A stretch of DNA of 64,000 nt from Sphingomonas limnosediminicola. GTDB lineage: Bacteria > Pseudomonadota > Alphaproteobacteria > Sphingomonadales > Sphingomonadaceae. The first letter of the stretch is position 1; every line of letters starts with the position of its first letter. The notes under the pieces are model-generated. The model searched no databases. It was not told the origin of the DNA and saw nothing but the letters and a program-made list of their open reading frames with translations. Where the stretch lies: contig NZ_BAABBM010000001.1 of assembly GCF_039537965.1 (NCBI RefSeq), positions 2,021,501 through 2,085,500 on the forward strand, read 5' to 3'. Below are positions 1-64,000 of this stretch, piece after piece. A program made the translations under genes and the position numbers.

Positions 1-234
1 CGCGAACTGGCGGCAGTCATATCGATCCCCCCGAAGGAGGGCGTGTCCGAAGGCCCAGGACAACTCCGCGAAGCTGCCGAACGGCTCTCGCTTGCTGGCT
101 ACCCTGTCCGCGCCGACTGCGATTATGCTGCCATGGCCGCGCGCCGAGCCGAATATCGTGCCTGCGTCGAAGCGCTCGCCGAGCATCTCGGCAAGCCGCC
201 AGCCTCGCTAATTGGTGGACCGGCCGCGGCTTAG
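1..234 (+). CDS. C-terminal end of an unidentified protein (5' truncated by window)
   Basis: The reading frame is open from base 1 to the TAG at 232-234, so this is the last ~77 residues of a gene that begins outside the window. A GTG at 43 preceded by AAGGAGG could in principle start a 63-residue protein, but the frame stays open upstream, so truncation by the window edge is the simpler reading. The tail is soluble, charged and Ala-rich with no motif I recognise, so no function is assigned. It ends convergently with the retropepsin gene, sharing 4 bases. Confidence 0.5.
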   Translation, partial: RELAAVISIPPKEGVSEGPGQLREAAERLSLAGYPVRADCDYAAMAARRAEYRACVEALAEHLGKPPASLIGGPAAA

Positions 235-752
235 CGCAGCGTCATCGTGTCGCCGTGGATCTCTACCGACGCGAACTGTTTGAGGAAGCTCTGCCCGAGC
301 AACGACTGTCCGCCGCTGTTGAGGACTACCGCGTGCATGTTCTCGGCGTTCTTCTGGCCGAGGCTCATCCGGTCGATCGCGACATATTCGCCGTGGACGC
401 TGCCATCGGCGCCTTCGCCGACGACGTCGTTCATGCCGATCGAGGTCGCGATGCCCGCCGAGCGAGCGTCCTCACGCGACAGCGCAATCTCGGTTGCGCC
501 CGTGTCGACCAACATATGCACCGGCGTCCCGTTGATCTGCACGTCGGCGTAGAAATGGCCATTCGGGTCGCGCTGCAGCTGCACGCTGCCGTCCATAGGT
601 GAAGGGGCTTGCTCCTTGGGGGACGCATCGTCGCCCGGCGGATTGCCCACCATGATCTGCTGGGTCGAGGACGAAGACCGGCGCGACGGGACGTGGCTCG
701 CCATGGAGCCAAGGAACCCGATCGCCACAATCATGAAGATCAACTCGCGCAT
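231..752 (-). CDS. Membrane-anchored retropepsin-like aspartic protease (TIGR02281 type)
   Basis: 173 residues. An N-terminal hydrophobic segment (about residues 2-18) acts as signal or anchor. It is followed by a low-complexity linker and one aspartic-protease domain with the catalytic triad motif DTGAT near residue 83, preceded by the family-typical HMLV. A single lobe with one DTG is the retroviral/clan AA arrangement, so activity would need a dimer. Families of this type are periplasmic or inner-membrane facing in alphaproteobacteria; the substrate is unknown. It lies 54 bp downstream of galE on the same strand and may be cotranscribed. Confidence 0.85.
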   Translation of the reverse strand: MRELIFMIVAIGFLGSMASHVPSRRSSSSTQQIMVGNPPGDDASPKEQAPSPMDGSVQLQRDPNGHFYADVQINGTPVHMLVDTGATEIALSREDARSAGIATSIGMNDVVGEGADGSVHGEYVAIDRMSLGQKNAENMHAVVLNSGGQSLLGQSFLKQFASVEIHGDTMTLR

Positions 753-806
753 CGTGCCGGGATAAGCCCGGCGCGGTAAAGAATCGTCTAAGCGTGCGCG
801 AAAACC

Positions 807-1808
807 TTAAAGTCCGCGCCGCGCCTTCAATATCCGCTCCCACTCCAGCGCATCGCCGACGATACGGTCGATCTCCTGGTATTGCGGGTGCCATTCAAGC
901 GTTTTGAGAATGCGCTGGTTGGCGGACACGAGCGCCGGCGGGTCGCCTGCGCGGCGGCCTTCCATCACGCGCTTGATCGGCTGGTTGGTCAAACGGTCGA
1001 CCGCGTCGAGCACTTCGAGCACCGACAGCCCGCGTCCGTAGCCGCAATTGACCGTCAGATTCTCATCGGGATGAGCGATCAGCCATTCCAGCGCCGCGAC
1101 ATGCGCCGCCGCGAGGTCGCTTACGTGGATGTAGTCGCGAATGCAGGTGCCGTCGGGCGTGTCATAGTCGGTGCCATAGACGGAGATATGGTCGCGCAGG
1201 CCGACCGCCGTCTCCACCGCGACCTTGATCAGGTGGGTCGATCCCTTGCCTTGCTGCCCGCTACGCCGCTGCGGGTTGGCGCCGGCGACGTTGAAATAGC
1301 GGAGCGCGCCATAGTTGAAGTCATAGGCCGCCGACGCATCGGCGAGCATGCGCTCGGTCATCAACTTCGACGCGCCGTAGGGATTGATCGGCTCCTTGGG
1401 CGAATCCTCGTCGACCGGGACCGTTTCGGGAGCGCCGTACACTGCCGCAGTCGACGAAAAGAGGATGTGCTTGATGCCCGCTTCGACCGCCGCGCTCAGC
1501 AGCGCGTGCGTCGCGATCGTGTTGTTCCAGTGATAAAAGAGCGGCTTCTCGACCGATTCCGGAACGACGATCGATCCCGCGAAATGCATGATCGCTTGGA
1601 TGCCCTGCTCGGCGAAGATGCGCTTCACCAGCGCCTGGTCGGCGATCGATCCCTCGTAGAATGGGACGTCTTCCGGCACCGCCTCGCGCACGCCGTTCGA
1701 AAGATTGTCGATGACCGAAACACTCCAGCCCGCATCCTTCAACGCGAGCATCGCATGACTACCGATATAACCGGCGCCGCCGGTGACGAGTACGGGGACC
1801 TTGCTCAT
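807..1808 (-). CDS. galE: UDP-glucose 4-epimerase
   Basis: 333 residues, normal length for GalE. Interconverts UDP-glucose and UDP-galactose for surface polysaccharide and glycolipid synthesis. Extended SDR features are all present: NAD-binding TGGAGYIGS at residues 9-17, the SST active-site serine region at 118-120, and the YxxxK pair Y144/K148 in PYGASK. The C-terminal half carries the substrate-domain signatures typical of the family (NCGYGRG and a GDPPALVS stretch). Start ATG at 1808 sits 85 bp from the end of the aquaporin gene on the same strand. Confidence 0.95.
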   Translation of the reverse strand: MSKVPVLVTGGAGYIGSHAMLALKDAGWSVSVIDNLSNGVREAVPEDVPFYEGSIADQALVKRIFAEQGIQAIMHFAGSIVVPESVEKPLFYHWNNTIATHALLSAAVEAGIKHILFSSTAAVYGAPETVPVDEDSPKEPINPYGASKLMTERMLADASAAYDFNYGALRYFNVAGANPQRRSGQQGKGSTHLIKVAVETAVGLRDHISVYGTDYDTPDGTCIRDYIHVSDLAAAHVAALEWLIAHPDENLTVNCGYGRGLSVLEVLDAVDRLTNQPIKRVMEGRRAGDPPALVSANQRILKTLEWHPQYQEIDRIVGDALEWERILKARRGL

Positions 1809-1893
1809 GTGGAGGAGCTAGCGGAGGCCGCGGGTCAATGCCAGCAGGCGCGCGCTAACGGCCGCCGTTCGACCCACTGCAGAGGAGGAATGG

Positions 1894-2634
1894 TCAGCGA
1901 TGCTGTGCGCCAGCGTCTCCGGCCACGTCAGGGTTTTCTCCGCGAGCGAACAGGATGCGGTGCAGCGCTCCTCCCAGAATTCCGCCCGCGATAGGCGCGG
2001 CCCAGAAGAGCCACAGCTGTTGCAAAGCCAGTCCGCCGACAACCAGCGCCGGGCCGGTGCTCCGGGCGGGATTCACAGACGTGTTGGTCACCGGAATGCT
2101 GACCAGGTGGATAAGGGTGAGTGCGAGCCCGATGGCAATCGGCGCGAAGCCGGCGGGCGCCCGGCCGTCTGTCGATCCGAGGATGACAATTAGAAACCCC
2201 GCGGTGAGTATCACTTCGATCGTGAGCGCTGCGGCGATCGAGTAATGGCCGGGCGAGGCGTCGCCGAAGCCGTTCTGTGCCAATCCACTTTGCGCCAGGT
2301 CGAACGACGGCGCGCCGCTCGCGATGAAATAGAGAACATACGCAGCGACAATCGCTCCTGCGACCTGCGCGAGGACGTAAGGAAGGATATCTCGCGCCGG
2401 GAAGCGGCCACCGGCCCATAACCCGACCGTTACGGCAGGATTGAAATGCGCCCCGGAAATGTGGCCCACCGCATAGGCCATCGTCAGCACCGTAAGGCCG
2501 AAAGCGAGCGCGACGCCGAGCAGCCCGATGCCCACGTCGGGAAACGCAGCGGCCAGGACCGCACTGCCGCACCCTCCAAACACCAGCCAGAAAGTGCCCA
2601 AAAGCTCGGCAGTAGCGCGGCGGTGCATCTGCAT
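1894..2634 (-). CDS. aqpZ: Aquaporin Z-type water channel
   Basis: 246 residues, six predicted membrane helices and two half-helix NPA motifs (N65 and N188). The selectivity-filter positions can be aligned with E. coli AqpZ: F45, H176, T185 and R191, the FHTR set of strict water channels rather than glycerol facilitators. The C-terminus is extended by about 15 hydrophilic residues. AAGGAACC lies just upstream of the ATG at 2634. The 210 bp up to the divergent kinase gene presumably holds both promoters; I see no clear consensus elements there. Confidence 0.93.
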
Positions 2635-2844
2635 ATGTCGGTTCCTTCAGCAGAGAGTGCGATCGGGCTCGCCAAAAAGGAGGTCCGGCTTCCGTAGCCG
2701 CGCGAAAGCGCACAGCCATTAGGGATATCTATGTAGATCGACCCATCAGGCGAACTATCCGCGTCCCCGTCCGATTAGCGGCTTGCGGGCAGTCGCTTAG
2801 TGGCACAGGGTCGGTCTCAGCATATCATTCGACAGGGCGCGTGA

Positions 2845-3840
2845 TTGGGCTTGGACAAAACTGCAGCGTGGCACGAGGATCACCTCCGGCTGGCGGTTAA
2901 GGCAGCTTGTGTCGCCCTGTGGTCCTGGCACGTCGACGATGATCAGTTCGCGATGGACGAGCGTGGCTTCGAACTCTGGGCCTTGCCATGGTCAGAGCAA
3001 GTGACTTTCGAGGAGCTTTCGGCAAACATTCACCCCGCCGACCGGGACAGGGTCCGTGCCGCGTTCAACGCAACGCGCTCGGTTGAGGGCTCCTACGAAA
3101 TCGATTTCCGGGTTCTCGTTGGAGAGGAAGTCCGCTGGATCTCGGCCCGAGGGCAGGGAGCCGACGCAGGGATTGTCGATGGCGAGATGTTTGGCATCTT
3201 CCTCGACGTGACTGGTCGAAAGCAGGCCGAAGAGGGAAGCGAACTACTCGCCGGCGAGATGAGCCATCGCGTCAAGAATCTCTTGTCCATCGCTGGGGGG
3301 CTGACGCAGCTCACAGGACGATCCGCCTCTTCCGTGGCGCAGATGACTGGCGAACTGACTGAGCGGCTGACCGCGCTCGGCCGCGCTCACGACATCGTCC
3401 GACCGCTACCAGGAGAGCAAGGCAAGGCAGCGCTTCTTGGTGACCTTCTGTCGGTGTTGCTCGCTCCTTACGACGAAACGGCGGCCTTCTCCGGGCGTAT
3501 CCGCGTCGCCGTTCCACGGATGGGCATCGGGGAGCGGACCGCCTCTGCTTTGGCGATGGTGGTTCACGAGCTGGCCACTAACTCGGTCAAGTACGGCGCG
3601 TTGTCCTCTGCCGAGGGGTTCTTGGATCTCTCAAGCCGCACGGACGGAGATAGGATGTGCTTGTTCTGGGCAGAGACTGGAGGACCCGCAATCGTCGGTC
3701 ATCCAGAGCTGACAGGCTTTGGCAGCCGCCTGATCGCTCGAACCGTGGCGGGTCAGCTCGGTGGCGAACTCACCTATGACTGGCAGGAAACCGGCCTCGT
3801 CGTGACAATCGCGATGCGCACGGAGAAGTTGGCCGCCTAA
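2845..3840 (+). CDS. PAS-domain HWE-family sensor histidine kinase
   Basis: 331 residues, soluble, no membrane segment. An N-terminal PAS/PAC fold (about 15-125) ends in the usual DVTGRKQAEE junction. The HWE-type dimerisation/phosphoacceptor motif EMSHRVKNLL follows (H141), with an N-box VHELATNSVKYGALS and a glycine-rich GFGSRLI box near the C-terminus. HWE kinases in alphaproteobacteria often feed the general stress response through PhyR-type receivers, but no PhyR/NepR gene is adjacent. No ATG is available at the 5' end; TTG at 2845 (or 2851) is the best start. Confidence 0.85.
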   Translation: MGLDKTAAWHEDHLRLAVKAACVALWSWHVDDDQFAMDERGFELWALPWSEQVTFEELSANIHPADRDRVRAAFNATRSVEGSYEIDFRVLVGEEVRWISARGQGADAGIVDGEMFGIFLDVTGRKQAEEGSELLAGEMSHRVKNLLSIAGGLTQLTGRSASSVAQMTGELTERLTALGRAHDIVRPLPGEQGKAALLGDLLSVLLAPYDETAAFSGRIRVAVPRMGIGERTASALAMVVHELATNSVKYGALSSAEGFLDLSSRTDGDRMCLFWAETGGPAIVGHPELTGFGSRLIARTVAGQLGGELTYDWQETGLVVTIAMRTEKLAA

Positions 3841-3867
3841 GTTGCCGGCGGTTCTTTGGGCCGGGTT

Positions 3868-4272
3868 CTATTTCGACTCTTCTTGCGACATTGTGTCGGT
3901 CGCTCGGGACTCCGCCAGCCGTCGCTTCAGTGCAGCGAGCTCCTCCCACTCGAGTTCTTCGATCCCCGCGAGGTCTTTACTGGCATGCTCCTCGGACCTG
4001 AGCAGCTCATCGAGTTTCGCGTGCATCGCGATATCCCGGTAACGGGCCTCCTCCTCTCGAAGTCGTTGGCGGTTGAGCACCATCTGGGTCAGCGTGATGG
4101 CGAGGATCGATAGGGTCGCGACAAGAACATCGGTCGGCAGTCCCGAAGCCTACCAAACGAAGCAGAAAAGGATTACTCCTAGTTGCGTGAGCGGGTGCGC
4201 AGCGGCATCGGCCGCCCAAACCGATACACGATGGCCCAAGTCAGAAATGGTCTGTGAGACGCTTCGGCTCAT
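3868..4272 (-). pseudogene. Low-affinity iron permease family gene with in-frame stop
   Basis: Reading the minus strand from ATG 4272 gives 40 residues ending HPLTQLGVILFCFVW, then TAG at 4152-4150, then in the same frame a second hydrophobic stretch (LPTDVLVATLSILAITL) and a tail with KLDELL and EELEWEELAALKRRL, ending at 3868. The helix-helix-KLDELx layout matches the low-affinity iron permease family (PF04120). A single base change from TGG to TAG would explain the break. Internal ATG 4083 could still give a 71-residue soluble tail without the membrane part. Probably inactive; confirm against sequencing error. Confidence 0.72.
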
Positions 4273-4444
4273 GAACGGCGCATAGCAGAAGCGAGTTCAT
4301 CAGCGCACCGGATGACAACTTCCCAACCTGGGTCGAAGTTTACCCGTCACCATCGATCCCTCCGCACTACGCAGAATCCCGCATTTCCCTGGGTGTCCCT
4401 GCGGCAGATGATCAATCCCGACCAGTCCGGAAGGGAGACCCAAG

Positions 4445-5332
4445 ATGGTCAGTGCAACCGACCTCGTAATGGAACATCGACCGGCAACCTCCTCGGCCCA
4501 GCGGCCGACGAACGTCGGCATAAAGTCGATCCTGTTCCACGTTCATGAAGACGACGGGATGGAGCAGCGCTTGCAAACGGCGCTGTCATTGGCACGCGCA
4601 TGCTCGGCTCACCTGGATCTGGTGCAGATTGTCCCGATCGAGGCCTACTCCATAGTCGACTGCTACGGCGGCACCTTTGTCAGTGGCCAGATCGTCGAAG
4701 CGCTGGAAGAGCAGGCGGCGACGACCCGCTCGCGCCTGGAAGAGCGCCTTCGGAACGAAGACGTCAGTTGGTCCTACAGAGACACGACCGCAGCAACGGC
4801 TCCCGAGTTACTTCGGGCAGCGGCGCTCTCGGACCTGCTCGTCATCGGCCGGCAACCGAGCTTTCGCGAATTCGGCTCCACTGGCCCGAGCCTCCTAGGC
4901 GAACTCGTGTGCAATGCGCGCACTCCGCTGCTGATTCCAGGAGGAAGCAAGGACGCTTTCGATCCGTTCGGTACCGCGGTCGTTGCGTGGAACGGAAGCG
5001 TCGAGGCAGCAAACGCCGTTCGAATGTCCCTTGGACTGCTCAGCATGGCGTCCGAAGTTCGGGTCGTGCGCTACAGCGAAGACAAGGACCTCGCGTTTCC
5101 GGACACGCGTCTGGTCAAATATCTGGCGCATCACGGTATCGCGGCGCCTCTTGATGAGAAAGGCGCGACCCGCGAGATCGCCTCCGACCTCGTCAGTTAT
5201 GCAGGCGCAAACAACGCCGCCTATCTGGTGATTGGCGGCTACAGCCGCAGCCGTGTCGGGGAATTCTTGTTCGGCGGAGTGACACGCGACCTCCTGGGCG
5301 CCTGCTCCGAGAACCTGGTGATGGCCCACTGA
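4445..5332 (+). CDS. Universal stress protein, tandem UspA domains
   Basis: 295 residues with two UspA-like halves (about 25-165 and 170-295). The second half has the nucleotide-loop pattern GGYSRSRVGEFLFGG at its C-terminus, close to the G-2x-G-9x-G(S/T) motif of ATP-binding Usp proteins. The first half lacks a good copy (GRQPSFREFGSTGPS), so it may be structural. Start ATG 4445 has GGGAG upstream; a later ATG at 4472 is possible. It lies between two disrupted membrane-protein genes and downstream of an HWE kinase, consistent with a stress-response block. Confidence 0.88.
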   Translation: MVSATDLVMEHRPATSSAQRPTNVGIKSILFHVHEDDGMEQRLQTALSLARACSAHLDLVQIVPIEAYSIVDCYGGTFVSGQIVEALEEQAATTRSRLEERLRNEDVSWSYRDTTAATAPELLRAAALSDLLVIGRQPSFREFGSTGPSLLGELVCNARTPLLIPGGSKDAFDPFGTAVVAWNGSVEAANAVRMSLGLLSMASEVRVVRYSEDKDLAFPDTRLVKYLAHHGIAAPLDEKGATREIASDLVSYAGANNAAYLVIGGYSRSRVGEFLFGGVTRDLLGACSENLVMAH

Positions 5333-5357
5333 AACACTTCCTGCGTGAGGAGAGAGA

Positions 5358-5675
5358 ATGATGCGGCATCTTAGCCTTGTGCGAAGCTCGTTCGCCGTCG
5401 GCACCGTCACCGCGCTTTTCCACCTCATCTGAGCTGTGATGGTCGCGTTCGGCGTAGCCAAGCCGTTCATGGACTTCGTGCTCAACCTGCACTTCGTCGA
5501 GTTGCAGCATGAACTGATGCCTTACTCCTTGATGACGGCAGGAGCGCTGGTCGTCTTGACCTTCGTGTTGGGCGCCATGTTCGGGCTGATGTTTGCGATC
5601 GTCTGGAATTGGCTGGGAAGCGGTACGCAGATCGACGAGCTGCCCGCTCGCAAGGGACTTCTGCGGAGCGACTGA
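5358..5675 (+). pseudogene. Small two-helix membrane protein gene with in-frame TGA
   Basis: A strong Shine-Dalgarno (GAGGAGAGAGA) precedes ATG 5358. Translation gives 24 residues ending TVTALFHLI, then TGA at 5430-5432. The same frame continues without another stop to 5675, encoding VMVAFGVAKPFMDFVLNLHF, a second long hydrophobic helix and a charged tail. The hydrophobic segment is cut exactly where a Trp (TGG) would fit. A GTG at 5436 could restart a 79-residue product, but it has no ribosome site and would lose the first helix. It resembles small DUF5676-like two-helix proteins; I am not sure of the family. Confidence 0.65.
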
Positions 5676-5691
5676 AGCGGAAACTCGCCTG

Positions 5692-5805
5692 TCAGAAGAT
5701 GATCACGCCTTTCGGAATGATGAGAAGCGCTGTCAGCACGAAGCTGGTGCATGAGAGCGCCCAGGGGCGTGCAGCAAGTTTGTCCAATAGCCTCGACACC
5801 GTCAT
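5692..5805 (-). CDS. Possible 37-residue single-helix membrane protein
   Basis: ATG 5805 on the minus strand is preceded by GGAGAG at good spacing and reads 37 residues to TGA at 5692. The N-terminus is basic and polar (MTVSRLLDKLAARPW), followed by a hydrophobic stretch SFVLTALLIIPKGVIIF that runs to the last residue. This is the shape of small tail-anchored or single-pass proteins. I do not recognise the family, and the support is only the ribosome site plus composition. Confidence 0.42.
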   Translation of the reverse strand: MTVSRLLDKLAARPWALSCTSFVLTALLIIPKGVIIF

Positions 5806-6117
5806 CCTTCGCTCTCCGTTTTGATCGCTAACTTTGTTGGTCAGGGAGAGGGTTTGCAAACGTCGTGCCAATAATGAATGGGCAATGATCTCAGTCAGAT
5901 ACGTCTGGCCAACACCATCTGCGTTTGGCCTTATCGACCAAAGAATGGTGAAAGCCGCCGCGCCCCGGGGCTAGCTGTTGCACGACTGCCTATCGAATAC
6001 GGAGAAACGGTTCGAACAAGCGGGCGGCGACGTTCTGCGGACTTCTCCCGATAGGCTGCACGGCGGAGGCGCGTAGCCTATTCTCTTTGACTACCTTTTT
6101 TATACGGGAGACTGGGA
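5806..6117. other. Gene-free stretch before the AraC-type regulator
   Basis: 312 bases without a convincing gene on either strand. Somewhat AT-richer than the surroundings, especially 5870-5960 and 6080-6105, so it probably carries the promoters of the divergent small ORF and the AraC-type gene. No recognisable -35/-10 pair, tRNA or strong terminator was identified. Confidence 0.5.
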
Positions 6118-7215
6118 TTGCTCCTGCAAGCCCGTGCGGTAACGCTGACGAATTACGACGAGGTCGCGCGTTTCGTTGGCCTGGATCCTTCCGCAATGAT
6201 CCGGGGCGCCGGGCTTCGGCCAGGCGACCTCCGAAACCCCGAGAATTGGTTGCCGGCTGCGAAAGTGATCGCGCTGCTCGATCAGTCGGCAGAAAAATCG
6301 GGCCGCGACGATTTCGGAATCCTGCTTGGCAAGTGCCGGACCTTCACCAGTTTAGGGCCGGTTTCGCTTCTGCTTAAGCACGAAGCGACCATCGGTCAGA
6401 TCATTCTTGCCGCGGAGCAATATAGCTACCTGCTCAATGACCTGCTGCATTTAAGCGTCCAAGATGACGGGCGGTCAGCGATCGTCGAGTGGAATTTGGT
6501 CCCCGGGCTCCGCAGCCGGCCTGCGTCGACGCTCACTGCTGCAATAGCTTACAAAGCGATTTCGGAAGCGCTTGAATTCAGTTGGGATCCTGACTGCATG
6601 CATTTTCGAGACGGCACCCCCGAAAATCTGGCAACGTTCAAGCGCTTCTTCCGCTGTCGCCTCGAATTCGAAAGTGCTTTCGACGGCATGTCGTGTTCAT
6701 CGGTTAACCTTCGCACGCCCAACCCGTTCGCCGATCCAAAGCTGGCTGCGTACGCTCGCGAACTACTCGATCTTCTGCCCGGCAATCTGAAGGGTCAGGC
6801 CACGGCCAAGACCAACAGCGCGATCCTTCTGATGCTCGACGAGGGAGACGTTTCGCTGGACCGTGCAGCTGAATGTCTCGGTCTGACGGCGCGGAGCCTG
6901 CAGCGCCGGCTGAAAGCTGAAGGCACATCATTCAATCAATTGTGCCGGAGTGCGCGGCGAGAACTCGCGATGCGCTACCTCGCTAACTCTACACTATCGG
7001 TGACGGCAGTTGCCGAGCTGCTCGGCTATTCACAGCTTGCGACCTTTGGCAGCTGGTTCCTCGAGGAATTTGGACTGACCCCTACGCAATACCGGCGCAA
7101 CGCCCAGATCCTCGCTCGCTCCCGGTCGTCGCCGATCAGAACCCCGAAGGACGGCAAAGGACGCCAGCGCGCGCCTCCGAGATCGCCAGAGGTGCGACTA
7201 GTCCGCGAGATATGA
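6118..7215 (+). CDS. AraC-family regulator with arabinose-binding-like N-terminal domain
   Basis: 365 residues. The N-terminal ~190 residues match the layout of the PF12625-type ligand domain found in OruR/ArgR-like AraC proteins (LDPSAMIRGAGL opening, DDFGILLGK, GPVSLLLKH). The C-terminal double helix-turn-helix covers about 240-340, with RAAECLGLTARSLQRRLKAEG and VAELLGYSQLATFGSWF followed by the classical FGLTPTQYRR. Start TTG 6118 has GGGAG 8-12 bases upstream; no ATG fits. The 3' end overlaps the convergent Crp-type gene by 18 bases. Confidence 0.85.
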   Translation: MLLQARAVTLTNYDEVARFVGLDPSAMIRGAGLRPGDLRNPENWLPAAKVIALLDQSAEKSGRDDFGILLGKCRTFTSLGPVSLLLKHEATIGQIILAAEQYSYLLNDLLHLSVQDDGRSAIVEWNLVPGLRSRPASTLTAAIAYKAISEALEFSWDPDCMHFRDGTPENLATFKRFFRCRLEFESAFDGMSCSSVNLRTPNPFADPKLAAYARELLDLLPGNLKGQATAKTNSAILLMLDEGDVSLDRAAECLGLTARSLQRRLKAEGTSFNQLCRSARRELAMRYLANSTLSVTAVAELLGYSQLATFGSWFLEEFGLTPTQYRRNAQILARSRSSPIRTPKDGKGRQRAPPRSPEVRLVREI

Positions 7216-7968
7216 ACCGCTGAAACCGCCAATTTCCCTGAGCCGTCGCGGCTCGTGGATCGACAAATAATGCTGCTCCAAGCTGAGGATACCTTTGTCG
7301 CGCAATCCCTGGAGCAGGCGGTTCACGTAGATTGGAGTCATCCCCGTTGCGTCAGCAAGTTGGCTTTGCGTCAGGGGAAAATCGAACTCGTCGCCATCTG
7401 CCAGGCCAACTTGTCGCAAACGCTGATGGAGTTCGCACAACAGATGGGCGAGATGCTGGCGCTTGTCCCGCCGGCCCGTGCACGTCAGCCATTCGCGCAA
7501 AATGGATTGCTCACTGAGTGCAAGGCGGATCAAGGCTAGTCCGAGCTTCGGCTGGCGCTCGATTACGCCCAGGAGCGCCTTACGGTCTAAAAGAGCGACG
7601 CGGCCGCTGGTAATCGCGACGGCTCTCATCGACGTGCCGCCGGTGAGGCGTGACAGATCGCAAAAATCCCCCGGCAGGATGATGTCCGTGATTTGCTGAG
7701 AGCCGTCTTCAAGAATGTTGGTCCGAGCCGCCCAGCCTTCGATCAGGATGTGCAGGGACTGGCCGTCAGCATGGTCGACGATAGTCTGCCCACGCCGAAA
7801 GATCTGGGTGCGTTGATATGCTTCCGCCAACTCCGATCGCTCGATCAGTCCCAGGCTATTGCGGCCCAGTCTCTTCTGAAGCAATTCGACCCATTCAGCC
7901 TCTCGACTGCCATTGAGGGTCGCCGATAATATTCGGTCACCCCTCGGGTAACCGTTGATCTTGTCCAT
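7198..7968 (-). CDS. Crp/Fnr-family transcriptional regulator
   Basis: 256 residues from ATG 7968, chosen over an in-frame GTG at 7977 because GAAGG lies about 8 bases before the ATG. A cyclic-nucleotide-binding-like beta roll (about 40-155, with GDFCDLSRLTGG) is followed by a C-terminal winged helix whose recognition region reads TQSQLADATGMTPIYVNRLLQGLRDKG. No FNR-type N-terminal cysteine cluster is present, so an oxygen-sensing [4Fe-4S] role is unlikely. The effector is unknown. A second regulator of the same broad type is at 37435-38178. Confidence 0.87.
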   Translation of the reverse strand: MDKINGYPRGDRILSATLNGSREAEWVELLQKRLGRNSLGLIERSELAEAYQRTQIFRRGQTIVDHADGQSLHILIEGWAARTNILEDGSQQITDIILPGDFCDLSRLTGGTSMRAVAITSGRVALLDRKALLGVIERQPKLGLALIRLALSEQSILREWLTCTGRRDKRQHLAHLLCELHQRLRQVGLADGDEFDFPLTQSQLADATGMTPIYVNRLLQGLRDKGILSLEQHYLSIHEPRRLREIGGFSGSYLAD

Positions 7969-8174
7969 TCTGAGCACCTTCGGTTCGCCGGCTCAGCCTC
8001 CCTTGGGCGAGCACGTGCAGTTGCGCGCTTCCTAGCAGCTGCGCGTCGCCCGCATTCGTCCTTTCACGTCAGCAGTTCAGGGAATCGCGTCGCGGTGCGC
8101 TGCCCCCCGGTTTGCCCAATCGGCGGCAGCGCACTATCAGCCGCGCAAACTTCACCAGTTCCGAGTAACAGGGC

Positions 8175-9338
8175 ATGACACTCAACATTTCCAGCTCGTT
8201 CGACGCGGGCAATATCAGCGTCGTCAGGCAGGACGGCGACAGCGTCGACCTGGAGATCGTCAAGGATCACCTCAGCGATTTCTACCAATGGTTCTACTTC
8301 CGCGTATCCGGCGCGGCGGGGCGTGAGGTCACGCTGCGCATCACCAATTGCGCCGGCTCGGCCTATCCGAATGGCTGGCCCGACTACAAAGGCGTGATGA
8401 GCCTCGATCGCGAGGAGTGGGTTCGGATCACTGAAACGAGCTACGCAAATGGCGTCCTGACTATGAAGCTGACGCCGCCGCAGGACGTAGTCTGGATCGC
8501 CTATTTCGCGCCTTACTCAATGGAACGTCACCACGACCTCGTCAGCCAGACGGCCGGCATCCCGGGCGTCGAATATCGTTCGCTCGGCAAGAGCCTCGAC
8601 GGGCAGGACATCGACTGCCTGACGATCGGCAATGGGCCGCTCACCGTCTGGCTTTACGCCCGCCAGCACCCGGGCGAATCCATGGCCGAATGGTGGATGG
8701 AAGGCGCGCTCGAAAAGCTGACTGACGAGGACGATCCGGTCGCGCGCGTGCTCCGCAAGGAATGCACGTTCAACGTGGTTCCGAACATGAACCCGGACGG
8801 GTCGCGTCGCGGCCACCTACGCACCAATGCCGCCGGCGTGAACCTGAATCGCGAGTGGCACGCGCCCTCGGTTGAGAAAAGCCCCGAAGTTCTGTGCGTC
8901 CGCAACGCGATGGACGAAACCGGCGTCGACTTCGCGATGGACGTCCACGGCGACGAGGCGATCCCCGCCAACTTCCTCGCCGGATTCGAAGGCATACCGT
9001 CGCTGACGAACCGCCAGCTGCAGCTGTTCGGCAAGTTCGGGGAAACGCTCGAGCGCCTGTCGCCTGATTTCCAGCGCAGCCAGGGCTATGAGATCCCGGC
9101 GCCGGGGCAGGCCAACATGTCGATGTCCACGACCCAGCTGGCCGAGCGCTACGGCTGCGTGTCGATGACGCTGGAAATGCCATTCAAGGACAATTTCGAC
9201 CTTCCCGACGAAGTCTATGGCTGGTCGCCGCAGCGGTCGAAATATTTGGCCTACGCCTGCCTCGACGCGCTCCACGCGATCCTGCCCGAGCTGACGAAGG
9301 GCGCGAAGCAGGACACTCGCGAGAAGGTCACCGCCTAA
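8175..9338 (+). CDS. M14-family zinc carboxypeptidase (cytosolic carboxypeptidase-like)
   Basis: 387 residues, no signal peptide. The N-terminal ~125 residues form the beta-sandwich domain that precedes the catalytic domain in cytosolic carboxypeptidase-like M14 members ([20 protein letters not shown]). The zinc site is readable: [10 protein letters not shown] (H and E), NLNREW, DVHGDE (third ligand H), and the catalytic Glu in LEMPFKD. Eukaryotic relatives remove C-terminal Glu residues; the bacterial substrate is unknown. The stop codon shares one base with the gpmA start (TAATG), so the two are translationally coupled. Confidence 0.87.
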
Positions 9339-10024
9339 TGCCGACGCTGGTGCTGCTGCGGCACGGCCAGTCGCAGTGGAATCTCGAAAACCGATTCACC
9401 GGCTGGTGGGACGTCGACCTCAGCCAGACCGGCGTCACCGAGGCGCGCATGGCAGGCTCACTGATGCGCGAGAAGGGCCTCGACTTCGACTGCTGCTTCA
9501 CGAGTGTTTTGACGCGCGCGATCCGCACGCTTCACCTCGCGCTGCACGAGATGGATCGCCTTTGGCTTCCCGTCGCCAAGAACTGGCACCTCAACGAGCG
9601 CCACTACGGTGGACTGACCGGCCTCAATAAGCAGGAAATGATCGACAAGGTCGGGGCCGAGCAGGTGAAGGTCTGGCGCCGCTCCTACGACATTCCGCCG
9701 CCGCCGCTCGAGCTCGGCAGCGAGTATGACGTCTCGAACGACCGTCGCTATGCCGGCATCGACGCTCCGCTGACCGAGAGCCTCAAGGACACCATCGCCC
9801 GCGCCGTGCCTTATTACGAGCAGGAGATCGCGCCCGCGTTGACCGCCGGCAAGCGGGTGCTCGTGGCTGCGCACGGCAATTCGCTGCGCGGCATCATCAA
9901 ATATCTGTCGAACATCAGCGACGACGAGATCGTCGGCCTCGAAATCCCGACCGGCAAGCCGATCGTCTACGATCTGCGCGACGATTTGAGCGTCGAGCGC
10001 CGCTACTACCTCGACGAAGCTTAG
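9338..10024 (+). CDS. gpmA: 2,3-bisphosphoglycerate-dependent phosphoglycerate mutase
   Basis: 228 residues. Interconverts 3- and 2-phosphoglycerate in glycolysis/gluconeogenesis. The catalytic RHGQSQWN motif starts at residue 8, followed by [11 protein letters not shown], the acid/base ERHYGGLTG and the second histidine in [10 protein letters not shown], all standard for the cofactor-dependent enzyme. The start overlaps the M14 peptidase stop. The last four bases overlap the convergent GGDEF gene. Confidence 0.95.
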
Positions 10025-10599
10025 GCCGCCGCTTTCCGGCGGTACATTTCCTCGTCGGCGCGGGACATGACCAACTCGGCCGTGTCGGTCGCTTCGATCA
10101 TGCCGACGCCGATCGCCACGCTCATCGGCAGCGAGAAGCCCTCGTGGATGACCTCGCACGCCGCGATCTGGTCGATCAGGCGCGCGGCGGTCTCGTGCGC
10201 GCTCTGCTCCTCGGCGCATTCGAGCAGGATGCCGAATTCGTCGCCGCCGATACGCGCGACCACGTCGCTTTTGCGAACGCCGGAGGCGAGCAGGTCCGCG
10301 ACCTGGATCAGCGCCTGGTCGCCCGCCCGGTGACCGAACGTATCGTTGATGACCTTGAGGCCGTCGACGTCAACATAAAGCATTGCTGCCGTGGCGCCGT
10401 AGCGGCTGACGCGGGCTATCAGCCGCTCCAGTTCGCGCAGGAACCCGCGCCGATTCGGAAGGTCGATCAGGCTGTCCTGATGCGCCAGGCGATCGAGTTG
10501 CTCGACTCGCTCCTGCAGCTGCGCCACTTGACCGCGCAGACGGCTGATCTCATCGACTAACCGCTGCACATCCGCGTCATCACTTACCTGGTCAGACAT
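10021..10599 (-). CDS. Soluble diguanylate cyclase (GGDEF)
   Basis: 192 residues. A short N-terminal coiled coil (about 10-40, [20 protein letters not shown]) leads to one GGDEF domain. The active-site motif is intact (GGDEFG), and RKSD lies five residues before it, matching the RxxD product-inhibition site. It should therefore make c-di-GMP and be feedback inhibited. No sensory domain or membrane helix is fused, so activation may come through the coiled coil. Three PilZ genes elsewhere in the window (20559, 21018, 33314) are potential receivers. Confidence 0.9.
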
Positions 10600-10777
10600 T
10601 GCCCCCAGCCTGCCCCGTTGTGATGATGGTCATAGCGCGATTCCAAAGCCTTGAAAATGCAGCACCTTCAAGGGCCCGTTTGGACGAAAAGCCGGCACGG
10701 GCCTGATAGCCGCGTTGCCTAGCCCGATTCGCCCCCCTAAACGAGCCTCCACTCTTCCATTGTTTCAAGGCGGGACG

Positions 10778-11260
10778 ATGACGGCTGGGCCTGTCGGGAT
10801 CATCATGGGAAGCAGCTCCGACTGGGAAACCATGCGGCATGCGTCCGACACCCTGAACGCGCTCGGAATAAAGCATGAAAAGAAGGTCGTTTCGGCTCAC
10901 CGGACGCCTCAGCGGCTTTACGATTATGCCTCCTCGGCGAAGGAGCGGGGCCTGAAGGTGATCATCGCCGGTGCGGGTGGCGCCGCGCATCTACCTGGAA
11001 TGGCGGCGTCGATGACCTCGCTGCCGGTGCTTGGCGTCCCGATCGAAAGCCAGGCGCTGAAGGGCATGGATAGCTTGCTGTCGATCGTTCAGATGCCCGC
11101 CGGCGTACCGGTCGGAACCCTAGCCATCGGCAAGGCGGGCGCCATCAATGCCGCGCTGCTCGCCGCGGCCATCCTCGCGACGAGCGACGACGCGCTTGCG
11201 GCGAAGCTGGAGGCGTGGCGGGAACAGCAAACGGGATCGGTCGTCGAAGCACCTGAATGA
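10778..11260 (+). CDS. purE: N5-carboxyaminoimidazole ribonucleotide mutase
   Basis: 160 residues from ATG 10778. An upstream in-frame TTG (10715) is ignored because the added residues are non-conserved and family members begin just before [11 protein letters not shown]. Class I PurE converts N5-CAIR to CAIR in purine synthesis. Seen: [22 protein letters not shown] and [13 protein letters not shown] motifs. The last codons overlap purK by four bases (ATGA), the usual coupled purEK arrangement. Confidence 0.95.
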
Positions 11261-12318
11261 CGATTCCTCCGGGCAGCACGATCGGCATCATCGGCGGCGG
11301 TCAGCTCGGCCGCATGCTCAGCGTCGCGGCCGCCCAGCTCGGCTACAAATGCCACATTTTCGACCCGCATGACGCGCCCTGTGCGACCGACGTCGCGGCG
11401 CACTTCACCCGCGCCGCCTTCAACGACCGGGAGGCGATTGAGCGCTTCGGGCAGAGCGTCGACGTCGTCACCTACGAATTCGAAAACCTCGCCGTGGAGC
11501 CGTTGCAAGGCCTCGGCGACAAGCTGCGGCCCGGAGCCAAGTCGCTTGCTGTGGCGCAGGACCGCGGATCCGAAAAGAGCTTCATCGAGAAGTGTGGGGG
11601 GCGCGTCGCGTCGTGGCGCGAGGTCTTGTCACTAGAAGAAGTCCACGCGGCGGTTGGTGAGCTCGGCTTGCCGATTGTCCTCAAGACCCGCCGTTACGGA
11701 TATGACGGCAAGGGGCAGGCATGGATCCGTGCGGTCGACGAAGCCGAAGAAGCCTGGAAATCGATCAGCGAAGAGCCCGCGGTGGCCGAATCCGGCGTCG
11801 ATTTCGCGGCCGAATTCTCCGTCATCATCGCCCGCTGGCAAGATGGGCGATACGCGTTCTGGGATTCGGCGGAGAACGAGCATCGCGACGGTATTCTGCG
11901 CCGTTCCACCGTCCCAAGCAGCGAAACGGTCGCGCTCCAAATTGCCGAGGCGCGCGAGGCTGCGCTGCAGATCGCCGAAGCGCTTGGCCACATCGGCGTG
12001 CTCACGGTGGAATTCTTCGCCAGCGAAAACGGACCGGTGGTCAACGAGATCGCTCCGCGCGTTCACAACAGCGGCCATTGGACGATCGAAGGTGCGATCA
12101 CCTCACAATTCGAGCAGCATATCCGCGCGATCTGCGACCTTCCGCCAGGCGCGACGGATCTCTCCGGCAGCGGCGCAGTAATGGACAACCTTATCGGCGG
12201 CGACCTCGACCGCTGGCCGCAACTGGTCGCGGAAGAAGGCGCGCACGTCCATATCTACGGCAAGGGCGAAGCGCGACCCGGCCGAAAGATGGGCCACGTC
12301 ACCCTCGTCCGCCGCTAA
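11257..12318 (+). CDS. purK: N5-carboxyaminoimidazole ribonucleotide synthase
   Basis: 353 residues, ATP-grasp fold. Uses ATP and bicarbonate to carboxylate AIR, feeding PurE. The N-terminal [12 protein letters not shown] loop, the ATP-grasp core ([13 protein letters not shown]) and the metal/ATP region [14 protein letters not shown] are typical of PurK. It starts within the purE stop. It ends convergently with the methyltransferase gene, overlapping by four bases. Confidence 0.95.
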
Positions 12319-13172
12319 ACGCGCACCCCTTCGATCCTCCACGCCAGTACTTCGCCCGCAGCGAGCAGCAATTCCGGCTGCGCAAGCCTGAATTGCTCGC
12401 GCAGCGGCTCCAGCCAATCGTCAATCGCCGCCGGAGCAACGCAACTTCCCTCGAGCGCCGCCGACAGCGTCCTGTCAGGCGCGAGTGCATCCATCACCGC
12501 GCTCCATATCTGACGGCGCTGGTCGTCCGTCCCCATTGAACGGGACGCCAGGCAATTGGCCGCGAACATGACGGTCTGGTCGTCCGGGAAGCTATCGCGA
12601 ATACGGACCAGGCACGGAATGTTGCGGGCCAGGAACGCACGCTGGGCTCGCGCGCTGCCAAGCTCGTCCAGCGCTTCGCCATGCGCTCGCTCGCGGCGGA
12701 CGATGACGCTCGCCGAATGGTGCACGACTAACGACATGCGCGCGCCGGGGCGAAGAACGCGGGCGAGTTCCTTCGTGGCGATCGGGACGTTGCTGTATTC
12801 GAAGCCGAACTGGCTGATCGCCGCGTCCAGGCTCGCGTCCGCGCGCGGGAGCTCTTCGGCACGCGTTTCGCCCCAAATCTCGATCTGGGGATGCGGCGAT
12901 CCTTGCACGCGCGCGGTGTCGATCCCCACCACCCGAATATCGCCGCGGGCGCTGGCTAGGCTGCGCGCCGCGGCACCTTTGCCGCAGCCGATGTCCAGGA
13001 CCGTCGCGGCAAGGGGAAGCTTGGCCGCAAAAGCCTGCCAATGATTGCTGAGGGCTTGCCGGACGGCGGGAGACGCACCCTGCAGGCAGCGCGAATCCGG
13101 ACTTTGCTCGTCCCAGAATGCCGTCCAGGCGTCGGCGTGGTCGCCCTTCCTGATGCTGGCGAAACTTCCCAT
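12315..13172 (-). CDS. Class I SAM-dependent methyltransferase
   Basis: 285 residues from ATG 13172. A longer in-frame start exists but would run into the upstream gene, while 13172 lies 7 bp after that gene's stop. Motif I is VLDIGCGKGAAA, followed by an acidic strand end (VVGIDTA) and a post-motif FEYSNVPIATKELARVLRPGA typical of methyltransferase family 11. The long C-terminal helical part (about 190-285) is not recognised. The substrate is unknown. It is probably cotranscribed with the four-helix membrane protein. Confidence 0.78.
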   Translation of the reverse strand: MGSFASIRKGDHADAWTAFWDEQSPDSRCLQGASPAVRQALSNHWQAFAAKLPLAATVLDIGCGKGAAARSLASARGDIRVVGIDTARVQGSPHPQIEIWGETRAEELPRADASLDAAISQFGFEYSNVPIATKELARVLRPGARMSLVVHHSASVIVRRERAHGEALDELGSARAQRAFLARNIPCLVRIRDSFPDDQTVMFAANCLASRSMGTDDQRRQIWSAVMDALAPDRTLSAALEGSCVAPAAIDDWLEPLREQFRLAQPELLLAAGEVLAWRIEGVRV

Positions 13173-13179
13173 TGGCTGT

Positions 13180-13686
13180 TCAGGCGCGGCGGAGAGACGC
13201 GGTACGCGGCTCGTCGGGGATCGCGCCCAGCCACCGGCCGGCAAGCGCGATGACCAGCCCGACGCCGACCATATGCACGATCAGTTCCGTCCAGCGCACC
13301 GTCCGTAGGTCGCCGGGGAAATTCGACGCGGGAACGACGATCCAGCGCATCGCGAAGTAGATGGCGGCGCCGTACAGCAGGCCCGCGACGACAAGGTTCT
13401 GCCGCACCTGTCGGAGGGACCGCGCGGCTGCGATGAACAGCACCGCCATCACGATCGTCATGGCGAAATGGAGCAATGCTCCAAGCACGGCCGTCGCTGT
13501 CCCGCCCTCGAAGGCTGCGCGATCGAACAGGCCGCTGGCGACCGACTGAAGCACCCTTGCTGCGCTGACGCCCTTCGCCGCGCTTGCGACGATGGCGTAG
13601 GTGATGTCGATCGCGCCCGCCACGACTCCCCCAATGAGGGCAGCCCGGATCACGCGGGGGCCCGTTGATCCGGCAATGTTTCGCAT
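13180..13686 (-). CDS. Four-helix membrane protein, function unknown
   Basis: 168 residues with four predicted membrane helices (about 14-35, 62-85, 95-115, 132-152). It broadly resembles YagU/DUF1440-type proteins, without a decisive motif. The ribosome site AAGGAGG before ATG 13686 can pair with CCTCC three bases upstream, giving a short hairpin over the Shine-Dalgarno. The gene lies immediately before, and likely in one transcript with, the methyltransferase. Confidence 0.7.
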   Translation of the reverse strand: MRNIAGSTGPRVIRAALIGGVVAGAIDITYAIVASAAKGVSAARVLQSVASGLFDRAAFEGGTATAVLGALLHFAMTIVMAVLFIAAARSLRQVRQNLVVAGLLYGAAIYFAMRWIVVPASNFPGDLRTVRWTELIVHMVGVGLVIALAGRWLGAIPDEPRTASLRRA

Positions 13687-13859
13687 CGGCTGCCCTCCTT
13701 GGGAGGCGGCCAGTGTCCAACTGAGAGGAGCGCGGATGAACCGGCTTGCTGTCGGGCTGCAAATGCTCGCAGCTAAACGTTCCTGATGTCGCCGAACGTC
13801 GGTTCTTAGCAGCCGAATGGCAATCGACAGCGGCTCGGCGGCAGCGCAAATTGCGGCGC

Positions 13860-14972
13860 ATGAAAAGCCTGGCTGTCGATCCTGCTGTTCACGTGGCCGA
13901 CAAGTTCGCGCTCGACGATAGCGCGCGTGGTCTCAGGACGCGGCGCACACGTGCCTTGCTGTGGCTGACGCTGATCTTCTGGGGCTCGAATCTTGTTCTA
14001 CTGACGCTCGGCACCGCATTGTCCCGCAACCCGCATTTGCTCGAGCTAACGGGAATGCGGGTCGTCGCGACCGTCGCCGGCCTCGGTCTGTGCTTCCTTA
14101 TCCACCTGCTGTTGCGGCGTCCCGGCCTGTCGACGACGCGCAAGCGGCTGATCGCCCTTGTCATCGTCGCGCCAATCGCCGCGGAAACGTTCGCCTGGAC
14201 CAGCTTTTTCGCCGAAGCGTCCGTGGAGCCGGCCCTGCGAAGCGTTCAGATCACCGGCAGCGCAGTCATCCGCACCATCTCCTTCTGGACCTGGTTCTTC
14301 CTCGCCTGGTCTGGTCTCTACCTCGCCGTGACCTACAGCTTCGACCTTCGCGAGGAGCAGCAGCGATCCGCCGACCTTCGCGAGCGCGAGCATGTCGCGC
14401 AGCTCCGCGCGCTGCACAGCCAGATCAACCCGCACTTCCTATTCAACAGCCTGAACTCGGTGTCCGCGCTGATCCTCGACCGCAAGGTCGAACAGGCCGA
14501 GGAAATGGTCGGAAAGCTTGCGCGCTTCCTGCGCCTCGGCCTCGCCGCCGATCCCACCGAGAAGATCGCGCTCGCCGCGGAGATCGGGCTGCAGCGCGCC
14601 TATCTGGAGATCGAGCAACTCCGATACTCGGACCTCCGCATCGATATCAGTGTGCCGGATGCACTCGAGGGCGCGCGCGTCCCCGCGCTGATACTGCAGC
14701 CAATCGTCGAGAACGCGGTGAAATATGGCGTCGCCGGAGCACCGCCGCCGGCGACCATCGCGATCGACGCTAGCGCTGAAGGCTCACAGTTAATCCTGAA
14801 GGTGCGCGACAGCGGCAAGGGCGGCGGCAAGACCGGCACGGGGATTGGCCTCGCCAACATTCGCCAACGTCTCCAGCTCATCTACGGCGCGGAGAACGCG
14901 GATCTGCACGCTGGTCCCGTCGCAGACAGCGGTTTCGAGGTCGCGCTTACCCTGCCGCTGGAGCTTGCGTGA
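13860..14972 (+). CDS. LytS/YehU-type sensor histidine kinase
   Basis: 370 residues from ATG 13860. A longer TTG-initiated frame adds a non-conserved leader. Four membrane helices lie within residues ~28-165, then a short coiled coil, then the His_kinase (PF06580) signature HSQINPHFLFNSLNSVSALI with its phosphoacceptor His. The ATPase part has PIVENAVKYGV and a GTGIGLANIRQRL box. It overlaps the LytTR regulator by four bases (GTGA), so the two form a two-component system. A 16-codon reading frame with a good ribosome site (13736-13786) precedes it. Confidence 0.9.
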   Translation: MKSLAVDPAVHVADKFALDDSARGLRTRRTRALLWLTLIFWGSNLVLLTLGTALSRNPHLLELTGMRVVATVAGLGLCFLIHLLLRRPGLSTTRKRLIALVIVAPIAAETFAWTSFFAEASVEPALRSVQITGSAVIRTISFWTWFFLAWSGLYLAVTYSFDLREEQQRSADLREREHVAQLRALHSQINPHFLFNSLNSVSALILDRKVEQAEEMVGKLARFLRLGLAADPTEKIALAAEIGLQRAYLEIEQLRYSDLRIDISVPDALEGARVPALILQPIVENAVKYGVAGAPPPATIAIDASAEGSQLILKVRDSGKGGGKTGTGIGLANIRQRLQLIYGAENADLHAGPVADSGFEVALTLPLELA

Positions 14973-15766
14973 GCCCGCTGCGCGTTCTCAGCGTCGACGA
15001 CGAGACTCTCGCGCTTCGCCGGCTCAGCCTCTTGCTGCGCGCCATCCCCAACATCGACCATGTCGGCGAAGCTGGCGGCTGTGCCGAGGCGCTTACAAAG
15101 ATCGATCTGCTCAGCCCCGACGTCGTCCTGCTCGACGTGAAGATGCGCGACGGCAACGGGTTCGAGGTGGTCGAGGCGATCAGCCGCCGCGCCAATCCGC
15201 CGGCCGTCATCTTCGTCACCGCCTTCGAGAATTTCGCGGTCCGCGCCTTCGACAGCGCGATCGCCGACTATTTGCTGAAACCCGTCGAGCGCGCGCGCCT
15301 GTCGCAAGCGCTCGCCCGCGCCGGGCAGCAACTCCGCGCCACCGATGCCGAACAGCGCGTCGCCGAGCTTCAGGAGATCATCCGCAACCTCCGCTCCGGC
15401 GCGGAGAGCGGCGACAGTCCCTTCGACACCGAATTCTGGCTCAAGAGCTCGGCAGGCATCGTTCGCGTACCGGTCGACGCCATCGATTTCGTAAGCAGCG
15501 AAGACGATTATGTCGCGATCCATACGGCGACTGGATCGCACCTCATGCGCGGATCGATCCGCCGGTTCGAGGATCGCATCGAGCCCGACCTTTTCGTCCG
15601 CATCCATCGCCGCTGGCTCGTCCGCAAGTCAGCCATCGCCGAGGTGCGCAAGGCGAAGCTCGGCAGCGCCGAGGTCGTGCTTCGCAACGGCAAGCGACTC
15701 CCTGCCGGCCGCGTCTACGTAAAGCAGCTGCGCCAGCTGATCGAAGGCAGCGCCGCCCGCAACTGA
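14969..15766 (+). CDS. LytTR-family response regulator
   Basis: 265 residues. The receiver domain (1-120) has acidic pair D10-D11, phosphoacceptor D56 in VVLLDVKM, T and K at VTAFENFA and LLKPVE. A linker coiled coil is followed by a LytTR DNA-binding domain (about 160-262, with IDFVSSEDDYVAIHT and FVRIHRRWLV). Partner of the preceding kinase by overlap. LytTR regulators bind direct repeats; no target site was identified. It converges on the M16 peptidase gene with a 4 bp gap. Confidence 0.92.
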   Translation: MSPLRVLSVDDETLALRRLSLLLRAIPNIDHVGEAGGCAEALTKIDLLSPDVVLLDVKMRDGNGFEVVEAISRRANPPAVIFVTAFENFAVRAFDSAIADYLLKPVERARLSQALARAGQQLRATDAEQRVAELQEIIRNLRSGAESGDSPFDTEFWLKSSAGIVRVPVDAIDFVSSEDDYVAIHTATGSHLMRGSIRRFEDRIEPDLFVRIHRRWLVRKSAIAEVRKAKLGSAEVVLRNGKRLPAGRVYVKQLRQLIEGSAARN

Positions 15767-15770
15767 TCGC

Positions 15771-18572
15771 TTAGGGCGCTTCCACCACCTCGATGGGCAT
15801 GCCGAGCTTGTCGAGCTGCGGCCGGATCTTGGCCGCGTCGCCGACGACGATCCACGTGAAGCCCTTTGGGTCGAGTGCAGCGCGCGCGGCCTGGTCGAGC
15901 GAAGCGACGGTCTGCGCGCGATAACGCGCAGCGAGCGTCTCGTAATAATTATCGGGTCGCTTCAGCACATCCATGCTCATCATCGCGCTCAGCAAGGAAC
16001 CGGCGGTCTCGAACTGGCCAGGCAGGCGGTTGATGTTGTTGGCGATGGTGCGGTCGCGCTCCTCCTCGGTAATACCCTTAGTCGTCAGGAACGAGACGAT
16101 GTCGGCATTCATCGCGGCAAGCGCCTCGCCGGTACGATCCGCCTGAACCGGCGCCGACACGACATAAGGCACGGCATGCTCGACGACCGAGGAGTCGCCG
16201 CTGACGCCGTATGACCATCCCTTGGTCTCGCGAAGGTCCATGTTGAGGCGTGACAGGAATGTGCCGCCGAGCACGTCGTTGGCGGTATCGAACGGCACGA
16301 CGTCCGCCCGCGGATCGATCGGCAGCAACTGTCCGCCGACGATACTCGACTGCGGCGAACCCGGACGGTCGATCAGCAGGATCTTCGGCGCCGTCGCGCG
16401 CGCAGGTGTGGCGATGAAGGTCTTCACACCCTTCGGCGTGGCGGGTGGGGCCCATTTGCCGAAACGGGCCTCGAGCAGAGGCTGAACTTCGGCAAGCGGC
16501 TTGTCGGACACGATGAAGATCTTCGCCGCGTCGGGACGCAGCCAGCGCTGCTCGAAGTTGACGAAGTCCGCCCGGCTGAACTTCTCGATCGCCTTGGGGT
16601 CGCCCGGCGGACCGCCGTAAGGGTGGTTGGCGCCATAAAGCACCGTCGGCAGCAGCCGGTTGGCGACGCGCGTCGGGTCCTTCTGCTCCTGCGCGATGCC
16701 GGTCAGCCACTGCGTGCGAAGCCGGGCGATGTCGTCATCGCGGAATGCCGCGTCCTTCACGACATCGTCCATCAGGTCGAGCGACGGCGCGAGGTTTGGC
16801 GTCAGCGCATTCAGCATGACGTACGACCGGTCTCCAGCATTGGTCGCGCTGACATCGGCGCCCAGCCGCTCTTCCGTCTCTGCCACTTCCTGCGAAGTCA
16901 GCTTCGACGTTCCTTCGTCGAGCAGGTCCATCGCCATCGACGCGAGCCCGCGCTGTTGAGGCGAGTCCGACGCCGACCCGGCATCGAACGACATCGAAAT
17001 CTGGGTCACCGGAACCGTCGTGCGCTGCGCGTAGACGACCGGCATCCCGTTCGACAGTTGCGTATGAACGATCGGCGGGAAGTCGAGGGCGGCAAGCTGG
17101 CCGACCGGCGGGATCTGGCGATTACCCTTCACGACGCCCGCTTCCTTCGGCGCCGGCTTGACCTCGGCCGTCTTGGCTTCGTCGTAGGCAGGCCGCTCAC
17201 CGGGCGCGAGCGTGATTGTCAGTGCGGGCCGCCGCAGCCATTGCTGCATCGCCGTCCGCACTGCCTCCGGCGTGATCGCGGCATAGGTAGCAAGCGTCTT
17301 CTTGTAGAAGTCGCTGTCGCCCGCGTAGACCTGTCCCTCGGCGAGCGTTTGGCCCTTGCCCGAGAAACCGCCGACCTTCTCGAGCCCGCGAATACGGCCC
17401 GACACTTCGCTCATTACCGCGCGCTGGACTTCGTCCTTCGTCGGCCCCTTTGCGATATAATCGGCCATGATCTGGTCGAGCCGCTTCGACACCTTTGCGG
17501 GATCGACGCCGGGCGTCACATAGGCGCTGACGTTGAACATGCCCGCGCGCTGAAGCGGCGACAGGCTTGCGCTGACCGCAACGGCGATCTTCTCGTTGCG
17601 CACCAGCATCTTGTCGAGGCGCGAGCTGGCAAGTCCGCCAAGCACCGACGCACCGATGTCGAGCGCGGCCAGTTGCTTGTCCAGCAAGCCCGGCACCGGC
17701 CAGTAGCGCTGGATGATTGTCATCGCGACATGGTCCTTCATCGCGACCGACACCGGCTTGGTCAGCCGGGGGACGCTTGCCATCGCCGGGTGATTGACCG
17801 GCCCAGCGGGGATCGCGCCGAAATATTTCTCGACCAGCGGCCGCGCTTGCGCCTCGGTGACGTCGCCCGCAAGCACCAGCACCGCGTTGTTGGGTCCGTA
17901 GCGGTCGCGGAACCACTGCTTCACGTCCTCAAGGCTCGCCGCGTCGAGGTCGGCCATCGAGCCGATGGTTGTGTGGTGATAGGGGTGTCCGGGCGGGAAG
18001 AGCTTTCCGAACAATTCGTACTGCACGAGCCCGCCCGGGCGGCTGTCGCCTTGGCGCTTCTCATTCTGCACGACGCCGCGCTGGTTATCGATCACGCCCT
18101 GCGTCACCGCGCCGAGCAAATGGCCCATGCGGTCGCTTTCCATGAACAGCGCGCGCTCGAGCGCCCCGGTGGGGACCGATTCAAAATAGTTGGTGCGGTC
18201 GTAGGAGGTGGTGCCGTTGTAATCCGTGGCGCCGACCTGCTGCAGATAGGTGAAATAGTCGCCCGGCAGATTCTCGCTGCCGTTGAACATCAGATGCTCG
18301 AACAGATGAGCGAAGCCGGTCTTGCCCTTGGGCTCGTCCTTCGACCCGACATTATACCAAACGGCGACCGAGACGACGGGCGCCTTATGGTCTTCATGGA
18401 CGATGACAGTGAGGCCGTTCGCCAGCTTGAAGCTGGAATGCGGAATCGAGACCTGACGGACGAGGGTCGGGATCGGGACCGACTTCCCCGGTGCAAGAGT
18501 TGGGGCCGACAGGGCAGGGGCGGTCAGCGATGTCGCCGCGACCAGCAGGGCGACGCGTCCAAATCCGTGCAT
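15771..18572 (-). CDS. Secreted M16 zinc peptidase, two fused domains
   Basis: 933 residues with an N-terminal signal peptide (cleavage near ALSAP, residue ~23). The N-terminal half has the inverted zinc motif HLFEH at residues 89-93 and the downstream Glu within QNEKRQGD. The C-terminal half (about 480-920) is a second M16 unit without the motif, which supplies the closing half of the clamshell. This fused pitrilysin/PqqL-like layout is common in sphingomonads and acts on peptides in the periplasm. It is transcribed alone. Confidence 0.92.
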   Translation of the reverse strand: MHGFGRVALLVAATSLTAPALSAPTLAPGKSVPIPTLVRQVSIPHSSFKLANGLTVIVHEDHKAPVVSVAVWYNVGSKDEPKGKTGFAHLFEHLMFNGSENLPGDYFTYLQQVGATDYNGTTSYDRTNYFESVPTGALERALFMESDRMGHLLGAVTQGVIDNQRGVVQNEKRQGDSRPGGLVQYELFGKLFPPGHPYHHTTIGSMADLDAASLEDVKQWFRDRYGPNNAVLVLAGDVTEAQARPLVEKYFGAIPAGPVNHPAMASVPRLTKPVSVAMKDHVAMTIIQRYWPVPGLLDKQLAALDIGASVLGGLASSRLDKMLVRNEKIAVAVSASLSPLQRAGMFNVSAYVTPGVDPAKVSKRLDQIMADYIAKGPTKDEVQRAVMSEVSGRIRGLEKVGGFSGKGQTLAEGQVYAGDSDFYKKTLATYAAITPEAVRTAMQQWLRRPALTITLAPGERPAYDEAKTAEVKPAPKEAGVVKGNRQIPPVGQLAALDFPPIVHTQLSNGMPVVYAQRTTVPVTQISMSFDAGSASDSPQQRGLASMAMDLLDEGTSKLTSQEVAETEERLGADVSATNAGDRSYVMLNALTPNLAPSLDLMDDVVKDAAFRDDDIARLRTQWLTGIAQEQKDPTRVANRLLPTVLYGANHPYGGPPGDPKAIEKFSRADFVNFEQRWLRPDAAKIFIVSDKPLAEVQPLLEARFGKWAPPATPKGVKTFIATPARATAPKILLIDRPGSPQSSIVGGQLLPIDPRADVVPFDTANDVLGGTFLSRLNMDLRETKGWSYGVSGDSSVVEHAVPYVVSAPVQADRTGEALAAMNADIVSFLTTKGITEEERDRTIANNINRLPGQFETAGSLLSAMMSMDVLKRPDNYYETLAARYRAQTVASLDQAARAALDPKGFTWIVVGDAAKIRPQLDKLGMPIEVVEAP

Positions 18573-18694
18573 GTTTTGGCTTTTCTCCGGCGAAATCAGT
18601 TCCCGTGGCGACGCGAGAACTTAGCCGCGCCGCCGCTTAGCGCAACGGCGGTGCGCCTGCCGGCATGGATTTTCGATGAATGAAGCGGCCAGGC

Positions 18695-19051
18695 TTAGAT
18701 GCAGCTGTCGATTGCCGACAGCAGACGGGTGCGCGCAGCGTCGTCGTCCGACGCGGCCTCGACACGGATCACGCGCGTCACGCCGCGATCCGCGACATCG
18801 ACGTAATAAGGCGAACGCACGTTGGGCGCGCCAGCGTTGGAGAAGGTGCCGCCGCCGCTTTCCTTGGGAATGAACGACCAGGGCGTCGAAGCGCGATCCT
18901 GAGATTCGGCGAAGCAACGTATCAGCGGGTCAGCGGCCTTGGTCGTGGTCCGGATATCGCCTCCCGCAGGAGCAGCGAACGCCGGTCCAGCCATGGCTGC
19001 AATAATGGTTAAGCAAAGATGTTTTCTCGCCACCGAAATCTGCCTCCGCAC
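18695..19051 (-). CDS. Small secreted protein of unknown function
   Basis: 118 residues. A clear signal peptide (basic MRRQISVARKH, then a hydrophobic core ending PAFAAP, residue ~27). The mature part has two cysteines (RCFAES and the C-terminal IDSCI) that could form a disulfide, and a beta-rich middle (SPYYVDVADRGVTRVIRVEA). I do not recognise the family. It is divergent from the PEP-CTERM gene across about 240 bp. Confidence 0.72.
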   Translation of the reverse strand: MRRQISVARKHLCLTIIAAMAGPAFAAPAGGDIRTTTKAADPLIRCFAESQDRASTPWSFIPKESGGGTFSNAGAPNVRSPYYVDVADRGVTRVIRVEAASDDDAARTRLLSAIDSCI

Positions 19052-19209
19052 GATGCAAATCCTCCCGGATCTGCTTGCCTTAACTTAAATCGAACGCCAA
19101 CATGGTCAACGCTTGGTTACCCATATTGGCTGCCTTGCCTGTGCTGGTGAAGCAATTCCGCTGATTCCGCTGCTCCACATTGGGGCAGCGTTTAATCGGA
19201 AGTTGATGC

Positions 19210-19235
19210 GGAACCTTAATCAGTAGTTAATCGTC
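19210..19235 (+). promoter_or_regulatory. Possible EcfG-type (general stress) promoter
   Basis: GGAAC at 19210-19214 is followed after 17 bases by CGTC at 19232-19235. The alphaproteobacterial sigma-EcfG consensus is GGAAC, 16-17 bases, CGTT, so one base of the -10 differs. It sits about 55 bp before the ATG of the PEP-CTERM gene. Only pattern support. Confidence 0.28.
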
Positions 19236-19290
19236 GTAACGCGTAGGATTGGCGCCCGCGCCGAGTTTGACCACAGGGGCGACGCAAAAG

Positions 19291-19917
19291 ATGAAGAGCG
19301 TGAGGACGCACAGGCGAAAGGCAGTAGTCGGCCGAAAGCCGATCCTGCGCGGCCGTCGTCCGCTCGTGATGACGACTGCCGGCGCGTTATTGCTCGCTTT
19401 CGGATCCGCGCTGTCGCTGGCCACTTTCGCCCGCGTCGATCTCGCCGACGCGGCGACCGATCGCGCGAAGAGCTTCATGGAAATGCTGAGCGACCGTTCG
19501 CCGGGGGAACGCACGCAAGCGCAACTGACCAAGACAAAGCATCACCGTGTCCTCGCCGAGCGTGAGACGCCCGAGGTTCCCAAGGTGCTGTCGGCCGTCC
19601 TCGCGACGCCCGCGCCGCCGCCGATCGTGCAGGCGGCGATGGCACCGGTGCCAACTCCAGAACTGCTGGCGTTTGCGGCTCCGCCGATCGGGCTGCCGAT
19701 CCTGTCGACGCCCGGCGGCAACGTCATCGTCCCTGGCGGCGGCGGTTGCTGCGGAGGCGGCACCGTGACCCCGCCGGACACACCTCCAGAGAAGCCGCCC
19801 GTGATCCCCGCAGTTCCCGAGCCGGGCACATGGCTGACCATGCTGTTCGGCTTCGGCTTCATCGGCTGGGCATCGCGCCGCACTCGGTCGCGCGCGGCCC
19901 AGTTCGCGACGAGCTAA
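19291..19917 (+). CDS. PEPxxW-CTERM sorting-signal protein
   Basis: 208 residues from ATG 19291, chosen over an upstream TTG. A strongly basic N-terminus and a signal/anchor helix (about 28-48) lead to a Pro/Ala/Gly-rich exported region containing GGGGCCGGG. The C-terminus has the tripartite sorting signal VPEPGTW, a hydrophobic helix and the basic tail SRRTRSR. In this class the tail is recognised by an exosortase/archaeosortase-type enzyme for surface display; none is encoded here. The L,D-transpeptidase starts one base after the stop. Confidence 0.82.
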   Translation: MKSVRTHRRKAVVGRKPILRGRRPLVMTTAGALLLAFGSALSLATFARVDLADAATDRAKSFMEMLSDRSPGERTQAQLTKTKHHRVLAERETPEVPKVLSAVLATPAPPPIVQAAMAPVPTPELLAFAAPPIGLPILSTPGGNVIVPGGGGCCGGGTVTPPDTPPEKPPVIPAVPEPGTWLTMLFGFGFIGWASRRTRSRAAQFATS

Positions 19918-19918
19918 G

Positions 19919-20554
19919 ATGCGCTTAGAGGCAGTCCTCATCGCCGTCCTCGGCTTAGCCGGCGGCGGCGCGGCCGCAATTTCGCTGCCTCAGGCGCTGA
20001 AGCCAGCCATGCCCGTCCATGCTGCTGTTACCGCGCCCGCGCTGATGCCCGGGCGCGTTGTTGTAACGCCGGCCGATCTGCATCAGGCGATGGCCTCGGG
20101 TCTGCTCGATCGCCCGGTCAAGACAATGCTCGATGTCCGCTCCCCGCTGACCTACGGCGAGTTCCGCTGGGACGAGAAAGGCGTGCCTGCCGGCCCGACC
20201 TGGGTGCGCATCGACCTCAAATCGCAAATCATCTCCGTCTTCCGTTCAGGGCATGAAATCGGTACAGCCGTCATCCTCTACGGCGCGGAATCGAAGGAGA
20301 CGCCGGTCGGCAAGTTCCCGATCCAGGCGAAGCTGAAGGACCATCATTCGGCGACATACGACCAGGCGCCGATGCCCTACACCTTGCGCCTGACCGGCGA
20401 CGGCGTCTCGATCCACGGCAGCAACGTCCGCTGGGGCTATGCTACCCACGGCTGCATTGGCGTCCCACTCGCCTTCGCGGCGAAGCTCTTCAGCGTGGTG
20501 AAGGCCGGTGACGATGTCGTGATCCTTCCCGGCAAGGCGCCGGCGAAGGTGTAG
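19919..20554 (+). CDS. L,D-transpeptidase (YkuD domain), exported
   Basis: 211 residues. N-terminal export signal (about 1-21), then a linker and a YkuD domain (about 98-205). The catalytic signature is SIHGSN followed 12 residues later by HGCIGVP, with the nucleophilic cysteine. Enzymes of this type cross-link peptidoglycan 3-3 or attach proteins to it. The one-base gap to the PEP-CTERM gene indicates one operon, so this enzyme could act on the same envelope structure. Confidence 0.9.
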   Translation: MRLEAVLIAVLGLAGGGAAAISLPQALKPAMPVHAAVTAPALMPGRVVVTPADLHQAMASGLLDRPVKTMLDVRSPLTYGEFRWDEKGVPAGPTWVRIDLKSQIISVFRSGHEIGTAVILYGAESKETPVGKFPIQAKLKDHHSATYDQAPMPYTLRLTGDGVSIHGSNVRWGYATHGCIGVPLAFAAKLFSVVKAGDDVVILPGKAPAKV

Positions 20555-20558
20555 GCGT

Positions 20559-21005
20559 TCAGTCCGGCACCATCGGCGCCGTGACCATCCAGCTCTCGAT
20601 CATCTTGCGTTCGTAAGACGACAGCGGCCGGCAGGCGAGGCCGGGCCGCTTGTAGCTTGATTCCATCTTGGCCCGCGGCGCGGGGACGTAGCGAAGCACT
20701 TCCTCGGGACCCAGCGGACGCTCGAACTTCAGCCCGGCATAGCGGCCCTGGACCCAAACGACTTGGGCCGACAGCTTCAGGTCGTTGCGTTCGAACCGCG
20801 TCATCGTGCCTTCCTTCGGCAGGCAATCGCCCTCGATCAGGGCGCCATCTTCAGAGAAGTTGCGGATCTTCACCTGCTTCCGGCGGCGAAGCACCTCGAC
20901 CGTTCCAGCAAGGAGAACCGGCGCGCGGTGCGAGCGGCGATCGGGCGCGGCGCCCTCGCTGCTGTCGGCTTCCGCCTGCTTCTCGAACTGATTGCTCCAA
21001 TCCAT
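20559..21005 (-). CDS. PilZ-domain protein (probable c-di-GMP receptor)
   Basis: 148 residues. One PilZ domain at about 22-110. The c-di-GMP-binding residues are present: RRSHR at the domain start (RxxxR) and NFSEDG (N-x-S-x-x-G). A ~40-residue C-terminal extension has no known motif. It lies 12 bp downstream of the two-domain PilZ gene, so the pair is an operon. Confidence 0.82.
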   Translation of the reverse strand: MDWSNQFEKQAEADSSEGAAPDRRSHRAPVLLAGTVEVLRRRKQVKIRNFSEDGALIEGDCLPKEGTMTRFERNDLKLSAQVVWVQGRYAGLKFERPLGPEEVLRYVPAPRAKMESSYKRPGLACRPLSSYERKMIESWMVTAPMVPD

Positions 21006-21017
21006 CGCCTGGTTCTT

Positions 21018-21923
21018 CTAGTGCTTGAGGAAGCCTTCGAGCTCGTCATTGAGCTCGTTGAGCGACAAACGATCCCAGCGGTCGGGTTCGGGCGCGCCAG
21101 CGCGCATGCTCTTCAGAATATGCGACGGCGGCTGCCATTTGGACGGCGCAACGCGCGGCCGCGACTTGGCGAGCGCCGACAGGTCGAACGGCTCTTTGAA
21201 AGTCAGGCCGACCTGGTCGCCGATCGACCATGCGACGACGCCGAACACGGTGCCGGCTTCACCAAGGTCGAGCAAAGGCTCCGCGCCCGGCTCGATCTTC
21301 AGCGACGTTTCGATCGTAGCGCCCATTTGCGAAATATTGCGTAGCCTGACCGGCGTGCTTTCGTAATCGTAGTGGAGCGTACCCGACCAGATCAGCGGAT
21401 GGCGGCGGTCGCTGCGCTGGTCGTCGATCGTCTCAGCGGGTTTGACCTCGTCCTGCTTTTCGCACGCCCGGTATTGAACTTCGGGGAAGTTCTGCTTGAT
21501 CACTTCGCGGAGAACCTGTGCCTGCTCGTTGGCCGAGCAATCGAGGTGAGTTTCATGCGCGAATTCGAGGCCTGCGCGTCCGTCTTTCACCCACAGCACC
21601 GAACATTCGATCGTACCGTTCGGTCCCAGGTGCAGTTCCAGCCGGTCCCACGGCACCAGCTTGACGGTCGTAGAGATCATCGCGCCGCCGCCTGAAACGT
21701 TGACCAACTGGACCTCGCGCGACTTGTTCTTGTGCGTGACACGCGCGCTCTTGTCGATAACGCGATGGCGGTCTTCGCCGCGCGAGTTGATGCGATGACC
21801 CGCCTCACGCGGCATCTCCACGCTGTCCAGATTGCCGGCCTTGGCGCCCTTGGGCTTCTTGGTCCCCAAAATCGGGTCTTCTACAAGCGGCGAGCCGCCG
21901 AAAATCTTCGCACGAATATTCAT
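21018..21923 (-). CDS. Tandem PilZ-domain protein
   Basis: 301 residues from ATG 21923; an earlier in-frame ATG is less likely because GGAG lies upstream of 21923. Two PilZ units are seen, about 45-140 (RGEDR plus NVSGGG) and 165-260 (RSDRR plus NISQMG). Both therefore retain the RxxxR and NxSxxG residues needed for c-di-GMP. No output domain is fused, so it is probably an adaptor acting through protein contacts. It is the first gene of a two-gene PilZ operon. Confidence 0.82.
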   Translation of the reverse strand: MNIRAKIFGGSPLVEDPILGTKKPKGAKAGNLDSVEMPREAGHRINSRGEDRHRVIDKSARVTHKNKSREVQLVNVSGGGAMISTTVKLVPWDRLELHLGPNGTIECSVLWVKDGRAGLEFAHETHLDCSANEQAQVLREVIKQNFPEVQYRACEKQDEVKPAETIDDQRSDRRHPLIWSGTLHYDYESTPVRLRNISQMGATIETSLKIEPGAEPLLDLGEAGTVFGVVAWSIGDQVGLTFKEPFDLSALAKSRPRVAPSKWQPPSHILKSMRAGAPEPDRWDRLSLNELNDELEGFLKH

Positions 21924-22011
21924 GCACACACGCTCCGTGATCACGCACGGCGCTTATGGCGCAAACATCGTTACCGAATGGTGCACTATGGACGGTAAAT
22001 CGCCGTGTTGG

Positions 22012-22992
22012 TCAGGCGTTAGCCACGTCGACGATCGCCTTCGCGAAATCGCGCGGCGCTTCCTGCGGAAGATTATGTCCGATGCCGCCCGTCACCGTCC
22101 GGTGTTCGTACCTACCCGTGAACTTCGCGCGATATACCTCGGGTGCAGGATGCGGCGCGCCATTGGCATCGCCTTCCATGGTGATTGCAGGCACGCCGAT
22201 GGTCGGCGAGGTCGCAAGTCTGCTCTCGATCTCGTCGAACCGGCGCTCGCCATCTGCAAGGCCAAGCCGCCAACGGTAATTATGGATGACGACTGCGACG
22301 TGGTCCGGGTTGTCGAACGCCGCCGCCGAACGATCGAATGTGGCGTCGTCGAACCGCCATTGCGGGGATGCCAGCGTCCATATCAGCTTCGAGAAAGCGC
22401 GCCGGTTCTGCTCATAGCCGAGCCGCCCGCGCTCGGTCGCGAAGTAGAATTGATACCACCATTGCAGCTCGGCCTTCGGCGGCAGCGGCTGCTTGCCCGC
22501 GTCCTGGCTCCCGATCAGATAACCGCTGACCGCCACCAGTCCCGCTACGCGCTCCGGCCACACAGCCGCAACAATGTCCGCCGTACGCGCGCCCCAATCG
22601 AACCCACCCAGAATCGCGCGCTGCAGCTTCAATGCGTCCAGCAGCGCCACGAGATCGCTCGCCAGCGCAGCCGGCTGTCCGTTACGCATGGTCTCCGCCG
22701 ATAGGAATCGCGTCGGGCCGTATCCGCGCAAATAGGGCACGATCACTCTGAACCCCTGCATTGTCAGCAGCGGCACCACCTCGTCGAAGCTGTGGATGTC
22801 GTACGGCCAGCCATGAAGCAGCACGACTGGTCGGCCGTCAGTCGGGCCGGCGTCCCCGAAAGCGACGTCGAGGTCGCCGGCTTTCACCTGTTTCAGCGCG
22901 GCCGGTAGGGCGGGGGATACAGTCACCGTTCGACCGATTGCGCCAGTGCTAACCGCCGTTGCGGCGGCGACAACGAACAGTCTTCGATCCAT
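22012..22992 (-). CDS. Exported alpha/beta hydrolase (epoxide hydrolase/dehalogenase-like)
   Basis: 326 residues from ATG 22992. The N-terminus MDRRLFVVAAATAVSTGAIG looks like an export signal with an arginine pair (possibly Tat). The alpha/beta fold is clear: oxyanion motif LLHGWPYD, nucleophile elbow GFDWGARTAD with Asp as nucleophile, and the late His in GGIGHNLPQE. Asp nucleophiles are typical of epoxide hydrolases and haloalkane dehalogenases. It lies 67 bp downstream of another enzyme of the same fold. Substrate unknown. Confidence 0.8.
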   Translation of the reverse strand: MDRRLFVVAAATAVSTGAIGRTVTVSPALPAALKQVKAGDLDVAFGDAGPTDGRPVVLLHGWPYDIHSFDEVVPLLTMQGFRVIVPYLRGYGPTRFLSAETMRNGQPAALASDLVALLDALKLQRAILGGFDWGARTADIVAAVWPERVAGLVAVSGYLIGSQDAGKQPLPPKAELQWWYQFYFATERGRLGYEQNRRAFSKLIWTLASPQWRFDDATFDRSAAAFDNPDHVAVVIHNYRWRLGLADGERRFDEIESRLATSPTIGVPAITMEGDANGAPHPAPEVYRAKFTGRYEHRTVTGGIGHNLPQEAPRDFAKAIVDVANA

Positions 22993-23059
22993 TGCCTGCC
23001 CCGCAATTTCGAACATTCCGACACGACGGATCACGGTACGACTGCAGCCCAAGCCTGAC

Positions 23060-24457
23060 TCAACGCAGCGACCTGAAGCCTTCACGAACGTCTTCCGTCC
23101 AGAATTGCGGTTGCTCCCATGACGCGAAGTGGCCGCCCTTCGGATGACGCTTGTAATAGATCAGCTTCGGGAAGGCGGCTTTGGCCCAGCTCTCCGGAAC
23201 CTGGTAAAGTTCCGTCGGGTTCGCGCTGATGACGACCGGGATCCTGATCCCTTGCGGCTTGAAGAATGCCAGCTTGTTTTCCCAGTAAAGCCGCGCGGAC
23301 GACACGGCCGTTCCCGTCAGCCAGTAGAGCGTGATATTGTCGAGAATATCGTCGCGGGTCAGGCCTTCTTGCGTGCCGTCGAACACCCGCGCAATCAGCT
23401 CGTAACTTTCCTTGTCATGGTCGAGGATCCAGGCCGCCAGTCCGATCGGCGAATCCTCCAGCGCGTATAGCGTCTGCGGCCGAAGGGTCATTTCCTGCGC
23501 GTATCCCAGGCCCTTGCTGAAGAAGAATTTCAGCTGGTCGAGTGCATAATTCTCGTCGGGCGACAAGTTGGCCGGCGTCGGGCCGCCCTGAATGGCCGCG
23601 AAGATTTCTGGCGGCACCGCCGAAGGCATGTTCAGATGGACGCCGAGCACGTGATCGGAGTGATTGACCGCCAATTGTTCGGTGACGGGGTCTCCCCAAT
23701 CGCCGCCGGACGCGACGAACTTCTTGTAGCCGAGGCGGTCCATCAGCGCCGCCCATGCCCGCGCAATGCGCACCGGCTCCCAACCAAGCTCGGTCGGCTT
23801 TCCGGAAAAGCCGTAGCCGGGCAGCGACGGGATCACGACGTCGAAAGCATCTTCCGCTTTGCCGCCGTGCGCGGTGGGATTGGTGAGCGGATCGATGATC
23901 TTGAGCTCTTCGATGATCGACCCCGGCCATCCGTGCGTGATGATGATCGGAAGGGCATTTGGCAGCTTCGACTTCACGTGGATGAAATGGATGTCGACGC
24001 CGTCGATGTTGGTAACGAACATCGGTAGCGCGTTCAGCCGCGCTTCGACCTTCCTCCAGTCATATTGGTCCGCCCAATAAGCTGCGAGCTTTTGCATGGT
24101 CGCAAGCTGCACGCCCTGCGTGTCGTCCGGCACCAGCTCCCGGGTCGGCCATCGGGTCGCGCGTACGCGTCGTTTCAGGTCGGCGAGCTCCGCGTCGGAG
24201 GCATGATATTTGAACGGCCTGATCGACGGATCGTCCGCAGGTGCGAAGCTCGCGGCTGCGCCGATGATGGCGCGCGAGCCCGCTGCTGAACTGGCATCGC
24301 TTGGTGCCGGCGCCGGGCTCAGGGTTTCCCCGCTCGGCCCGCCCGGCGAACCCGGCGCGGCGTCAGCGGCGGTCGCCGGAAGCATCAACATCAATGCGCC
24401 GACGAAAGCGGAGGAGAGAAGGTGGCGACGGACGACCGACGGACATGGCCCGGGCAT
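23060..24457 (-). CDS. Secreted epoxide hydrolase-like protein (EHN domain)
   Basis: 465 residues from ATG 24457, which has an ideal AGGAG site. A signal peptide (VVRRHLLSSAFVGALMLML..ADA) and a Pro/Ser linker precede the epoxide-hydrolase N-terminal domain (about 75-190, SDAELADLKRRVRATRWP). The alpha/beta hydrolase core follows, with HGWPGS, nucleophile elbow ASGGDWGDP and a late His in KGGHFASWE. Length and order match microsomal-type/juvenile-hormone epoxide hydrolase relatives in bacteria. Secretion suggests an external or periplasmic substrate. Confidence 0.85.
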   Translation of the reverse strand: MPGPCPSVVRRHLLSSAFVGALMLMLPATAADAAPGSPGGPSGETLSPAPAPSDASSAAGSRAIIGAAASFAPADDPSIRPFKYHASDAELADLKRRVRATRWPTRELVPDDTQGVQLATMQKLAAYWADQYDWRKVEARLNALPMFVTNIDGVDIHFIHVKSKLPNALPIIITHGWPGSIIEELKIIDPLTNPTAHGGKAEDAFDVVIPSLPGYGFSGKPTELGWEPVRIARAWAALMDRLGYKKFVASGGDWGDPVTEQLAVNHSDHVLGVHLNMPSAVPPEIFAAIQGGPTPANLSPDENYALDQLKFFFSKGLGYAQEMTLRPQTLYALEDSPIGLAAWILDHDKESYELIARVFDGTQEGLTRDDILDNITLYWLTGTAVSSARLYWENKLAFFKPQGIRIPVVISANPTELYQVPESWAKAAFPKLIYYKRHPKGGHFASWEQPQFWTEDVREGFRSLR

Positions 24458-24577
24458 AGGGGTCTCCTGTTCGATAGAGCGGGGAAGGACGCTGTAATCG
24501 GCCGCAGGAGAACGCCGTACGCAACATACTGGCGGTCGCGGAGCCATTGCTCCGCGCCGTCCGAGTCGGTCAAATCA

Positions 24578-24595
24578 AATTAAACTGCTTTAATT
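24578..24595 (-). terminator. AT-rich hairpin at the end of the 24594 gene
   Basis: Perfect 7 bp arms (AATTAAA / TTTAATT) with a 4-base loop overlap the stop codon of the gene at 24594-24863. In the minus direction they are followed by a T-rich run. The stem is weak, so this could equally be part of the promoter of the epoxide hydrolase gene. Confidence 0.25.
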
Positions 24596-24863
24596 AGGCG
24601 GGCATGCCGCCTGGGCCGATGACCCTGACGCCATTGTCGGCCCACTCCTGGTCGACGTCGACTTCGAGCGATGCCCAATCGTCGCGGGTGCGGCATTGGA
24701 TGGTTTCCATCCGGCTGCCGATGATCGGATCGACACGCAGGCAATAGCGCGCGTCCGCGGGCGCGCTCGGCGCAACTGACGCTGGCGCCACTTCTGGCTG
24801 CGCCCTGAGCGGCGAACTTGCGGCGACGATGCCCAAAGTGATCAGCGGAAGCTTATGGTTCAT
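24594..24863 (-). CDS. Small secreted protein with paired-cysteine motif
   Basis: 89 residues with a signal peptide (MNHKLPLITLGIVAASSPLRAQ) and an excellent AAGGAGAG ribosome site. The mature core reads YCLRV..GSRMETIQCRTRDDW. The pattern C, about 5-8 residues, GSR, 5-6 residues, C, then W is shared with the next gene upstream (24892), so the two are paralogues. The two cysteines probably form a disulfide in the periplasm. Function unknown. Confidence 0.75.
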   Translation of the reverse strand: MNHKLPLITLGIVAASSPLRAQPEVAPASVAPSAPADARYCLRVDPIIGSRMETIQCRTRDDWASLEVDVDQEWADNGVRVIGPGGMPA

Positions 24864-24891
24864 GACCTTCTCTCCTTCTTTGCGTTGTCGA

Positions 24892-25194
24892 TCAGCGGGG
24901 CGACGCCATCGCTCCCGGGTCGGACGGCTCCTGGTTGGCGATGCGCTGCACGCTTTCGAAATCGTGCCGCTGAACCTCGCGGCGCTCTTGCCACTCGAGC
25001 ACTGTGAGGCACACTTTCTCGATGGCGAGCCTGCTGCCCGTTCGCTCCACCTTTTCGCAGATGATCTTGTTAAGATCGTTCTCCGGCAGCGGCGGCGGCT
25101 TCACGGAAGCATTCGCATTTTCGATGCTGACGGTTTGCGCCGTGGCCACAATCGGCGCGCAGAGGATGATAGCCGCAAAGACGGTACGCATCAT
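24892..25194 (-). CDS. Small secreted protein, paralogue of 24594 gene
   Basis: 100 residues from ATG 25194 (GGGAG upstream; the next codon is also ATG). Signal peptide MMRTVFAAIILCAPIVATAQ. The core IICEKVERTGSRLAIEKVCL..EW carries the same C..GSR..C..W layout as the downstream neighbour. A C-terminal polar tail has no motif. The genes are 28 bp apart on one strand and look like a duplicated pair. Confidence 0.72.
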   Translation of the reverse strand: MMRTVFAAIILCAPIVATAQTVSIENANASVKPPPLPENDLNKIICEKVERTGSRLAIEKVCLTVLEWQERREVQRHDFESVQRIANQEPSDPGAMASPR

Positions 25195-25256
25195 GGGCCG
25201 ACTCCCTCGTTTTAGGGAGGCCCGCAATATCACGAAACGCAGCACAATGATGCAGT

Positions 25257-25592
25257 TTAGGACTTGCCCACGAGCTCGGCATACCAATCACGGTACGGTG
25301 AATTGCGAATGAGCCGGCGATTGAGGTCGGGGGCACCGTCGTCCCACCAAACCGACCCACGCTCCCCTAGTGCGCGCTTCGCTTCGTCGACGTCATTGCG
25401 TGCCTGCGCCAGTGCCTCCCCATCGCCACGGGCGTGCCGGATCGCACGGCGCGCCAACATTAGCTTCTTCACTAAAGCCTCGCGAGTTTCCGCCGACAGA
25501 CTTGGGATGGAAGCGCGCCACAGCCGGGGCCCGGCACGGCCCTCAACAACGATGTAACGCTTGTCAGGCGTACGGGGAGGCTCGGCTGGCAC
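25257..25592 (-). CDS. Conserved small protein of unknown function
   Basis: 111 residues, GTG start at 25592, 15 bp after the phosphofructokinase stop, so probably cotranslated with it. It is soluble and charged, with a helical middle (about 35-75, KKLMLARRAIRHARGDGEALAQ) and a C-terminal signature WWDDGAPDLNRRLIRNSPY that looks conserved. No catalytic motif is evident. The link to the PFK gene is positional only. Confidence 0.7.
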   Translation of the reverse strand: MPAEPPRTPDKRYIVVEGRAGPRLWRASIPSLSAETREALVKKLMLARRAIRHARGDGEALAQARNDVDEAKRALGERGSVWWDDGAPDLNRRLIRNSPYRDWYAELVGKS

Positions 25593-25607
25593 CGGACCCC
25601 AACGCGC

Positions 25608-26807
25608 TCAGGCCTGGCCTAGCTCCCGCAGAAGGTCGGTAAACCAGCTCACGGTTGGGTCGAACGGCTTACCGCCGGCAATGCGCTCGAACTCGATCAC
25701 GCGCAGCTCATCGCCGCGCTCCTCGTCCTGACCAACCACGCCGGACTCACCGCGCAGCGCCGCATCGACCGCAAGCGTGGTGCATTCCCGGATCAGCGCC
25801 AGGTCGGCGTCGTTGGGGGCCGCCGACCGCGCGAAATATCCGCTCTTCTGGACCAGCACCTTGTCGGCGCCGAGCTCGGCCGCGAATTGCTTGGCGAACC
25901 ATTGGCCAGGGTTGACCTTGTCGAGTTGGACGTGGCCGAACGGGTCACGCGGCACGTCCTCGCCCGCAGCCTCCATCGCCGCGACGATCTCACTCACGCC
26001 GGCGCCTTCCGAAATGAACAGGTTCACGCCGTCCTGCGTGTCCATGATCGTGCGCAGCCGCTTCGCTTCCTCGGCGATGTCGAACGGCCGCTCGGGAACG
26101 AACACCGCATGCGCATCCCAGCGTGCGGCACTGTTCTCAAGCCATTCGGCAAAGTTCGCGCCCTTGACCCACCGGTGGTGGGCAAGCGCGGTGGCCGCGG
26201 TGAGCCAGCCACTGTGACGTCCCATGACCTCATGCACGACCAGCATGCGCGGGTTAGACGAATGTTCGGCGATGATGTTGCGCGCGTAGATCGCGCCTTG
26301 CTCGGCGGCCGTCCACGCGCCGAGTGACTGACGGATCGGAACGACATCATTGTCGATCGTCTTGGGCAGTCCGACGACCGTAAGCTGATAACCGTTGCGG
26401 CGCAGGTAGGCGGCAAGGTCGGCGGCCGTGCCGTTGGTGTCGTCGCCGCCGATCGTGTGAAGAACGTGAACGCCGTCGCGGCTCAGCTGCTCGGCGGCCA
26501 CGTGCAACGGATCCTGGCCTTCCTTCACCAACCCGCGCTTCACGCAGTCCTTGACGTTCGTCAGCTTGACCCGGCTGTTCCCGATCGGGCTCCCGCCGAA
26601 GGCGTGAAGCCGACCCGCCACGGCTCGCACAGCGTCGGTTACCTCGACGCTGTCGCCGGTCAGAAGGCCGGCATATCCGTTGCGATAGGCGATGATCTGC
26701 ACGTCCGGCGCGATCTCGCTGTACCGTTCGATCAATCCGCCGACGGCGGAAGACAGGCAAGGCGCCAGACCGCCCGCCGTGAGCATGGCTACTTTCGTCA
26801 CTGACAT
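25608..26807 (-). CDS. pfp: Pyrophosphate-type 6-phosphofructokinase
   Basis: 399 residues from ATG 26807 (GAGAGG site); the upstream in-frame extension is not conserved. Transfers a phosphate to fructose 6-phosphate. The phosphoryl-donor residues are GGDDTNG (120-126) and PKTIDND (149-155). The second D in GGDD and the K in PKTIDND are the accepted hallmarks of PPi-dependent rather than ATP-dependent enzymes. The reaction is reversible, so it can also serve gluconeogenesis. Divergent from the conserved gene at 26930. Confidence 0.9.
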   Translation of the reverse strand: MSVTKVAMLTAGGLAPCLSSAVGGLIERYSEIAPDVQIIAYRNGYAGLLTGDSVEVTDAVRAVAGRLHAFGGSPIGNSRVKLTNVKDCVKRGLVKEGQDPLHVAAEQLSRDGVHVLHTIGGDDTNGTAADLAAYLRRNGYQLTVVGLPKTIDNDVVPIRQSLGAWTAAEQGAIYARNIIAEHSSNPRMLVVHEVMGRHSGWLTAATALAHHRWVKGANFAEWLENSAARWDAHAVFVPERPFDIAEEAKRLRTIMDTQDGVNLFISEGAGVSEIVAAMEAAGEDVPRDPFGHVQLDKVNPGQWFAKQFAAELGADKVLVQKSGYFARSAAPNDADLALIRECTTLAVDAALRGESGVVGQDEERGDELRVIEFERIAGGKPFDPTVSWFTDLLRELGQA

Positions 26808-26929
26808 GCGGCCTCTCTGCCAACTCGCCGCGTTCGCCGCCAGAGCGTCGTTCGTCTTTCTTCCGCGACTCTTGACGACAAACGCAATTCCGCTTCGAAC
26901 GCGGCTTCGATCGAAGCGGCGAGAGGCCA

Positions 26930-27373
26930 ATGAAGCTTATCTTCACCAAGCGCGGCGGAAAATATGACGACCTCGCGATCGAGCGCGAGGGGCGGCTGAC
27001 CGAGACGATCAAATGCCCGAAGCAGGGCATCATCCCGCACGACATGATTCATTATGCCATCGAAAGTACGCTCGCCCATCGCGGCTTCCTCACGATGGTC
27101 GCGGAAGGAGAGGCTGCGAGCTTCACAACGACCGGCGGCGACGCCGAAGAAGCGGTCGAGCGGCTGGTCGAGAACTTCCAGGCGGAGATGTGGGGCGGGC
27201 GCGTGCCGGCGGAGGAGTTGCTCGCGAGCTACGAGTTGGCCTGCGACGCTCGCGGCCATCCGGCCGCGCCTGTGTCGGTTGCGGACGTCGAAGCGATCCG
27301 CGCGAGGCTCGACGACCTATCGGAAAAATGGGCTGCGGTGCCGCTGAACGGCTCGTTCACGGTAGAGCTCTAA
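26930..27373 (+). CDS. Conserved hypothetical protein
   Basis: 147 residues, ATG 26930. Soluble and mixed alpha/beta. The N-terminal part (MKLIFTKRGGKYDDLAI..EGR) and CPKQGIIPHDMIHYAIES give the impression of a conserved single-domain protein; the H-D-M-I-H segment could hold a functional histidine pair. No family name can be given with confidence. It diverges from the phosphofructokinase gene with 122 bp between starts. Confidence 0.72.
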   Translation: MKLIFTKRGGKYDDLAIEREGRLTETIKCPKQGIIPHDMIHYAIESTLAHRGFLTMVAEGEAASFTTTGGDAEEAVERLVENFQAEMWGGRVPAEELLASYELACDARGHPAAPVSVADVEAIRARLDDLSEKWAAVPLNGSFTVEL

Positions 27374-27457
27374 TTTCGACTTTGTACCGCTGACTCGCGC
27401 CGGCCAAAACAGATGGCCCCGCCATTGAGCCGAGGCCTTCGTTCCAAAGTGCAAAGC

Positions 27458-28246
27458 TCAGCGCGTAGGCGGTGGCGGGACGGGGGATACGCCGCCGAGC
27501 TGGGTGACCAGCTTCCTGTAGGCGTCGAGATAGGCGAGGACGATAATCTGGCCGATCTCCGTATTCTCGTAGCCGCCGCCGCCGGCGGCTGCGAAGCCGC
27601 CCCACCAGCCGGCACCGCCGCCGACAGCGAAGCTCAGGTCGCGCTTGCGGAAATAACCTTCGGTCAGCGCTTCTTCCTCGGTCGTGCGGGCGTTGACGAG
27701 CGACAGCGTAACGTTGGCTTCGCCCTTCTTGACGTTGATTCCGCCGGCCAACGACCCGACGGTGTGACCCCATCCGCCGAACAGGCCGCCGATCGCGCCG
27801 GCGGCCGCGCCGACGCTGCTCCCGCCGCTATTTTGATTGGCGGTCACGATATCCGGCTGCAGGAAATAATCCGCTGCCTTCACCTGGCCCGCGCCCATGT
27901 TGGAGCCCTTCTGCAGCTCACCCTGCTCGGCCATGGCGCGTTCCATCGCCCGGCTGCGCATCGCGCCGCCGCGGTTGACCATGGTGAAGCAGCCGGACTG
28001 CGCCACGAAAACCTTGATAATCGCTTCGGGGCTGCCGAGGTTCAGCTCGCGCCACCACTGATTGTCGGGCTCGACGATCGCCAGCGTTCCGATCCTGTGC
28101 GTGCAAACCGGTATCTGCGCCTGGCCGGCCGTCTGTTCGTTGCGGCCTGAGCTGGGCTTTGCCTGCCCGCCGCCGAGAATTCCTGCCAATGCCTGCGTGG
28201 AACTAAGCGCCAGCGCTGCGCCGGCGAGGAACGCGAACTTTGTCAT
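27458..28246 (-). CDS. CsgG/HfaB-like exported protein
   Basis: 262 residues from ATG 28246 (AAGGGGG upstream). A signal peptide ends at ALAG (~20). The body follows the CsgG/HfaB layout: IGTLAIVEPD, AIIKVFVAQSGCFTMVNRGG, ADYFLQPDIV, then alternating strands (KKGEANVTLSLVNARTTEEE) and ALTEGYF. Relatives form outer-membrane pores or lipid-anchored secretion rings for curli or holdfast components. The lipobox cysteine is not evident, and no curli subunit genes are near. It may be part of an unidentified surface system. Confidence 0.72.
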   Translation of the reverse strand: MTKFAFLAGAALALSSTQALAGILGGGQAKPSSGRNEQTAGQAQIPVCTHRIGTLAIVEPDNQWWRELNLGSPEAIIKVFVAQSGCFTMVNRGGAMRSRAMERAMAEQGELQKGSNMGAGQVKAADYFLQPDIVTANQNSGGSSVGAAAGAIGGLFGGWGHTVGSLAGGINVKKGEANVTLSLVNARTTEEEALTEGYFRKRDLSFAVGGGAGWWGGFAAAGGGGYENTEIGQIIVLAYLDAYRKLVTQLGGVSPVPPPPTR

Positions 28247-28380
28247 GATCAAGCCCCCTTGATGGATGGCCGATGTTTATCAGGGATTTAATGGAGTCGG
28301 AAGGTGGACTTTGCGGCTGTTCCTGCGTTTTTCGCGCCATTGCTGACAGCTTCGCGCCGCCCTGCTAGCGCCCGCTTCAA

Positions 28381-30201
28381 ATGCAGAGAATTGATCATAT
28401 CCGGAATTTTTCGATCATCGCCCATATCGACCATGGGAAGTCGACGCTTGCCGACCGGCTGATCCAGGCGACCGGCGGTCTTACCGACCGCGAGATGACC
28501 GGCAACGCGCAGGTGCTCGACAACATGGACATCGAGCGCGAGCGCGGGATCACCATCAAGGCGCAGACCGTCCGCCTCGCGTGGAAGGGCTACGAGCTCA
28601 ACCTGATGGACACGCCCGGCCACGTCGACTTCGCCTATGAGGTCAGCCGCAGCCTCGCCGCCTGCGAAGGCGCGCTGCTGGTCGTCGACGCCGCGCAGGG
28701 CGTGGAGGCGCAGACGCTCGCCAACGTCTACCAGTCGATCGAGCACGACCACGAGATCGTCCCCGTCATCAACAAGATCGACCTCCCCGCCGCCGACCCT
28801 GAAGGCGTGCGGCAGGAGATCGAGGAGATCATCGGCCTCGACGCCTCCGAAGCCGTCCTCGCCAGCGCAAAGACCGGCATCGGCATCGAGGAAATCCTGC
28901 AGGCGATCGTCGACAAAATCCCGCCGCCCAAGGGCGACGCCGCCGCGCCGCTGAAGGCGATGCTGGTCGACAGCTGGTACGACCCCTATCTGGGCGTCGT
29001 CATCCTCGTCCGCGTCATCGACGGCACGCTGAAGAAGGGCGCGCAGGTCAAGTTCATGGCCGCCGGCACGACGCACCTGGTCGACCGCGTCGGCTGCTTC
29101 CGCCCGAAGATCGAGCAGCTATCCGAACTTGGCCCCGGCGAAATCGGCTTCATTACCGCCCAGATCAAGGAAGTCGCCGAAACCCGCGTAGGCGATACGA
29201 TCACCGATGCCAAAAGGCCGGCCGCGGCGGCTCTGCCCGGCTTCAAGGAGGTCCAGCCCGTCGTCTTCTGCGGCCTGTTCCCGGTCGACGCCAACGACTT
29301 CGAGAAGCTGCGCGACAGCCTTTACAAGCTGCGCCTCAACGATGCGTCATTCAGCTTTGAAACCGAAAGCAGCGCGGCGCTGGGCTTCGGCTTCCGCTGC
29401 GGGTTCCTCGGCCTTCTCCATCTCGAGATCATCCAGGAGCGGCTGACCCGCGAATATGACCTCGACCTCATCACCACCGCGCCGAGCGTCGTTTATCGAA
29501 TGCACCTCACCCATTCGAAGAACGAGGACGCGAAGACGATCGAGCTGCACAACCCGGCGGACATGCCCGACCCCAACCGGATCGAGAGCATCGAGGAGCC
29601 GTGGATCCTGGCCACCATCTACACCCCCGACGAATATCTCGGCGGCATCCTCAAGCTGTGCCAGGACCGCCGCGGCATCCAGAAGGAGCTGACCTATGTC
29701 GGCAGCGGCAGCCACGCCCGCGCGCTGCTGAAGTACGAGCTTCCGCTCAACGAGGTGGTGTTCGATTTCTACGACCGCCTGAAGAGCATTTCGAAGGGCT
29801 ATGCCAGCTTCGATTACGAGCAGATCGGGCACCGCGAGGGCGACCTCGTCAAGATGAGCATCCTGGTAAATGAAGAGCCGGTCGACGCGCTGAGCATGAT
29901 CGTCCACCGCGGCACCGCGGAAGCGCGCGGCCGCGGCATGTGCGAGCGGTTGAAGGAGCTGATCCCGAGACACCTGTTCAAGATCCCGATCCAGGCGGCG
30001 ATCGGCGGCAAGGTCATCGCGCGGGAAACGATCAGCGCGATGCGCAAGGACGTCACCGCCAAATGCTACGGCGGCGACGCGACCCGCAAACGCAAGCTCC
30101 TCGAGAAGCAGAAGAAGGGCAAGGCGCGGATGCGGGAATACGGCAACGTGAGCATCCCGCAGGAGGCGTTTATTGCTGCGCTGAGGATGGGGGAAGAGTA
30201 A
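28381..30201 (+). CDS. lepA: Elongation factor 4 (LepA) GTPase
   Basis: 606 residues, standard length. The ribosome-back-translocating GTPase, with G1 [14 protein letters not shown] and NKID, then the EF-G-like domains and the LepA-specific C-terminal domain ([21 protein letters not shown]). The end [18 protein letters not shown] is typical. Transcribed alone. Confidence 0.97.
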
Positions 30202-30336
30202 CCCGCTCGCGCTCGATATTCGCGGCCTTAGTGAAACCAACCTCCTCCGGAACGGCCCTGCATCCGCGCAAGCTGAGCCGCTGACACGGCAAAGTGCCGC
30301 ATCGACTCCGCCAGGAAAGGGGGTAATCCTAAGCAC

Positions 30337-32778
<2,442 letters not shown>

Positions 32779-32802
32779 ACCGACCGCCCGTTTCGCGCGT
32801 TG

Positions 32803-33111
32803 ATGCGCGCGATGGTCCGGTTGCTCTTGCCTTTATGCCTTGCCGCGGCGGCGGCGCCCGTCATCGCGCAGCAATCGACTCCGGCCAGCGTCAGCGTCGC
32901 GCCGCATGCCCGCGACCTGTTCGAGCGCGATTGGGTGCTGATGAACTGGGCGCTGAAATTCCACGACAGCGACCACGATATCCTCATCAGCGAAAGCGAG
33001 GCCAAGTCCGCGGCCGACGACTTTCGCAAAATGGCCGACACCAATAACGACGGCCGCGTCACGCCCGAAGAATATCGCGCCGCCCGCGCCTTCATCCTCG
33101 CGCGCTACTGA
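32803..33111 (+). CDS. Secreted EF-hand calcium-binding protein
   Basis: 102 residues from ATG 32803. Signal peptide MRAMVRLLLPLCLAAAAAP..AQ. Two EF-hand loops: DSDHDILISESE and DTNNDGRVTPEE, with acidic ligands at positions 1, 3, 5 and 12. This fits a small periplasmic calcium binder. It lies 25 bp after the hybrid kinase and may share its transcript. Confidence 0.85.
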   Translation: MRAMVRLLLPLCLAAAAAPVIAQQSTPASVSVAPHARDLFERDWVLMNWALKFHDSDHDILISESEAKSAADDFRKMADTNNDGRVTPEEYRAARAFILARY

Positions 33112-33313
33112 GCGCCCAGACTCGCGCCTTTCTAGCGTAAAGGTCTCCGAAACCATCTTGCTTTAGACGGCGCTTAACAGAACGGGCGCATTCTCTGCCC
33201 CAGTGGGACCCGTGTGGGCGGAGTGGACGCCGCCTTCATCATCATGAGGATCTCGCGTTCGTTCGTGCCCCGGCACCGGCGACTGCGAATCCAGTTCCGA
33301 GGATGGGCAATAG

Positions 33314-33592
33314 ATGAAATACGAAGGCAGGCTTGAAGGGCGCGAGCTGCAACCGCGGGCAACGCGCATCGCCGTGCAATATGACGCGATGGTGCGCATC
33401 GCGACGGGCGCCATCGAAGCGCAGATCCTGAACGTTTCGAGCCGCGGCTTCAGCTTTCACAGCGAGGCGGCGTTCGAGCCGGGCACTGAAGTCACCATCC
33501 ATGTCGACAAGCTCGACCCGGTTAAGGGCCTCATCCGCTGGAGCTGCGGCGACGAAGCCGGCGGCGTGTTCCTGGAGGCGATTGCTCTCTAG
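33314..33592 (+). CDS. PilZ-domain protein, degenerate ligand motif
   Basis: 92 residues comprising one PilZ fold. The NxSxxG segment is present (NVSSRG), but the N-terminal arginine motif is not a clean RxxxR (RELQPRATR), so c-di-GMP binding is doubtful. It ends convergently with the monooxygenase gene, sharing four bases. Confidence 0.75.
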
Positions 33593-35895
33593 ACTTTAAG
33601 CGCTGCTGCCGCTGCTTCCGCGTCCCGTTTCAGGTTGCGGACGAGTTGGCTCATGCCGTTGAGATATTGCGGCGGGATGTGGATGTCGCGGTAGTCGAGC
33701 TGCGCTGCGGCGCGCAGCGTCCAGAAGGGATCGATCAGGTGCGGGCGGGCCAGCGCGACCAGGTCGGCGCGGCCGGCGGCGAGGATCGAGTTGGCGTGGT
33801 CGGGCTCGTAGATGTTGCCGACGGCCATGGTCGCGAGGCGGCCCTCGTTGCGGATCTTGTCGCTGAACGGCGTCTGGAACATGCGGCCGTAGGTCGGTTG
33901 CGCGTCGGCCCAGGTCTGGCCCGCGGAAACGTCGATCAAGTCAGCGCCCTCGCGCGCAAACGCCTCGCCGATCTGCACGGCATCGTCCGGCGTGATGCCG
34001 TTTTCGCCAGCCCAATCAGTGGCGGAAATGCGCACCGACATCGGCCTGTCGCCGGGCCAAGCGGCGCGCATCGCGGCGAAGACCTCGAGCGGGTAGCGAA
34101 GTCGATTATCAAGTGGGCCGCCATATTCATCGGTGCGTTTGTTCTGCAGCGGCGTGAGGAAGCTCGACAGCAGATAGCCGTGCGCGGCGTGCAGCTCGAC
34201 CATGTCGAAGCCTGCTTCGAGGCCCATTTGTACCGCCGCAACAAACTGATCGCGCACCGTGTCCATGTCGGCTCGGGTCATTGGAGTCGGCTTCTGGTTG
34301 ACGGGAGACCAGGCAATGTCGCTCGCGGACATGACCGGCCAGTTGCCGTCGGCGAGCGGGACGTCGTTTCCTTCCCATCCGACGCGCGTCGAGCCCTTGG
34401 CGCCGGAATGGCCGAGCTGGAGGCAGATTTTCGCCTTCGAATTCGCATGCACGAAATCGACGATGCGCTTCCACGCGGCGACATGGTCGCCGTTCCACAT
34501 ACCGGTGCAGCCGGGGCTGATCCGGCCTTCGGGCGAGACGCAGGTCATCTCGGTGAAGACAAGGCCGGCGCCGCCCATCGCGCGTTCCCCATAATGGACG
34601 AAATGAAAGTCGTTGGGCGTTCCGTCGGCCGCGGAATACATCGCCATCGGCGACACCGTGATGCGGTTTTCAAGCGTCATCTCGCGCAGCTTCAACGGCG
34701 CGAACATTGGCGGCGCAGTCTTGTTCGTGGCGCCGTCGGTGGCGCGTTTCCAGAACCAGCGTTCGACGCCTTCGAGCCACTCGCGGTCGCGGACGCGTAA
34801 ATTCTCATGGCTGATGCGCTGGCTGCGCGTGAGCAGGGAATAGGCGAATTGCAGCGGCTCGAAATGCAGATAGCGGTGCAACGTCTCGAACCATTCGGTC
34901 GAGTTGCGCGCGCTGTTCTGGAGCTTGAGAACTTCGAGATTCCGCTCGGCGACATATTCGTCCATAGCGGCTTCAAGACTGAGGCCTTTGCGGTTGAGCA
35001 CGTCGGCCAGCTTGATCGCGTCTTCGAGCGCGAGCTTGGTGCCGGAGCCGATCGAGAAATGCGCGGTGTGCGCGGCATCGCCGAGCAGGATGACATTGCC
35101 GCTCGACCAGCGTTCGCACTTGATACGGCGGAAATTGAGCCAGGCCGCGGAGCCGCGCAGATGCGCGGCGTTGGACATCAAGCTGTGGCCGTCGAGATAT
35201 CTGGCAAACAATCTTTCGCAGACGGCGATCGTTTCCGCCTGGTCCATTTGGTCGAAGCCGAAGTTCGCCCACGTCGCCTCGTCGCATTCGACGATGAAGG
35301 TCGAGCAGTCGGGCGCGAAGCGGTAGGCGTGCGCCCAGATCCAGCCGTGCTCGGTTTCCTCGAAGGCGAAGGTGAAAGCGTCGAAGACCTTCGACGTGCC
35401 GAGCCAGACGAACTTGTTGCGGCGCACGTCGATATCGACGCCGAAGGCGTCGGGCATCGCGTCGCGGAAACGCGAGTTGGCGCCGTCGGACGCAATGACG
35501 AGATCGTAGTCGCGCCACTTCGCATCGCCCGGATCGCACTCGGCATTAAAATGCAGGACGACGCCGAGCTCCTTCGCCCGGTCCTGCAGGATTTCGAGCA
35601 AGCGCTTGCGGCCGATGCCGATGAAGCCGTGTCCCGACGACGTGATCGTTTGCCCATGGATGTGCACGTCGATGTCGTCCCAATGCGCGAATTCATCGGC
35701 GATGATCTTCGCGGATGCGGGGTCGTTGGCGTTGAGATTCTCCACCGTCTGGTCGGAGAAGACGACGCCCCAACCAAAGGTGACGCCGGGTGCGTTGCGT
35801 TCGAAGATTTCGATTTCGTGCGCCGGGTCGCGCAGCTTCATCGAGACGGCGAAATAGAGCCCGGCTGGACCGGCGCCGACGCAGGCGATCTTCAT
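33589..35895 (-). CDS. Fused FAD monooxygenase / Old Yellow Enzyme-type oxidoreductase
   Basis: 768 residues. Residues 1-385 form a p-hydroxybenzoate-hydroxylase-fold monooxygenase with GAGPAG (8-13), IASDGANSR and [16 protein letters not shown]. Residues ~395-765 form an FMN-dependent Old Yellow Enzyme barrel ([45 protein letters not shown]). This order is that of 2-aminobenzoyl-CoA monooxygenase/reductase and salicylyl-CoA 5-hydroxylase, which dearomatise or hydroxylate aryl-CoA thioesters. No CoA ligase or other degradation gene is adjacent, so the substrate cannot be narrowed. Confidence 0.88.
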
Positions 35896-36050
35896 CGGCC
35901 GCCGCCTCGAATGTTCCCAACGTTCAGGGTGACGAGCAACTTTCCGGCACCCTGGGTGCGCTGTCGAACGGGGGCGTCGATGTCGCTCAGCTCAAGACGG
36001 CAGGCCCGCATTCCCGCATCATGGCACAGCAGTGCGACTGTAGGACAGAT

Positions 36051-36080
36051 GGAATGTCGGCTTTGGTGGAAAGCTGCCTT
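36051..36080 (+). repeat. Dispersed palindromic repeat, copy 1
   Basis: Contains GGAATGTCGGCTTTGGTGGA followed by AAGCTGCC, matching the GAATGTC end plus the GGTGGAAAGCTGCC core of the family seen at seven other sites between 39.2 and 48.1 kb. It abuts a methyltransferase remnant. Confidence 0.6.
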
Positions 36081-36459
36081 GATGCGTGAGGAAATCATCC
36101 GAGCGACCTCGTCATCGCTCTCGGACGATGAAGTCGCACAATTGCGACACCAAACAGCTGGCATGATCCGGCCTGAGATTGAGCAGGCAGTCCGCACCTA
36201 TAAAGAGACCGGCGCCCTTCCGGAACGCGATGAGTTCGGTTGGTGCCGCAATCCTGAAACTGGCGAATATTCCGAACGGCTGCTCAATCCATTCGAACTC
36301 AAGCGCCTCCTGAAAGAGGCCGGCTTCAAAGTGCAGTTGCGGCACGTTTTCCGAAAGATGCCACTTCGATTATTCAACGGCATCGAGTTTCGGCCATTGA
36401 ACATGAGACTCTTTGCGCTGCGGCCCCTGTTCGCCCTGGTAGCTACGAAGCCAATCTAG
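36051..36459 (+). pseudogene. C-terminal remnant of a SAM methyltransferase
   Basis: From ATG 36082 the frame encodes 125 residues with FGWCRNPETGEYSE, LLNPFELKRLLKEAGFKV and a hydrophobic end. This looks like the last third of a class I methyltransferase of the ~300-residue sort; the SAM-binding part with GxGxG is absent. Immediately upstream, and in frame, lies one copy of the dispersed repeat (36051-36080), so the gene seems to have been cut at the repeat. It could be expressed as a short protein, but a remnant is more likely. Confidence 0.55.
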
Positions 36460-36606
36460 AGGCTCATGAGGAGCATGTATCGCGCGTCGTCGCTCAGGAG
36501 GAAGTGCGCAGGTGCGCACGGAAAGAAGCTAAGCTCGCGGCGTCACGCCCATTTGATTTGGGACTCTGCATAGAACAGCTCCCCGCCTTCTCATTGACCC
36601 CAAACC

Positions 36607-37290
36607 CTACTTCTTCTGAATACCGTTCGTATCGACCGGAGAAAGCGACTTGAGCTTGGTCAGGCCGGCCACGCTGAGCTGGGCCCACGCCTTGAATACA
36701 TCGTCGAAGTCGCTCCAGTTGCTCGCCGAAGTCCGGATCGAGCCCCCATAGTCGCCTGCGATCTGCGGATCGATTGCCTGTCCGAGCAGCTGGTTCGACA
36801 CCGAATCCCGGAGCTCGACGACAAACGTCGCCTGCCCGGCGCTCGCGGCGACCGTGGTGCCAGCGGACGAACCGGTGTCCGGTGCGGTCACGCTGACGTT
36901 GAGGACCGCGGTCGACACGCGAAGCACGTTGGGTCCGGGGACGCTGGCGATGGGATATCCAGCCTTGGTGAACGCGGCCGCGAAATAGTTGTCGAACTGC
37001 TTGGTGGCCTGCGTGATCGCGGTTCGCAGCTCGCCCGGGTCAATGCGGTCGGACAGGCCGATGGCCTGGTCGTTGTAGTTCTGCAGCCAGTCCTTTTGGA
37101 AGGCGATCTGGACAGGGTCGTACATGATCTGGGTGTAGGATCGGAAGTCGGCGTTCGGTAACAGATAGACGACGTCCATCTTCTTGGACTTCACCAGAAC
37201 CAGGCCTTGCCAGGTCGGGGGCGGCGCGGCCGCGGCGGGGCAGGACGTTGCGATGAGTGTGGCAGCAAGCAGCGATCTGGCAACGTGCAT
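36607..37290 (-). CDS. DUF3313-type exported protein
   Basis: 227 residues with a signal peptide (MHVARSLLAATLIATSCPAAAA). The cysteine within the signal is not in a convincing lipobox. The body (WQGLVLVKSKKMDVVYLLPNADFRSYTQ, ITQATKQFDNYFAAAF and a late SNWSDFDDVFKAWA) follows the DUF3313 pattern of small envelope proteins of unknown role. It stands alone, with 144 bp to the Crp-type gene upstream. Confidence 0.78.
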   Translation of the reverse strand: MHVARSLLAATLIATSCPAAAAPPPTWQGLVLVKSKKMDVVYLLPNADFRSYTQIMYDPVQIAFQKDWLQNYNDQAIGLSDRIDPGELRTAITQATKQFDNYFAAAFTKAGYPIASVPGPNVLRVSTAVLNVSVTAPDTGSSAGTTVAASAGQATFVVELRDSVSNQLLGQAIDPQIAGDYGGSIRTSASNWSDFDDVFKAWAQLSVAGLTKLKSLSPVDTNGIQKK

Positions 37291-37434
37291 GCTTGTTTCC
37301 TCCGGCGTGGATTTCCCTTGTGCGCGGAATACCGCCTGCCGTCGAAATACGAGATCGGGGTAATGCCGGATGGGGCCCGCTCGAATGCCTCGGATGCAAC
37401 GGGAACTTGTACCTAGCTTCTTAAGCCGTGCAGC

Positions 37435-38178
37435 TCAGTTCCGTGCGTCCATGCGCAGGTGCAGATAGCGCGGTTGGAAGTCAGCCAGCACGGCCATCTT
37501 GTGCCAGTCGTTGATCGTGATCCGCCGTCTGGTTCGCGAAATATAGCCGAGCTCCTCGAGCTTCATCAGCGTGCGGTTCACGTGGACCGACGTCAGCGCG
37601 ACGGCGTCCGCGAGCTGCTCCTGCGTGATCGGCAGCTCATATTCCGTCTGTTTGCCAAGCTCCGACGCTTCCATGCGCATGGCGAATTCGCACAATAGAT
37701 GGCCGACGCGGACGATGGCGTTGCGGCGGCCGATGTTGAGGATCCATTCGCGGAAGATCGAGCCTTCGACCAGGGTTTCGTACCACATCCCCATTCCGAC
37801 GGCCGGACGGCTGAACGCAATGTCCCGCACCGCTTCGACCGGGATCAGCGCAATGTGGCCGGCGCTCAGCATCTGCACGTTGTGATCGGCTACTCCGAGC
37901 AGCGAGTTCTGGAGGTCGACGATGTCGCCCTTCATGTGGATCGACATGATCTGCCGGCCGCCGTTGCCGGCAACCTTGTAGCGATAGGCAAACCCCGAAA
38001 GGATGAGGCACGCATTCTGCGGCCGGTCTCCGTCCCACACGACATGCTCGCCGGCTTTGAGTTGTCGGCGCGTGAACGGCAGCGCCCGGACGGCATTGCA
38101 GTCGTCGTCGCTCAGCGGATTCCACTGGTCGAGCTTGCGGACGAGTAAGTTCAGAGGGTGGGTTCTGCTGTCTGACAT
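37435..38178 (-). CDS. Crp/Fnr-family transcriptional regulator
   Basis: 247 residues. An N-terminal cyclic-nucleotide-like sensor domain (about 25-150, GRQIMSIHMKGDIVDLQNSL) and a C-terminal winged helix with PITQEQLADAVALTSVHVNRTLMKLEELGYISRTRRR. No FNR cysteines. Its 5' leader shares CTGAGAGAC and GCTCCCGC with the leaders of two small-gene units at 52.5 and 55.5 kb, suggesting common control. Confidence 0.87.
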   Translation of the reverse strand: MSDSRTHPLNLLVRKLDQWNPLSDDDCNAVRALPFTRRQLKAGEHVVWDGDRPQNACLILSGFAYRYKVAGNGGRQIMSIHMKGDIVDLQNSLLGVADHNVQMLSAGHIALIPVEAVRDIAFSRPAVGMGMWYETLVEGSIFREWILNIGRRNAIVRVGHLLCEFAMRMEASELGKQTEYELPITQEQLADAVALTSVHVNRTLMKLEELGYISRTRRRITINDWHKMAVLADFQPRYLHLRMDARN

Positions 38179-38219
38179 CGTGCGTTCGCTAGGCGGGAGC
38201 GCTTACGCTTGTCTCTCAG
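38179..38219 (-). promoter_or_regulatory. Leader element, partial copy (Crp-type gene)
   Basis: Read on the minus strand, GGCTGAGAGAC (38220-38211) is followed by GCGCTCCCGC (38203-38194) and, 15 bases later, the ATG at 38178. It matches the leaders at 52495-52539 and 55502-55544 in these blocks. Unlike them it lacks the downstream GGGAG arm, so the hairpin is not formed and only the upstream half of the element is kept. Confidence 0.5.
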
Positions 38220-38382
38220 CCACCAGTTAGCCGCATTAGACGCCTGGTGATGGTTCCTCTTTATACCTGTTTAGACGGCAAGGCTAATCTGCGTTGCGAG
38301 TGTGTCGGGACGTGGAATTCAGACTTGGCCTATCGCTGAGCACGCGCTTCGGCGGCATGGAAAGCGGACAAAGCGCGCCAGT

Positions 38383-39069
38383 TTACGACCAGTGGATATT
38401 GTCGGCGCGCTTTTGGTTCTTGGTTGCCGATCGTGCGCTTGACCGCGCCTTCGCGTCCGAGGTCCTTGCCCCAGAAAAGGCGAGCAAATCTGACACCCAG
38501 GGCCCGACCGTCAGCGCGTCGACCCACAGGAGCTGCGGGTCCTCGGTGCTGATAGTCATGTCGAGAACGAGCTGCCGATCGACGAGAACCTTGTAGGTGC
38601 CGACGTCCCCTTCGATCTCTTCCGGTAGGGCGGAGGGCTGCAATAAAGCGTCGATGCGCCAGTGATGGCCATCGAAGCTCCACGACGCCCAGGGTTTCGC
38701 GGGATGATCAAGTCCTTCGATGTCGGTCACCCCATTCGGAGGCGTCCATTTCTCGCCGCGGGCGTCCGACTTCCCGGCCCAAAGCTGCGCCATTCGCAGC
38801 AATTCAGGGACGGCGGCGTTGAGGCGGGCGTCCGTCACCCACAGAGCCGCCTTCACCGCCTTCGCGAGCGCCAGCCTGTTTCGCTCCACTTCAACGTCAC
38901 TGGCCCGATCCCGCGCGCCGTCGAGCCGCGTGCCGACGTCCTTGGCGCGCTCGGCTTCGCTCTCCTGGGCCGACAAGGGTTTGGGGCGGTCCGGCGCGGA
39001 GCGAAACCACTTCATGACGAGCCAGGTGAGAAGCGCCGTAACTGCTACGAGTAATACTGACTGGGTCAT
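38383..39069 (-). CDS. Membrane-anchored protein of unknown function
   Basis: 228 residues from ATG 39069, preceded by GGAGGAGG. One N-terminal helix (TQSVLLVAVTALLTWLVMKW), then a charged, probably coiled-coil stretch (about 35-75) and a globular beta-rich domain (WSFDGHHWRIDALLQPS, VDRQLVLDMTISTEDPQLLWVDALTV). The order looks like a periplasmic sensor-like or scaffold protein. I do not recognise the family. Confidence 0.68.
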   Translation of the reverse strand: MTQSVLLVAVTALLTWLVMKWFRSAPDRPKPLSAQESEAERAKDVGTRLDGARDRASDVEVERNRLALAKAVKAALWVTDARLNAAVPELLRMAQLWAGKSDARGEKWTPPNGVTDIEGLDHPAKPWASWSFDGHHWRIDALLQPSALPEEIEGDVGTYKVLVDRQLVLDMTISTEDPQLLWVDALTVGPWVSDLLAFSGARTSDAKARSSARSATKNQKRADNIHWS

Positions 39070-39260
39070 GGCAGCGGACCTCCTCCGCAAGAGCGTGGCA
39101 CGACGTCATACAAGAAGCGTGCAACCTCAAGCGGGAGCACTGGAATGTCTCTCTGTCACGGGATGCTTGAGGAAGATCAGGTGATATGAGTACATTACCA
39201 CGTCCTTGTCGCTCAGGCTATCTCGCTTCGGGTCGAAGGCAGGAGCGGCGCTGATTGCAT

Positions 39261-39285
39261 GATTGGGTGGAAAGCCGACAATCTG
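39261..39285 (-). repeat. Dispersed palindromic repeat, half copy
   Basis: GATTGGGTGGAAAGCCGACA then ATC carries the core TGGGTGGAAAG plus the CGACAtt-like end. It lies in the intergenic space before the PAP2 phosphatase gene's 3' end. Only one half of the full 58 bp element is present. Confidence 0.5.
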
Positions 39286-39324
39286 TGTCTTGCCGAACCG
39301 CGCTACGCCACGATTTGAACGTTG

Positions 39325-39855
39325 CTAGAAGACAATCGAAAAGCCGGCGCCGAGGGGTGCATTGTGTGCGTGGCGGCGCTTGTGCGCCAGCAGTAGCCCT
39401 GCCGCCTCGCCGATTGCGGCGCCAATCACAACGTCGTGCAGATGGTGCTTATTGGCCTCCACTCGAGCGAGGCCGACGAAGGCGGCGGCGAGGTGGGCGG
39501 GAAGGCCCAGCTTCCATCCATAGCGCTGCTCGATGCCTGCTGCTGCGGCGAAGCTGATCGACGTGTGGCCGGAAGGAAAGCTATGGTCATCACTCCCGTC
39601 CGGCCGCTGCTCGTGAGATACAAGCTTCAGTCCTTCGGTGATCACGGCAGTCGCGCCCAGGGCCAAGGTGTCCTGCTTGAGTCCCGACCAGTCGCCCTTG
39701 GCTGCGGGAAGGCCAAGCGAGAAGGAGACGATGCCCGTGCGCGCAATGGAGCTCGCCCGATCCCAGCTGGCAGGCGAGGCGTTCGCCGGCGCCGTCATCG
39801 CGAGCGACATGGTGCCGGCGGCCACGTACCAGCGCCTTGCGCGGTCCTTGATCAA
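39325..39855 (-). CDS. PAP2-family phosphatase, exported
   Basis: 176 residues with an N-terminal export signal (about 1-27). The three phosphatase motifs are clear: KLVSHEQRP (KxxxxxxRP form), PSGHTS and ARVEANKHHLHDV (RxxxxxHxxxD form). It is shorter and less hydrophobic than classical six-helix lipid phosphatases, so it may be a periplasmic acid-phosphatase-like or small lipid phosphatase. The likely substrates are lipid or sugar phosphates; the sequence does not decide. Confidence 0.85.
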   Translation of the reverse strand: MIKDRARRWYVAAGTMSLAMTAPANASPASWDRASSIARTGIVSFSLGLPAAKGDWSGLKQDTLALGATAVITEGLKLVSHEQRPDGSDDHSFPSGHTSISFAAAAGIEQRYGWKLGLPAHLAAAFVGLARVEANKHHLHDVVIGAAIGEAAGLLLAHKRRHAHNAPLGAGFSIVF

Positions 39856-40107
39856 CTAGAGCCCGGCGTCGTTTCGGCTGCCAATAACCTCGCAGGCAAA
39901 AAGAAAGCCGCCCAGCCGGGCAACAGCAAGTTCCTCATCGACCCGTTGTGACCCGGAACCGCCAATGTTCGCAACAGGGACGAAGGCGCCATGACTGTGT
40001 CCGCGCGAGCGCAGCTGTGCATAAAGGGAGACGCTAAGGCCCAGTTGGGCCCGACTCCAAGAAAATAGGGGTAGCGATTCCAGTGTTGGAGGAAGAAGCA
40101 AACCCGC

Positions 40108-40932
40108 ATGGCTTCCGTCATGAGCGCTGAAGAAGAGTTCCGGGCCAAGCGGCCCGTCGATCTATCGCGGCTTAGCGAGTCCGAGCGTGGCGTGCTTCGG
40201 TTGCTCGCTGAAGGCCACACCGCAAAGAGCATTGCGCATGCGATCGAGACCACGCCCGCCGCCGTCAACGAGCGCTTGCGCGAAGCCCGGCGAAAAACCG
40301 GGGTGGGCAGCAGCCGGGAACTCGCACGGCTGCTCAAGGCACAGGAAATTCGTCACGAGCAAATCGGGGTGGGCAGGGGTCCATCCCGCAGGGCACCGTT
40401 TCCGGATCGGGACGTCCAACCATGGCGTCCGCAGACGGGAGTACTTGCCATGCTTGGAATATTTGTTGTTGCGGCCGCCGGAGCAGTCACGCTCATGACC
40501 CAGACTTCGCCGGTCACGACGAATGTTGATGATCCGTTGATCGGCACACCCCTGGTGAATGGTCCGGATCTGGCGACGTTGCACGAGCGCGTCCGCTCCG
40601 AAGCGCGCGATCAGACCTGGGCGGGACCGTTGGAGTCCGCAATCCGCGCAAGGGTCATGCAAATCCCGCTGGTCGGTAAGGATGGCAACGTGCTTCGCGT
40701 GACTTGCGGAAGCTCTCTCTGTGAAATCGCCGGCACGCTTATCGGCCCAAAAGACAAGGCGGAGCTCGACGATCAGAATTCTCAGATCAATCGGACCGTA
40801 AAGGACTTGCAGGTCCCGCCGCTCCCCGACGATTTGGCCAAACTCGGGCTGAAGATGGAAGCGGCAACCTTCACGTCGGGGAAGGGCAAACCCGACAAGC
40901 TTGCCTTCCTGCTCTATTATTCGCGCAAGTAG
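40108..40932 (+). CDS. Membrane-anchored LuxR-type helix-turn-helix protein
   Basis: 274 residues. The N-terminal cytoplasmic LuxR/sigma-4-like helix-turn-helix (about 20-78, LSESERGVLRLLAEGHTAKSIAHAIETTPAAVNERL) is followed by a linker, one membrane helix (about 113-132, LAMLGIFVVAAAGAVTLM) and a periplasmic domain with a close cysteine pair (VTCGSSLCEIAG). This topology suggests direct signalling from periplasm to DNA. GGAGG lies 15 bases before ATG 40108; a second ATG at 40120 is possible. Confidence 0.82.
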   Translation: MASVMSAEEEFRAKRPVDLSRLSESERGVLRLLAEGHTAKSIAHAIETTPAAVNERLREARRKTGVGSSRELARLLKAQEIRHEQIGVGRGPSRRAPFPDRDVQPWRPQTGVLAMLGIFVVAAAGAVTLMTQTSPVTTNVDDPLIGTPLVNGPDLATLHERVRSEARDQTWAGPLESAIRARVMQIPLVGKDGNVLRVTCGSSLCEIAGTLIGPKDKAELDDQNSQINRTVKDLQVPPLPDDLAKLGLKMEAATFTSGKGKPDKLAFLLYYSRK

Positions 40933-41016
40933 GAGCGCGCGCCGGCGTCACTGTTCCTGACGCCGCAAGCTTGCGCGATCGCTGACCCCGGCTCCGCGCA
41001 AATGCGGCGGAACTGC

Positions 41017-41052
41017 GCTAGTGGCAGCTTTGGGTGGAAAGCTGCCACTAGC
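41017..41052. repeat. Dispersed palindromic repeat, perfect hairpin copy
   Basis: Perfect 15 bp arms, GCTAGTGGCAGCTTT and its reverse complement, around the loop GGGTGG. It lies between the LuxR-type gene and the MDR dehydrogenase gene. No T-run follows, so it is not a typical terminator, although the stem could still affect the transcript. Confidence 0.7.
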
Positions 41053-41137
41053 CGAGGTCCGCCTTTACGTAAGACTACGCATTTGCGGATGCAGGAGCGC
41101 TGATTAGCCGCACTCTTGTACCAAGAGGTTCGAACAC

Positions 41138-42148
41138 ATGTCGGCAGTCAACCATGCCGTGCAGCTTTTCGAATATGGCGGACCGGAATGCCTCCGCGTC
41201 GTAGACCTTCCAATCCCGACTCCAGGTCCCGGCGAGGTGCGGGTCCGAGTGCTCGCTTCTTCGGTGAATTATACTGAGACCCTCATCAGGCAGCACCTCT
41301 ATCCGCAAACCGCAGCTTACAAGCTACCGTTCGTCATGGGCTACGACGTCGTCGGTGAGATTGACGAGGTCCATCCCGACGTCGTCCAGTTCAAAGTCGG
41401 TGACCGCGTTGCCGACATGACGGTCGTCGGCTCAGACGCGACCTATCGCCTGCTCAAGGCGAAGGACCTCACAATCGTCCCACAGGGGATCGATCCAGCC
41501 GAAGCAGCGACACTGATCTTAAGCTGGACTACGGCGTATCAAATGCTGCACCGCTCGGCGAAGGTGAAGCCGGGTCAGCGCATTCTCGTCCACGGTGCCG
41601 GCGGGGCGGTTGGCCAGGCGCTGCTCTCGCTCGCTCGGATCGCCGGCATTGAGACCTGGGGAGCTGCGAACAGCAAGCACTCGGGGCTGATCCGGGAACT
41701 CGGAGCGACGCCGATCGACTACGAGCACGAAGACTTCGCGAAGGTCCTGCCGGACGGGTTCGACGTCGTGTTCGACGGCATCGGTGAGGATGGATACCGG
41801 CGTTCATTCCAGTCGCTCAGGCGCGGCGGCCTCCTTGTCGCAATCGGCTTTTCCGCGAGCGTCCAGGCAAAGCTGCGCATGCTTGCGATTCTTGCGATGA
41901 TTGCGCGGATGTATCTGTGGGGTTGGCTGCCCGGCGGGAAGCGGACCCGCTTCTACTCGATCAACGTCATGCGGGCGCGGCATTCCGACTGGTTCAAGAG
42001 CGACCTCGCCTGCCTTTTCCAATTACTGAGTCAGCGCCGCATCAAACCCAAGGTCGCCGAGCGAATATCGTTCGCGGATGTGCCGAATGCCCACCGCCGA
42101 CTGGAAAGCGGTGGCCTTGAAGGCAAGCTCGTATTGTGCCCGGCTTAA
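41138..42148 (+). CDS. MDR-superfamily quinone oxidoreductase-like dehydrogenase
   Basis: 336 residues. Medium-chain dehydrogenase/reductase fold with an N-terminal GroES-like domain (EVRVRVLASSVNYTETLIRQ, GYDVVGEI) and a nucleotide-binding domain with VHGAGGAVGQALLSLA. The structural and catalytic zinc cysteines are missing, placing it with quinone oxidoreductase/zeta-crystallin-like NADPH enzymes. AGAGG precedes ATG 41138. Flanked on both sides by copies of the palindromic repeat. Substrate unknown. Confidence 0.85.
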   Translation: MSAVNHAVQLFEYGGPECLRVVDLPIPTPGPGEVRVRVLASSVNYTETLIRQHLYPQTAAYKLPFVMGYDVVGEIDEVHPDVVQFKVGDRVADMTVVGSDATYRLLKAKDLTIVPQGIDPAEAATLILSWTTAYQMLHRSAKVKPGQRILVHGAGGAVGQALLSLARIAGIETWGAANSKHSGLIRELGATPIDYEHEDFAKVLPDGFDVVFDGIGEDGYRRSFQSLRRGGLLVAIGFSASVQAKLRMLAILAMIARMYLWGWLPGGKRTRFYSINVMRARHSDWFKSDLACLFQLLSQRRIKPKVAERISFADVPNAHRRLESGGLEGKLVLCPA

Positions 42149-42157
42149 CAGTTCCAA

Positions 42158-42201
42158 TGGCAGCTTTGGGTCGAAAGCTGCCGCTAGCGGACGGTCCGCT
42201 G
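42158..42201. repeat. Dispersed palindromic repeat, double-hairpin copy
   Basis: A first hairpin GGCAGCTTT / AAAGCTGCC around GGGTCG (42160-42183) is followed by a second, AGCGGAC / GTCCGCT (42187-42201). The core is the same as at 41017, with one loop base changed. It sits just after the dehydrogenase stop. Confidence 0.68.
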
Positions 42202-42223
42202 GCGGCCACGAATGCTCTCCGCG

Positions 42224-42613
42224 CTATTCTCGCCAGTTGTTGCGAACCGTCTCGATCAGCGTTTGCTTCTCCTGCTGGAACCGCGCATCGCTGTCCTCCG
42301 CCCTCAAGCAAGCAAGTGCTAAGGCATTCATCTTATCGGCATCGTTGGCGTAAGCTTTTGTGAGTGCTGCACCCTCGGCAGCAGCCGCCTTCAAGGACGC
42401 ACCGGAAGCCTTGATCTTTTGTGCCTCGAAGAGTGACCGCGCACGGACCTCCGCAAGGGAGTCGGCATGCTTGGGGTTCTTACTAAGCCAATAGGCCTCG
42501 AAGTTCATTGCCGCGATACAGTGCGCGGGATTGCTGCTGTCAGGACTTGCAGCCCTGGCATTGTTGCAGCCAGCCGCAGTGACCAAAACGGCGATGACTA
42601 TCGGATTACGCAT
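42224..42613 (-). CDS. Small exported helical protein of unknown function
   Basis: 129 residues. A signal peptide is visible (MRNPIVIAVLVTAAGCNNARA); TAAGC is a weak lipobox, so it may be a lipoprotein. The mature part is mostly helical and Ala/Lys-rich, with cysteines in NPAHCIAAM and ALACLRAE. No motif is recognised. A ribosome-like AAGGAGA lies just before the ATG. Confidence 0.68.
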   Translation of the reverse strand: MRNPIVIAVLVTAAGCNNARAASPDSSNPAHCIAAMNFEAYWLSKNPKHADSLAEVRARSLFEAQKIKASGASLKAAAAEGAALTKAYANDADKMNALALACLRAEDSDARFQQEKQTLIETVRNNWRE

Positions 42614-42651
42614 TACATCTCCTTCTCAGGAGCTTTCTGGCCGAGATGCCT

Positions 42652-42681
42652 TAATGTCCGATTTCCACCCATTCCTGTCAT
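42652..42681 (-). repeat. Dispersed palindromic repeat, half copy
   Basis: TAATGTCCGATTTCCACCCA then TTCCTGTCAT is the reverse orientation of the TGGGTGGAAA core with the GACATT end. It lies upstream of the small exported protein gene, in a 214 bp intergenic space. Confidence 0.5.
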
Positions 42682-42827
42682 AAGCGAACCCCGGCCGTTC
42701 GCCTGCGGCCCGCGCTCATAAATCTGGCTAGGGCCGACCGGGGCTCGTTTAATTGGCGCGGCCAGTACAGGACTCCTAGCTGCATTGTCCCGACAGTCGC
42801 GTTCCACCTTCACCGAAAGGACACTGA

Positions 42828-43301
42828 GTGACGAACGCAACGGATGGAGCGAACGTGCGCTTCCCGCCCCCGCTCATTTATGTGGGTGGCTTGGCCGTCG
42901 GCATCGGCGCCGATCGCCTCCTGAATTTACCGACCTTGGGATTGCCGATCATGATCCGCAGCATTGTCGGCGGCTCGCTGGACGTGACGGGCTTCCTCGT
43001 CATGTTCGCGGGTGCGGGACTATTTCTGCGCCGGCGCACCGCAATTCTGCCGTTCAAACCGGCCAGTTCCCTCGTGACCTCCGGCATCCTCCGCTGGACC
43101 CGCAATCCGATGTATCTTGGGATGGCGATTTTCTACGTTGGGCTCGCAGTCATTCTGAACAGCTTGGCGGCGCTCATATTGCTTCCGCTGGTTCTCGCGA
43201 TCGTCCAGAAGCAGGTCATTGCAAAGGAAGAGGCGTATCTCGAGCGGGCGTTCGGCCACGAGTATCTCGCCTACAAAGAACGCGTTGGACGCTGGCTTTA
43301 G
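42828..43301 (+). CDS. Isoprenylcysteine carboxyl methyltransferase-like membrane protein
   Basis: 157 residues, GTG start with AAGGAC six bases upstream. Four hydrophobic helices and the C-terminal family signature SGILRWTRNPMYLGM, EEAYLERAFGHEYLAYKERVGRWL, the SAM/phospholipid-binding part shared by ICMT and PEMT-like enzymes. Bacterial members methylate unknown small lipophilic substrates. It lies between two repeat copies. Confidence 0.85.
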   Translation: MTNATDGANVRFPPPLIYVGGLAVGIGADRLLNLPTLGLPIMIRSIVGGSLDVTGFLVMFAGAGLFLRRRTAILPFKPASSLVTSGILRWTRNPMYLGMAIFYVGLAVILNSLAALILLPLVLAIVQKQVIAKEEAYLERAFGHEYLAYKERVGRWL

Positions 43302-43310
43302 CCGTTTCGC

Positions 43311-43368
43311 GAATGTCGGCTTTCCACCCAAACCTGCCGCAGCAGCTTCGACCCAAAGCAGACATTCT
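43311..43368. repeat. Dispersed palindromic repeat, fullest copy
   Basis: 58 bp with inverted ends GAATGTC and GACATTC. Inside are two similar halves, GGCTTTCCACCCAAA and GCAGCTTCGACCCAAAG, separated by CCTGCCGCA. This copy best defines the element: two CTTyCRACCCA half-sites between inverted 7 bp ends. It lies between the ICMT-like and cytochrome c genes. Confidence 0.65.
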
Positions 43369-43420
43369 GCCTCGAACATTGTAAATGAAGACACCCCGAC
43401 CTTCCTGAGGAGGGTTCGAC

Positions 43421-43921
43421 ATGAAACTCGCGCCTTGGACTGCGCTGGCTCTTACTGTTGCCGCGACGGGTGCCGCGTGGTGCCAGTCGATGGGTGGGAT
43501 GATGGGGCAGCCTGGCATGATGGGCCATGGCATGATGACCGGCTCCAAGATGCGGCATCATCAGGCAATGATGAATGGCATCCCCGAGCCATACCGTTCG
43601 GCCCGAAACCCGCTCCCGAACTCGCCAGCGACCCTTCAACGCGGCGCTCAGGTGTATGCGCAGAACTGCGCCGCTTGCCATGGACCTAAGGGTTACGGGG
43701 ATGGTCCTGCGGGGCAGCAACTCTCGCCACGACCAGCCGACCTAGCGTGGCTTGCCCACTCTCACATGGTAGGCGACCAATATATCGATTGGACCATCTC
43801 GGAGGGCGGTAAGCCAGTCGGCTCCGCCATGCCCGCTTTCAAGGGCATCCTATCACAGCGGGATATTTGGGCCGTCACGTCCTATGTGCGCCAAGGATTG
43901 AGTAGCCGCCCTCACGACTGA
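43421..43921 (+). CDS. Exported mono-haem cytochrome c with Met/His-rich N-terminus
   Basis: 166 residues; GAGGAGGG before ATG 43421. Signal peptide to about residue 21. Residues ~24-51 are extraordinarily rich in Met and His (GGMMGQPGMMGHGMM, KMRHHQAMM), a composition associated with copper binding. The cytochrome domain has CAACH as haem site and a distal methionine in GSAMPAFKG, typical of class I cytochromes. It may donate electrons or be involved in periplasmic copper handling; no copper genes adjoin. Confidence 0.85.
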   Translation: MKLAPWTALALTVAATGAAWCQSMGGMMGQPGMMGHGMMTGSKMRHHQAMMNGIPEPYRSARNPLPNSPATLQRGAQVYAQNCAACHGPKGYGDGPAGQQLSPRPADLAWLAHSHMVGDQYIDWTISEGGKPVGSAMPAFKGILSQRDIWAVTSYVRQGLSSRPHD

Positions 43922-43949
43922 GCTGCCATTAGCTCGCTTAGCCAACACA

Positions 43950-44450
43950 ATGGTGCTCATGCTGCTCCTCATGCAAGTCGCGACTGCCAGCGCGAGCCTC
44001 AGCTGCCTTCCGTTTAACGGGGGTCCAGCCGCCGGCATGTGTCCGGGGCCCGTCGTGGCAAAATATGGAGACTTCGAGGTTATCGAGCTGCTGCCTGCTA
44101 ATGGAACGGGTGCTCCAATCTCACCGCAGGTTTCTACGACCGTATATGCCCTTTTGAGGAACCAGCGGATGGGTCTGCCCATCGACCGGAAGTTGCTCGC
44201 GAGCCGCGCCACTGGAGAGTTCTGCGAAAAGTTCTCGAACGGCTGCTTGTCGCGCAAGCCTCTGCAACGTTGGCCGCTGGGGAAAGAGTTCGTTCCGAAC
44301 CGTCCTTATGGCCTCGCGGATGGGCGAGTTCGGATTGAGTGGATGTGGAACGGCAAGCTTGAGTTCTTGTCTCTCATCACATTCAAGGAAGGCAAGGTGG
44401 CGGACTTGTTCACCGCTCCAGCTGAGATGCCAATCGAAACCAATCGCTAG
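43950..44450 (+). CDS. Small exported protein of unknown function
   Basis: 166 residues from ATG 43950. A short signal peptide (MVLMLLLMQVATASA). The mature part has cysteines in LSCLPF, GMCPG, EFCEKFSNGC and a beta-rich C-terminal half (RVRIEWMWNGKLEFLSLITFKEGKV). It follows the cytochrome by 28 bp and may be cotranscribed. Family not recognised. Confidence 0.62.
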   Translation: MVLMLLLMQVATASASLSCLPFNGGPAAGMCPGPVVAKYGDFEVIELLPANGTGAPISPQVSTTVYALLRNQRMGLPIDRKLLASRATGEFCEKFSNGCLSRKPLQRWPLGKEFVPNRPYGLADGRVRIEWMWNGKLEFLSLITFKEGKVADLFTAPAEMPIETNR

Positions 44451-44452
44451 AA

Positions 44453-44486
44453 TCAGCTCTGGGTCGAAAGCTGCCGCGGCCGGAAT
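44453..44486 (+). repeat. Dispersed palindromic repeat, half copy
   Basis: CAGCTCTGGGTCGAAAGCTG then CCGCGGCCGGAAT carries the GGGTCGAAAGCTGCC core found at 42158. It overlaps the very end of the exported-protein gene region and precedes the efflux operon. Confidence 0.5.
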
Positions 44487-44671
44487 GGGAGTTCCAATCG
44501 AAGCTGCCGGGTGAGCGGCGCGAAGGCGCAATTTGCGAGTGGGCATCCATTACCGTCAGCCAAGCCGGTATGACCTAAGTACCGATTGGCACCGCGCGAT
44601 TATCAGTGATAATGCGCCGGCGCCGAATGGCCTGTCACGCGTAGCTTGCGCCCCGTGAACAGGCATTTCCG

Positions 44672-46351
44672 ATGACCCTGGCCTACCAGTTCAAGCCGCA
44701 TGAGCGACCGGTGATACCCGGCTCGCCCTTCAATCCCGATCATCCGACCGAACGCATGTTCGCCTATGGCTTCATCGGTGTCCTTGCCGGGCTCACCGGC
44801 GGCCTTGGCAATGCTCTGGTGACATCGAACCTGATCTATTTCCAAGGCACCTTGGGCCTGACCGCGGAGCAAGTTCAGTGGAGCCCGGCTGCTTACGCGA
44901 CGACTTACATTTGCGCCAACCTGGTGCTCGTGAAATTCCGCCAACAGTTCGGCCTTCAGTTGTTCCTGCGGTTAATGCTGGTCGGGTACATCGTGCTGAC
45001 AGCCGCACACCTCGTCATCCAAGATTTCTGGTCTGCCATCGTCGTTCGCGCGATGAGTGGGATTGCGGCGGCAGGCCTGTCGACCTTGGGCGTCCTTACG
45101 TGGTTCCAGGCGATGCCCGCGCCGAAGAGGCTCTACGGGCTCATGATCGGCGTCAGCGTCCCGCAACTCGCGACGCCGCTGGCACGCGTCTTGGCACCCT
45201 CCTTGCTGGAATGGGGCGACTGGCGCGTCGCCTATGTGTTCGAGCTCGGGCTGGCGCTGCTTACGCTGGCGGCAGTCCTGATCCTGCCGCTTCCGCCGAG
45301 CGAGCGCAGCAAGGTTTTCGAACGGACCGACTTCGTGACCATCGCGCTGCTGCTGCCAGGGGTCGGGCTGCTGTGCAGCGTACTCGCCCTTGGCAGGACT
45401 GTCTGGTGGTTGGAGCGGGAATGGATCGGCTGGGCGATGATTGGCGCAATTCTGCTCATCTCCTCGGCATTCTGGATCGAGCACCGCCGGTCGAACCCAC
45501 TATTGATGACCCGCTTCATCGGCCAGTGGCCAATTGTTCGCGTCGCGCTGGTCGCGTTCTGCATCCGGGTCGTACTGGCAGAGCAGACATTCGGCGCGGT
45601 GGGGTTACTGTCGTCCCTGGGCTACGGAACGGAACAGATCCGGACACTATTCATCATCGTCACTTTGGCATCGATCGCGGGGCTGCTGGTGACTCTGGCG
45701 GCAATGCGCCCCCAATCGCCGGCGCGGCCAATTCAGCTCGCATGCCTTTTGATCGCGGTCGCGGCCTGGCTAGACTCGGGGGCCACCAGCCTAACCCACC
45801 CGGCCGACCTTTATCTCAGTCAAGCGCTCGTCGGCTTTGCGGGCCTGATGTTCATTGGACCGGCGTTCGTGATCGGGATGTCCCGAGCGCTGCTCGGTGG
45901 ACCGCAATATTTCATCAGCCTGCTGGTCGTATTCTTGGCCTCTCAGAACCTCGGCGGGCTGGTCGGAACCGCATTATTCGGAACGGTCGAGACGGCGCGT
46001 GAGAAGTTCCACTCCAACATCCTCACACAGCAAATCCGCCTCGATAATCCGATCGACGCAAATCGGCTCGCAGCGAGCGCCCAGCAGGTCGCTGGAGTAA
46101 TCACCGATCCTGCCCTCCGCAGTGCGGAGGGATCGGTGCTAGTAGGGCAGAAGGTGACCCGCGAAGCCAACGTCCTCGCTTACAACGACGTCTTCCTGAT
46201 CATCGCCGTCCTCGCCTTTGTCTTGTTCCTGTGGGGGATCGTGATCGAGATCAACATGCGCAAGCGCGGGGAAATCTCACCGATCGTCCGCTTAGCGCAG
46301 GCAATGGCCGCGAAAATCACTTCAGCGCAGAACGGAGGACCGCGTTCGTGA
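44672..46351 (+). CDS. MFS drug-efflux transporter, EmrB/DHA2-like
   Basis: 559 residues with about 14 hydrophobic helices, the size and layout of the DHA2 drug:proton antiporters. Conserved parts: the first-helix GLTGGLGNALVTSNL, VQWSPAAYATTYICANLVLV, and the large C-terminal loop before the last helix. It overlaps the membrane-fusion gene by four bases (GTGA), forming an EmrAB-like two-component inner-membrane system that would need an outer-membrane channel from elsewhere. Confidence 0.87.
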   Translation: MTLAYQFKPHERPVIPGSPFNPDHPTERMFAYGFIGVLAGLTGGLGNALVTSNLIYFQGTLGLTAEQVQWSPAAYATTYICANLVLVKFRQQFGLQLFLRLMLVGYIVLTAAHLVIQDFWSAIVVRAMSGIAAAGLSTLGVLTWFQAMPAPKRLYGLMIGVSVPQLATPLARVLAPSLLEWGDWRVAYVFELGLALLTLAAVLILPLPPSERSKVFERTDFVTIALLLPGVGLLCSVLALGRTVWWLEREWIGWAMIGAILLISSAFWIEHRRSNPLLMTRFIGQWPIVRVALVAFCIRVVLAEQTFGAVGLLSSLGYGTEQIRTLFIIVTLASIAGLLVTLAAMRPQSPARPIQLACLLIAVAAWLDSGATSLTHPADLYLSQALVGFAGLMFIGPAFVIGMSRALLGGPQYFISLLVVFLASQNLGGLVGTALFGTVETAREKFHSNILTQQIRLDNPIDANRLAASAQQVAGVITDPALRSAEGSVLVGQKVTREANVLAYNDVFLIIAVLAFVLFLWGIVIEINMRKRGEISPIVRLAQAMAAKITSAQNGGPRS

Positions 46352-47442
46352 ACGAAATCAGCGTCGTTGAATCGACCGAAAGTCGCGCACACGATCGATG
46401 GCAACCTCCTCGTCCGGGGTGGGCGGGGATGGGCTTGATCATCATTTTATTGGGCTCAGCGATATTCGCGATTCTCTACGCCTGGCGGCTTCCCCCGTTC
46501 GCAGGGCGGTTCGAGCAAACGGACGATGCCTTCGTGCGCGGCCAGACCACCGTAATAAGCCCGCAGGTGTCCGGTTATGTCTCCGCGGTGCCGGTAAAGG
46601 ACTTTCAATTTGTGAAAGCTGGGGACGTTCTCGTCCGCATCGAAGACAGCATCTATGCCGCGAGAGCCGCGCAAGCTCGCGCCAACGTGCTCACTCAAGT
46701 CTCAAATCTCAAAAATTCCGACCAGACGCAGCGCTCCAAGCAGGCGAGCGAGCTTTCACAAGACGCTGCGATCGCCAATGCGCAGGCGCAGCTGCTGCGT
46801 GCAAAGGCTGACACGTTGAGAACCGAATCTCTCATTGCACACGGTTGGGTCACGCCGGCGCAACGCGATCAGCAGGTGGCTGCACTTCGGGCCGCCGAGG
46901 CCCAGCTGCGGCAGGCACAGGCCGCGCGCGAAGTTGGACGTCAGGACGTACAGAGCGTGATCGTGGGGCGCTCGGGCCTAACCGCCAATGTCGATGCGGC
47001 CAGGGCCCAGGTCCGCCTGGCAGAAGTTGACCTTGGCCACACGGTTATCCGGGCGCCGCTGGCCGGGCAGCTGAGCGAAGTGGCCGTACGCCGAGGCCAA
47101 TACGTTACGGCCGGAACTCAGCTCATGTATCTCGTACCGCAAAGATACTGGGTGACTGCCAATTTTAAGGAAGCCCAGACCCGCAACATGCGCGTGGGGC
47201 AGCGTGCTTCGTTTACTGTCGATGCTTTGGGCGGCAATCGGATCCGTGGCCACATTGAAAATATCGCACCCGCGACGGGTTCCGAATTTGCGGTCCTCCG
47301 GCCGGACAATGCGACGGGCAACTTCGTCAAGGTGTCGCAACGCATGGCCGTCAAAATCCGGGTCGACCCCGGCCAACCGCTGGCGGAGCGCTTGCGGCCC
47401 GGCATGTCGGTCGTTGCGCGTGTGACAACGGACGACCGCTAA
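46348..47442 (+). CDS. EmrA/HlyD-like membrane fusion protein
   Basis: 364 residues from GTG 46348, with GGAGG upstream. One membrane helix (about 28-48), a lipoyl half-motif around FEQTDDAFVRGQTTVISPQVSGYVSAV, a long coiled-coil hairpin (about 100-210, rich in Gln/Ala), the second lipoyl half HTVIRAPLAGQLSEVAVRRGQYV and a beta-barrel domain. It bridges the MFS pump to an outer-membrane channel. The next gene begins in its stop codon. Confidence 0.9.
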   Translation: MNEISVVESTESRAHDRWQPPRPGWAGMGLIIILLGSAIFAILYAWRLPPFAGRFEQTDDAFVRGQTTVISPQVSGYVSAVPVKDFQFVKAGDVLVRIEDSIYAARAAQARANVLTQVSNLKNSDQTQRSKQASELSQDAAIANAQAQLLRAKADTLRTESLIAHGWVTPAQRDQQVAALRAAEAQLRQAQAAREVGRQDVQSVIVGRSGLTANVDAARAQVRLAEVDLGHTVIRAPLAGQLSEVAVRRGQYVTAGTQLMYLVPQRYWVTANFKEAQTRNMRVGQRASFTVDALGGNRIRGHIENIAPATGSEFAVLRPDNATGNFVKVSQRMAVKIRVDPGQPLAERLRPGMSVVARVTTDDR

Positions 47443-47930
47443 TGGATTCCGCCTTAGCAGCCCTCCTCGGCGCGACCATCGGTGGGATACTGTCGGTCGT
47501 CGCCTCCTGGATTGCGCAGCGCGTGCAGTCGAAGTCGCAATGGCTCGTGCAGGAGATCAAGCAGCGGCAGCAGCTTTACGGCGAGTTCGTCAAGGCGGCC
47601 GCGAATTGCTTCGCCGATGCGCTACAGGAGAACGAGCCGGACGCAGGCCGTCTTGCGAACCTTTACGGAGAGATCGGCCAAATGCGGGTCTACTCAACCC
47701 AGAGAGTCGTAAGCGAGGCATATGCCATTGTGCGCGCGATCCTCGAAACCCATCAGGACGACAACAGGAGCCGAGAGGAAATCAGGGATTTGCTCAACAG
47801 CGGATCAGTCGATCTGTTCTCGAAGTTCGGGGATGCTTGTCGGGCGGAACTGGCGCAACTGCGTTCGCAAGAGCCGGGAATGTTAGGTCATTTGGTGCCC
47901 GTGAAGCGCGCCGAAACGACGGGGAGCTGA
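47442..47930 (+). CDS. Small membrane-anchored protein in efflux operon
   Basis: 162 residues; ATG shares one base with the fusion-protein stop (TAATG). One N-terminal helix (about 2-24, with GATIGG), then a helical cytoplasmic or periplasmic domain (about 30-130). No known motif. The coupling suggests a role with the EmrAB-like pump; homologues with one helix and a following helical domain often appear as stand-alone hypothetical proteins. Confidence 0.68.
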   Translation: MDSALAALLGATIGGILSVVASWIAQRVQSKSQWLVQEIKQRQQLYGEFVKAAANCFADALQENEPDAGRLANLYGEIGQMRVYSTQRVVSEAYAIVRAILETHQDDNRSREEIRDLLNSGSVDLFSKFGDACRAELAQLRSQEPGMLGHLVPVKRAETTGS

Positions 47931-48030
47931 TCTCCTCTTAATGCTGCTCGTGTTCGAAGCCATGGTCAGCGCAAAGCCAGTAAGTGCCGCATACGGACAA
48001 TGGATTGATGAAGCGGTTAGATAGCTAATG

Positions 48031-48066
48031 GCCGGAATGGGTCGAAAGCTCCCACTAGCGGGTGGA
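48031..48066 (+). repeat. Dispersed palindromic repeat, rightmost copy
   Basis: GGCCGGAATGGGTCGAAAGC then TCCCACTAGCGGGTGG has the GGGTCGAAAGCT core with CACTAGC as in the 41017 copy. It is the last copy found going right, in the 230 bp gap between the efflux operon and the hydrolase gene. Confidence 0.5.
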
Positions 48067-48162
48067 TCATTGACTGCCGACAGCGTTGACGCGGATATTC
48101 GACGGGCCAAGTTCGAGTGCGGCCGTCTTCGCCAGGCCATACACGTCGGCCCGGGCGTCCGG

Positions 48163-48951
48163 CTAAGTGCGTGAATCCACGCCTCGGATGAAGGCGCCGA
48201 CGAGGGTGTTGAATTCGTTCGGGCGCTCGAGATTGAGGAGGTGCCCGGCGTTCGGGATCGTCTCATACTGAGAGCCGGGGATCAGCTTGTTCAGAACCGT
48301 TGACAATGCCGGCGGGGTAACGCGATCTTCGGCGCCGCAAAGGATGAGCGTGGGCACCCGGATGGCCATGGCGCGCTCGCGCTGGTCGGCGAGCCAGACG
48401 GCGGCGGCGCCGGTGCGGTATGCGTCGGGGTCGATGCGGGCCATCGTCTCCACCACCTCGCGACGGACGGCGGGCGCGGCGGGCTGCGCAAGCAGCACGT
48501 CGACGCGGGCCTCGGCCATGCCGCGTAGATCGCCGCTCGCCGCAATAGAGCGATCGTAGATGGCGCGGCCTTCGGGGTGGTCGGCGAAGGTGTCGGCGAG
48601 GATCAGCGACTTCACTCGCTTCGGCCACAGCGCGTGCATGGCGATGGCGACGACGCCGCCAAGCGACAGCCCGCAGATGTGCGCAGACCGGACGCCAAGC
48701 TCGCTCATCGCGGCGAAGACGGTGTTCGCATAATCGTCGCGGCTGGTGCCTTCGGGCGCCGTGTCGCTATCGCCGTAACCGGGATAGTCGAAGGCGACCG
48801 AACGGCGGTCCTTGGCGAAGTGCATGAGTTGCGGCTCCCACACGCTCTTGTCCGAGCCGACGCCGTGCAGGAAGACGATCGGAGTCGAATCGCCGACGCC
48901 GCTGTCGAGATAGCCGACGGTCAGGCCATTGGCGGTTTTGACGCGGGGCAT
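48163..48951 (-). CDS. Alpha/beta hydrolase (3-oxoadipate enol-lactonase-like)
   Basis: 262 residues from ATG 48951. Oxyanion motif FLHGVGSDKSVW, nucleophile elbow CGLSLGGVVA (Ser), acid in LILCGAEDRVTPP and the catalytic His in NAGHLLNLE. Serine-type hydrolase of the PcaD-like cluster, cytosolic. It is divergent from the [2Fe-2S] gene with only 46 bp between starts, so both share a compact promoter region. Confidence 0.85.
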   Translation of the reverse strand: MPRVKTANGLTVGYLDSGVGDSTPIVFLHGVGSDKSVWEPQLMHFAKDRRSVAFDYPGYGDSDTAPEGTSRDDYANTVFAAMSELGVRSAHICGLSLGGVVAIAMHALWPKRVKSLILADTFADHPEGRAIYDRSIAASGDLRGMAEARVDVLLAQPAAPAVRREVVETMARIDPDAYRTGAAAVWLADQRERAMAIRVPTLILCGAEDRVTPPALSTVLNKLIPGSQYETIPNAGHLLNLERPNEFNTLVGAFIRGVDSRT

Positions 48952-48997
48952 GGCGGCATCTTGGCACCGCCATGGCTGGCGCGCTAGGCCTCTGCCG

Positions 48998-49513
48998 ATG
49001 ACCCGAATGATCGTGAACGGCGAGCCCATCCTCTACAAGCTCGACCCCGAGACGCCGTTGCTGTTCGCGCTTCGCGATGCGTCCAACCTGACCGGCACCA
49101 AATATGGCTGCGACAGCGCGGACTGCGGCGCATGCACGGTGATGATCGACGGCAAGGCGGCGCTAAGTTGCAGCGTATCAATCGGGTCGCTGGAAGGCGC
49201 GACTGTGACGACGATCGAGGGGCTGGCGGCGAACGGCACGCACCCGGTGCAGCAGGCGTGGCTGGCCGAGCAGGTAACGATGTGCGGCTATTGCGAGCCG
49301 GGGTTCATCATGGCGATCGCGGCGCTGCTCCAGGCGAGCCCAAACCCGAGCGACGACCAGATTGCGGCGCTGCCGAACATCTGCCGCTGCGGCGCCTATC
49401 CGCGCATTCGCAAGGCGATTGCGCGGGCGGCGAGCGCGAGCGCGCCCGTGAGACCTGTTCCGCCTTCGCCCGCTGCGCAGGCACCCGCGCCGCCGGTCAA
49501 CTTACAAAGATGA
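48998..49513 (+). CDS. [2Fe-2S] subunit of a molybdenum hydroxylase (IorA/CoxS-like)
   Basis: 171 residues from ATG 48998; ATG 49007 is an alternative. The plant-type cluster is GCDSADCGACTV with its fourth Cys in ALSCSV, and the second cluster motifs are CGYCEPG and CRCGAYPRI. This is the small electron-transfer subunit of xanthine-oxidase-family enzymes such as isoquinoline 1-oxidoreductase. It has an unusual Pro/Ala-rich C-terminal tail. No molybdopterin or FAD subunit is next to it. Confidence 0.88.
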   Translation: MTRMIVNGEPILYKLDPETPLLFALRDASNLTGTKYGCDSADCGACTVMIDGKAALSCSVSIGSLEGATVTTIEGLAANGTHPVQQAWLAEQVTMCGYCEPGFIMAIAALLQASPNPSDDQIAALPNICRCGAYPRIRKAIARAASASAPVRPVPPSPAAQAPAPPVNLQR

Positions 49514-49593
49514 ATAAACGGGTGCGAAACGGTTAAGCCGGCGCTCAGCCAGCGAGTCGCAGTGACGTGTCCTGAACTTGAAAGGTCACTGTC

Positions 49594-50388
49594 ATGCGTA
49601 AGCTGATTCTTTCCATCCTCCTTGCAAGCGCCATCACTGCACCGGCGTTTGCCGATCCCAACGACGACCGCGGGACAGGTGCGAAGAGCGAACAGTCGCA
49701 AAACGACCGCAGCGAACGTCAGGCGCAGCGCGCCGAGCGCCGGGCCGAGCGCCAGCAGATCAATGCACAGCGCCAGCAGGTCAATGTCGAGCGCCAGCAG
49801 GTCAACGTCGAACGCCAGCAACAGTTTGCGACCGAGCGTGCGAACCTTGCCGGCCGCGGCGGCGCCAACTTCCAGGGCAACGCGCAGGATCGTCGCCAGC
49901 GGTTCGACAACGACCGCGCTCGCTTCGGCGGCCAGGATCAGGGCGGCATCGTCCAGTCCGAGCGCCGGGAACCGAACGTTTTCCGGCGCGACCGCAACCG
50001 CACACCGGTGGTAAGCGACGTGCCGCGCCCGGGAACGCAGCCGCGGCTACGCACCGACGGCCGGCGCTGGACCGACAACCACAATTGGAACGGTAACTGG
50101 CGCCACGACAATCGCTACGATTGGCGGCGCTATCGCGATCACAATCGTTGGCGCTTCCACTTCGGCTTCTACAACGATCCGTTCGGCTGGGGTTATCAGC
50201 CATTCTCGATCGGCTGGCGCCTGTGGCCGAACTATTACAGCAGAAATTACTGGATCAACGATCCTTGGCAGTATCGACTGCCCTACCCACCCCCCGGCAC
50301 GCAGTGGGTCCGTTATTACAACGATGCGCTGCTGGTCGACATGTACACCGGTCAGGTCGTGGACGTGATCTACAGCTTCTTCTGGTAG
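49594..50388 (+). CDS. RcnB-like exported protein with Gln-rich coiled coil
   Basis: 264 residues. Signal peptide to ~20. Residues ~35-90 are Arg/Gln-rich with a 7-residue repeat (RQQVNVE). The middle is Trp/Arg/Asn-rich, and the end PPGTQWVRYYNDALLVDMYTGQVVDVIY is the RcnB signature (Ni/Co homeostasis periplasmic family). In sphingomonads this family is expanded and its metal role is not established for each member. Confidence 0.82.
   Translation: MRKLILSILLASAITAPAFADPNDDRGTGAKSEQSQNDRSERQAQRAERRAERQQINAQRQQVNVERQQVNVERQQQFATERANLAGRGGANFQGNAQDRRQRFDNDRARFGGQDQGGIVQSERREPNVFRRDRNRTPVVSDVPRPGTQPRLRTDGRRWTDNHNWNGNWRHDNRYDWRRYRDHNRWRFHFGFYNDPFGWGYQPFSIGWRLWPNYYSRNYWINDPWQYRLPYPPPGTQWVRYYNDALLVDMYTGQVVDVIYSFFW
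49750..49833 (+). repeat. 21-bp in-frame tandem repeat (heptad)
   Basis: Units begin at 49750, 49771, 49792 and 49813 and encode RQQINAQ, RQQVNVE, RQQVNVE, then a decayed RQQQFAT. A heptad period fits a coiled coil. Such in-frame minisatellites can change copy number between strains. Confidence 0.75.
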
Positions 50389-50409
50389 AAGTCTGACCGC
50401 ATTTGATCG

Positions 50410-50445
50410 AAGGGGCGTCGCGGCTGCCATTGCCGCGGCGCCCTT
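50410..50445 (+). terminator. Hairpin terminator after the RcnB-like gene
   Basis: AAGGGGCGTCGCGGC can pair with GCCGCGGCGCCCTTT around a 7-base loop, with one mismatch. It ends in TTT and lies 22 bp past the RcnB-like stop codon. The T-run is short, but the stem is strong. Confidence 0.6.
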
Positions 50446-50493
50446 TGCGCATTAGTGGCCTAATACACCCCATCCGTGGAAGGCGCTATCCCA

Positions 50494-52416
50494 ATGTCTA
50501 AGCTCGCTGGCCTGCTCGTCCTCTCGTCTTCCATGATGGCGCTCAGCGCCTGCGCAACCGCTCCGGCCGCGCCGCCGCCACCGCCGGTTGTCGCCGAAGC
50601 GCCGGCACCGGCAGCGCCCGTCGCCAGCGCGCATGACCGGCTATTCAAGGTTTTCAAGGACAGCGACGAAGCCAGCCTGAAGCGCAATCCGCTCAACGCG
50701 ATCTTCCGCGGCGACATGCGCTATGCCGAGCATCTCGGCGACAACATCTCCGACGCTTATTATGCCGGCGAGCGGGCGGCGGCCGAGCACGACCTTGCGG
50801 CGCTTCACGCGATCCCGCGCGACCAGCTGAACGAAACCGACCAGCTCGCCTACGATACGTTCGAGTTTACGACCAAGGATACGCTGCGGGGACTTCAGCC
50901 GGATCTGCTCCAGCTGACCGAGGTGCGGCCGATGAATCACTTCTTCGGCTTCCACACTTTCTACCCGACCTTCGCGAGCGGGAAGGGCGCGGCGCCGTTC
51001 AAGACGATCGAGGATTACGACAACAACCTGAAGCGCCACCACGAGTTCGTGACCTATCTCGACCGCGCGATCGGGCGCTTCCGCCAGGGCGAGCAGTCGG
51101 GCGTCGTCGACACCAAACTGACCGTCCGCAACATGATTGAGCAGCTCGACAACCAGCTCAAGATGAAGCCGGAAGACTCACCTTATTTCGGGCCGGCAAA
51201 GCAATTCCCGGCAAGCTTCAGCGATGCCGACAAGGCGCGCCTGACGCAGGAATATCGCGCTTCGATCACTGACGAAATCTACCCCGCGCTCACGCGGCTC
51301 CGCGATTTCCTGAAGAACGAATATCTGCCCAGGGCGCGCGACGGCGCCGGCCTCATGTACATGAAGGGCGGCCCGGAGCTTTACCGCTACCTCATCCAGT
51401 CGACGACGACTGAAGCGCTCGATCCGGAAGCTGTGCACCAGCTCGGCCTCAGCGAAGTCGCGCGGATTACCAAGGGTTTCGAGAAGATCCGGCAGGAAGT
51501 TGGCTTCAAGGGCAATCTGCAGCAGTTCTTCGATTACATGCGCACGGCGAAGCAGTTCCAGCCGAAGACGCGCGACGAGCTTCGCGACGGTTTCCGCACG
51601 GTGCAGACGAAGGTCGAGGCGCGGGTGCCTGAATTTTTCTCGCGCACGCCCAAGGCGCCGCTCGAGATCCGCGCCTACGAGCCGTTCCGCGAGAAGTTCG
51701 AGGCCGGCGGCTCGTATGAGCCGGGCACGCCCGACGCCAAGCGCCCGGGCACCTTCTACTACAACGCTTACGACCTGCCCTCGCGCAGTAAATGGGAAGA
51801 GACGACGCTCTTCATGCACGAGGGCGAGCCGGGCCATCACTTCCAGATCAGCCTGGCGCAGGAGAATGAGGCGCTGCCGAGCTTCATGCGCTTCGGCGGC
51901 AACACGGCCTATGTCGAGGGCTGGGCGCTCTACGCGGAGTCGCTCGGCTACCCGATGGGAATGTACACGGACCCGTACCAAAGGTTCGGCAACCTCAACG
52001 ACGAGATGCTGCGCGCCATGAGGCTGGTCGTCGACACCGGAATCCACGCCAAGGGTTGGACGCGCGAGCAGGCGATCGCCTACATGCTCGGCCACTCCGG
52101 CATGTCGAAGACCGACGCCACCGCCGAGGTCGAACGCTACATCGCCATTCCGAGCCAGGCGCTTGCGTACAAGATCGGTCAGCTGACCATCCTGCGCCTG
52201 CGCGACAAGGCGCAGGCGGCGCTGGGCCCCAAGTTCGACATCCGGGAATTCCATGCGCAGGTGCTCGACACGGGCGCGCTGCCTCTGCCGATCCTCGAAC
52301 AGAAGATCGACCGCTGGATCGCTGCTCGCCAGAACGGCGGTCCGGCCCCGCAGCCGCAGCCGGTCCTGACGCCGACGTCACAGCCGACGCCGACGGGCAA
52401 AGGCGAACGGGGGTAA
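50494..52416 (+). CDS. DUF885 lipoprotein (putative metallopeptidase)
   Basis: 640 residues from ATG 50494; an upstream in-frame GTG (50476) is less likely. Lipoprotein signal MSKLAGLLVLSSSMMALSAC with lipobox LSAC, then a Pro/Ala linker. DUF885 is a predicted zinc peptidase family; its HEGEPGHHFQ motif (near residue 445) contains the HExxxH-like zinc site, followed by EGWALYAESLG. It probably acts on oligopeptides at the periplasmic face of the outer membrane. Transcribed alone. Confidence 0.9.
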   Translation: MSKLAGLLVLSSSMMALSACATAPAAPPPPPVVAEAPAPAAPVASAHDRLFKVFKDSDEASLKRNPLNAIFRGDMRYAEHLGDNISDAYYAGERAAAEHDLAALHAIPRDQLNETDQLAYDTFEFTTKDTLRGLQPDLLQLTEVRPMNHFFGFHTFYPTFASGKGAAPFKTIEDYDNNLKRHHEFVTYLDRAIGRFRQGEQSGVVDTKLTVRNMIEQLDNQLKMKPEDSPYFGPAKQFPASFSDADKARLTQEYRASITDEIYPALTRLRDFLKNEYLPRARDGAGLMYMKGGPELYRYLIQSTTTEALDPEAVHQLGLSEVARITKGFEKIRQEVGFKGNLQQFFDYMRTAKQFQPKTRDELRDGFRTVQTKVEARVPEFFSRTPKAPLEIRAYEPFREKFEAGGSYEPGTPDAKRPGTFYYNAYDLPSRSKWEETTLFMHEGEPGHHFQISLAQENEALPSFMRFGGNTAYVEGWALYAESLGYPMGMYTDPYQRFGNLNDEMLRAMRLVVDTGIHAKGWTREQAIAYMLGHSGMSKTDATAEVERYIAIPSQALAYKIGQLTILRLRDKAQAALGPKFDIREFHAQVLDTGALPLPILEQKIDRWIAARQNGGPAPQPQPVLTPTSQPTPTGKGERG

Positions 52417-52494
52417 GCTCACGGACGCTGGTAATCCCGCAGGATGTCACCATATTGAGAGCATCGCGGGCACGATGCTTGTAGGCGCCAGCGG

Positions 52495-52539
52495 CTGAGA
52501 GACATGAAGTGCTCCCGCTTACGGATTGGGAGCACTTTC
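52495..52539 (+). promoter_or_regulatory. SD-sequestering leader hairpin (copy A)
   Basis: CTGAGAGAC (52495-52503) is followed by a hairpin with perfect 10 bp arms, AAGTGCTCCC (52507-52516) and GGGAGCACTT (52528-52537). The GGGAG of the right arm is the ribosome-binding site of the ATG at 52540, so folding would hide it. TTGAGA, 17 bases and CTTGTA upstream could be the promoter. The same arrangement occurs at 55502-55544. Confidence 0.6.
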
Positions 52540-52818
52540 ATGGACATCGACCAGCCCACGCCAAGTCCACGACGTCCCCGAAGCATGGCATTTTCCAGGC
52601 GGAGCAAGACTCCGCTGCCGACTCCCGAGCAATCGCGGCGGCAGGCCGACGTCGTTCAATCGGCTTGGCATCACTTCGGCGAGCCCGGTCCGGTCATCGC
52701 TTTCCTCAACAGCCGTCACGAAGGCCTCGAGGGACAACCGCTCCGTCTCGCGATCGAGAGCGACCTGGGCCTGGAGCGCGTCCAGGCTTGGCTCCAGCAA
52801 CATTCACTGAAAGCCTGA
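52540..52818 (+). CDS. MbcA/ParS/Xre antitoxin-domain-like small protein
   Basis: 92 residues. After a polar N-terminus, the C-terminal ~45 residues (AWHHFGEPGPVIAFLNSRHE..QPLRLAIESDLGLERVQAWL) follow the DUF2384/MbcA-like domain: a helix, a loop with LN, and the final VxxWL helix. In toxin-antitoxin pairs this domain binds RES toxins. No RES gene is near, so it is an orphan regulator or adaptor. Its start is under the copy A hairpin. Confidence 0.68.
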   Translation: MDIDQPTPSPRRPRSMAFSRRSKTPLPTPEQSRRQADVVQSAWHHFGEPGPVIAFLNSRHEGLEGQPLRLAIESDLGLERVQAWLQQHSLKA

Positions 52819-52821
52819 GCA

Positions 52822-52968
52822 ATGCGAAAGAAGCGCGAACCCGAGAGCCAGCAGCAACGCAGCGACCGCCTGGAGCAGGACGCGCGGGATAAACAGCGTG
52901 ACAGGTCCGTCGAATCCGAGGCGCTGGACGCAGCGGTTCAGAAAAGTATCAGGCTGCACGGCGCCTGA
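52822..52968 (+). CDS. Very small charged protein (48 residues)
   Basis: ATG 52822, three bases after the MbcA-like stop, reads 48 residues to TGA 52968. Almost entirely Arg/Lys/Glu/Gln with a helical pattern and a C-terminal AVQKSIRLHGA. Close spacing to the previous gene argues for one transcript. No family recognised; a weak ribosome site lowers confidence. Confidence 0.5.
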   Translation: MRKKREPESQQQRSDRLEQDARDKQRDRSVESEALDAAVQKSIRLHGA

Positions 52969-52995
52969 CTTCGCCGCGCCTCGAGGAGAGATGCG

Positions 52996-53322
52996 ATGCA
53001 GGATCCCGGAAAGTCGAAAGGCAAGAGCTTTTCCGCGTTTCGGTCCGCGGCCGAAGAAGTCGGCAAGCGCGTGACTGACGAGGCCGAACCAGAGAAACCG
53101 GCGCGAGGAAAGGAAGGCGGGCACATGAGCTCGACCGCCGGTCGCGTCACGCACGTCCATGGCAGCGAATTGCCTTATCTTGCCATTCTCAACCACCATG
53201 ATCGCGACCCGACCGAGCACGGCTTTGCGACGATGCGGGAGGCCGAAGCCTTCATCAAACGCAACACGCCGGTGCCGGGAGGTTCGCTTTCCGATCTTTA
53301 CGATCGTCCCGCCGGAGACTGA
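52996..53322 (+). CDS. Small conserved protein of unknown function
   Basis: 108 residues with GAGGAGAG ahead of ATG 52996. The first 40 residues are low complexity (KSKGKSFSAF..EKPARGKEGG). The rest is a compact domain with LPYLAILNHHDRDPTEHGFATMREAEAFIKRNTP that looks conserved. No known motif. Third gene of the rightward unit beginning at 52540. Confidence 0.68.
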   Translation: MQDPGKSKGKSFSAFRSAAEEVGKRVTDEAEPEKPARGKEGGHMSSTAGRVTHVHGSELPYLAILNHHDRDPTEHGFATMREAEAFIKRNTPVPGGSLSDLYDRPAGD

Positions 53323-53344
53323 CGGCGCGCAGACCGAAACACGC

Positions 53345-53797
53345 CTAGGACGGAAGCGTCGCGGTTTGACGCAAGGCCTCGCCAAGCGCGAGTGCCGCGG
53401 AGGTCGCCACATTCAATGATCTGACCTCGGCCCGAAGGGGAATGCGCACACGCGCACCGCAGGCTTCAGCAACGGAGATTGGAACGCCCGCGCTTTCCTT
53501 CCCGAACAGGAGGACGTCGTCGGGCCCGAAGCTGAAATCGTAAGCCGATTGGCGGCTCTTCGTCGTGAACAGCACCAGCCTTCGCGATCCGATCGTGGTT
53601 TTGAATGCGTCGAAGTCCGCATGCCGCGTGACGTCGACGTGATCGATATAGTCCATGGCCGTCCGCCGGACTCGCCGATCGTCCCACTCGAAACCCATGG
53701 GCTCAATGAGATCGACGGCCGTGCCCATACAGGCTGCGAGCCGCAGAACGGCGCCGACATTCCCGGCGATTTCCGGTTCGAAAAGTGCAATTCGCAT
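53345..53797 (-). CDS. trmL: tRNA (cytidine(34)-2'-O)-methyltransferase
   Basis: 150 residues, standard TrmL length. SPOUT fold with the N-terminal NVGAVLRLAACMG and the knot motifs LLFGKESAGVP and IPLRAEVRSLNVATSAALALGEALRQ. It methylates the wobble ribose of certain leucine tRNAs. It sits between the two opposing small-gene units and is the only housekeeping gene in the 52.5-55.5 kb block. Confidence 0.93.
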   Translation of the reverse strand: MRIALFEPEIAGNVGAVLRLAACMGTAVDLIEPMGFEWDDRRVRRTAMDYIDHVDVTRHADFDAFKTTIGSRRLVLFTTKSRQSAYDFSFGPDDVLLFGKESAGVPISVAEACGARVRIPLRAEVRSLNVATSAALALGEALRQTATLPS

Positions 53798-53871
53798 CGC
53801 AGCGGATTATCGCAAAGCCCTGGCGAAGTCCGAATTGAAATTGTGCGCAATCTCGGTGCGAGCAGTGAGTC

Positions 53872-54057
53872 CTAGTCAGCGCCGAGACGGACGTTCAACT
53901 CGGCAAGCCGCTTTTTCAGGATTTCGACGTTACCCGGGCTCGTGGCCTGAAGCTGCCGCTCGCCATCCTCGTCGACGTGGGAAATCGTTCCAGACTCGAT
54001 CGCCTTGAGCAATTGCACCAGCCGGTCCCGCTCCTCATGCCAAGTCTCCGAGCTCAT
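53872..54057 (-). CDS. Small conserved helical protein (61 residues)
   Basis: ATG 54057 with GGAGACGATA upstream. Reads ETWHEERDRLVQLLKAIESGTISHVDEDG..PGNVEILKKRLAELNVRLG: two helices around a charged loop, with SGTISHVDEDGERQLQ as probable conserved core. The longer in-frame start at 54126 is not needed. Last gene of the leftward small-gene unit. Confidence 0.68.
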   Translation of the reverse strand: MSSETWHEERDRLVQLLKAIESGTISHVDEDGERQLQATSPGNVEILKKRLAELNVRLGAD

Positions 54058-54094
54058 TATCGTCTCCGCTGTCCGCGCCGCAGCTCGAGCGTCC

Positions 54095-54280
54095 CTACCG
54101 CCGCAAGCCGGCGAGGATCGCGTCATAGTCTGCGATGTCCTGAAGCAACATCGTGGTCGCCTCTTCCTTGGTCATGCCCTGCGTGGGCTCACAGCTTCCA
54201 TCGCGGATTGACGCGAGTTGCGCCGCCTTCTGATCGCGTTTTAGCTGCGTCTTCTCCACGCCCTTGCTGAAATACGTCAA
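54095..54280 (-). CDS. Small helical protein, TTG start (61 residues)
   Basis: TTG 54280 follows the upstream gene's stop by ten bases, and the ribosome site GAGGAGAG overlaps that stop (TGAGGAGAG), which supports the rare start. The protein is charged and helical (KTQLKRDQKAAQLASIRDG, TKEEATTMLLQDIADYDAILAGLRR). No family recognised. Reading begins MTYFSKGVEK. Confidence 0.62.
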   Translation of the reverse strand: MTYFSKGVEKTQLKRDQKAAQLASIRDGSCEPTQGMTKEEATTMLLQDIADYDAILAGLRR

Positions 54281-54290
54281 CGCGCTCTCC

Positions 54291-54464
54291 TCAGGCGTGG
54301 TCGATCAAAATGGTTTTCTGGAGAGGCGGCGCGTCCGGATAGAAATCCCAGAACATCGCCATGGCTTCAGCCACGACGCGGACGACATCTTGCTCGGCGT
54401 CGATTTCGGCGAGATGCTCAACCTGGCGCCAATCGGGGCCACGCACCACGATCTTGACGTTCAC
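54291..54464 (-). CDS. Small protein, GTG start (57 residues)
   Basis: GTG 54464 has GGAG five bases upstream (GGAGATCGCGTG). It encodes MNVKIVVRGPDWRQVEHLAEIDAE.. then VVAEAMAMFWDFYPDAPPLQK and ends IDHA. It looks like a compact domain with one strand and two helices. No family recognised. Part of the leftward unit. Confidence 0.58.
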   Translation of the reverse strand: MNVKIVVRGPDWRQVEHLAEIDAEQDVVRVVAEAMAMFWDFYPDAPPLQKTILIDHA

Positions 54465-54517
54465 GCGATCTCCAATGCCTCACGCTTAATCCGGACGAAG
54501 CTCACGGCGCAGAAGGG

Positions 54518-54724
54518 TCAGGCCGCGACGGCATGAGCAAGTTCCGCGTTGAGCTCGGCGACGAGGTCCGTGACCGCCTCGCCATGCATCGAGACACGAC
54601 CCGCGTGCTCGGCGATCTGCTGCCAATGCTTGAGAGTGTCGCGATGCACGCGTTGACCGCGCAAGCGGCGTGAGCTGGCGATTGCCGCAAGCAGATTGGA
54701 TCGCACGCTGCCTTCAATCTTCAT
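54518..54724 (-). CDS. Small conserved protein (68 residues)
   Basis: ATG 54724 preceded by GTGAGGAACGCTC (GAGGA site). The sequence MKIEGSVRSNLLAAIASSRRLRGQ.. followed by RDTLKHWQQIAEHAGR and a C-terminal LVAELNAELAHAVAA is amphipathic and helical. It lies 51 bp after the previous gene. Function unknown. Confidence 0.65.
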   Translation of the reverse strand: MKIEGSVRSNLLAAIASSRRLRGQRVHRDTLKHWQQIAEHAGRVSMHGEAVTDLVAELNAELAHAVAA

Positions 54725-54775
54725 GAGCGTTCCTCACAACGGGCTTGCGCGTCGGCGCAGCGGAATTCTTGGCGA

Positions 54776-55003
54776 TCACCAGATCGGCCCTTTCGGACGA
54801 TGCCTCTCACGCACGACCTCGCCGCTGATGATCTTGGACTTGAGCAATTGCCGGATGCGGTCAGCACCACTGCTGCTGCTGCAGACGAGCCGGACGCCGC
54901 CGCTCGAAAGCCGCTCGATCGTGGAAACGTTGATCTTTTCCTTCAGGCACCGAGCGACGACCTCGTCCTGCTTCATCGACAGGTGGATGGACCGGCCCGT
55001 CAT
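54776..55003 (-). CDS. Small conserved protein (75 residues)
   Basis: ATG 55003 overlaps the previous stop (ATGA), so the start is well supported. A basic beginning (MTGRSIHLSMKQDEVVARCLKEK) and a middle INVSTIERLSSGGVRLVCSSSSGADRIRQLL give an alternating strand-helix pattern like small ferredoxin-fold domains. It has two cysteines. No family assigned. Confidence 0.65.
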   Translation of the reverse strand: MTGRSIHLSMKQDEVVARCLKEKINVSTIERLSSGGVRLVCSSSSGADRIRQLLKSKIISGEVVRERHRPKGPIW

Positions 55004-55149
55004 TTCGCGTTCCGCCTGGCTGCCGCGAGCGCATCCCGCGCGTTCGAATAGCGATAACCTCCCCACAGGAAGACTTCGGCGGGGACACGGACGATCTCGT
55101 AGCGATCGAGCTCCGCCTGATCGATTTCGTTAGAAGCGCCGGCCGTCAT
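55000..55149 (-). CDS. Very small protein (49 residues)
   Basis: ATG 55149 overlaps the upstream stop by four bases (ATGA), and its own stop overlaps the next start by four. The product includes ELDRYEIVRVPAEVFLWGGYRYSNARDALAAARRN, probably a short strand followed by a helix. The double overlap is the main evidence that it is real. Confidence 0.6.
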   Translation of the reverse strand: MTAGASNEIDQAELDRYEIVRVPAEVFLWGGYRYSNARDALAAARRNAK

Positions 55150-55340
55150 TTTTGCTCTCCAAGGTTCCAGCGCCTCTGGCTCGATGGATCGATGCGGCGT
55201 GCGTCGTGATCGAACTGATCCGCCGCAGCCTTCAGGGCGATCGAGCCGCCATCGGTGCGCGCCCGTCGGGCCAGTCTTCGGAAGGAGGAAGCCTGCTCGC
55301 GAAGCTCGTTCGCAGTTTCATTGCGCGTCGGCGATTCCAT
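55146..55340 (-). CDS. Small helical protein (64 residues)
   Basis: ATG 55340 shares one base with the upstream stop (TGATG); longer in-frame starts are therefore unnecessary. Charged helices: NETANELREQASSFRRLARRA and GSIALKAAADQFDHDARRIDP. The pattern REQAxxFRRLAxxAxT..L..xAxxFDxxA recurs in small alphaproteobacterial proteins of unknown role. Confidence 0.66.
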   Translation of the reverse strand: MESPTRNETANELREQASSFRRLARRARTDGGSIALKAAADQFDHDARRIDPSSQRRWNLGEQK

Positions 55341-55501
55341 CACGCGGCGCCTGCCAAGCCAGCCGTCAGGCGGCGCTGGGAAATTCGCAGGGCATAGCCA
55401 TCGGCCAGGCCGCGGTGAGCGCGGCGCGATTGGTCGCACTTGGCGTGGTCCGCCATGAACAACGAAATCTGATGACGATGGTAGAGGTAATTGAGATCCA
55501 T
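55340..55501 (-). CDS. First small protein of leftward unit (53 residues)
   Basis: ATG 55501 is preceded by GGGAGCGTAT, part of the copy B hairpin. It encodes MDLNYLYHRHQISLFMADHA then CDQSRRAHRGLADGYALRI, with an opening that looks conserved, and ends at TGA 55340 inside the next start. The product is basic and helical. Family not named. Confidence 0.64.
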   Translation of the reverse strand: MDLNYLYHRHQISLFMADHAKCDQSRRAHRGLADGYALRISQRRLTAGLAGAA

Positions 55502-55544
55502 ATACGCTCCCGTCTCGTAAGCGGGAGCACAGTCGGTCTCTCAG
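55502..55544 (-). promoter_or_regulatory. SD-sequestering leader hairpin (copy B)
   Basis: On the minus strand CTGAGAGAC (55544-55536) is followed by GTGCTCCCGCTTACG, then GGGAGC and ATG 55501. Hairpin arms are GCTCCCG (55528-55522) and CGGGAGC (55512-55506). The Shine-Dalgarno GGGAG lies in the second arm. It shares 15 identical bases with copy A, and TTGTAGGC upstream is also shared. Confidence 0.6.
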
Positions 55545-55753
55545 TCGCGCAGGCCTACAACGGTAACCATCCGAGCGATGCGCTTGTATACCACACCAGG
55601 CCCTGATTCCCTACGACATTCTTTATTTGCAAGGGCTTTTCACGTTTCTTCCGAGCCGTTGAATCGTCTGCTCACAACTATTGGCGATCTGTCTCACCGC
55701 CATGATTGCGTGCTGAATATCGAACCGGAGCGACGATTAATATGCGCGAGGAA

Positions 55754-56746
55754 TCAGGCTTCGATGACGCCCTTCATGCGCTCCGGCATCGGCCGCACGA
55801 TCCGGTTGTGCAGCCTGAACTTGCGGCTGAAGAGGATGTGGAGGAGCAGCCTGCTCCATGACCGATGGTAATATAGATCATTGTAGAATTCCGGCGCAGC
55901 CGCGCGCACGGCGGGAAGACGGGACCATGGCACATGGGGGAAGTCATGGTGCTCGTTGTGGTACCCCATGTTGAACGACAGTTTGTTCAGCGGCCCGTAG
56001 TATGAATAGGTCTCCTGCCCCTCGCTGAAGACGTAATGCTCCTGGATCGATCTGGCGCCGACCGGGTGCACGCCCAGCGAGAACATCGTCGACAGGAACA
56101 GGTAAGCGACCGGCCACCAGCCGAAGAACCAGACGATAGGCGCCATCGCCGCGACCATCGCGACGGCATTGAACATCACCCATTTGTCGATGGTGCTGAT
56201 GGCCTTCACGGTGCGTGGCCGGAGGACAGCCTGAACCGCCCAGTACATGCTTAGCCACAGTGTCTTGCGGTACGGGCTATTACCCACCCAGCGTGCTTCG
56301 TTCGGTGCCGGTACGTCGGCGTCAAGGCCCGGGATGCCAAGATATTTGTGATGCAGAAGGTGATGGCTGCGAAAGCCCATCGCCGCCGGAAAAACGATCG
56401 GGACATTGGCGAGGATCGAGCCCAGCCGGTTCGCTCTCGCCGTCTTGAACACCATGTTGTGCGTGTAGTCGTGGATCAGCACGAAGAGCGCATGATTGGG
56501 GAATGCGCCGAAGGCATAGGCGGCGGCGACGATCGCCCACCACGGCGCCTTGAGAAGCGCCAGCCCGATGCCGATACCGACCTGCAAGGCGACCAGCAGC
56601 ACGGTCCACAGTGCCGACCAGCGGTCGCGTCCGAAAAGCCGGCGCACGTCGGGATGGGTCGCGAGAATGCGTTTGGCGCGTTCCCGGTGCGGCAGCGGCT
56701 TATCGCTCTGCGTGAACTCCGCGTTCGACGCCGCCACGGCGACCAT
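55754..56746 (-). CDS. Sphingolipid delta-4 desaturase-like membrane desaturase
   Basis: 330 residues. Three histidine boxes: HDYTHN (H92), HHLLHHKYLG (128-133) and GYHNEHHDFP (263-267). HPVGARSIQEHYVF also resembles the HPISGHFIxEHYMF region of eukaryotic dihydroceramide desaturase (DES1), and the C-terminal PxVRAAAPEFYNDL..HRSW matches too. This points to a sphingoid-base or ceramide desaturase, fitting a sphingolipid-making bacterium, but a fatty-acid role is not excluded. It is 173 bp downstream of the Lrp-type gene, and GGAAG precedes its ATG. Confidence 0.85.
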   Translation of the reverse strand: MVAVAASNAEFTQSDKPLPHRERAKRILATHPDVRRLFGRDRWSALWTVLLVALQVGIGIGLALLKAPWWAIVAAAYAFGAFPNHALFVLIHDYTHNMVFKTARANRLGSILANVPIVFPAAMGFRSHHLLHHKYLGIPGLDADVPAPNEARWVGNSPYRKTLWLSMYWAVQAVLRPRTVKAISTIDKWVMFNAVAMVAAMAPIVWFFGWWPVAYLFLSTMFSLGVHPVGARSIQEHYVFSEGQETYSYYGPLNKLSFNMGYHNEHHDFPHVPWSRLPAVRAAAPEFYNDLYYHRSWSRLLLHILFSRKFRLHNRIVRPMPERMKGVIEA

Positions 56747-56919
56747 TTGGCCACTTCCTTTCCTGCGCCGCGGTTTTGAAAACCGGGCCTATGTCGTTCC
56801 TATCATGGATAAGAGCCTGCCGCGTAGCTGAACTTGCGACGCTTGCGTAACGACTTCCAATAGAGCTGAGTGCAGCCAGGCGACGGGCGACCAATGCCCG
56901 AAGACGAGCGTCCGGCAGC

Positions 56920-57384
56920 TTATGTTTGTAACTCGACGAAAGGGTCGAATTTAACCTCCCGCTTCACGAAGTGGGTTTCGTAGCGGCGGACGGTTGGAGT
57001 CGACGCCAGCAGGTCTTCAGCGCAGCTGTTGAAGTCGTCCATGCTGGCGCAATCGAACAGCAGGACGAAGTCGTGTGGGCCGGCGATTTCGTAGCAGAAT
57101 TGCACTTCGTCCGCGGCGTGCAGACGCTTTTCCAGCGCCGCCTTTCCCTGGCGGTCGGCATGTTCGCTAAGCTGGACGAGGACGATCGCGCGCAACCGGT
57201 TCTGGGTGAGGCGCGGACCAAGCAGGGCGAGGGTGCGGGCGATCCAGCCCTGGCTGCGCAGGCGCCGCAAGCGGCGGGCAATAGCGGAGGGCGACAGCGG
57301 CACGTCCTCGGCCAGTGAATCGGCCGTGCGGGAATCGTCGCGCTGGACGAGATTGAGCAAGGCGAGGTCGAAACGGTCGAGCAT
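56920..57384 (-). CDS. Lrp/AsnC-family transcriptional regulator
   Basis: 154 residues from ATG 57384. A longer frame would translate straight through the palindromic operator, so the short start is preferred. N-terminal helix-turn-helix (LDRFDLALLNLVQRDDSRTADSLAEDVPLSPSAIARRLRRLRSQG) and a C-terminal ligand (RAM) domain with GPHDFVLLF. The palindrome at 57394-57412, ten bases before its start, suggests autoregulation. A second copy precedes the gene at 58698. Confidence 0.85.
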   Translation of the reverse strand: MLDRFDLALLNLVQRDDSRTADSLAEDVPLSPSAIARRLRRLRSQGWIARTLALLGPRLTQNRLRAIVLVQLSEHADRQGKAALEKRLHAADEVQFCYEIAGPHDFVLLFDCASMDDFNSCAEDLLASTPTVRRYETHFVKREVKFDPFVELQT

Positions 57385-57393
57385 CCGCGCCAA

Positions 57394-57412
57394 CGTGCCA
57401 AATTCTGGCACG
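57394..57412. promoter_or_regulatory. Probable Lrp-type operator, site 1
   Basis: CGTGCCAAATTCTGGCACG has perfect 7 bp inverted arms around AATTC. It lies between the Lrp-type gene and the divergent S41 peptidase gene. The same core recurs at 58613-58630, which makes a binding site for the neighbouring regulator the likeliest explanation. Confidence 0.65.
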
Positions 57413-57489
57413 GAGCGCATCAACTTTGCGCGCAACAGGCGGTGATTACTGTTAGTGTGTTACATAAACCATACAGTGGAGTGCAACCT

Positions 57490-58611
57490 GTGCGTGTTTC
57501 ACTTATCGCAATCCTGGCGGCCAGCGTGTCGGCTTTCCCTCTGATCGCGCAGGCTGCCGCGCCGGCGCCCGCTGCTGGTGCTGTCTCCCCGGCCACCCCG
57601 GCAGCGGCGCCGGTTACCGCGGGCGAGGGACGCGCCGTTGCCCTCAAGCTGGCGGATGAGCTGGTCGCCACGTTCGTGTTTCGCCAGCAGGCCGACGCCT
57701 ATGCGGCCATGCTTCGCAAGAATGCCGCCGCCGGGCGCTACGACAGCGGCACGCGCAGCGACGTCGCCAAGCGCATGACCGACGATTTGCTGGCGGTGCA
57801 CAAGGACGGCCACCTGCATGTCATGGTCGCCGAGCCAGAGGAGCAAGGCGGCGGCAACGGTGGCCTGCCGAAGGATTTCCCGCCCCTCATCCAGTCGGCA
57901 AAATGGATTGCGCCGGGCATCGCCTACATCCGCCCGACCGCCTTCATGTCGACCGACGAGGAAATCGCCGACGTCCAGAAGTTCATGAGCGAGCACAGCA
58001 GCGCGAAGACGATCATCTTCGACCTGCGCAACCATCATGGCGGGCGTCTGGGCGAGATGGACGTCATCTTCCCCTACCTATTCGCGAAGAAGACGCCGCT
58101 GGTGCGGATGCAGATGGCGCGATCGATCTACGACAAGTTCGGGTCGCCTTTTGGCGAAGCGCCGTCGCTCGAGTTCGTGAAGGATGCCGAACACATCACG
58201 GCAACGCATTACGCATCGCCGGGGGCGGACACGCCGCTGCGCAAGTCCACCGTCCTTCTGCTGGTGTCGAATAAGACGGCGTCGGCCGGCGAACATTTTT
58301 CGCTGGCGATGAAGTCGAGCGGGCGCGCGACCCTGATCGGTGAAGCGACGGCAGGCGCCAACCATTTCGGCGGACCGGCGCCGCTCAACGATCATTTCGC
58401 GGTGTGGATGCCGGTCGGCCGGACGTTCGACATCAAGACCGGGAAGGACTGGGAAGGCGATGGCGTCGCACCCGACATCCAGGCCGATCCGAAGCAGGCC
58501 TTGGTCGTCGCACTCGAGAAGGCGGGGCTGAGCCACGACGAAGCGGTGCGCCTCGACGCGACGGAGGTGCCGGCAGAGCCCGTCCATTCGGACAAGCTGC
58601 GCGCCCGTTAG
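57490..58611 (+). CDS. Secreted S41-family (CtpA/TSP-like) peptidase
   Basis: 373 residues from GTG 57490 (GGAG upstream). An earlier in-frame GTG at 57442 lengthens a non-conserved leader. Signal peptide VSLIAILAASVSAFPLIAQA. The S41 fold is shown by IAYIRPTAFMSTDEE, IIFDLRNHHGGRLGE and the catalytic VSNKTASAGEHF with Ser. There is no PDZ domain, so it belongs with the tricorn/IRBP-like S41 proteins. It is flanked by both operator copies, so likely under Lrp-type control. Confidence 0.87.
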   Translation: MRVSLIAILAASVSAFPLIAQAAAPAPAAGAVSPATPAAAPVTAGEGRAVALKLADELVATFVFRQQADAYAAMLRKNAAAGRYDSGTRSDVAKRMTDDLLAVHKDGHLHVMVAEPEEQGGGNGGLPKDFPPLIQSAKWIAPGIAYIRPTAFMSTDEEIADVQKFMSEHSSAKTIIFDLRNHHGGRLGEMDVIFPYLFAKKTPLVRMQMARSIYDKFGSPFGEAPSLEFVKDAEHITATHYASPGADTPLRKSTVLLLVSNKTASAGEHFSLAMKSSGRATLIGEATAGANHFGGPAPLNDHFAVWMPVGRTFDIKTGKDWEGDGVAPDIQADPKQALVVALEKAGLSHDEAVRLDATEVPAEPVHSDKLRAR

Positions 58612-58612
58612 G

Positions 58613-58630
58613 CGTGCCAAATTCTGGCAA
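58613..58630. promoter_or_regulatory. Probable Lrp-type operator, site 2
   Basis: CGTGCCAAATTCTGGCAA, identical to site 1 over 17 of 18 bases. It begins two bases after the S41 peptidase stop and 68 bp before the start of the small secreted protein gene at 58698. Confidence 0.62.
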
Positions 58631-58697
58631 TGGAAAGAGGTGAATTGCGGAAAATGGGACGCGCGCCGGGTGTATATTCGGCGCGAGGAGAAGCCAG

Positions 58698-58925
58698 ATG
58701 TTGAAGCTGATGCGCAACCTGCTCGTCCTCGCGGCGCTCTTCTGGGTTCCGCCGGCGACTGCCCGGCAAGGCGCTGTCGCGGGCGGCCAGCATGCCGACA
58801 AGGATTGCCCGCAGGAGCGCTCGGCGAAGGCCAAGCCGGTTCAGCGGCAGGCGAGAGCCGTGATCATCAAGGTGCCGGACGGGTCCGCGTCCATCTTCGG
58901 GCACGCGTCGGCCTTTTCGCCCTAG
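58698..58925 (+). CDS. Small exported protein of unknown function
   Basis: 75 residues with GAGGAG before the ATG. Signal peptide MLKLMRNLLVLAALFWVPPATA. The mature part is short, basic and Ala-rich (QRSAKAKPVQRQARAVIIK) with one cysteine. Preceded by the Lrp-type operator. It overlaps the convergent lysyl-tRNA synthetase gene by four bases. Confidence 0.66.
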   Translation: MLKLMRNLLVLAALFWVPPATARQGAVAGGQHADKDCPQERSAKAKPVQRQARAVIIKVPDGSASIFGHASAFSP

Positions 58926-60508
58926 GCGGGGACGCTCTCCAGCGCTTCCGCAATCAGGCGGCGGCTGTTGTCGATACCATAGAGTGCGATGAAGCTGCCC
59001 ATGCGCGGTCCTTGGGTGGACCCGAGCAGGGTTTCGTAAAGCGCTCCGAACCAGCCGCGCAGGCTTTCGAACGGATGGCGCTTACCGACCTCGAACACGG
59101 CGTTCTGGATCACCTCGCCGTCGGCCTCGGCCGGGAGCCCGGCGAGCTCATTGTCGAGGTCGCGCAAGGCTTCGGCTTCCACCGCGCTTGGGGGCCGCCG
59201 CTTCAGGGTCGGCACCACAAAGTCGCGGGCGTAATTGACGGCTAGGCCGATAAGCTCGTCGAGTTCGGGCTCGCTCGTGGGCGAGGTGCCGGGCGCATAG
59301 CGCTGGACGAACTTCCACGCCGTTTCCTTGTCGGCGACGCCCGGCAGGCTGACGAGGTTGAGCAGCAGCCCGTAGGTCAGCGGAAGCGTCGCCGTCGGCA
59401 CCTTGCCGCCGTGGACGTGGTGGACCGGATTGCCGAGCTTCTGCTCGATCGGCTGGTTCGGGTAATTGCCCCGGAACTGCAAATATTCGTCGACCGCGCG
59501 CGGGATGAGACCGATGTGCAGGCTCTTCGCCTTCCGCGGTTCGCGATAGATGTAAAAGGCGAGGCTAGGCTCGCTGCCGTAGCGCAGCCATTCCTCCAGG
59601 CTGAGGCCGTTGCCCTTGGACTTGGAGATCTTCTCGCCCTTTTCGTCGAGGAACATCTCATAGTTGAAGCCTTCGGGCGGGCGGCCGCCGAGGATGCGCG
59701 CGATCTTGCCGGACTGGACGACGCTGTCGATCAAATCCTTGCCGGCCATTTCATAGTCGACACCGAGCGCGACCCAGCGCGCAGCCCAGTCGACCTTCCA
59801 CTGTAGCTTCGCAGCGCCGCCGAACGCGGATTGCTGGATGCGGGCGCCGTCTTCATCGTCGAATGCGATCAGCCCGGCTTCGGCGTCGATGACGTCGACC
59901 GGCACTTGGAGTACGCGGCCGGTGCTCGGCGAGATCGGAAGGATCGGCGAATAGGTCTTGCGGCGATCCTCGCGCAGCGTCGGCAGCATGACGCCCATGA
60001 TGCCGTCCCAGCCGCGCAGCACCTTGCGGATCACGTCGTCGAATTGGCCCGAGGTGTAGCAGTCGGTCGCCGACAGGAATTCATAGTCGAAGCCGAAGCG
60101 GTCGAGGAATGACCGCAGCATCGCATTGTTATGGTGCGCAAAGCTTTCGTGCGTGCCGAACGGATCGGGGATCTTCGTCAGCGGCTTGCCGAGATGCTTG
60201 GCCAGCATCTCCTGCTCCGGCACGTTGTCAGGGACCTTTCGCAGCCCGTCCATGTCGTCGCTAAAGGCGATCAGCCGCGTCGGATTGCTCGTCAATTCCT
60301 CGTAAGCCCGGCGCACGAAGGTCGTGCGGGCGACTTCGTTGAAGGTGCCGATGTGCGGCAGGCCCGACGGACCGTAGCCGGTCTCGAAAATGACCGGGTC
60401 GCCGGCGGCCTTGCCGTCCGGCCAGCGCTTGAGAAGCTTGCGCGCCTCCTCATAGGGCCAGGCCTTGGACGTTTGGGCGGCGGCGCGGATTTCTTCGGAT
60501 GCGGTCAT
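58922..60508 (-). CDS. lysK: Lysyl-tRNA synthetase, class I
   Basis: 528 residues. Class I signatures are present: HIGT (PSGLPHIGTFNEV, the HIGH motif) and KISKSKGN (KMSKS-type loop), with the archaeal/alphaproteobacterial LysRS1 body (FSDDMDGLRKVPDN). The usual bacterial class II LysRS is replaced by this class I enzyme in many alphaproteobacteria, a known ancient transfer. Start ATG 60508. Confidence 0.95.
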   Translation of the reverse strand: MTASEEIRAAAQTSKAWPYEEARKLLKRWPDGKAAGDPVIFETGYGPSGLPHIGTFNEVARTTFVRRAYEELTSNPTRLIAFSDDMDGLRKVPDNVPEQEMLAKHLGKPLTKIPDPFGTHESFAHHNNAMLRSFLDRFGFDYEFLSATDCYTSGQFDDVIRKVLRGWDGIMGVMLPTLREDRRKTYSPILPISPSTGRVLQVPVDVIDAEAGLIAFDDEDGARIQQSAFGGAAKLQWKVDWAARWVALGVDYEMAGKDLIDSVVQSGKIARILGGRPPEGFNYEMFLDEKGEKISKSKGNGLSLEEWLRYGSEPSLAFYIYREPRKAKSLHIGLIPRAVDEYLQFRGNYPNQPIEQKLGNPVHHVHGGKVPTATLPLTYGLLLNLVSLPGVADKETAWKFVQRYAPGTSPTSEPELDELIGLAVNYARDFVVPTLKRRPPSAVEAEALRDLDNELAGLPAEADGEVIQNAVFEVGKRHPFESLRGWFGALYETLLGSTQGPRMGSFIALYGIDNSRRLIAEALESVPA

Positions 60509-60555
60509 GGGCGCGCGTCCTAGCGAAGGGGCGGGTGGACTGCTAGCCGAAGGGC

Positions 60556-61557
60556 ATGCGGCCGATCGCCGAACATGAGCCGATGGAGCGCGAACGCTTC
60601 GAACGGGAAATCGTCGCGAAGGGCGAGCCTGCCGTCATTCGCGGTCTGGTGACGGGTTGGCCGATCGTCCGGGCCGCGAAGAAGGGCGAGGTCGCGGAGG
60701 CGTTGCGCGGCGCAGCCACCAAAGAACCCTTCGAAGCCTGGTTCGGCGCGCCGGAGATCGAAGGGCAGTTCGGCTACACCGACGATTTTGCGGGCTTCAA
60801 TCATGAGCGGCGCCTGGCCACGGTGGATCAGCTTCTCGAGCTACTGCTGCGACAGCGCGGAAGCGAGCAGCCATATTCGATGTACGCCGGTGGAATTCCG
60901 ATCCGAAAGCATTTGCCGGACCTGCTGCCGGGGATCGCAGTGCCGATGCTCGACATGGAGCGGGCGACCTTGATCTCGCTGTGGTTGGGCAACCGGACGC
61001 GGACGGCGGCGCATTGGGACCTGCCGCAGAACCTCGCCTGCGTGGTCGCCGGACGGCGGCGCTTCACGCTGTTCCCGACCGAGCAGGTGGCGAACCTTTA
61101 CGTCGGGCCACTCGACTTCACACTGGCAGGGCAGCCGATCAGCCTGGTCGATGTCGACAACCCCGACTTAGGTCGGCACCCGAAGTTCGCGAGGGCGATG
61201 GAGGCCGCGATGACGGCGGAGCTCGGCCCGGGGGACGCGCTCTATATCCCCAGCCTCTGGTGGCACGCCGTGGCGTCGCTCGACGACCTTGCGGCAATGA
61301 TCAATTTCTGGTGGCGCGACGCGGAGCCGCCGCTGCTGACGCCGCTCAACGCGCTCTATCATTCGGTGATCACGATGAAGAACCTGGGGCCGAAGGAGCT
61401 GGCGGCGTGGCGCGTGTTGTTCGACCACTACATCTTCGGCGCGAACGGCGATCCGGTTGCGCATTTGCCGGAAGCAGGCAAGGGCATCTTGGGCCGGCGC
61501 ACGCCGGAGCTGGTGGCCCGAGTGAAAAAGCTGCTGATCGACGTGCTCAGCCGGTAA
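60556..61557 (+). CDS. Cupin-like (JmjC/FIH-type) Fe(II) oxygenase
   Basis: 333 residues. Cupin_8 domain: the iron-binding HWD in AAHWDLPQN (HxD) and the distal His in SLWWHAV. The substrate/2OG-binding VVAGRRRFTLFP segment is typical of FIH/JMJD6-like bacterial proteins (including tRNA or ribosomal hydroxylases). The exact substrate is unknown. It starts 47 bp from the LysRS start, divergently. Confidence 0.85.
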   Translation: MRPIAEHEPMERERFEREIVAKGEPAVIRGLVTGWPIVRAAKKGEVAEALRGAATKEPFEAWFGAPEIEGQFGYTDDFAGFNHERRLATVDQLLELLLRQRGSEQPYSMYAGGIPIRKHLPDLLPGIAVPMLDMERATLISLWLGNRTRTAAHWDLPQNLACVVAGRRRFTLFPTEQVANLYVGPLDFTLAGQPISLVDVDNPDLGRHPKFARAMEAAMTAELGPGDALYIPSLWWHAVASLDDLAAMINFWWRDAEPPLLTPLNALYHSVITMKNLGPKELAAWRVLFDHYIFGANGDPVAHLPEAGKGILGRRTPELVARVKKLLIDVLSR

Positions 61558-61592
61558 CCGTCGCCTCCGCTGACGCGCCATGCATACGTCGA

Positions 61593-63119
61593 TTATTCGA
61601 GCACACCGAGGCGTCGCCACAGCGGAAGTGCCCGCTCGAAGAACATTTGGCCCAAATGCGCAATCTGTGATTCTAGCTGGTCGTCCGCAATCGTGTTCCC
61701 GCGGAAATGAAGCTGCCTCCCCAGAGCTCTCAGCCGGTTCGCAACGCCGTGGACAAGGGCGGCCTGATCGATTTCGCCGTCTGACGAGAGCCAAGTGTCA
61801 AGCAACAACAGTTCCAGTTCGGAAACTGGGATGCCAGACCCAAGAGCCGCCGCGGCAACGTACTCGTAGGTTATTCCCGCGGCCGCCGAACGCGCGATTG
61901 CGCCATTGAAACGCTGAGCAGTCTTTGCAGATGCTGAGGCGTCCTTCCCGACAACGAGGATGCCCGAATGAAGCATCGAAAGCAGGATGCTTCGTGTGTG
62001 CGGCCGGACAGGATTCTCGAGAGCCACAAGCTCGGCAAATGACTTCGGGCCGTCAGCAACGGCGGCCAGGATGTCGGCGATCCCGGCATAACTGATGGTC
62101 AGCTCACCGAACTTGGTCGTGAAGCGGACAAGCTCGCCGTCGACCGGTGGTGAGAACAGATAGATCGGAGTTGCTCCGACCCTTGCGCTGGCAGAATCCG
62201 AGGGCCGCGGGTCGCGGCAGAAAATATCGCGCCGGAACGACTGATCGATCACGATGTCCTGCACATCCTGCCGGAGTGGGCCGGGCGGTTGCTGGAGGAT
62301 GATGTCGCGCAGCTCCGGGGCAAGGGAATAGGGGAGCATGGTCTCGGCGATCGAAGCGGTTCCCAAATAGGTGAGGCTCACGCTCTCCAGGTCCCGTGCC
62401 ACGCTCGAATGCCAAAGCGCCGTCCAATTGTCGGTCAGATATTCGTGCGCCAAATAGCTGGTCGACTTTGTCGTGATCGTGTCGAGATGCCCCTTGAAGC
62501 GCGGGAGTTGCTCAAGAAGAGGCGCCTTGAGCTGCCTTAGCCGCTGGAACATCGTGATCGCGCCACGAAGCGCGGTTTCCGGATTGGCGGTCTTGCCGAA
62601 CTGATTAGCGATATGTTGGAATGGGGTAACGCTCAGCCATCCGGGCTGCGAGTTGTATCCGAAAACCGAAAGCGTGCCCGGCCCGCTGGCATGCGCTACA
62701 CACTGGAACACTGCGTCACGAAGCTGGGGCGAGATCCAGCTGAGAATACCCTGCAAGGCGACATAGTCGAAGGTGCCGAGCTCTGCCGGCCAAGCCGCCG
62801 CGAGATCGAGGAAATCGGCTTGGAGGAAGCGGACGTTCGCAAGGCCGCCAGCGTTCGCTAGCTCCCGGCCGTGCGCGATGTGATCGTCCTGGAAATCAAC
62901 GCCGACGAATTCGGCTTCAGGATTGGCGGCGGCGAGTAAACAAAGGTGGAATCCCTGGCCACAACCCAGGTCCAGATAGCGATAGGACCGTTCACTACTC
63001 CGCTGGGGCTCGAATCTCTGCTCGCGAATGCAGAAGTCCAGCAGGTCCGGCGCCATCTCCGGAAAGAAATGGGCGGTGTAGCCGACGGACGCATTGTAGC
63101 CGTGATAGCGGTCCGGCAT
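61593..63119 (-). CDS. SAM methyltransferase with MethyTransf_Reg domain
   Basis: 508 residues from ATG 63119, with AAGGAGA upstream. The Rossmann methyltransferase half (about 35-200) has YLDLGCGQGFHL and FVGVDFQDDHI. It is followed by the methyltransferase regulatory domain, and the C-terminal ~230 residues form an additional helical domain (FAELVALENPVRPHTRSILLSML). This architecture is typical of putative methyltransferases of unknown substrate in Proteobacteria. Confidence 0.85.
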   Translation of the reverse strand: MPDRYHGYNASVGYTAHFFPEMAPDLLDFCIREQRFEPQRSSERSYRYLDLGCGQGFHLCLLAAANPEAEFVGVDFQDDHIAHGRELANAGGLANVRFLQADFLDLAAAWPAELGTFDYVALQGILSWISPQLRDAVFQCVAHASGPGTLSVFGYNSQPGWLSVTPFQHIANQFGKTANPETALRGAITMFQRLRQLKAPLLEQLPRFKGHLDTITTKSTSYLAHEYLTDNWTALWHSSVARDLESVSLTYLGTASIAETMLPYSLAPELRDIILQQPPGPLRQDVQDIVIDQSFRRDIFCRDPRPSDSASARVGATPIYLFSPPVDGELVRFTTKFGELTISYAGIADILAAVADGPKSFAELVALENPVRPHTRSILLSMLHSGILVVGKDASASAKTAQRFNGAIARSAAAGITYEYVAAAALGSGIPVSELELLLLDTWLSSDGEIDQAALVHGVANRLRALGRQLHFRGNTIADDQLESQIAHLGQMFFERALPLWRRLGVLE

Positions 63120-63236
63120 ATCCGATTTCTCCTTCTGGCTGGGCTCTAGGGAGTCTTGGCGTCGCCGCCAAATCGGCCATGCGAGTGCGGGGATTCTTCG
63201 TGGTCTGACGGAACGTAAGGTGTACAAGCATTGTCC

Positions 63237-64000
63237 ATGACGCGCCTCCTTCCCGCACTTCACGCGACCCATGCCGGCATCTGGCTGGCGGACGGCAGCG
63301 GCGAGGTGCGCGAGGCGAGCCGGGGCGAGGCGATCGCGCGAGCGGCGGAGACGCCGCACATCATCCTCAACGCGCCGCTGGTGGGTCAGCGGCTCGGCTA
63401 TCCGGAGCTATCCGGTCTCGACCTGCTGGAGCTGTTTGCGTTCATTCACCCGGCGCGGTTTGCGGTTCCGACGGCGTCGGGACTGAGCCGGACGCTGGGG
63501 CTGGAGCCGCCGAAAAGCGAAACGGATGCGGCTGCGAAGCTCTCGGAAATTGCAGAATGCCTGTTCGAAACGCTCGCCGATCCGACGTGGGAGCAGCGCG
63601 AGGGCGCCTGGACGTCGAACGCGACTCTGCACCGGCTCGGCTGGGGCTGGGCGCCGCTGATCGGCGCCCGGCTCGAACGGCCTGAACGCGGTGAGCGAAT
63701 GCTGTTCGCCCGGCTCAAGCAATGGGAGGAAGCCGCCGAGCGTCCGCCGCCCCGGCATGTGACGCTTCGGCCGGGCGAAGCCCGCGAGAAGCTCGACCGG
63801 CTGACCGGCCGCGCGGAGTCTCGCGAAGGGCAGCGGGCAATGACCGAGGCGGTGGCGGGCGTGTTCGCGCCCAAGCGGATGAAGGACGCGCCTAACCTCC
63901 TGCTCGCCGAGGCGGGGACGGGGATCGGCAAGACGCTCGCCTACCTGGCGCCCGCGTCATTGTGGGCGGAACAGTCGGGCGGCACGGCCTGGGTTTCGAC
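63237..64000 (+). CDS. DinG-like ATP-dependent DNA helicase (3' truncated by window)
   Basis: ATG 63237; the frame remains open to base 64000, giving at least 254 residues. An N-terminal specific region (HAGIWLADGSGEV.., LDLLELFAFIHPARF) precedes the superfamily 2 Walker A motif AEAGTGIGKTLAYLAP at the end. This order is that of the alphaproteobacterial DinG/Rad3-type helicase. The C-terminal motifs lie outside the window. Divergent from the methyltransferase gene with 117 bp between them. Confidence 0.85.
   Translation, partial: MTRLLPALHATHAGIWLADGSGEVREASRGEAIARAAETPHIILNAPLVGQRLGYPELSGLDLLELFAFIHPARFAVPTASGLSRTLGLEPPKSETDAAAKLSEIAECLFETLADPTWEQREGAWTSNATLHRLGWGWAPLIGARLERPERGERMLFARLKQWEEAAERPPPRHVTLRPGEAREKLDRLTGRAESREGQRAMTEAVAGVFAPKRMKDAPNLLLAEAGTGIGKTLAYLAPASLWAEQSGGTAWVS

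Follow-up and report, generated by a model that had tools for sequence, protein, structure and literature searches.

The window analysed here is the whole 64,000-nt stretch of Sphingomonas limnosediminicola DNA, and a pattern search showed that CTGAGAGACN5GTGCTCCCGC occurs in it exactly at 52495-52518 (+) and 55521-55544 (-). Both sites are followed by GGGAG and then by a start codon, ATG 52540 (+) and ATG 55501 (-), respectively, and 0 of 100 shuffles of the window held two matches to the pattern at up to 3 mismatches. The sites belong to a leader element of ~75 nt, the first base of which is the predicted transcription start. In the proposed structure, a 5'-terminal hairpin (P1) is followed by a linker and by an anti-Shine-Dalgarno strand, GCTCCC; the loop of P1 would pair just behind that strand (PK), and the strand itself would pair either with the linker (P2) or with the Shine-Dalgarno (P3). 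Four copies were found in the window, and they are given below with their genes and with model scores that, for copies 1 to 3, are high partly by construction, since the model was trained on them, the score of copy 4 being independent.

52428-52433 and 52451-52456, plus strand: predicted promoter of copy 1, a weak -35 element (CTGGTA) and a -10-like CATATT, placed by eye at the TTG/TAT positions of the aligned copies
52463-52539, plus strand: copy 1 of the leader, running from A 52463, where transcription is predicted to start, up to the start codon; 69.7 bits with the model trained on it (as L004)
52464-52494, plus strand: predicted P1 hairpin of copy 1, from covariation, with arms TCGCGGGC (52464-52471) and GCCAGCGG (52487-52494)
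52481-52486, plus strand: predicted 5' arm of PK, GTAGGC, in the P1 loop of copy 1, from covariation; partner GCTTAC at 52517-52522
52495-52503, plus strand: linker of copy 1, CTGAGAGAC, an exact match and the predicted 5' strand of P2 (covariation)
52511-52516, plus strand: anti-Shine-Dalgarno strand of copy 1, GCTCCC, common to P2 and P3
52528-52536, plus strand: Shine-Dalgarno GGGAG and predicted 3' arm of P3 in copy 1, GGGAGCACT, complementary to AGTGCTCCC at 52508-52516
52540-52818, plus strand: small gene of 92 aa behind copy 1
55503-55589, minus strand: copy 2, a model match of 68.4 bits (L005 in the training set); predicted start A 55579, P1 55578-55545, PK 55558-55553 with 55522-55517, linker 55544-55536, GCTCCC 55528-55523, Shine-Dalgarno GGGAG 55511-55507
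55340-55501, minus strand: small gene of 53 aa (MDLNYLYHR...), first of the small-ORF run behind copy 2
55146-55340, minus strand: small ORF of 64 aa (MESPTRNE...); relatives L001 and L036 have a leader of their own
55000-55149, minus strand: small ORF of 49 aa; relatives L029, L039, L011, and L025 have a leader of their own
54776-55003, minus strand: small ORF of 75 aa (MTGRSIHL...); relatives L136, L076, L164, L145, and L114 have a leader of their own
38175-38261, minus strand: copy 3, 45.3 bits (L003 in the training set); linker 38219-38211, GCTCCC 38200-38195
37435-38178, minus strand: Crp-type regulator gene of 247 aa behind copy 3, its family taken from relatives
39113-39195, minus strand: copy 4, with the variant CAGAGAGAC; 32.9 bits, outside the training set of model R1

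A preliminary description of this DNA had reported two full leaders, before ATG 52540 and ATG 55501, and both are exact. It had also reported a partial version at 38179-38219, which does precede the Crp-type gene but is in fact a full core copy on the minus strand, in the order CTGAGAGAC, 10 bases, GCTCCCGC, 14 bases, and ATG 38178. P1 and a short PK are present in this copy and no GGAG lies before the start; the leader stands before both the small genes and the regulator, but the regulator's own copy does not show the hiding stem. The fourth copy, like P1, PK, and P2, lies beyond that description, in which only the hiding stem P3 was noted. Copy 4 has a weak P1, a PK of TCAAGC/GCTTGA, and no Shine-Dalgarno directly behind it; it shares its strand with copy 3, from which it is separated by roughly 900 bases in the upstream direction, and it may be in decay or may act on a short upstream reading frame. 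Thus, two of the four window copies (3 and 4) show no clear Shine-Dalgarno and are at odds with P3.

Among copies anchored at P1, the upstream DNA has TTG at about -36 and TAT at about -12, and an A stands just before P1 in 56/57, 72/72, and 102/103 copies of three sets. From this, we infer a housekeeping (sigma-70-type) promoter, with the RNA probably starting at P1. Measured from this A, the start codon is reached after 66-103 nt, mostly 69-85, in 180 leaders. A general-stress (EcfG) promoter was considered as a common feature and rejected, since the aligned promoters show TTG/TAT instead. In four copies that are probably from Bradyrhizobium (L256, L151, L186, and L257), an inverted repeat like GTTCACNTTTGAAC, perhaps a transcription-factor operator, lies ~40-55 bases upstream of P1. 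Leaders also occur as divergent pairs ~60-120 bases apart (G420:C186:19320-19557, G464:C6:188175-188414, and G529:C1:960116-960393), further pairs being G399:C7:173179-173407, G486:C1:2233779-2234020, and those at L100 and L111; one arm of the L100 pair stands before a DUF6894-like gene and the other before a Crp/Fnr gene.

The position of the element relative to genes was determined on 184 copies that were found by the model rather than by the exact motif and had enough DNA behind them. A Shine-Dalgarno, a start codon, and at least 20 open codons were in place behind 139/184 of these, compared to 1587/20000 (7.9%) random anchors, and many of the other 45/184 have a start with a poorer Shine-Dalgarno. 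A start codon is likewise present in 228/235 alignment rows, or 219 after removal of duplicates; since the start codons of this set were chosen partly by their Shine-Dalgarno, the value of 191/219 obtained from it is biased, and the 184-copy test is fairer.

When the 69 distinct copies that show the exact pattern in the genus were lined up, the arms of the hairpin directly upstream of CTGAGAGAC varied while their complementarity was kept, and the end of its loop (GTAGGC, GTAAGC, TGAGGC, TTGGC, CATGC, etc.) was able to pair with what follows GCTCCC (GCTTAC, GCCTTA, GCCAA, GCATG, etc.), a complementarity that we interpret as a pseudoknot. Alignment A1 holds 57 of these 69 copies, the other 12 being omitted because their Shine-Dalgarno was unusual or absent or their context redundant. 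In this sequence-only alignment, P1 was paired in 91.5% of cells (60.7% at its inmost pair) and PK in 82.6%, compared to 31-43% overall when the structure was slid by one to three columns. Alignments A2, A3, and A5 were made with P1 models, so that their P1 counts lean to P1; none of PK, P2, and P3 entered these models as pairs. Among 74 class-wide copies aligned with only P1 modelled, 90.2% of P1 cells and 84.3% of PK cells were paired, with double changes in 4/6 PK pairs; among 123 model-found copies, PK was 79.5% paired, with double changes in 5/6 pairs. A covariation scan of the 74-copy alignment, in which no structure was assumed, ranked six P1 and three PK pairs as the nine top column pairs of 3003, the ninth scoring 23.3, less than the highest maximum seen in 20 permutations (24.9). 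Of the 2850 column pairs in the sequence-only alignment, the top two belong to P1; PK pairs took ranks 5 and 11, and non-structural pairs lay between them. These results strongly support P1 and PK as helices of the predicted RNA.

Several bases outside the helices are also conserved, i.e., C1 (123/123), A4 (116/123), and A8 (103/123) of the linker and a G two bases before the anti-Shine-Dalgarno (149/164 copies), and these might be where a ligand or a protein touches the RNA. A riboswitch is expected to carry a conserved, structured receptor domain in the 5' leader, and the covariation of P1 and PK, the conserved unpaired bases, and the position of the element agree with such a domain.

The predicted P2 pairs the linker, CUGAGAGAC, with GCUCCC by C9-G1, G7-C2, A6-U3, G5-C4, and G3-C6, with a bulged A8 and an A4xC5 mismatch. 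Since copies chosen by the exact motif (A1, A2, and rows L149-L188 of A3) cannot test this helix, it was counted on 182 other copies found by the model. At A6-U3, the cells were AU in 169 copies, GU in 4, GC in 3, and unpaired in 3; all 3 changes of U3 to C were accompanied by A6 to G, and one change of U3 to G (L360) was uncompensated. At G5-C4 (GC 175, GU 2, AU 1, GG 1), the single change of G5 to A was accompanied by C4 to U, and at C9-G1 the cells were CG 125, UG 30, GG 9, and 4 others. Doubly changed cells that still paired numbered 4 against 0.62 expected, and 28 of 20000 shuffles of the anti-Shine-Dalgarno strand gave at least 4, relatedness being ignored. Deviating cells were still paired in 43/62 cases, only slightly above the 64% of the shuffles, of which 80/20000 reached that value. 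A few independent events of paired change thus point to P2.

In P3, the same GCUCCC would pair with the Shine-Dalgarno, GGGAGC. The anti-Shine-Dalgarno and GGAG could be read in 263 copies (from 358 alignment rows, some being the same copy), and the first base of the former was G in 257/263, where the base after GGAG was C in 141, A in 58, T in 33, and G in 25. In the remaining copies, which are spread over five genomes of four genera, the base after GGAG was the exact complement in 6/6 (A-U 3, C-G 2, U-A 1); by our own arithmetic from base frequencies, the chance of this is ~5e-6 for six independent cases and ~4e-4 if they represent four events. The three A-U cases (L208, L210, and L219) have an insertion between linker and anti-Shine-Dalgarno and a P3 of GCACUCC/GGAGU, and they may form a sub-family. 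C after GGAG was found in 109/180 leaders vs. 61/198 other genes of the same loci, and G before GGAG in 79/180 vs. 41/198; covariation was looked for in the outer P3 pairs and none was found. GGAG is absent from 29/209 leaders with a start, among them the window's copies 3 and 4. Folding gave P3 a mean probability of 0.77, with values >0.5 in 140/180 leaders, and the Shine-Dalgarno was paired with a mean probability of 0.93, compared to 0.72 when the upstream sequence was shuffled. Freeing the ribosome site would cost a median of 7.7 kcal/mol in the 180 leaders, as folded without the pseudoknot, which favours P3. P3, too, is indicated by few independent paired changes. Since P2 and P3 both covary, both appear to be kept by selection, and as they share GCUCCC, they would be the mutually exclusive helices at the ribosome site that are expected of a riboswitch, with few events behind each.

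The genes behind the leaders are mostly small. In the window, a run of ORFs of ~50-85 aa, most of which have no recognised family, extends over 53872-55501 (-) behind copy 2. The largest cluster of downstream proteins has 87 members joined by chained similarity, and the 53-aa gene at 55340 has its family there; among the smaller ones are clusters of DUF6894 proteins, Crp/Fnr regulators (8 and 5), and receiver-type proteins (4), and there are also one cold-shock-domain protein and many single small proteins of no recognised kind. A Pfam search of 45 chosen downstream proteins assigned no family to the 53-aa protein or to most of the others shown. The genes do not point to a metabolite, and no metabolic pathway is found among them. 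Relatives of ORF 52996-53322 carry their own leader elsewhere, and since the same holds for the three small ORFs behind the 53-aa gene, the set looks like a regulon.

In the window's own genome (2.85 Mb), which holds about ten copies, the pattern CTGAGAGACN{2,12}GCTCCCGC has 6 exact matches and its reversed control 0; model R2 gave 10 matches at E<=1e-4 and model R1 gave 12 at E<=0.01, the weakest of which is perhaps due to chance. A first scan found the element in 33/61 genomes of the window's genus and 0/39 others, and the limitation to one genus that this suggested was refuted by wider searches. Under stricter filters, by which weak matches were lost, the leader was present in 68/149 genomes of the window's family, in 13/289 genomes drawn evenly over the class, and in 10/150 genomes of the phylum, all ten being within the class or closer (the kinship of 120 matchless genomes is not given). 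In one distant genus (that of G557), it was found in 37/40 genomes with up to 21 matches each. Strong scores were obtained in Sphingomonas, Novosphingobium, Sphingobium, Erythrobacter, Bradyrhizobium, and Methylobacterium, as well as Microvirga, Rhodoplanes, Caulobacter, Belnapia, and Rubellimicrobium; within Alphaproteobacteria, the leader family occurs widely.

The existence of real copies outside the class was considered and rejected. A pattern scan found at least 120 loci, and among the 80 listed, scores >34 bits were reached by 69/71 loci with alphaproteobacterial titles and 1/9 with other titles. The other 8 loci from outside the class (9.7-30.7 bits) are probably chance matches to the 17 fixed bases. 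The one strong copy, L089 (54.2 bits), is the sole match in a record titled as an Armatimonadetes MAG and possibly lies on a misbinned contig. Two partial matches were seen on plasmids, of Sphingomonas and Microvirga, with no feature annotated at either.

The preliminary description knew of no named RNA family of this form, and a search of the window with Rfam 15 at family gathering scores agreed with it, giving 0 matches. At E<=5, there were three weak matches in 52400-52900, none of them on the leader strand over the leader (e.g., mir-17, 14.2 bits, on the opposite strand), and 5 matches at 11 other loci, none on a leader. Among the known translational riboswitches, SAM-II, SAM/SAH, and preQ1-II are built on an H-type pseudoknot, that of preQ1-II having an extra hairpin in the connecting loop. 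The present leader resembles them in being short, in the pairing of a loop with downstream bases, in conserved bases of the connecting loop, and in control of the Shine-Dalgarno; it differs in its conserved letters, in an anti-Shine-Dalgarno with two covarying partners, and in giving no Rfam match in the window or at the 11 loci. Guanidine-II (mini-ykkC) has two successive hairpins whose loops can touch and the second of which covers the ribosome site, but its loop letters and genes are different, the nine-base conserved linker belongs to the present leader, and there is no Rfam match. The letters CUGAGA also occur in the TPP riboswitch, but the structure differs, no Rfam match was obtained, and the six-letter likeness is due to chance. 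Another group of leader motifs known from the same class is reportedly in Rfam, whereas the present leader matches no Rfam family. Those alphaproteobacterial motifs (Corbino et al., 2005; PMC1273637) are likewise regulatory RNAs upstream of genes. No description of the leader family was found in PMC4842269 and PMC11109978 or among the other matches listed in the open-access literature, and a prior description is possible.

Considering the pairing and position of the copies, we propose, with a probability of about 0.6, that this structured 5' leader family is a two-state translational switch whose signal is most likely a small molecule. Transcription would start from a sigma-70-type promoter at the first base of the element. 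P1 would then form, its loop would pair just behind the anti-Shine-Dalgarno strand, and the linker would fold back on GCUCCC, so that P1, P2, and PK together hold this strand off the ribosome site (ON). Should P2 give way, GCUCCC would pair with GGGAGC and the ribosome site would be hidden (OFF). The choice between the two forms would fall to a ligand, most likely a small molecule bound in the core of P1, P2, and PK; we infer both this role of a ligand and the assignment of ON and OFF. Since folding without the pseudoknot strongly favours P3, the ON form is assumed to be stabilised by something. Its targets would be the uncharacterised small genes, along with genes for Crp/Fnr regulators, receiver proteins, and DUF6894 proteins.

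A riboswitch is our best guess, and its main rival is a leader controlled by a protein, in which an RNA-binding protein would recognise the conserved C, A, and G bases of the P1/P2/PK core and tip the balance of P2 and P3 throughout the regulon. The many copies per genome before unrelated regulatory and unknown genes, the conserved unpaired bases, and the lack of a metabolic pathway would all suit such a protein; however, the core is common to several distant orders, and the protein would need to be shared by them too, and we regard this explanation as possible but considerably less probable. A small RNA acting in trans might instead pair with CUGAGAGAC and/or GCUCCC and thereby release or lock the ribosome site; the linker is long and conserved, and a single RNA could serve every copy. 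However, changes in the linker are accompanied by changes in the opposite strand, which argues for pairing in cis. CTGAGAGAC occurs at 12 sites of the own genome (4 for the reversed control), 6 of them in leaders; the other 6 lie in stretches that hold open frames of at least 90 codons, and inspection by eye of this unannotated genome showed no place like that of a small RNA. We hold a small RNA to be improbable.

Still less probable is an RNA thermosensor, an option raised by the preliminary description, in which heat would melt P3 and free the ribosome site. It could accommodate the covering of the Shine-Dalgarno by P3 in the folded leaders and the cold-shock-domain gene among the targets, but P3 is short and G+C-rich with the high cost of opening given above, a thermosensor needs neither the pseudoknot nor the conserved linker, no Rfam thermosensor family (ROSE, fourU) matches, and nothing found favours it. 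A mobile or interspersed repeat, or a shared DNA operator, with no role as RNA, would explain the many copies per genome and their patchy presence but is the least probable reading and is largely contradicted already, in that a repeat should lie mostly away from start codons whereas most copies stand directly before them, in that copies begin at a fixed distance from a promoter, and in that the sequences differ yet keep a covarying pairing with many G-U pairs. What stands of the preliminary description is its regulatory 5' UTR able to hide the Shine-Dalgarno and shared by small genes and a Crp-type regulator, which is supported by the P3 pairing, by the excess of copies before starts over random anchors, and by the compensatory changes, found in P1 and PK and, in small number, in P2 and P3, with none in outer P3.

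To return to the riboswitch, we give even odds to the more specific proposal that the leader represents a new riboswitch class in Alphaproteobacteria, with up to about twenty copies per genome, sensing what is probably a signalling small molecule and switching a regulon of uncharacterised small proteins, Crp/Fnr regulators, and receiver-domain proteins by letting a single strand of six bases change between two partners. What is described here is a regulatory RNA family that is not represented in Rfam 15 and occurs in well-studied bacteria of soil and plants, and the model of it is precise to the base pair and testable with simple mutants. Many nameless genes for small proteins are brought into one apparent regulon, and the signal, if it is a small molecule, could be one for which no RNA sensor is known so far.
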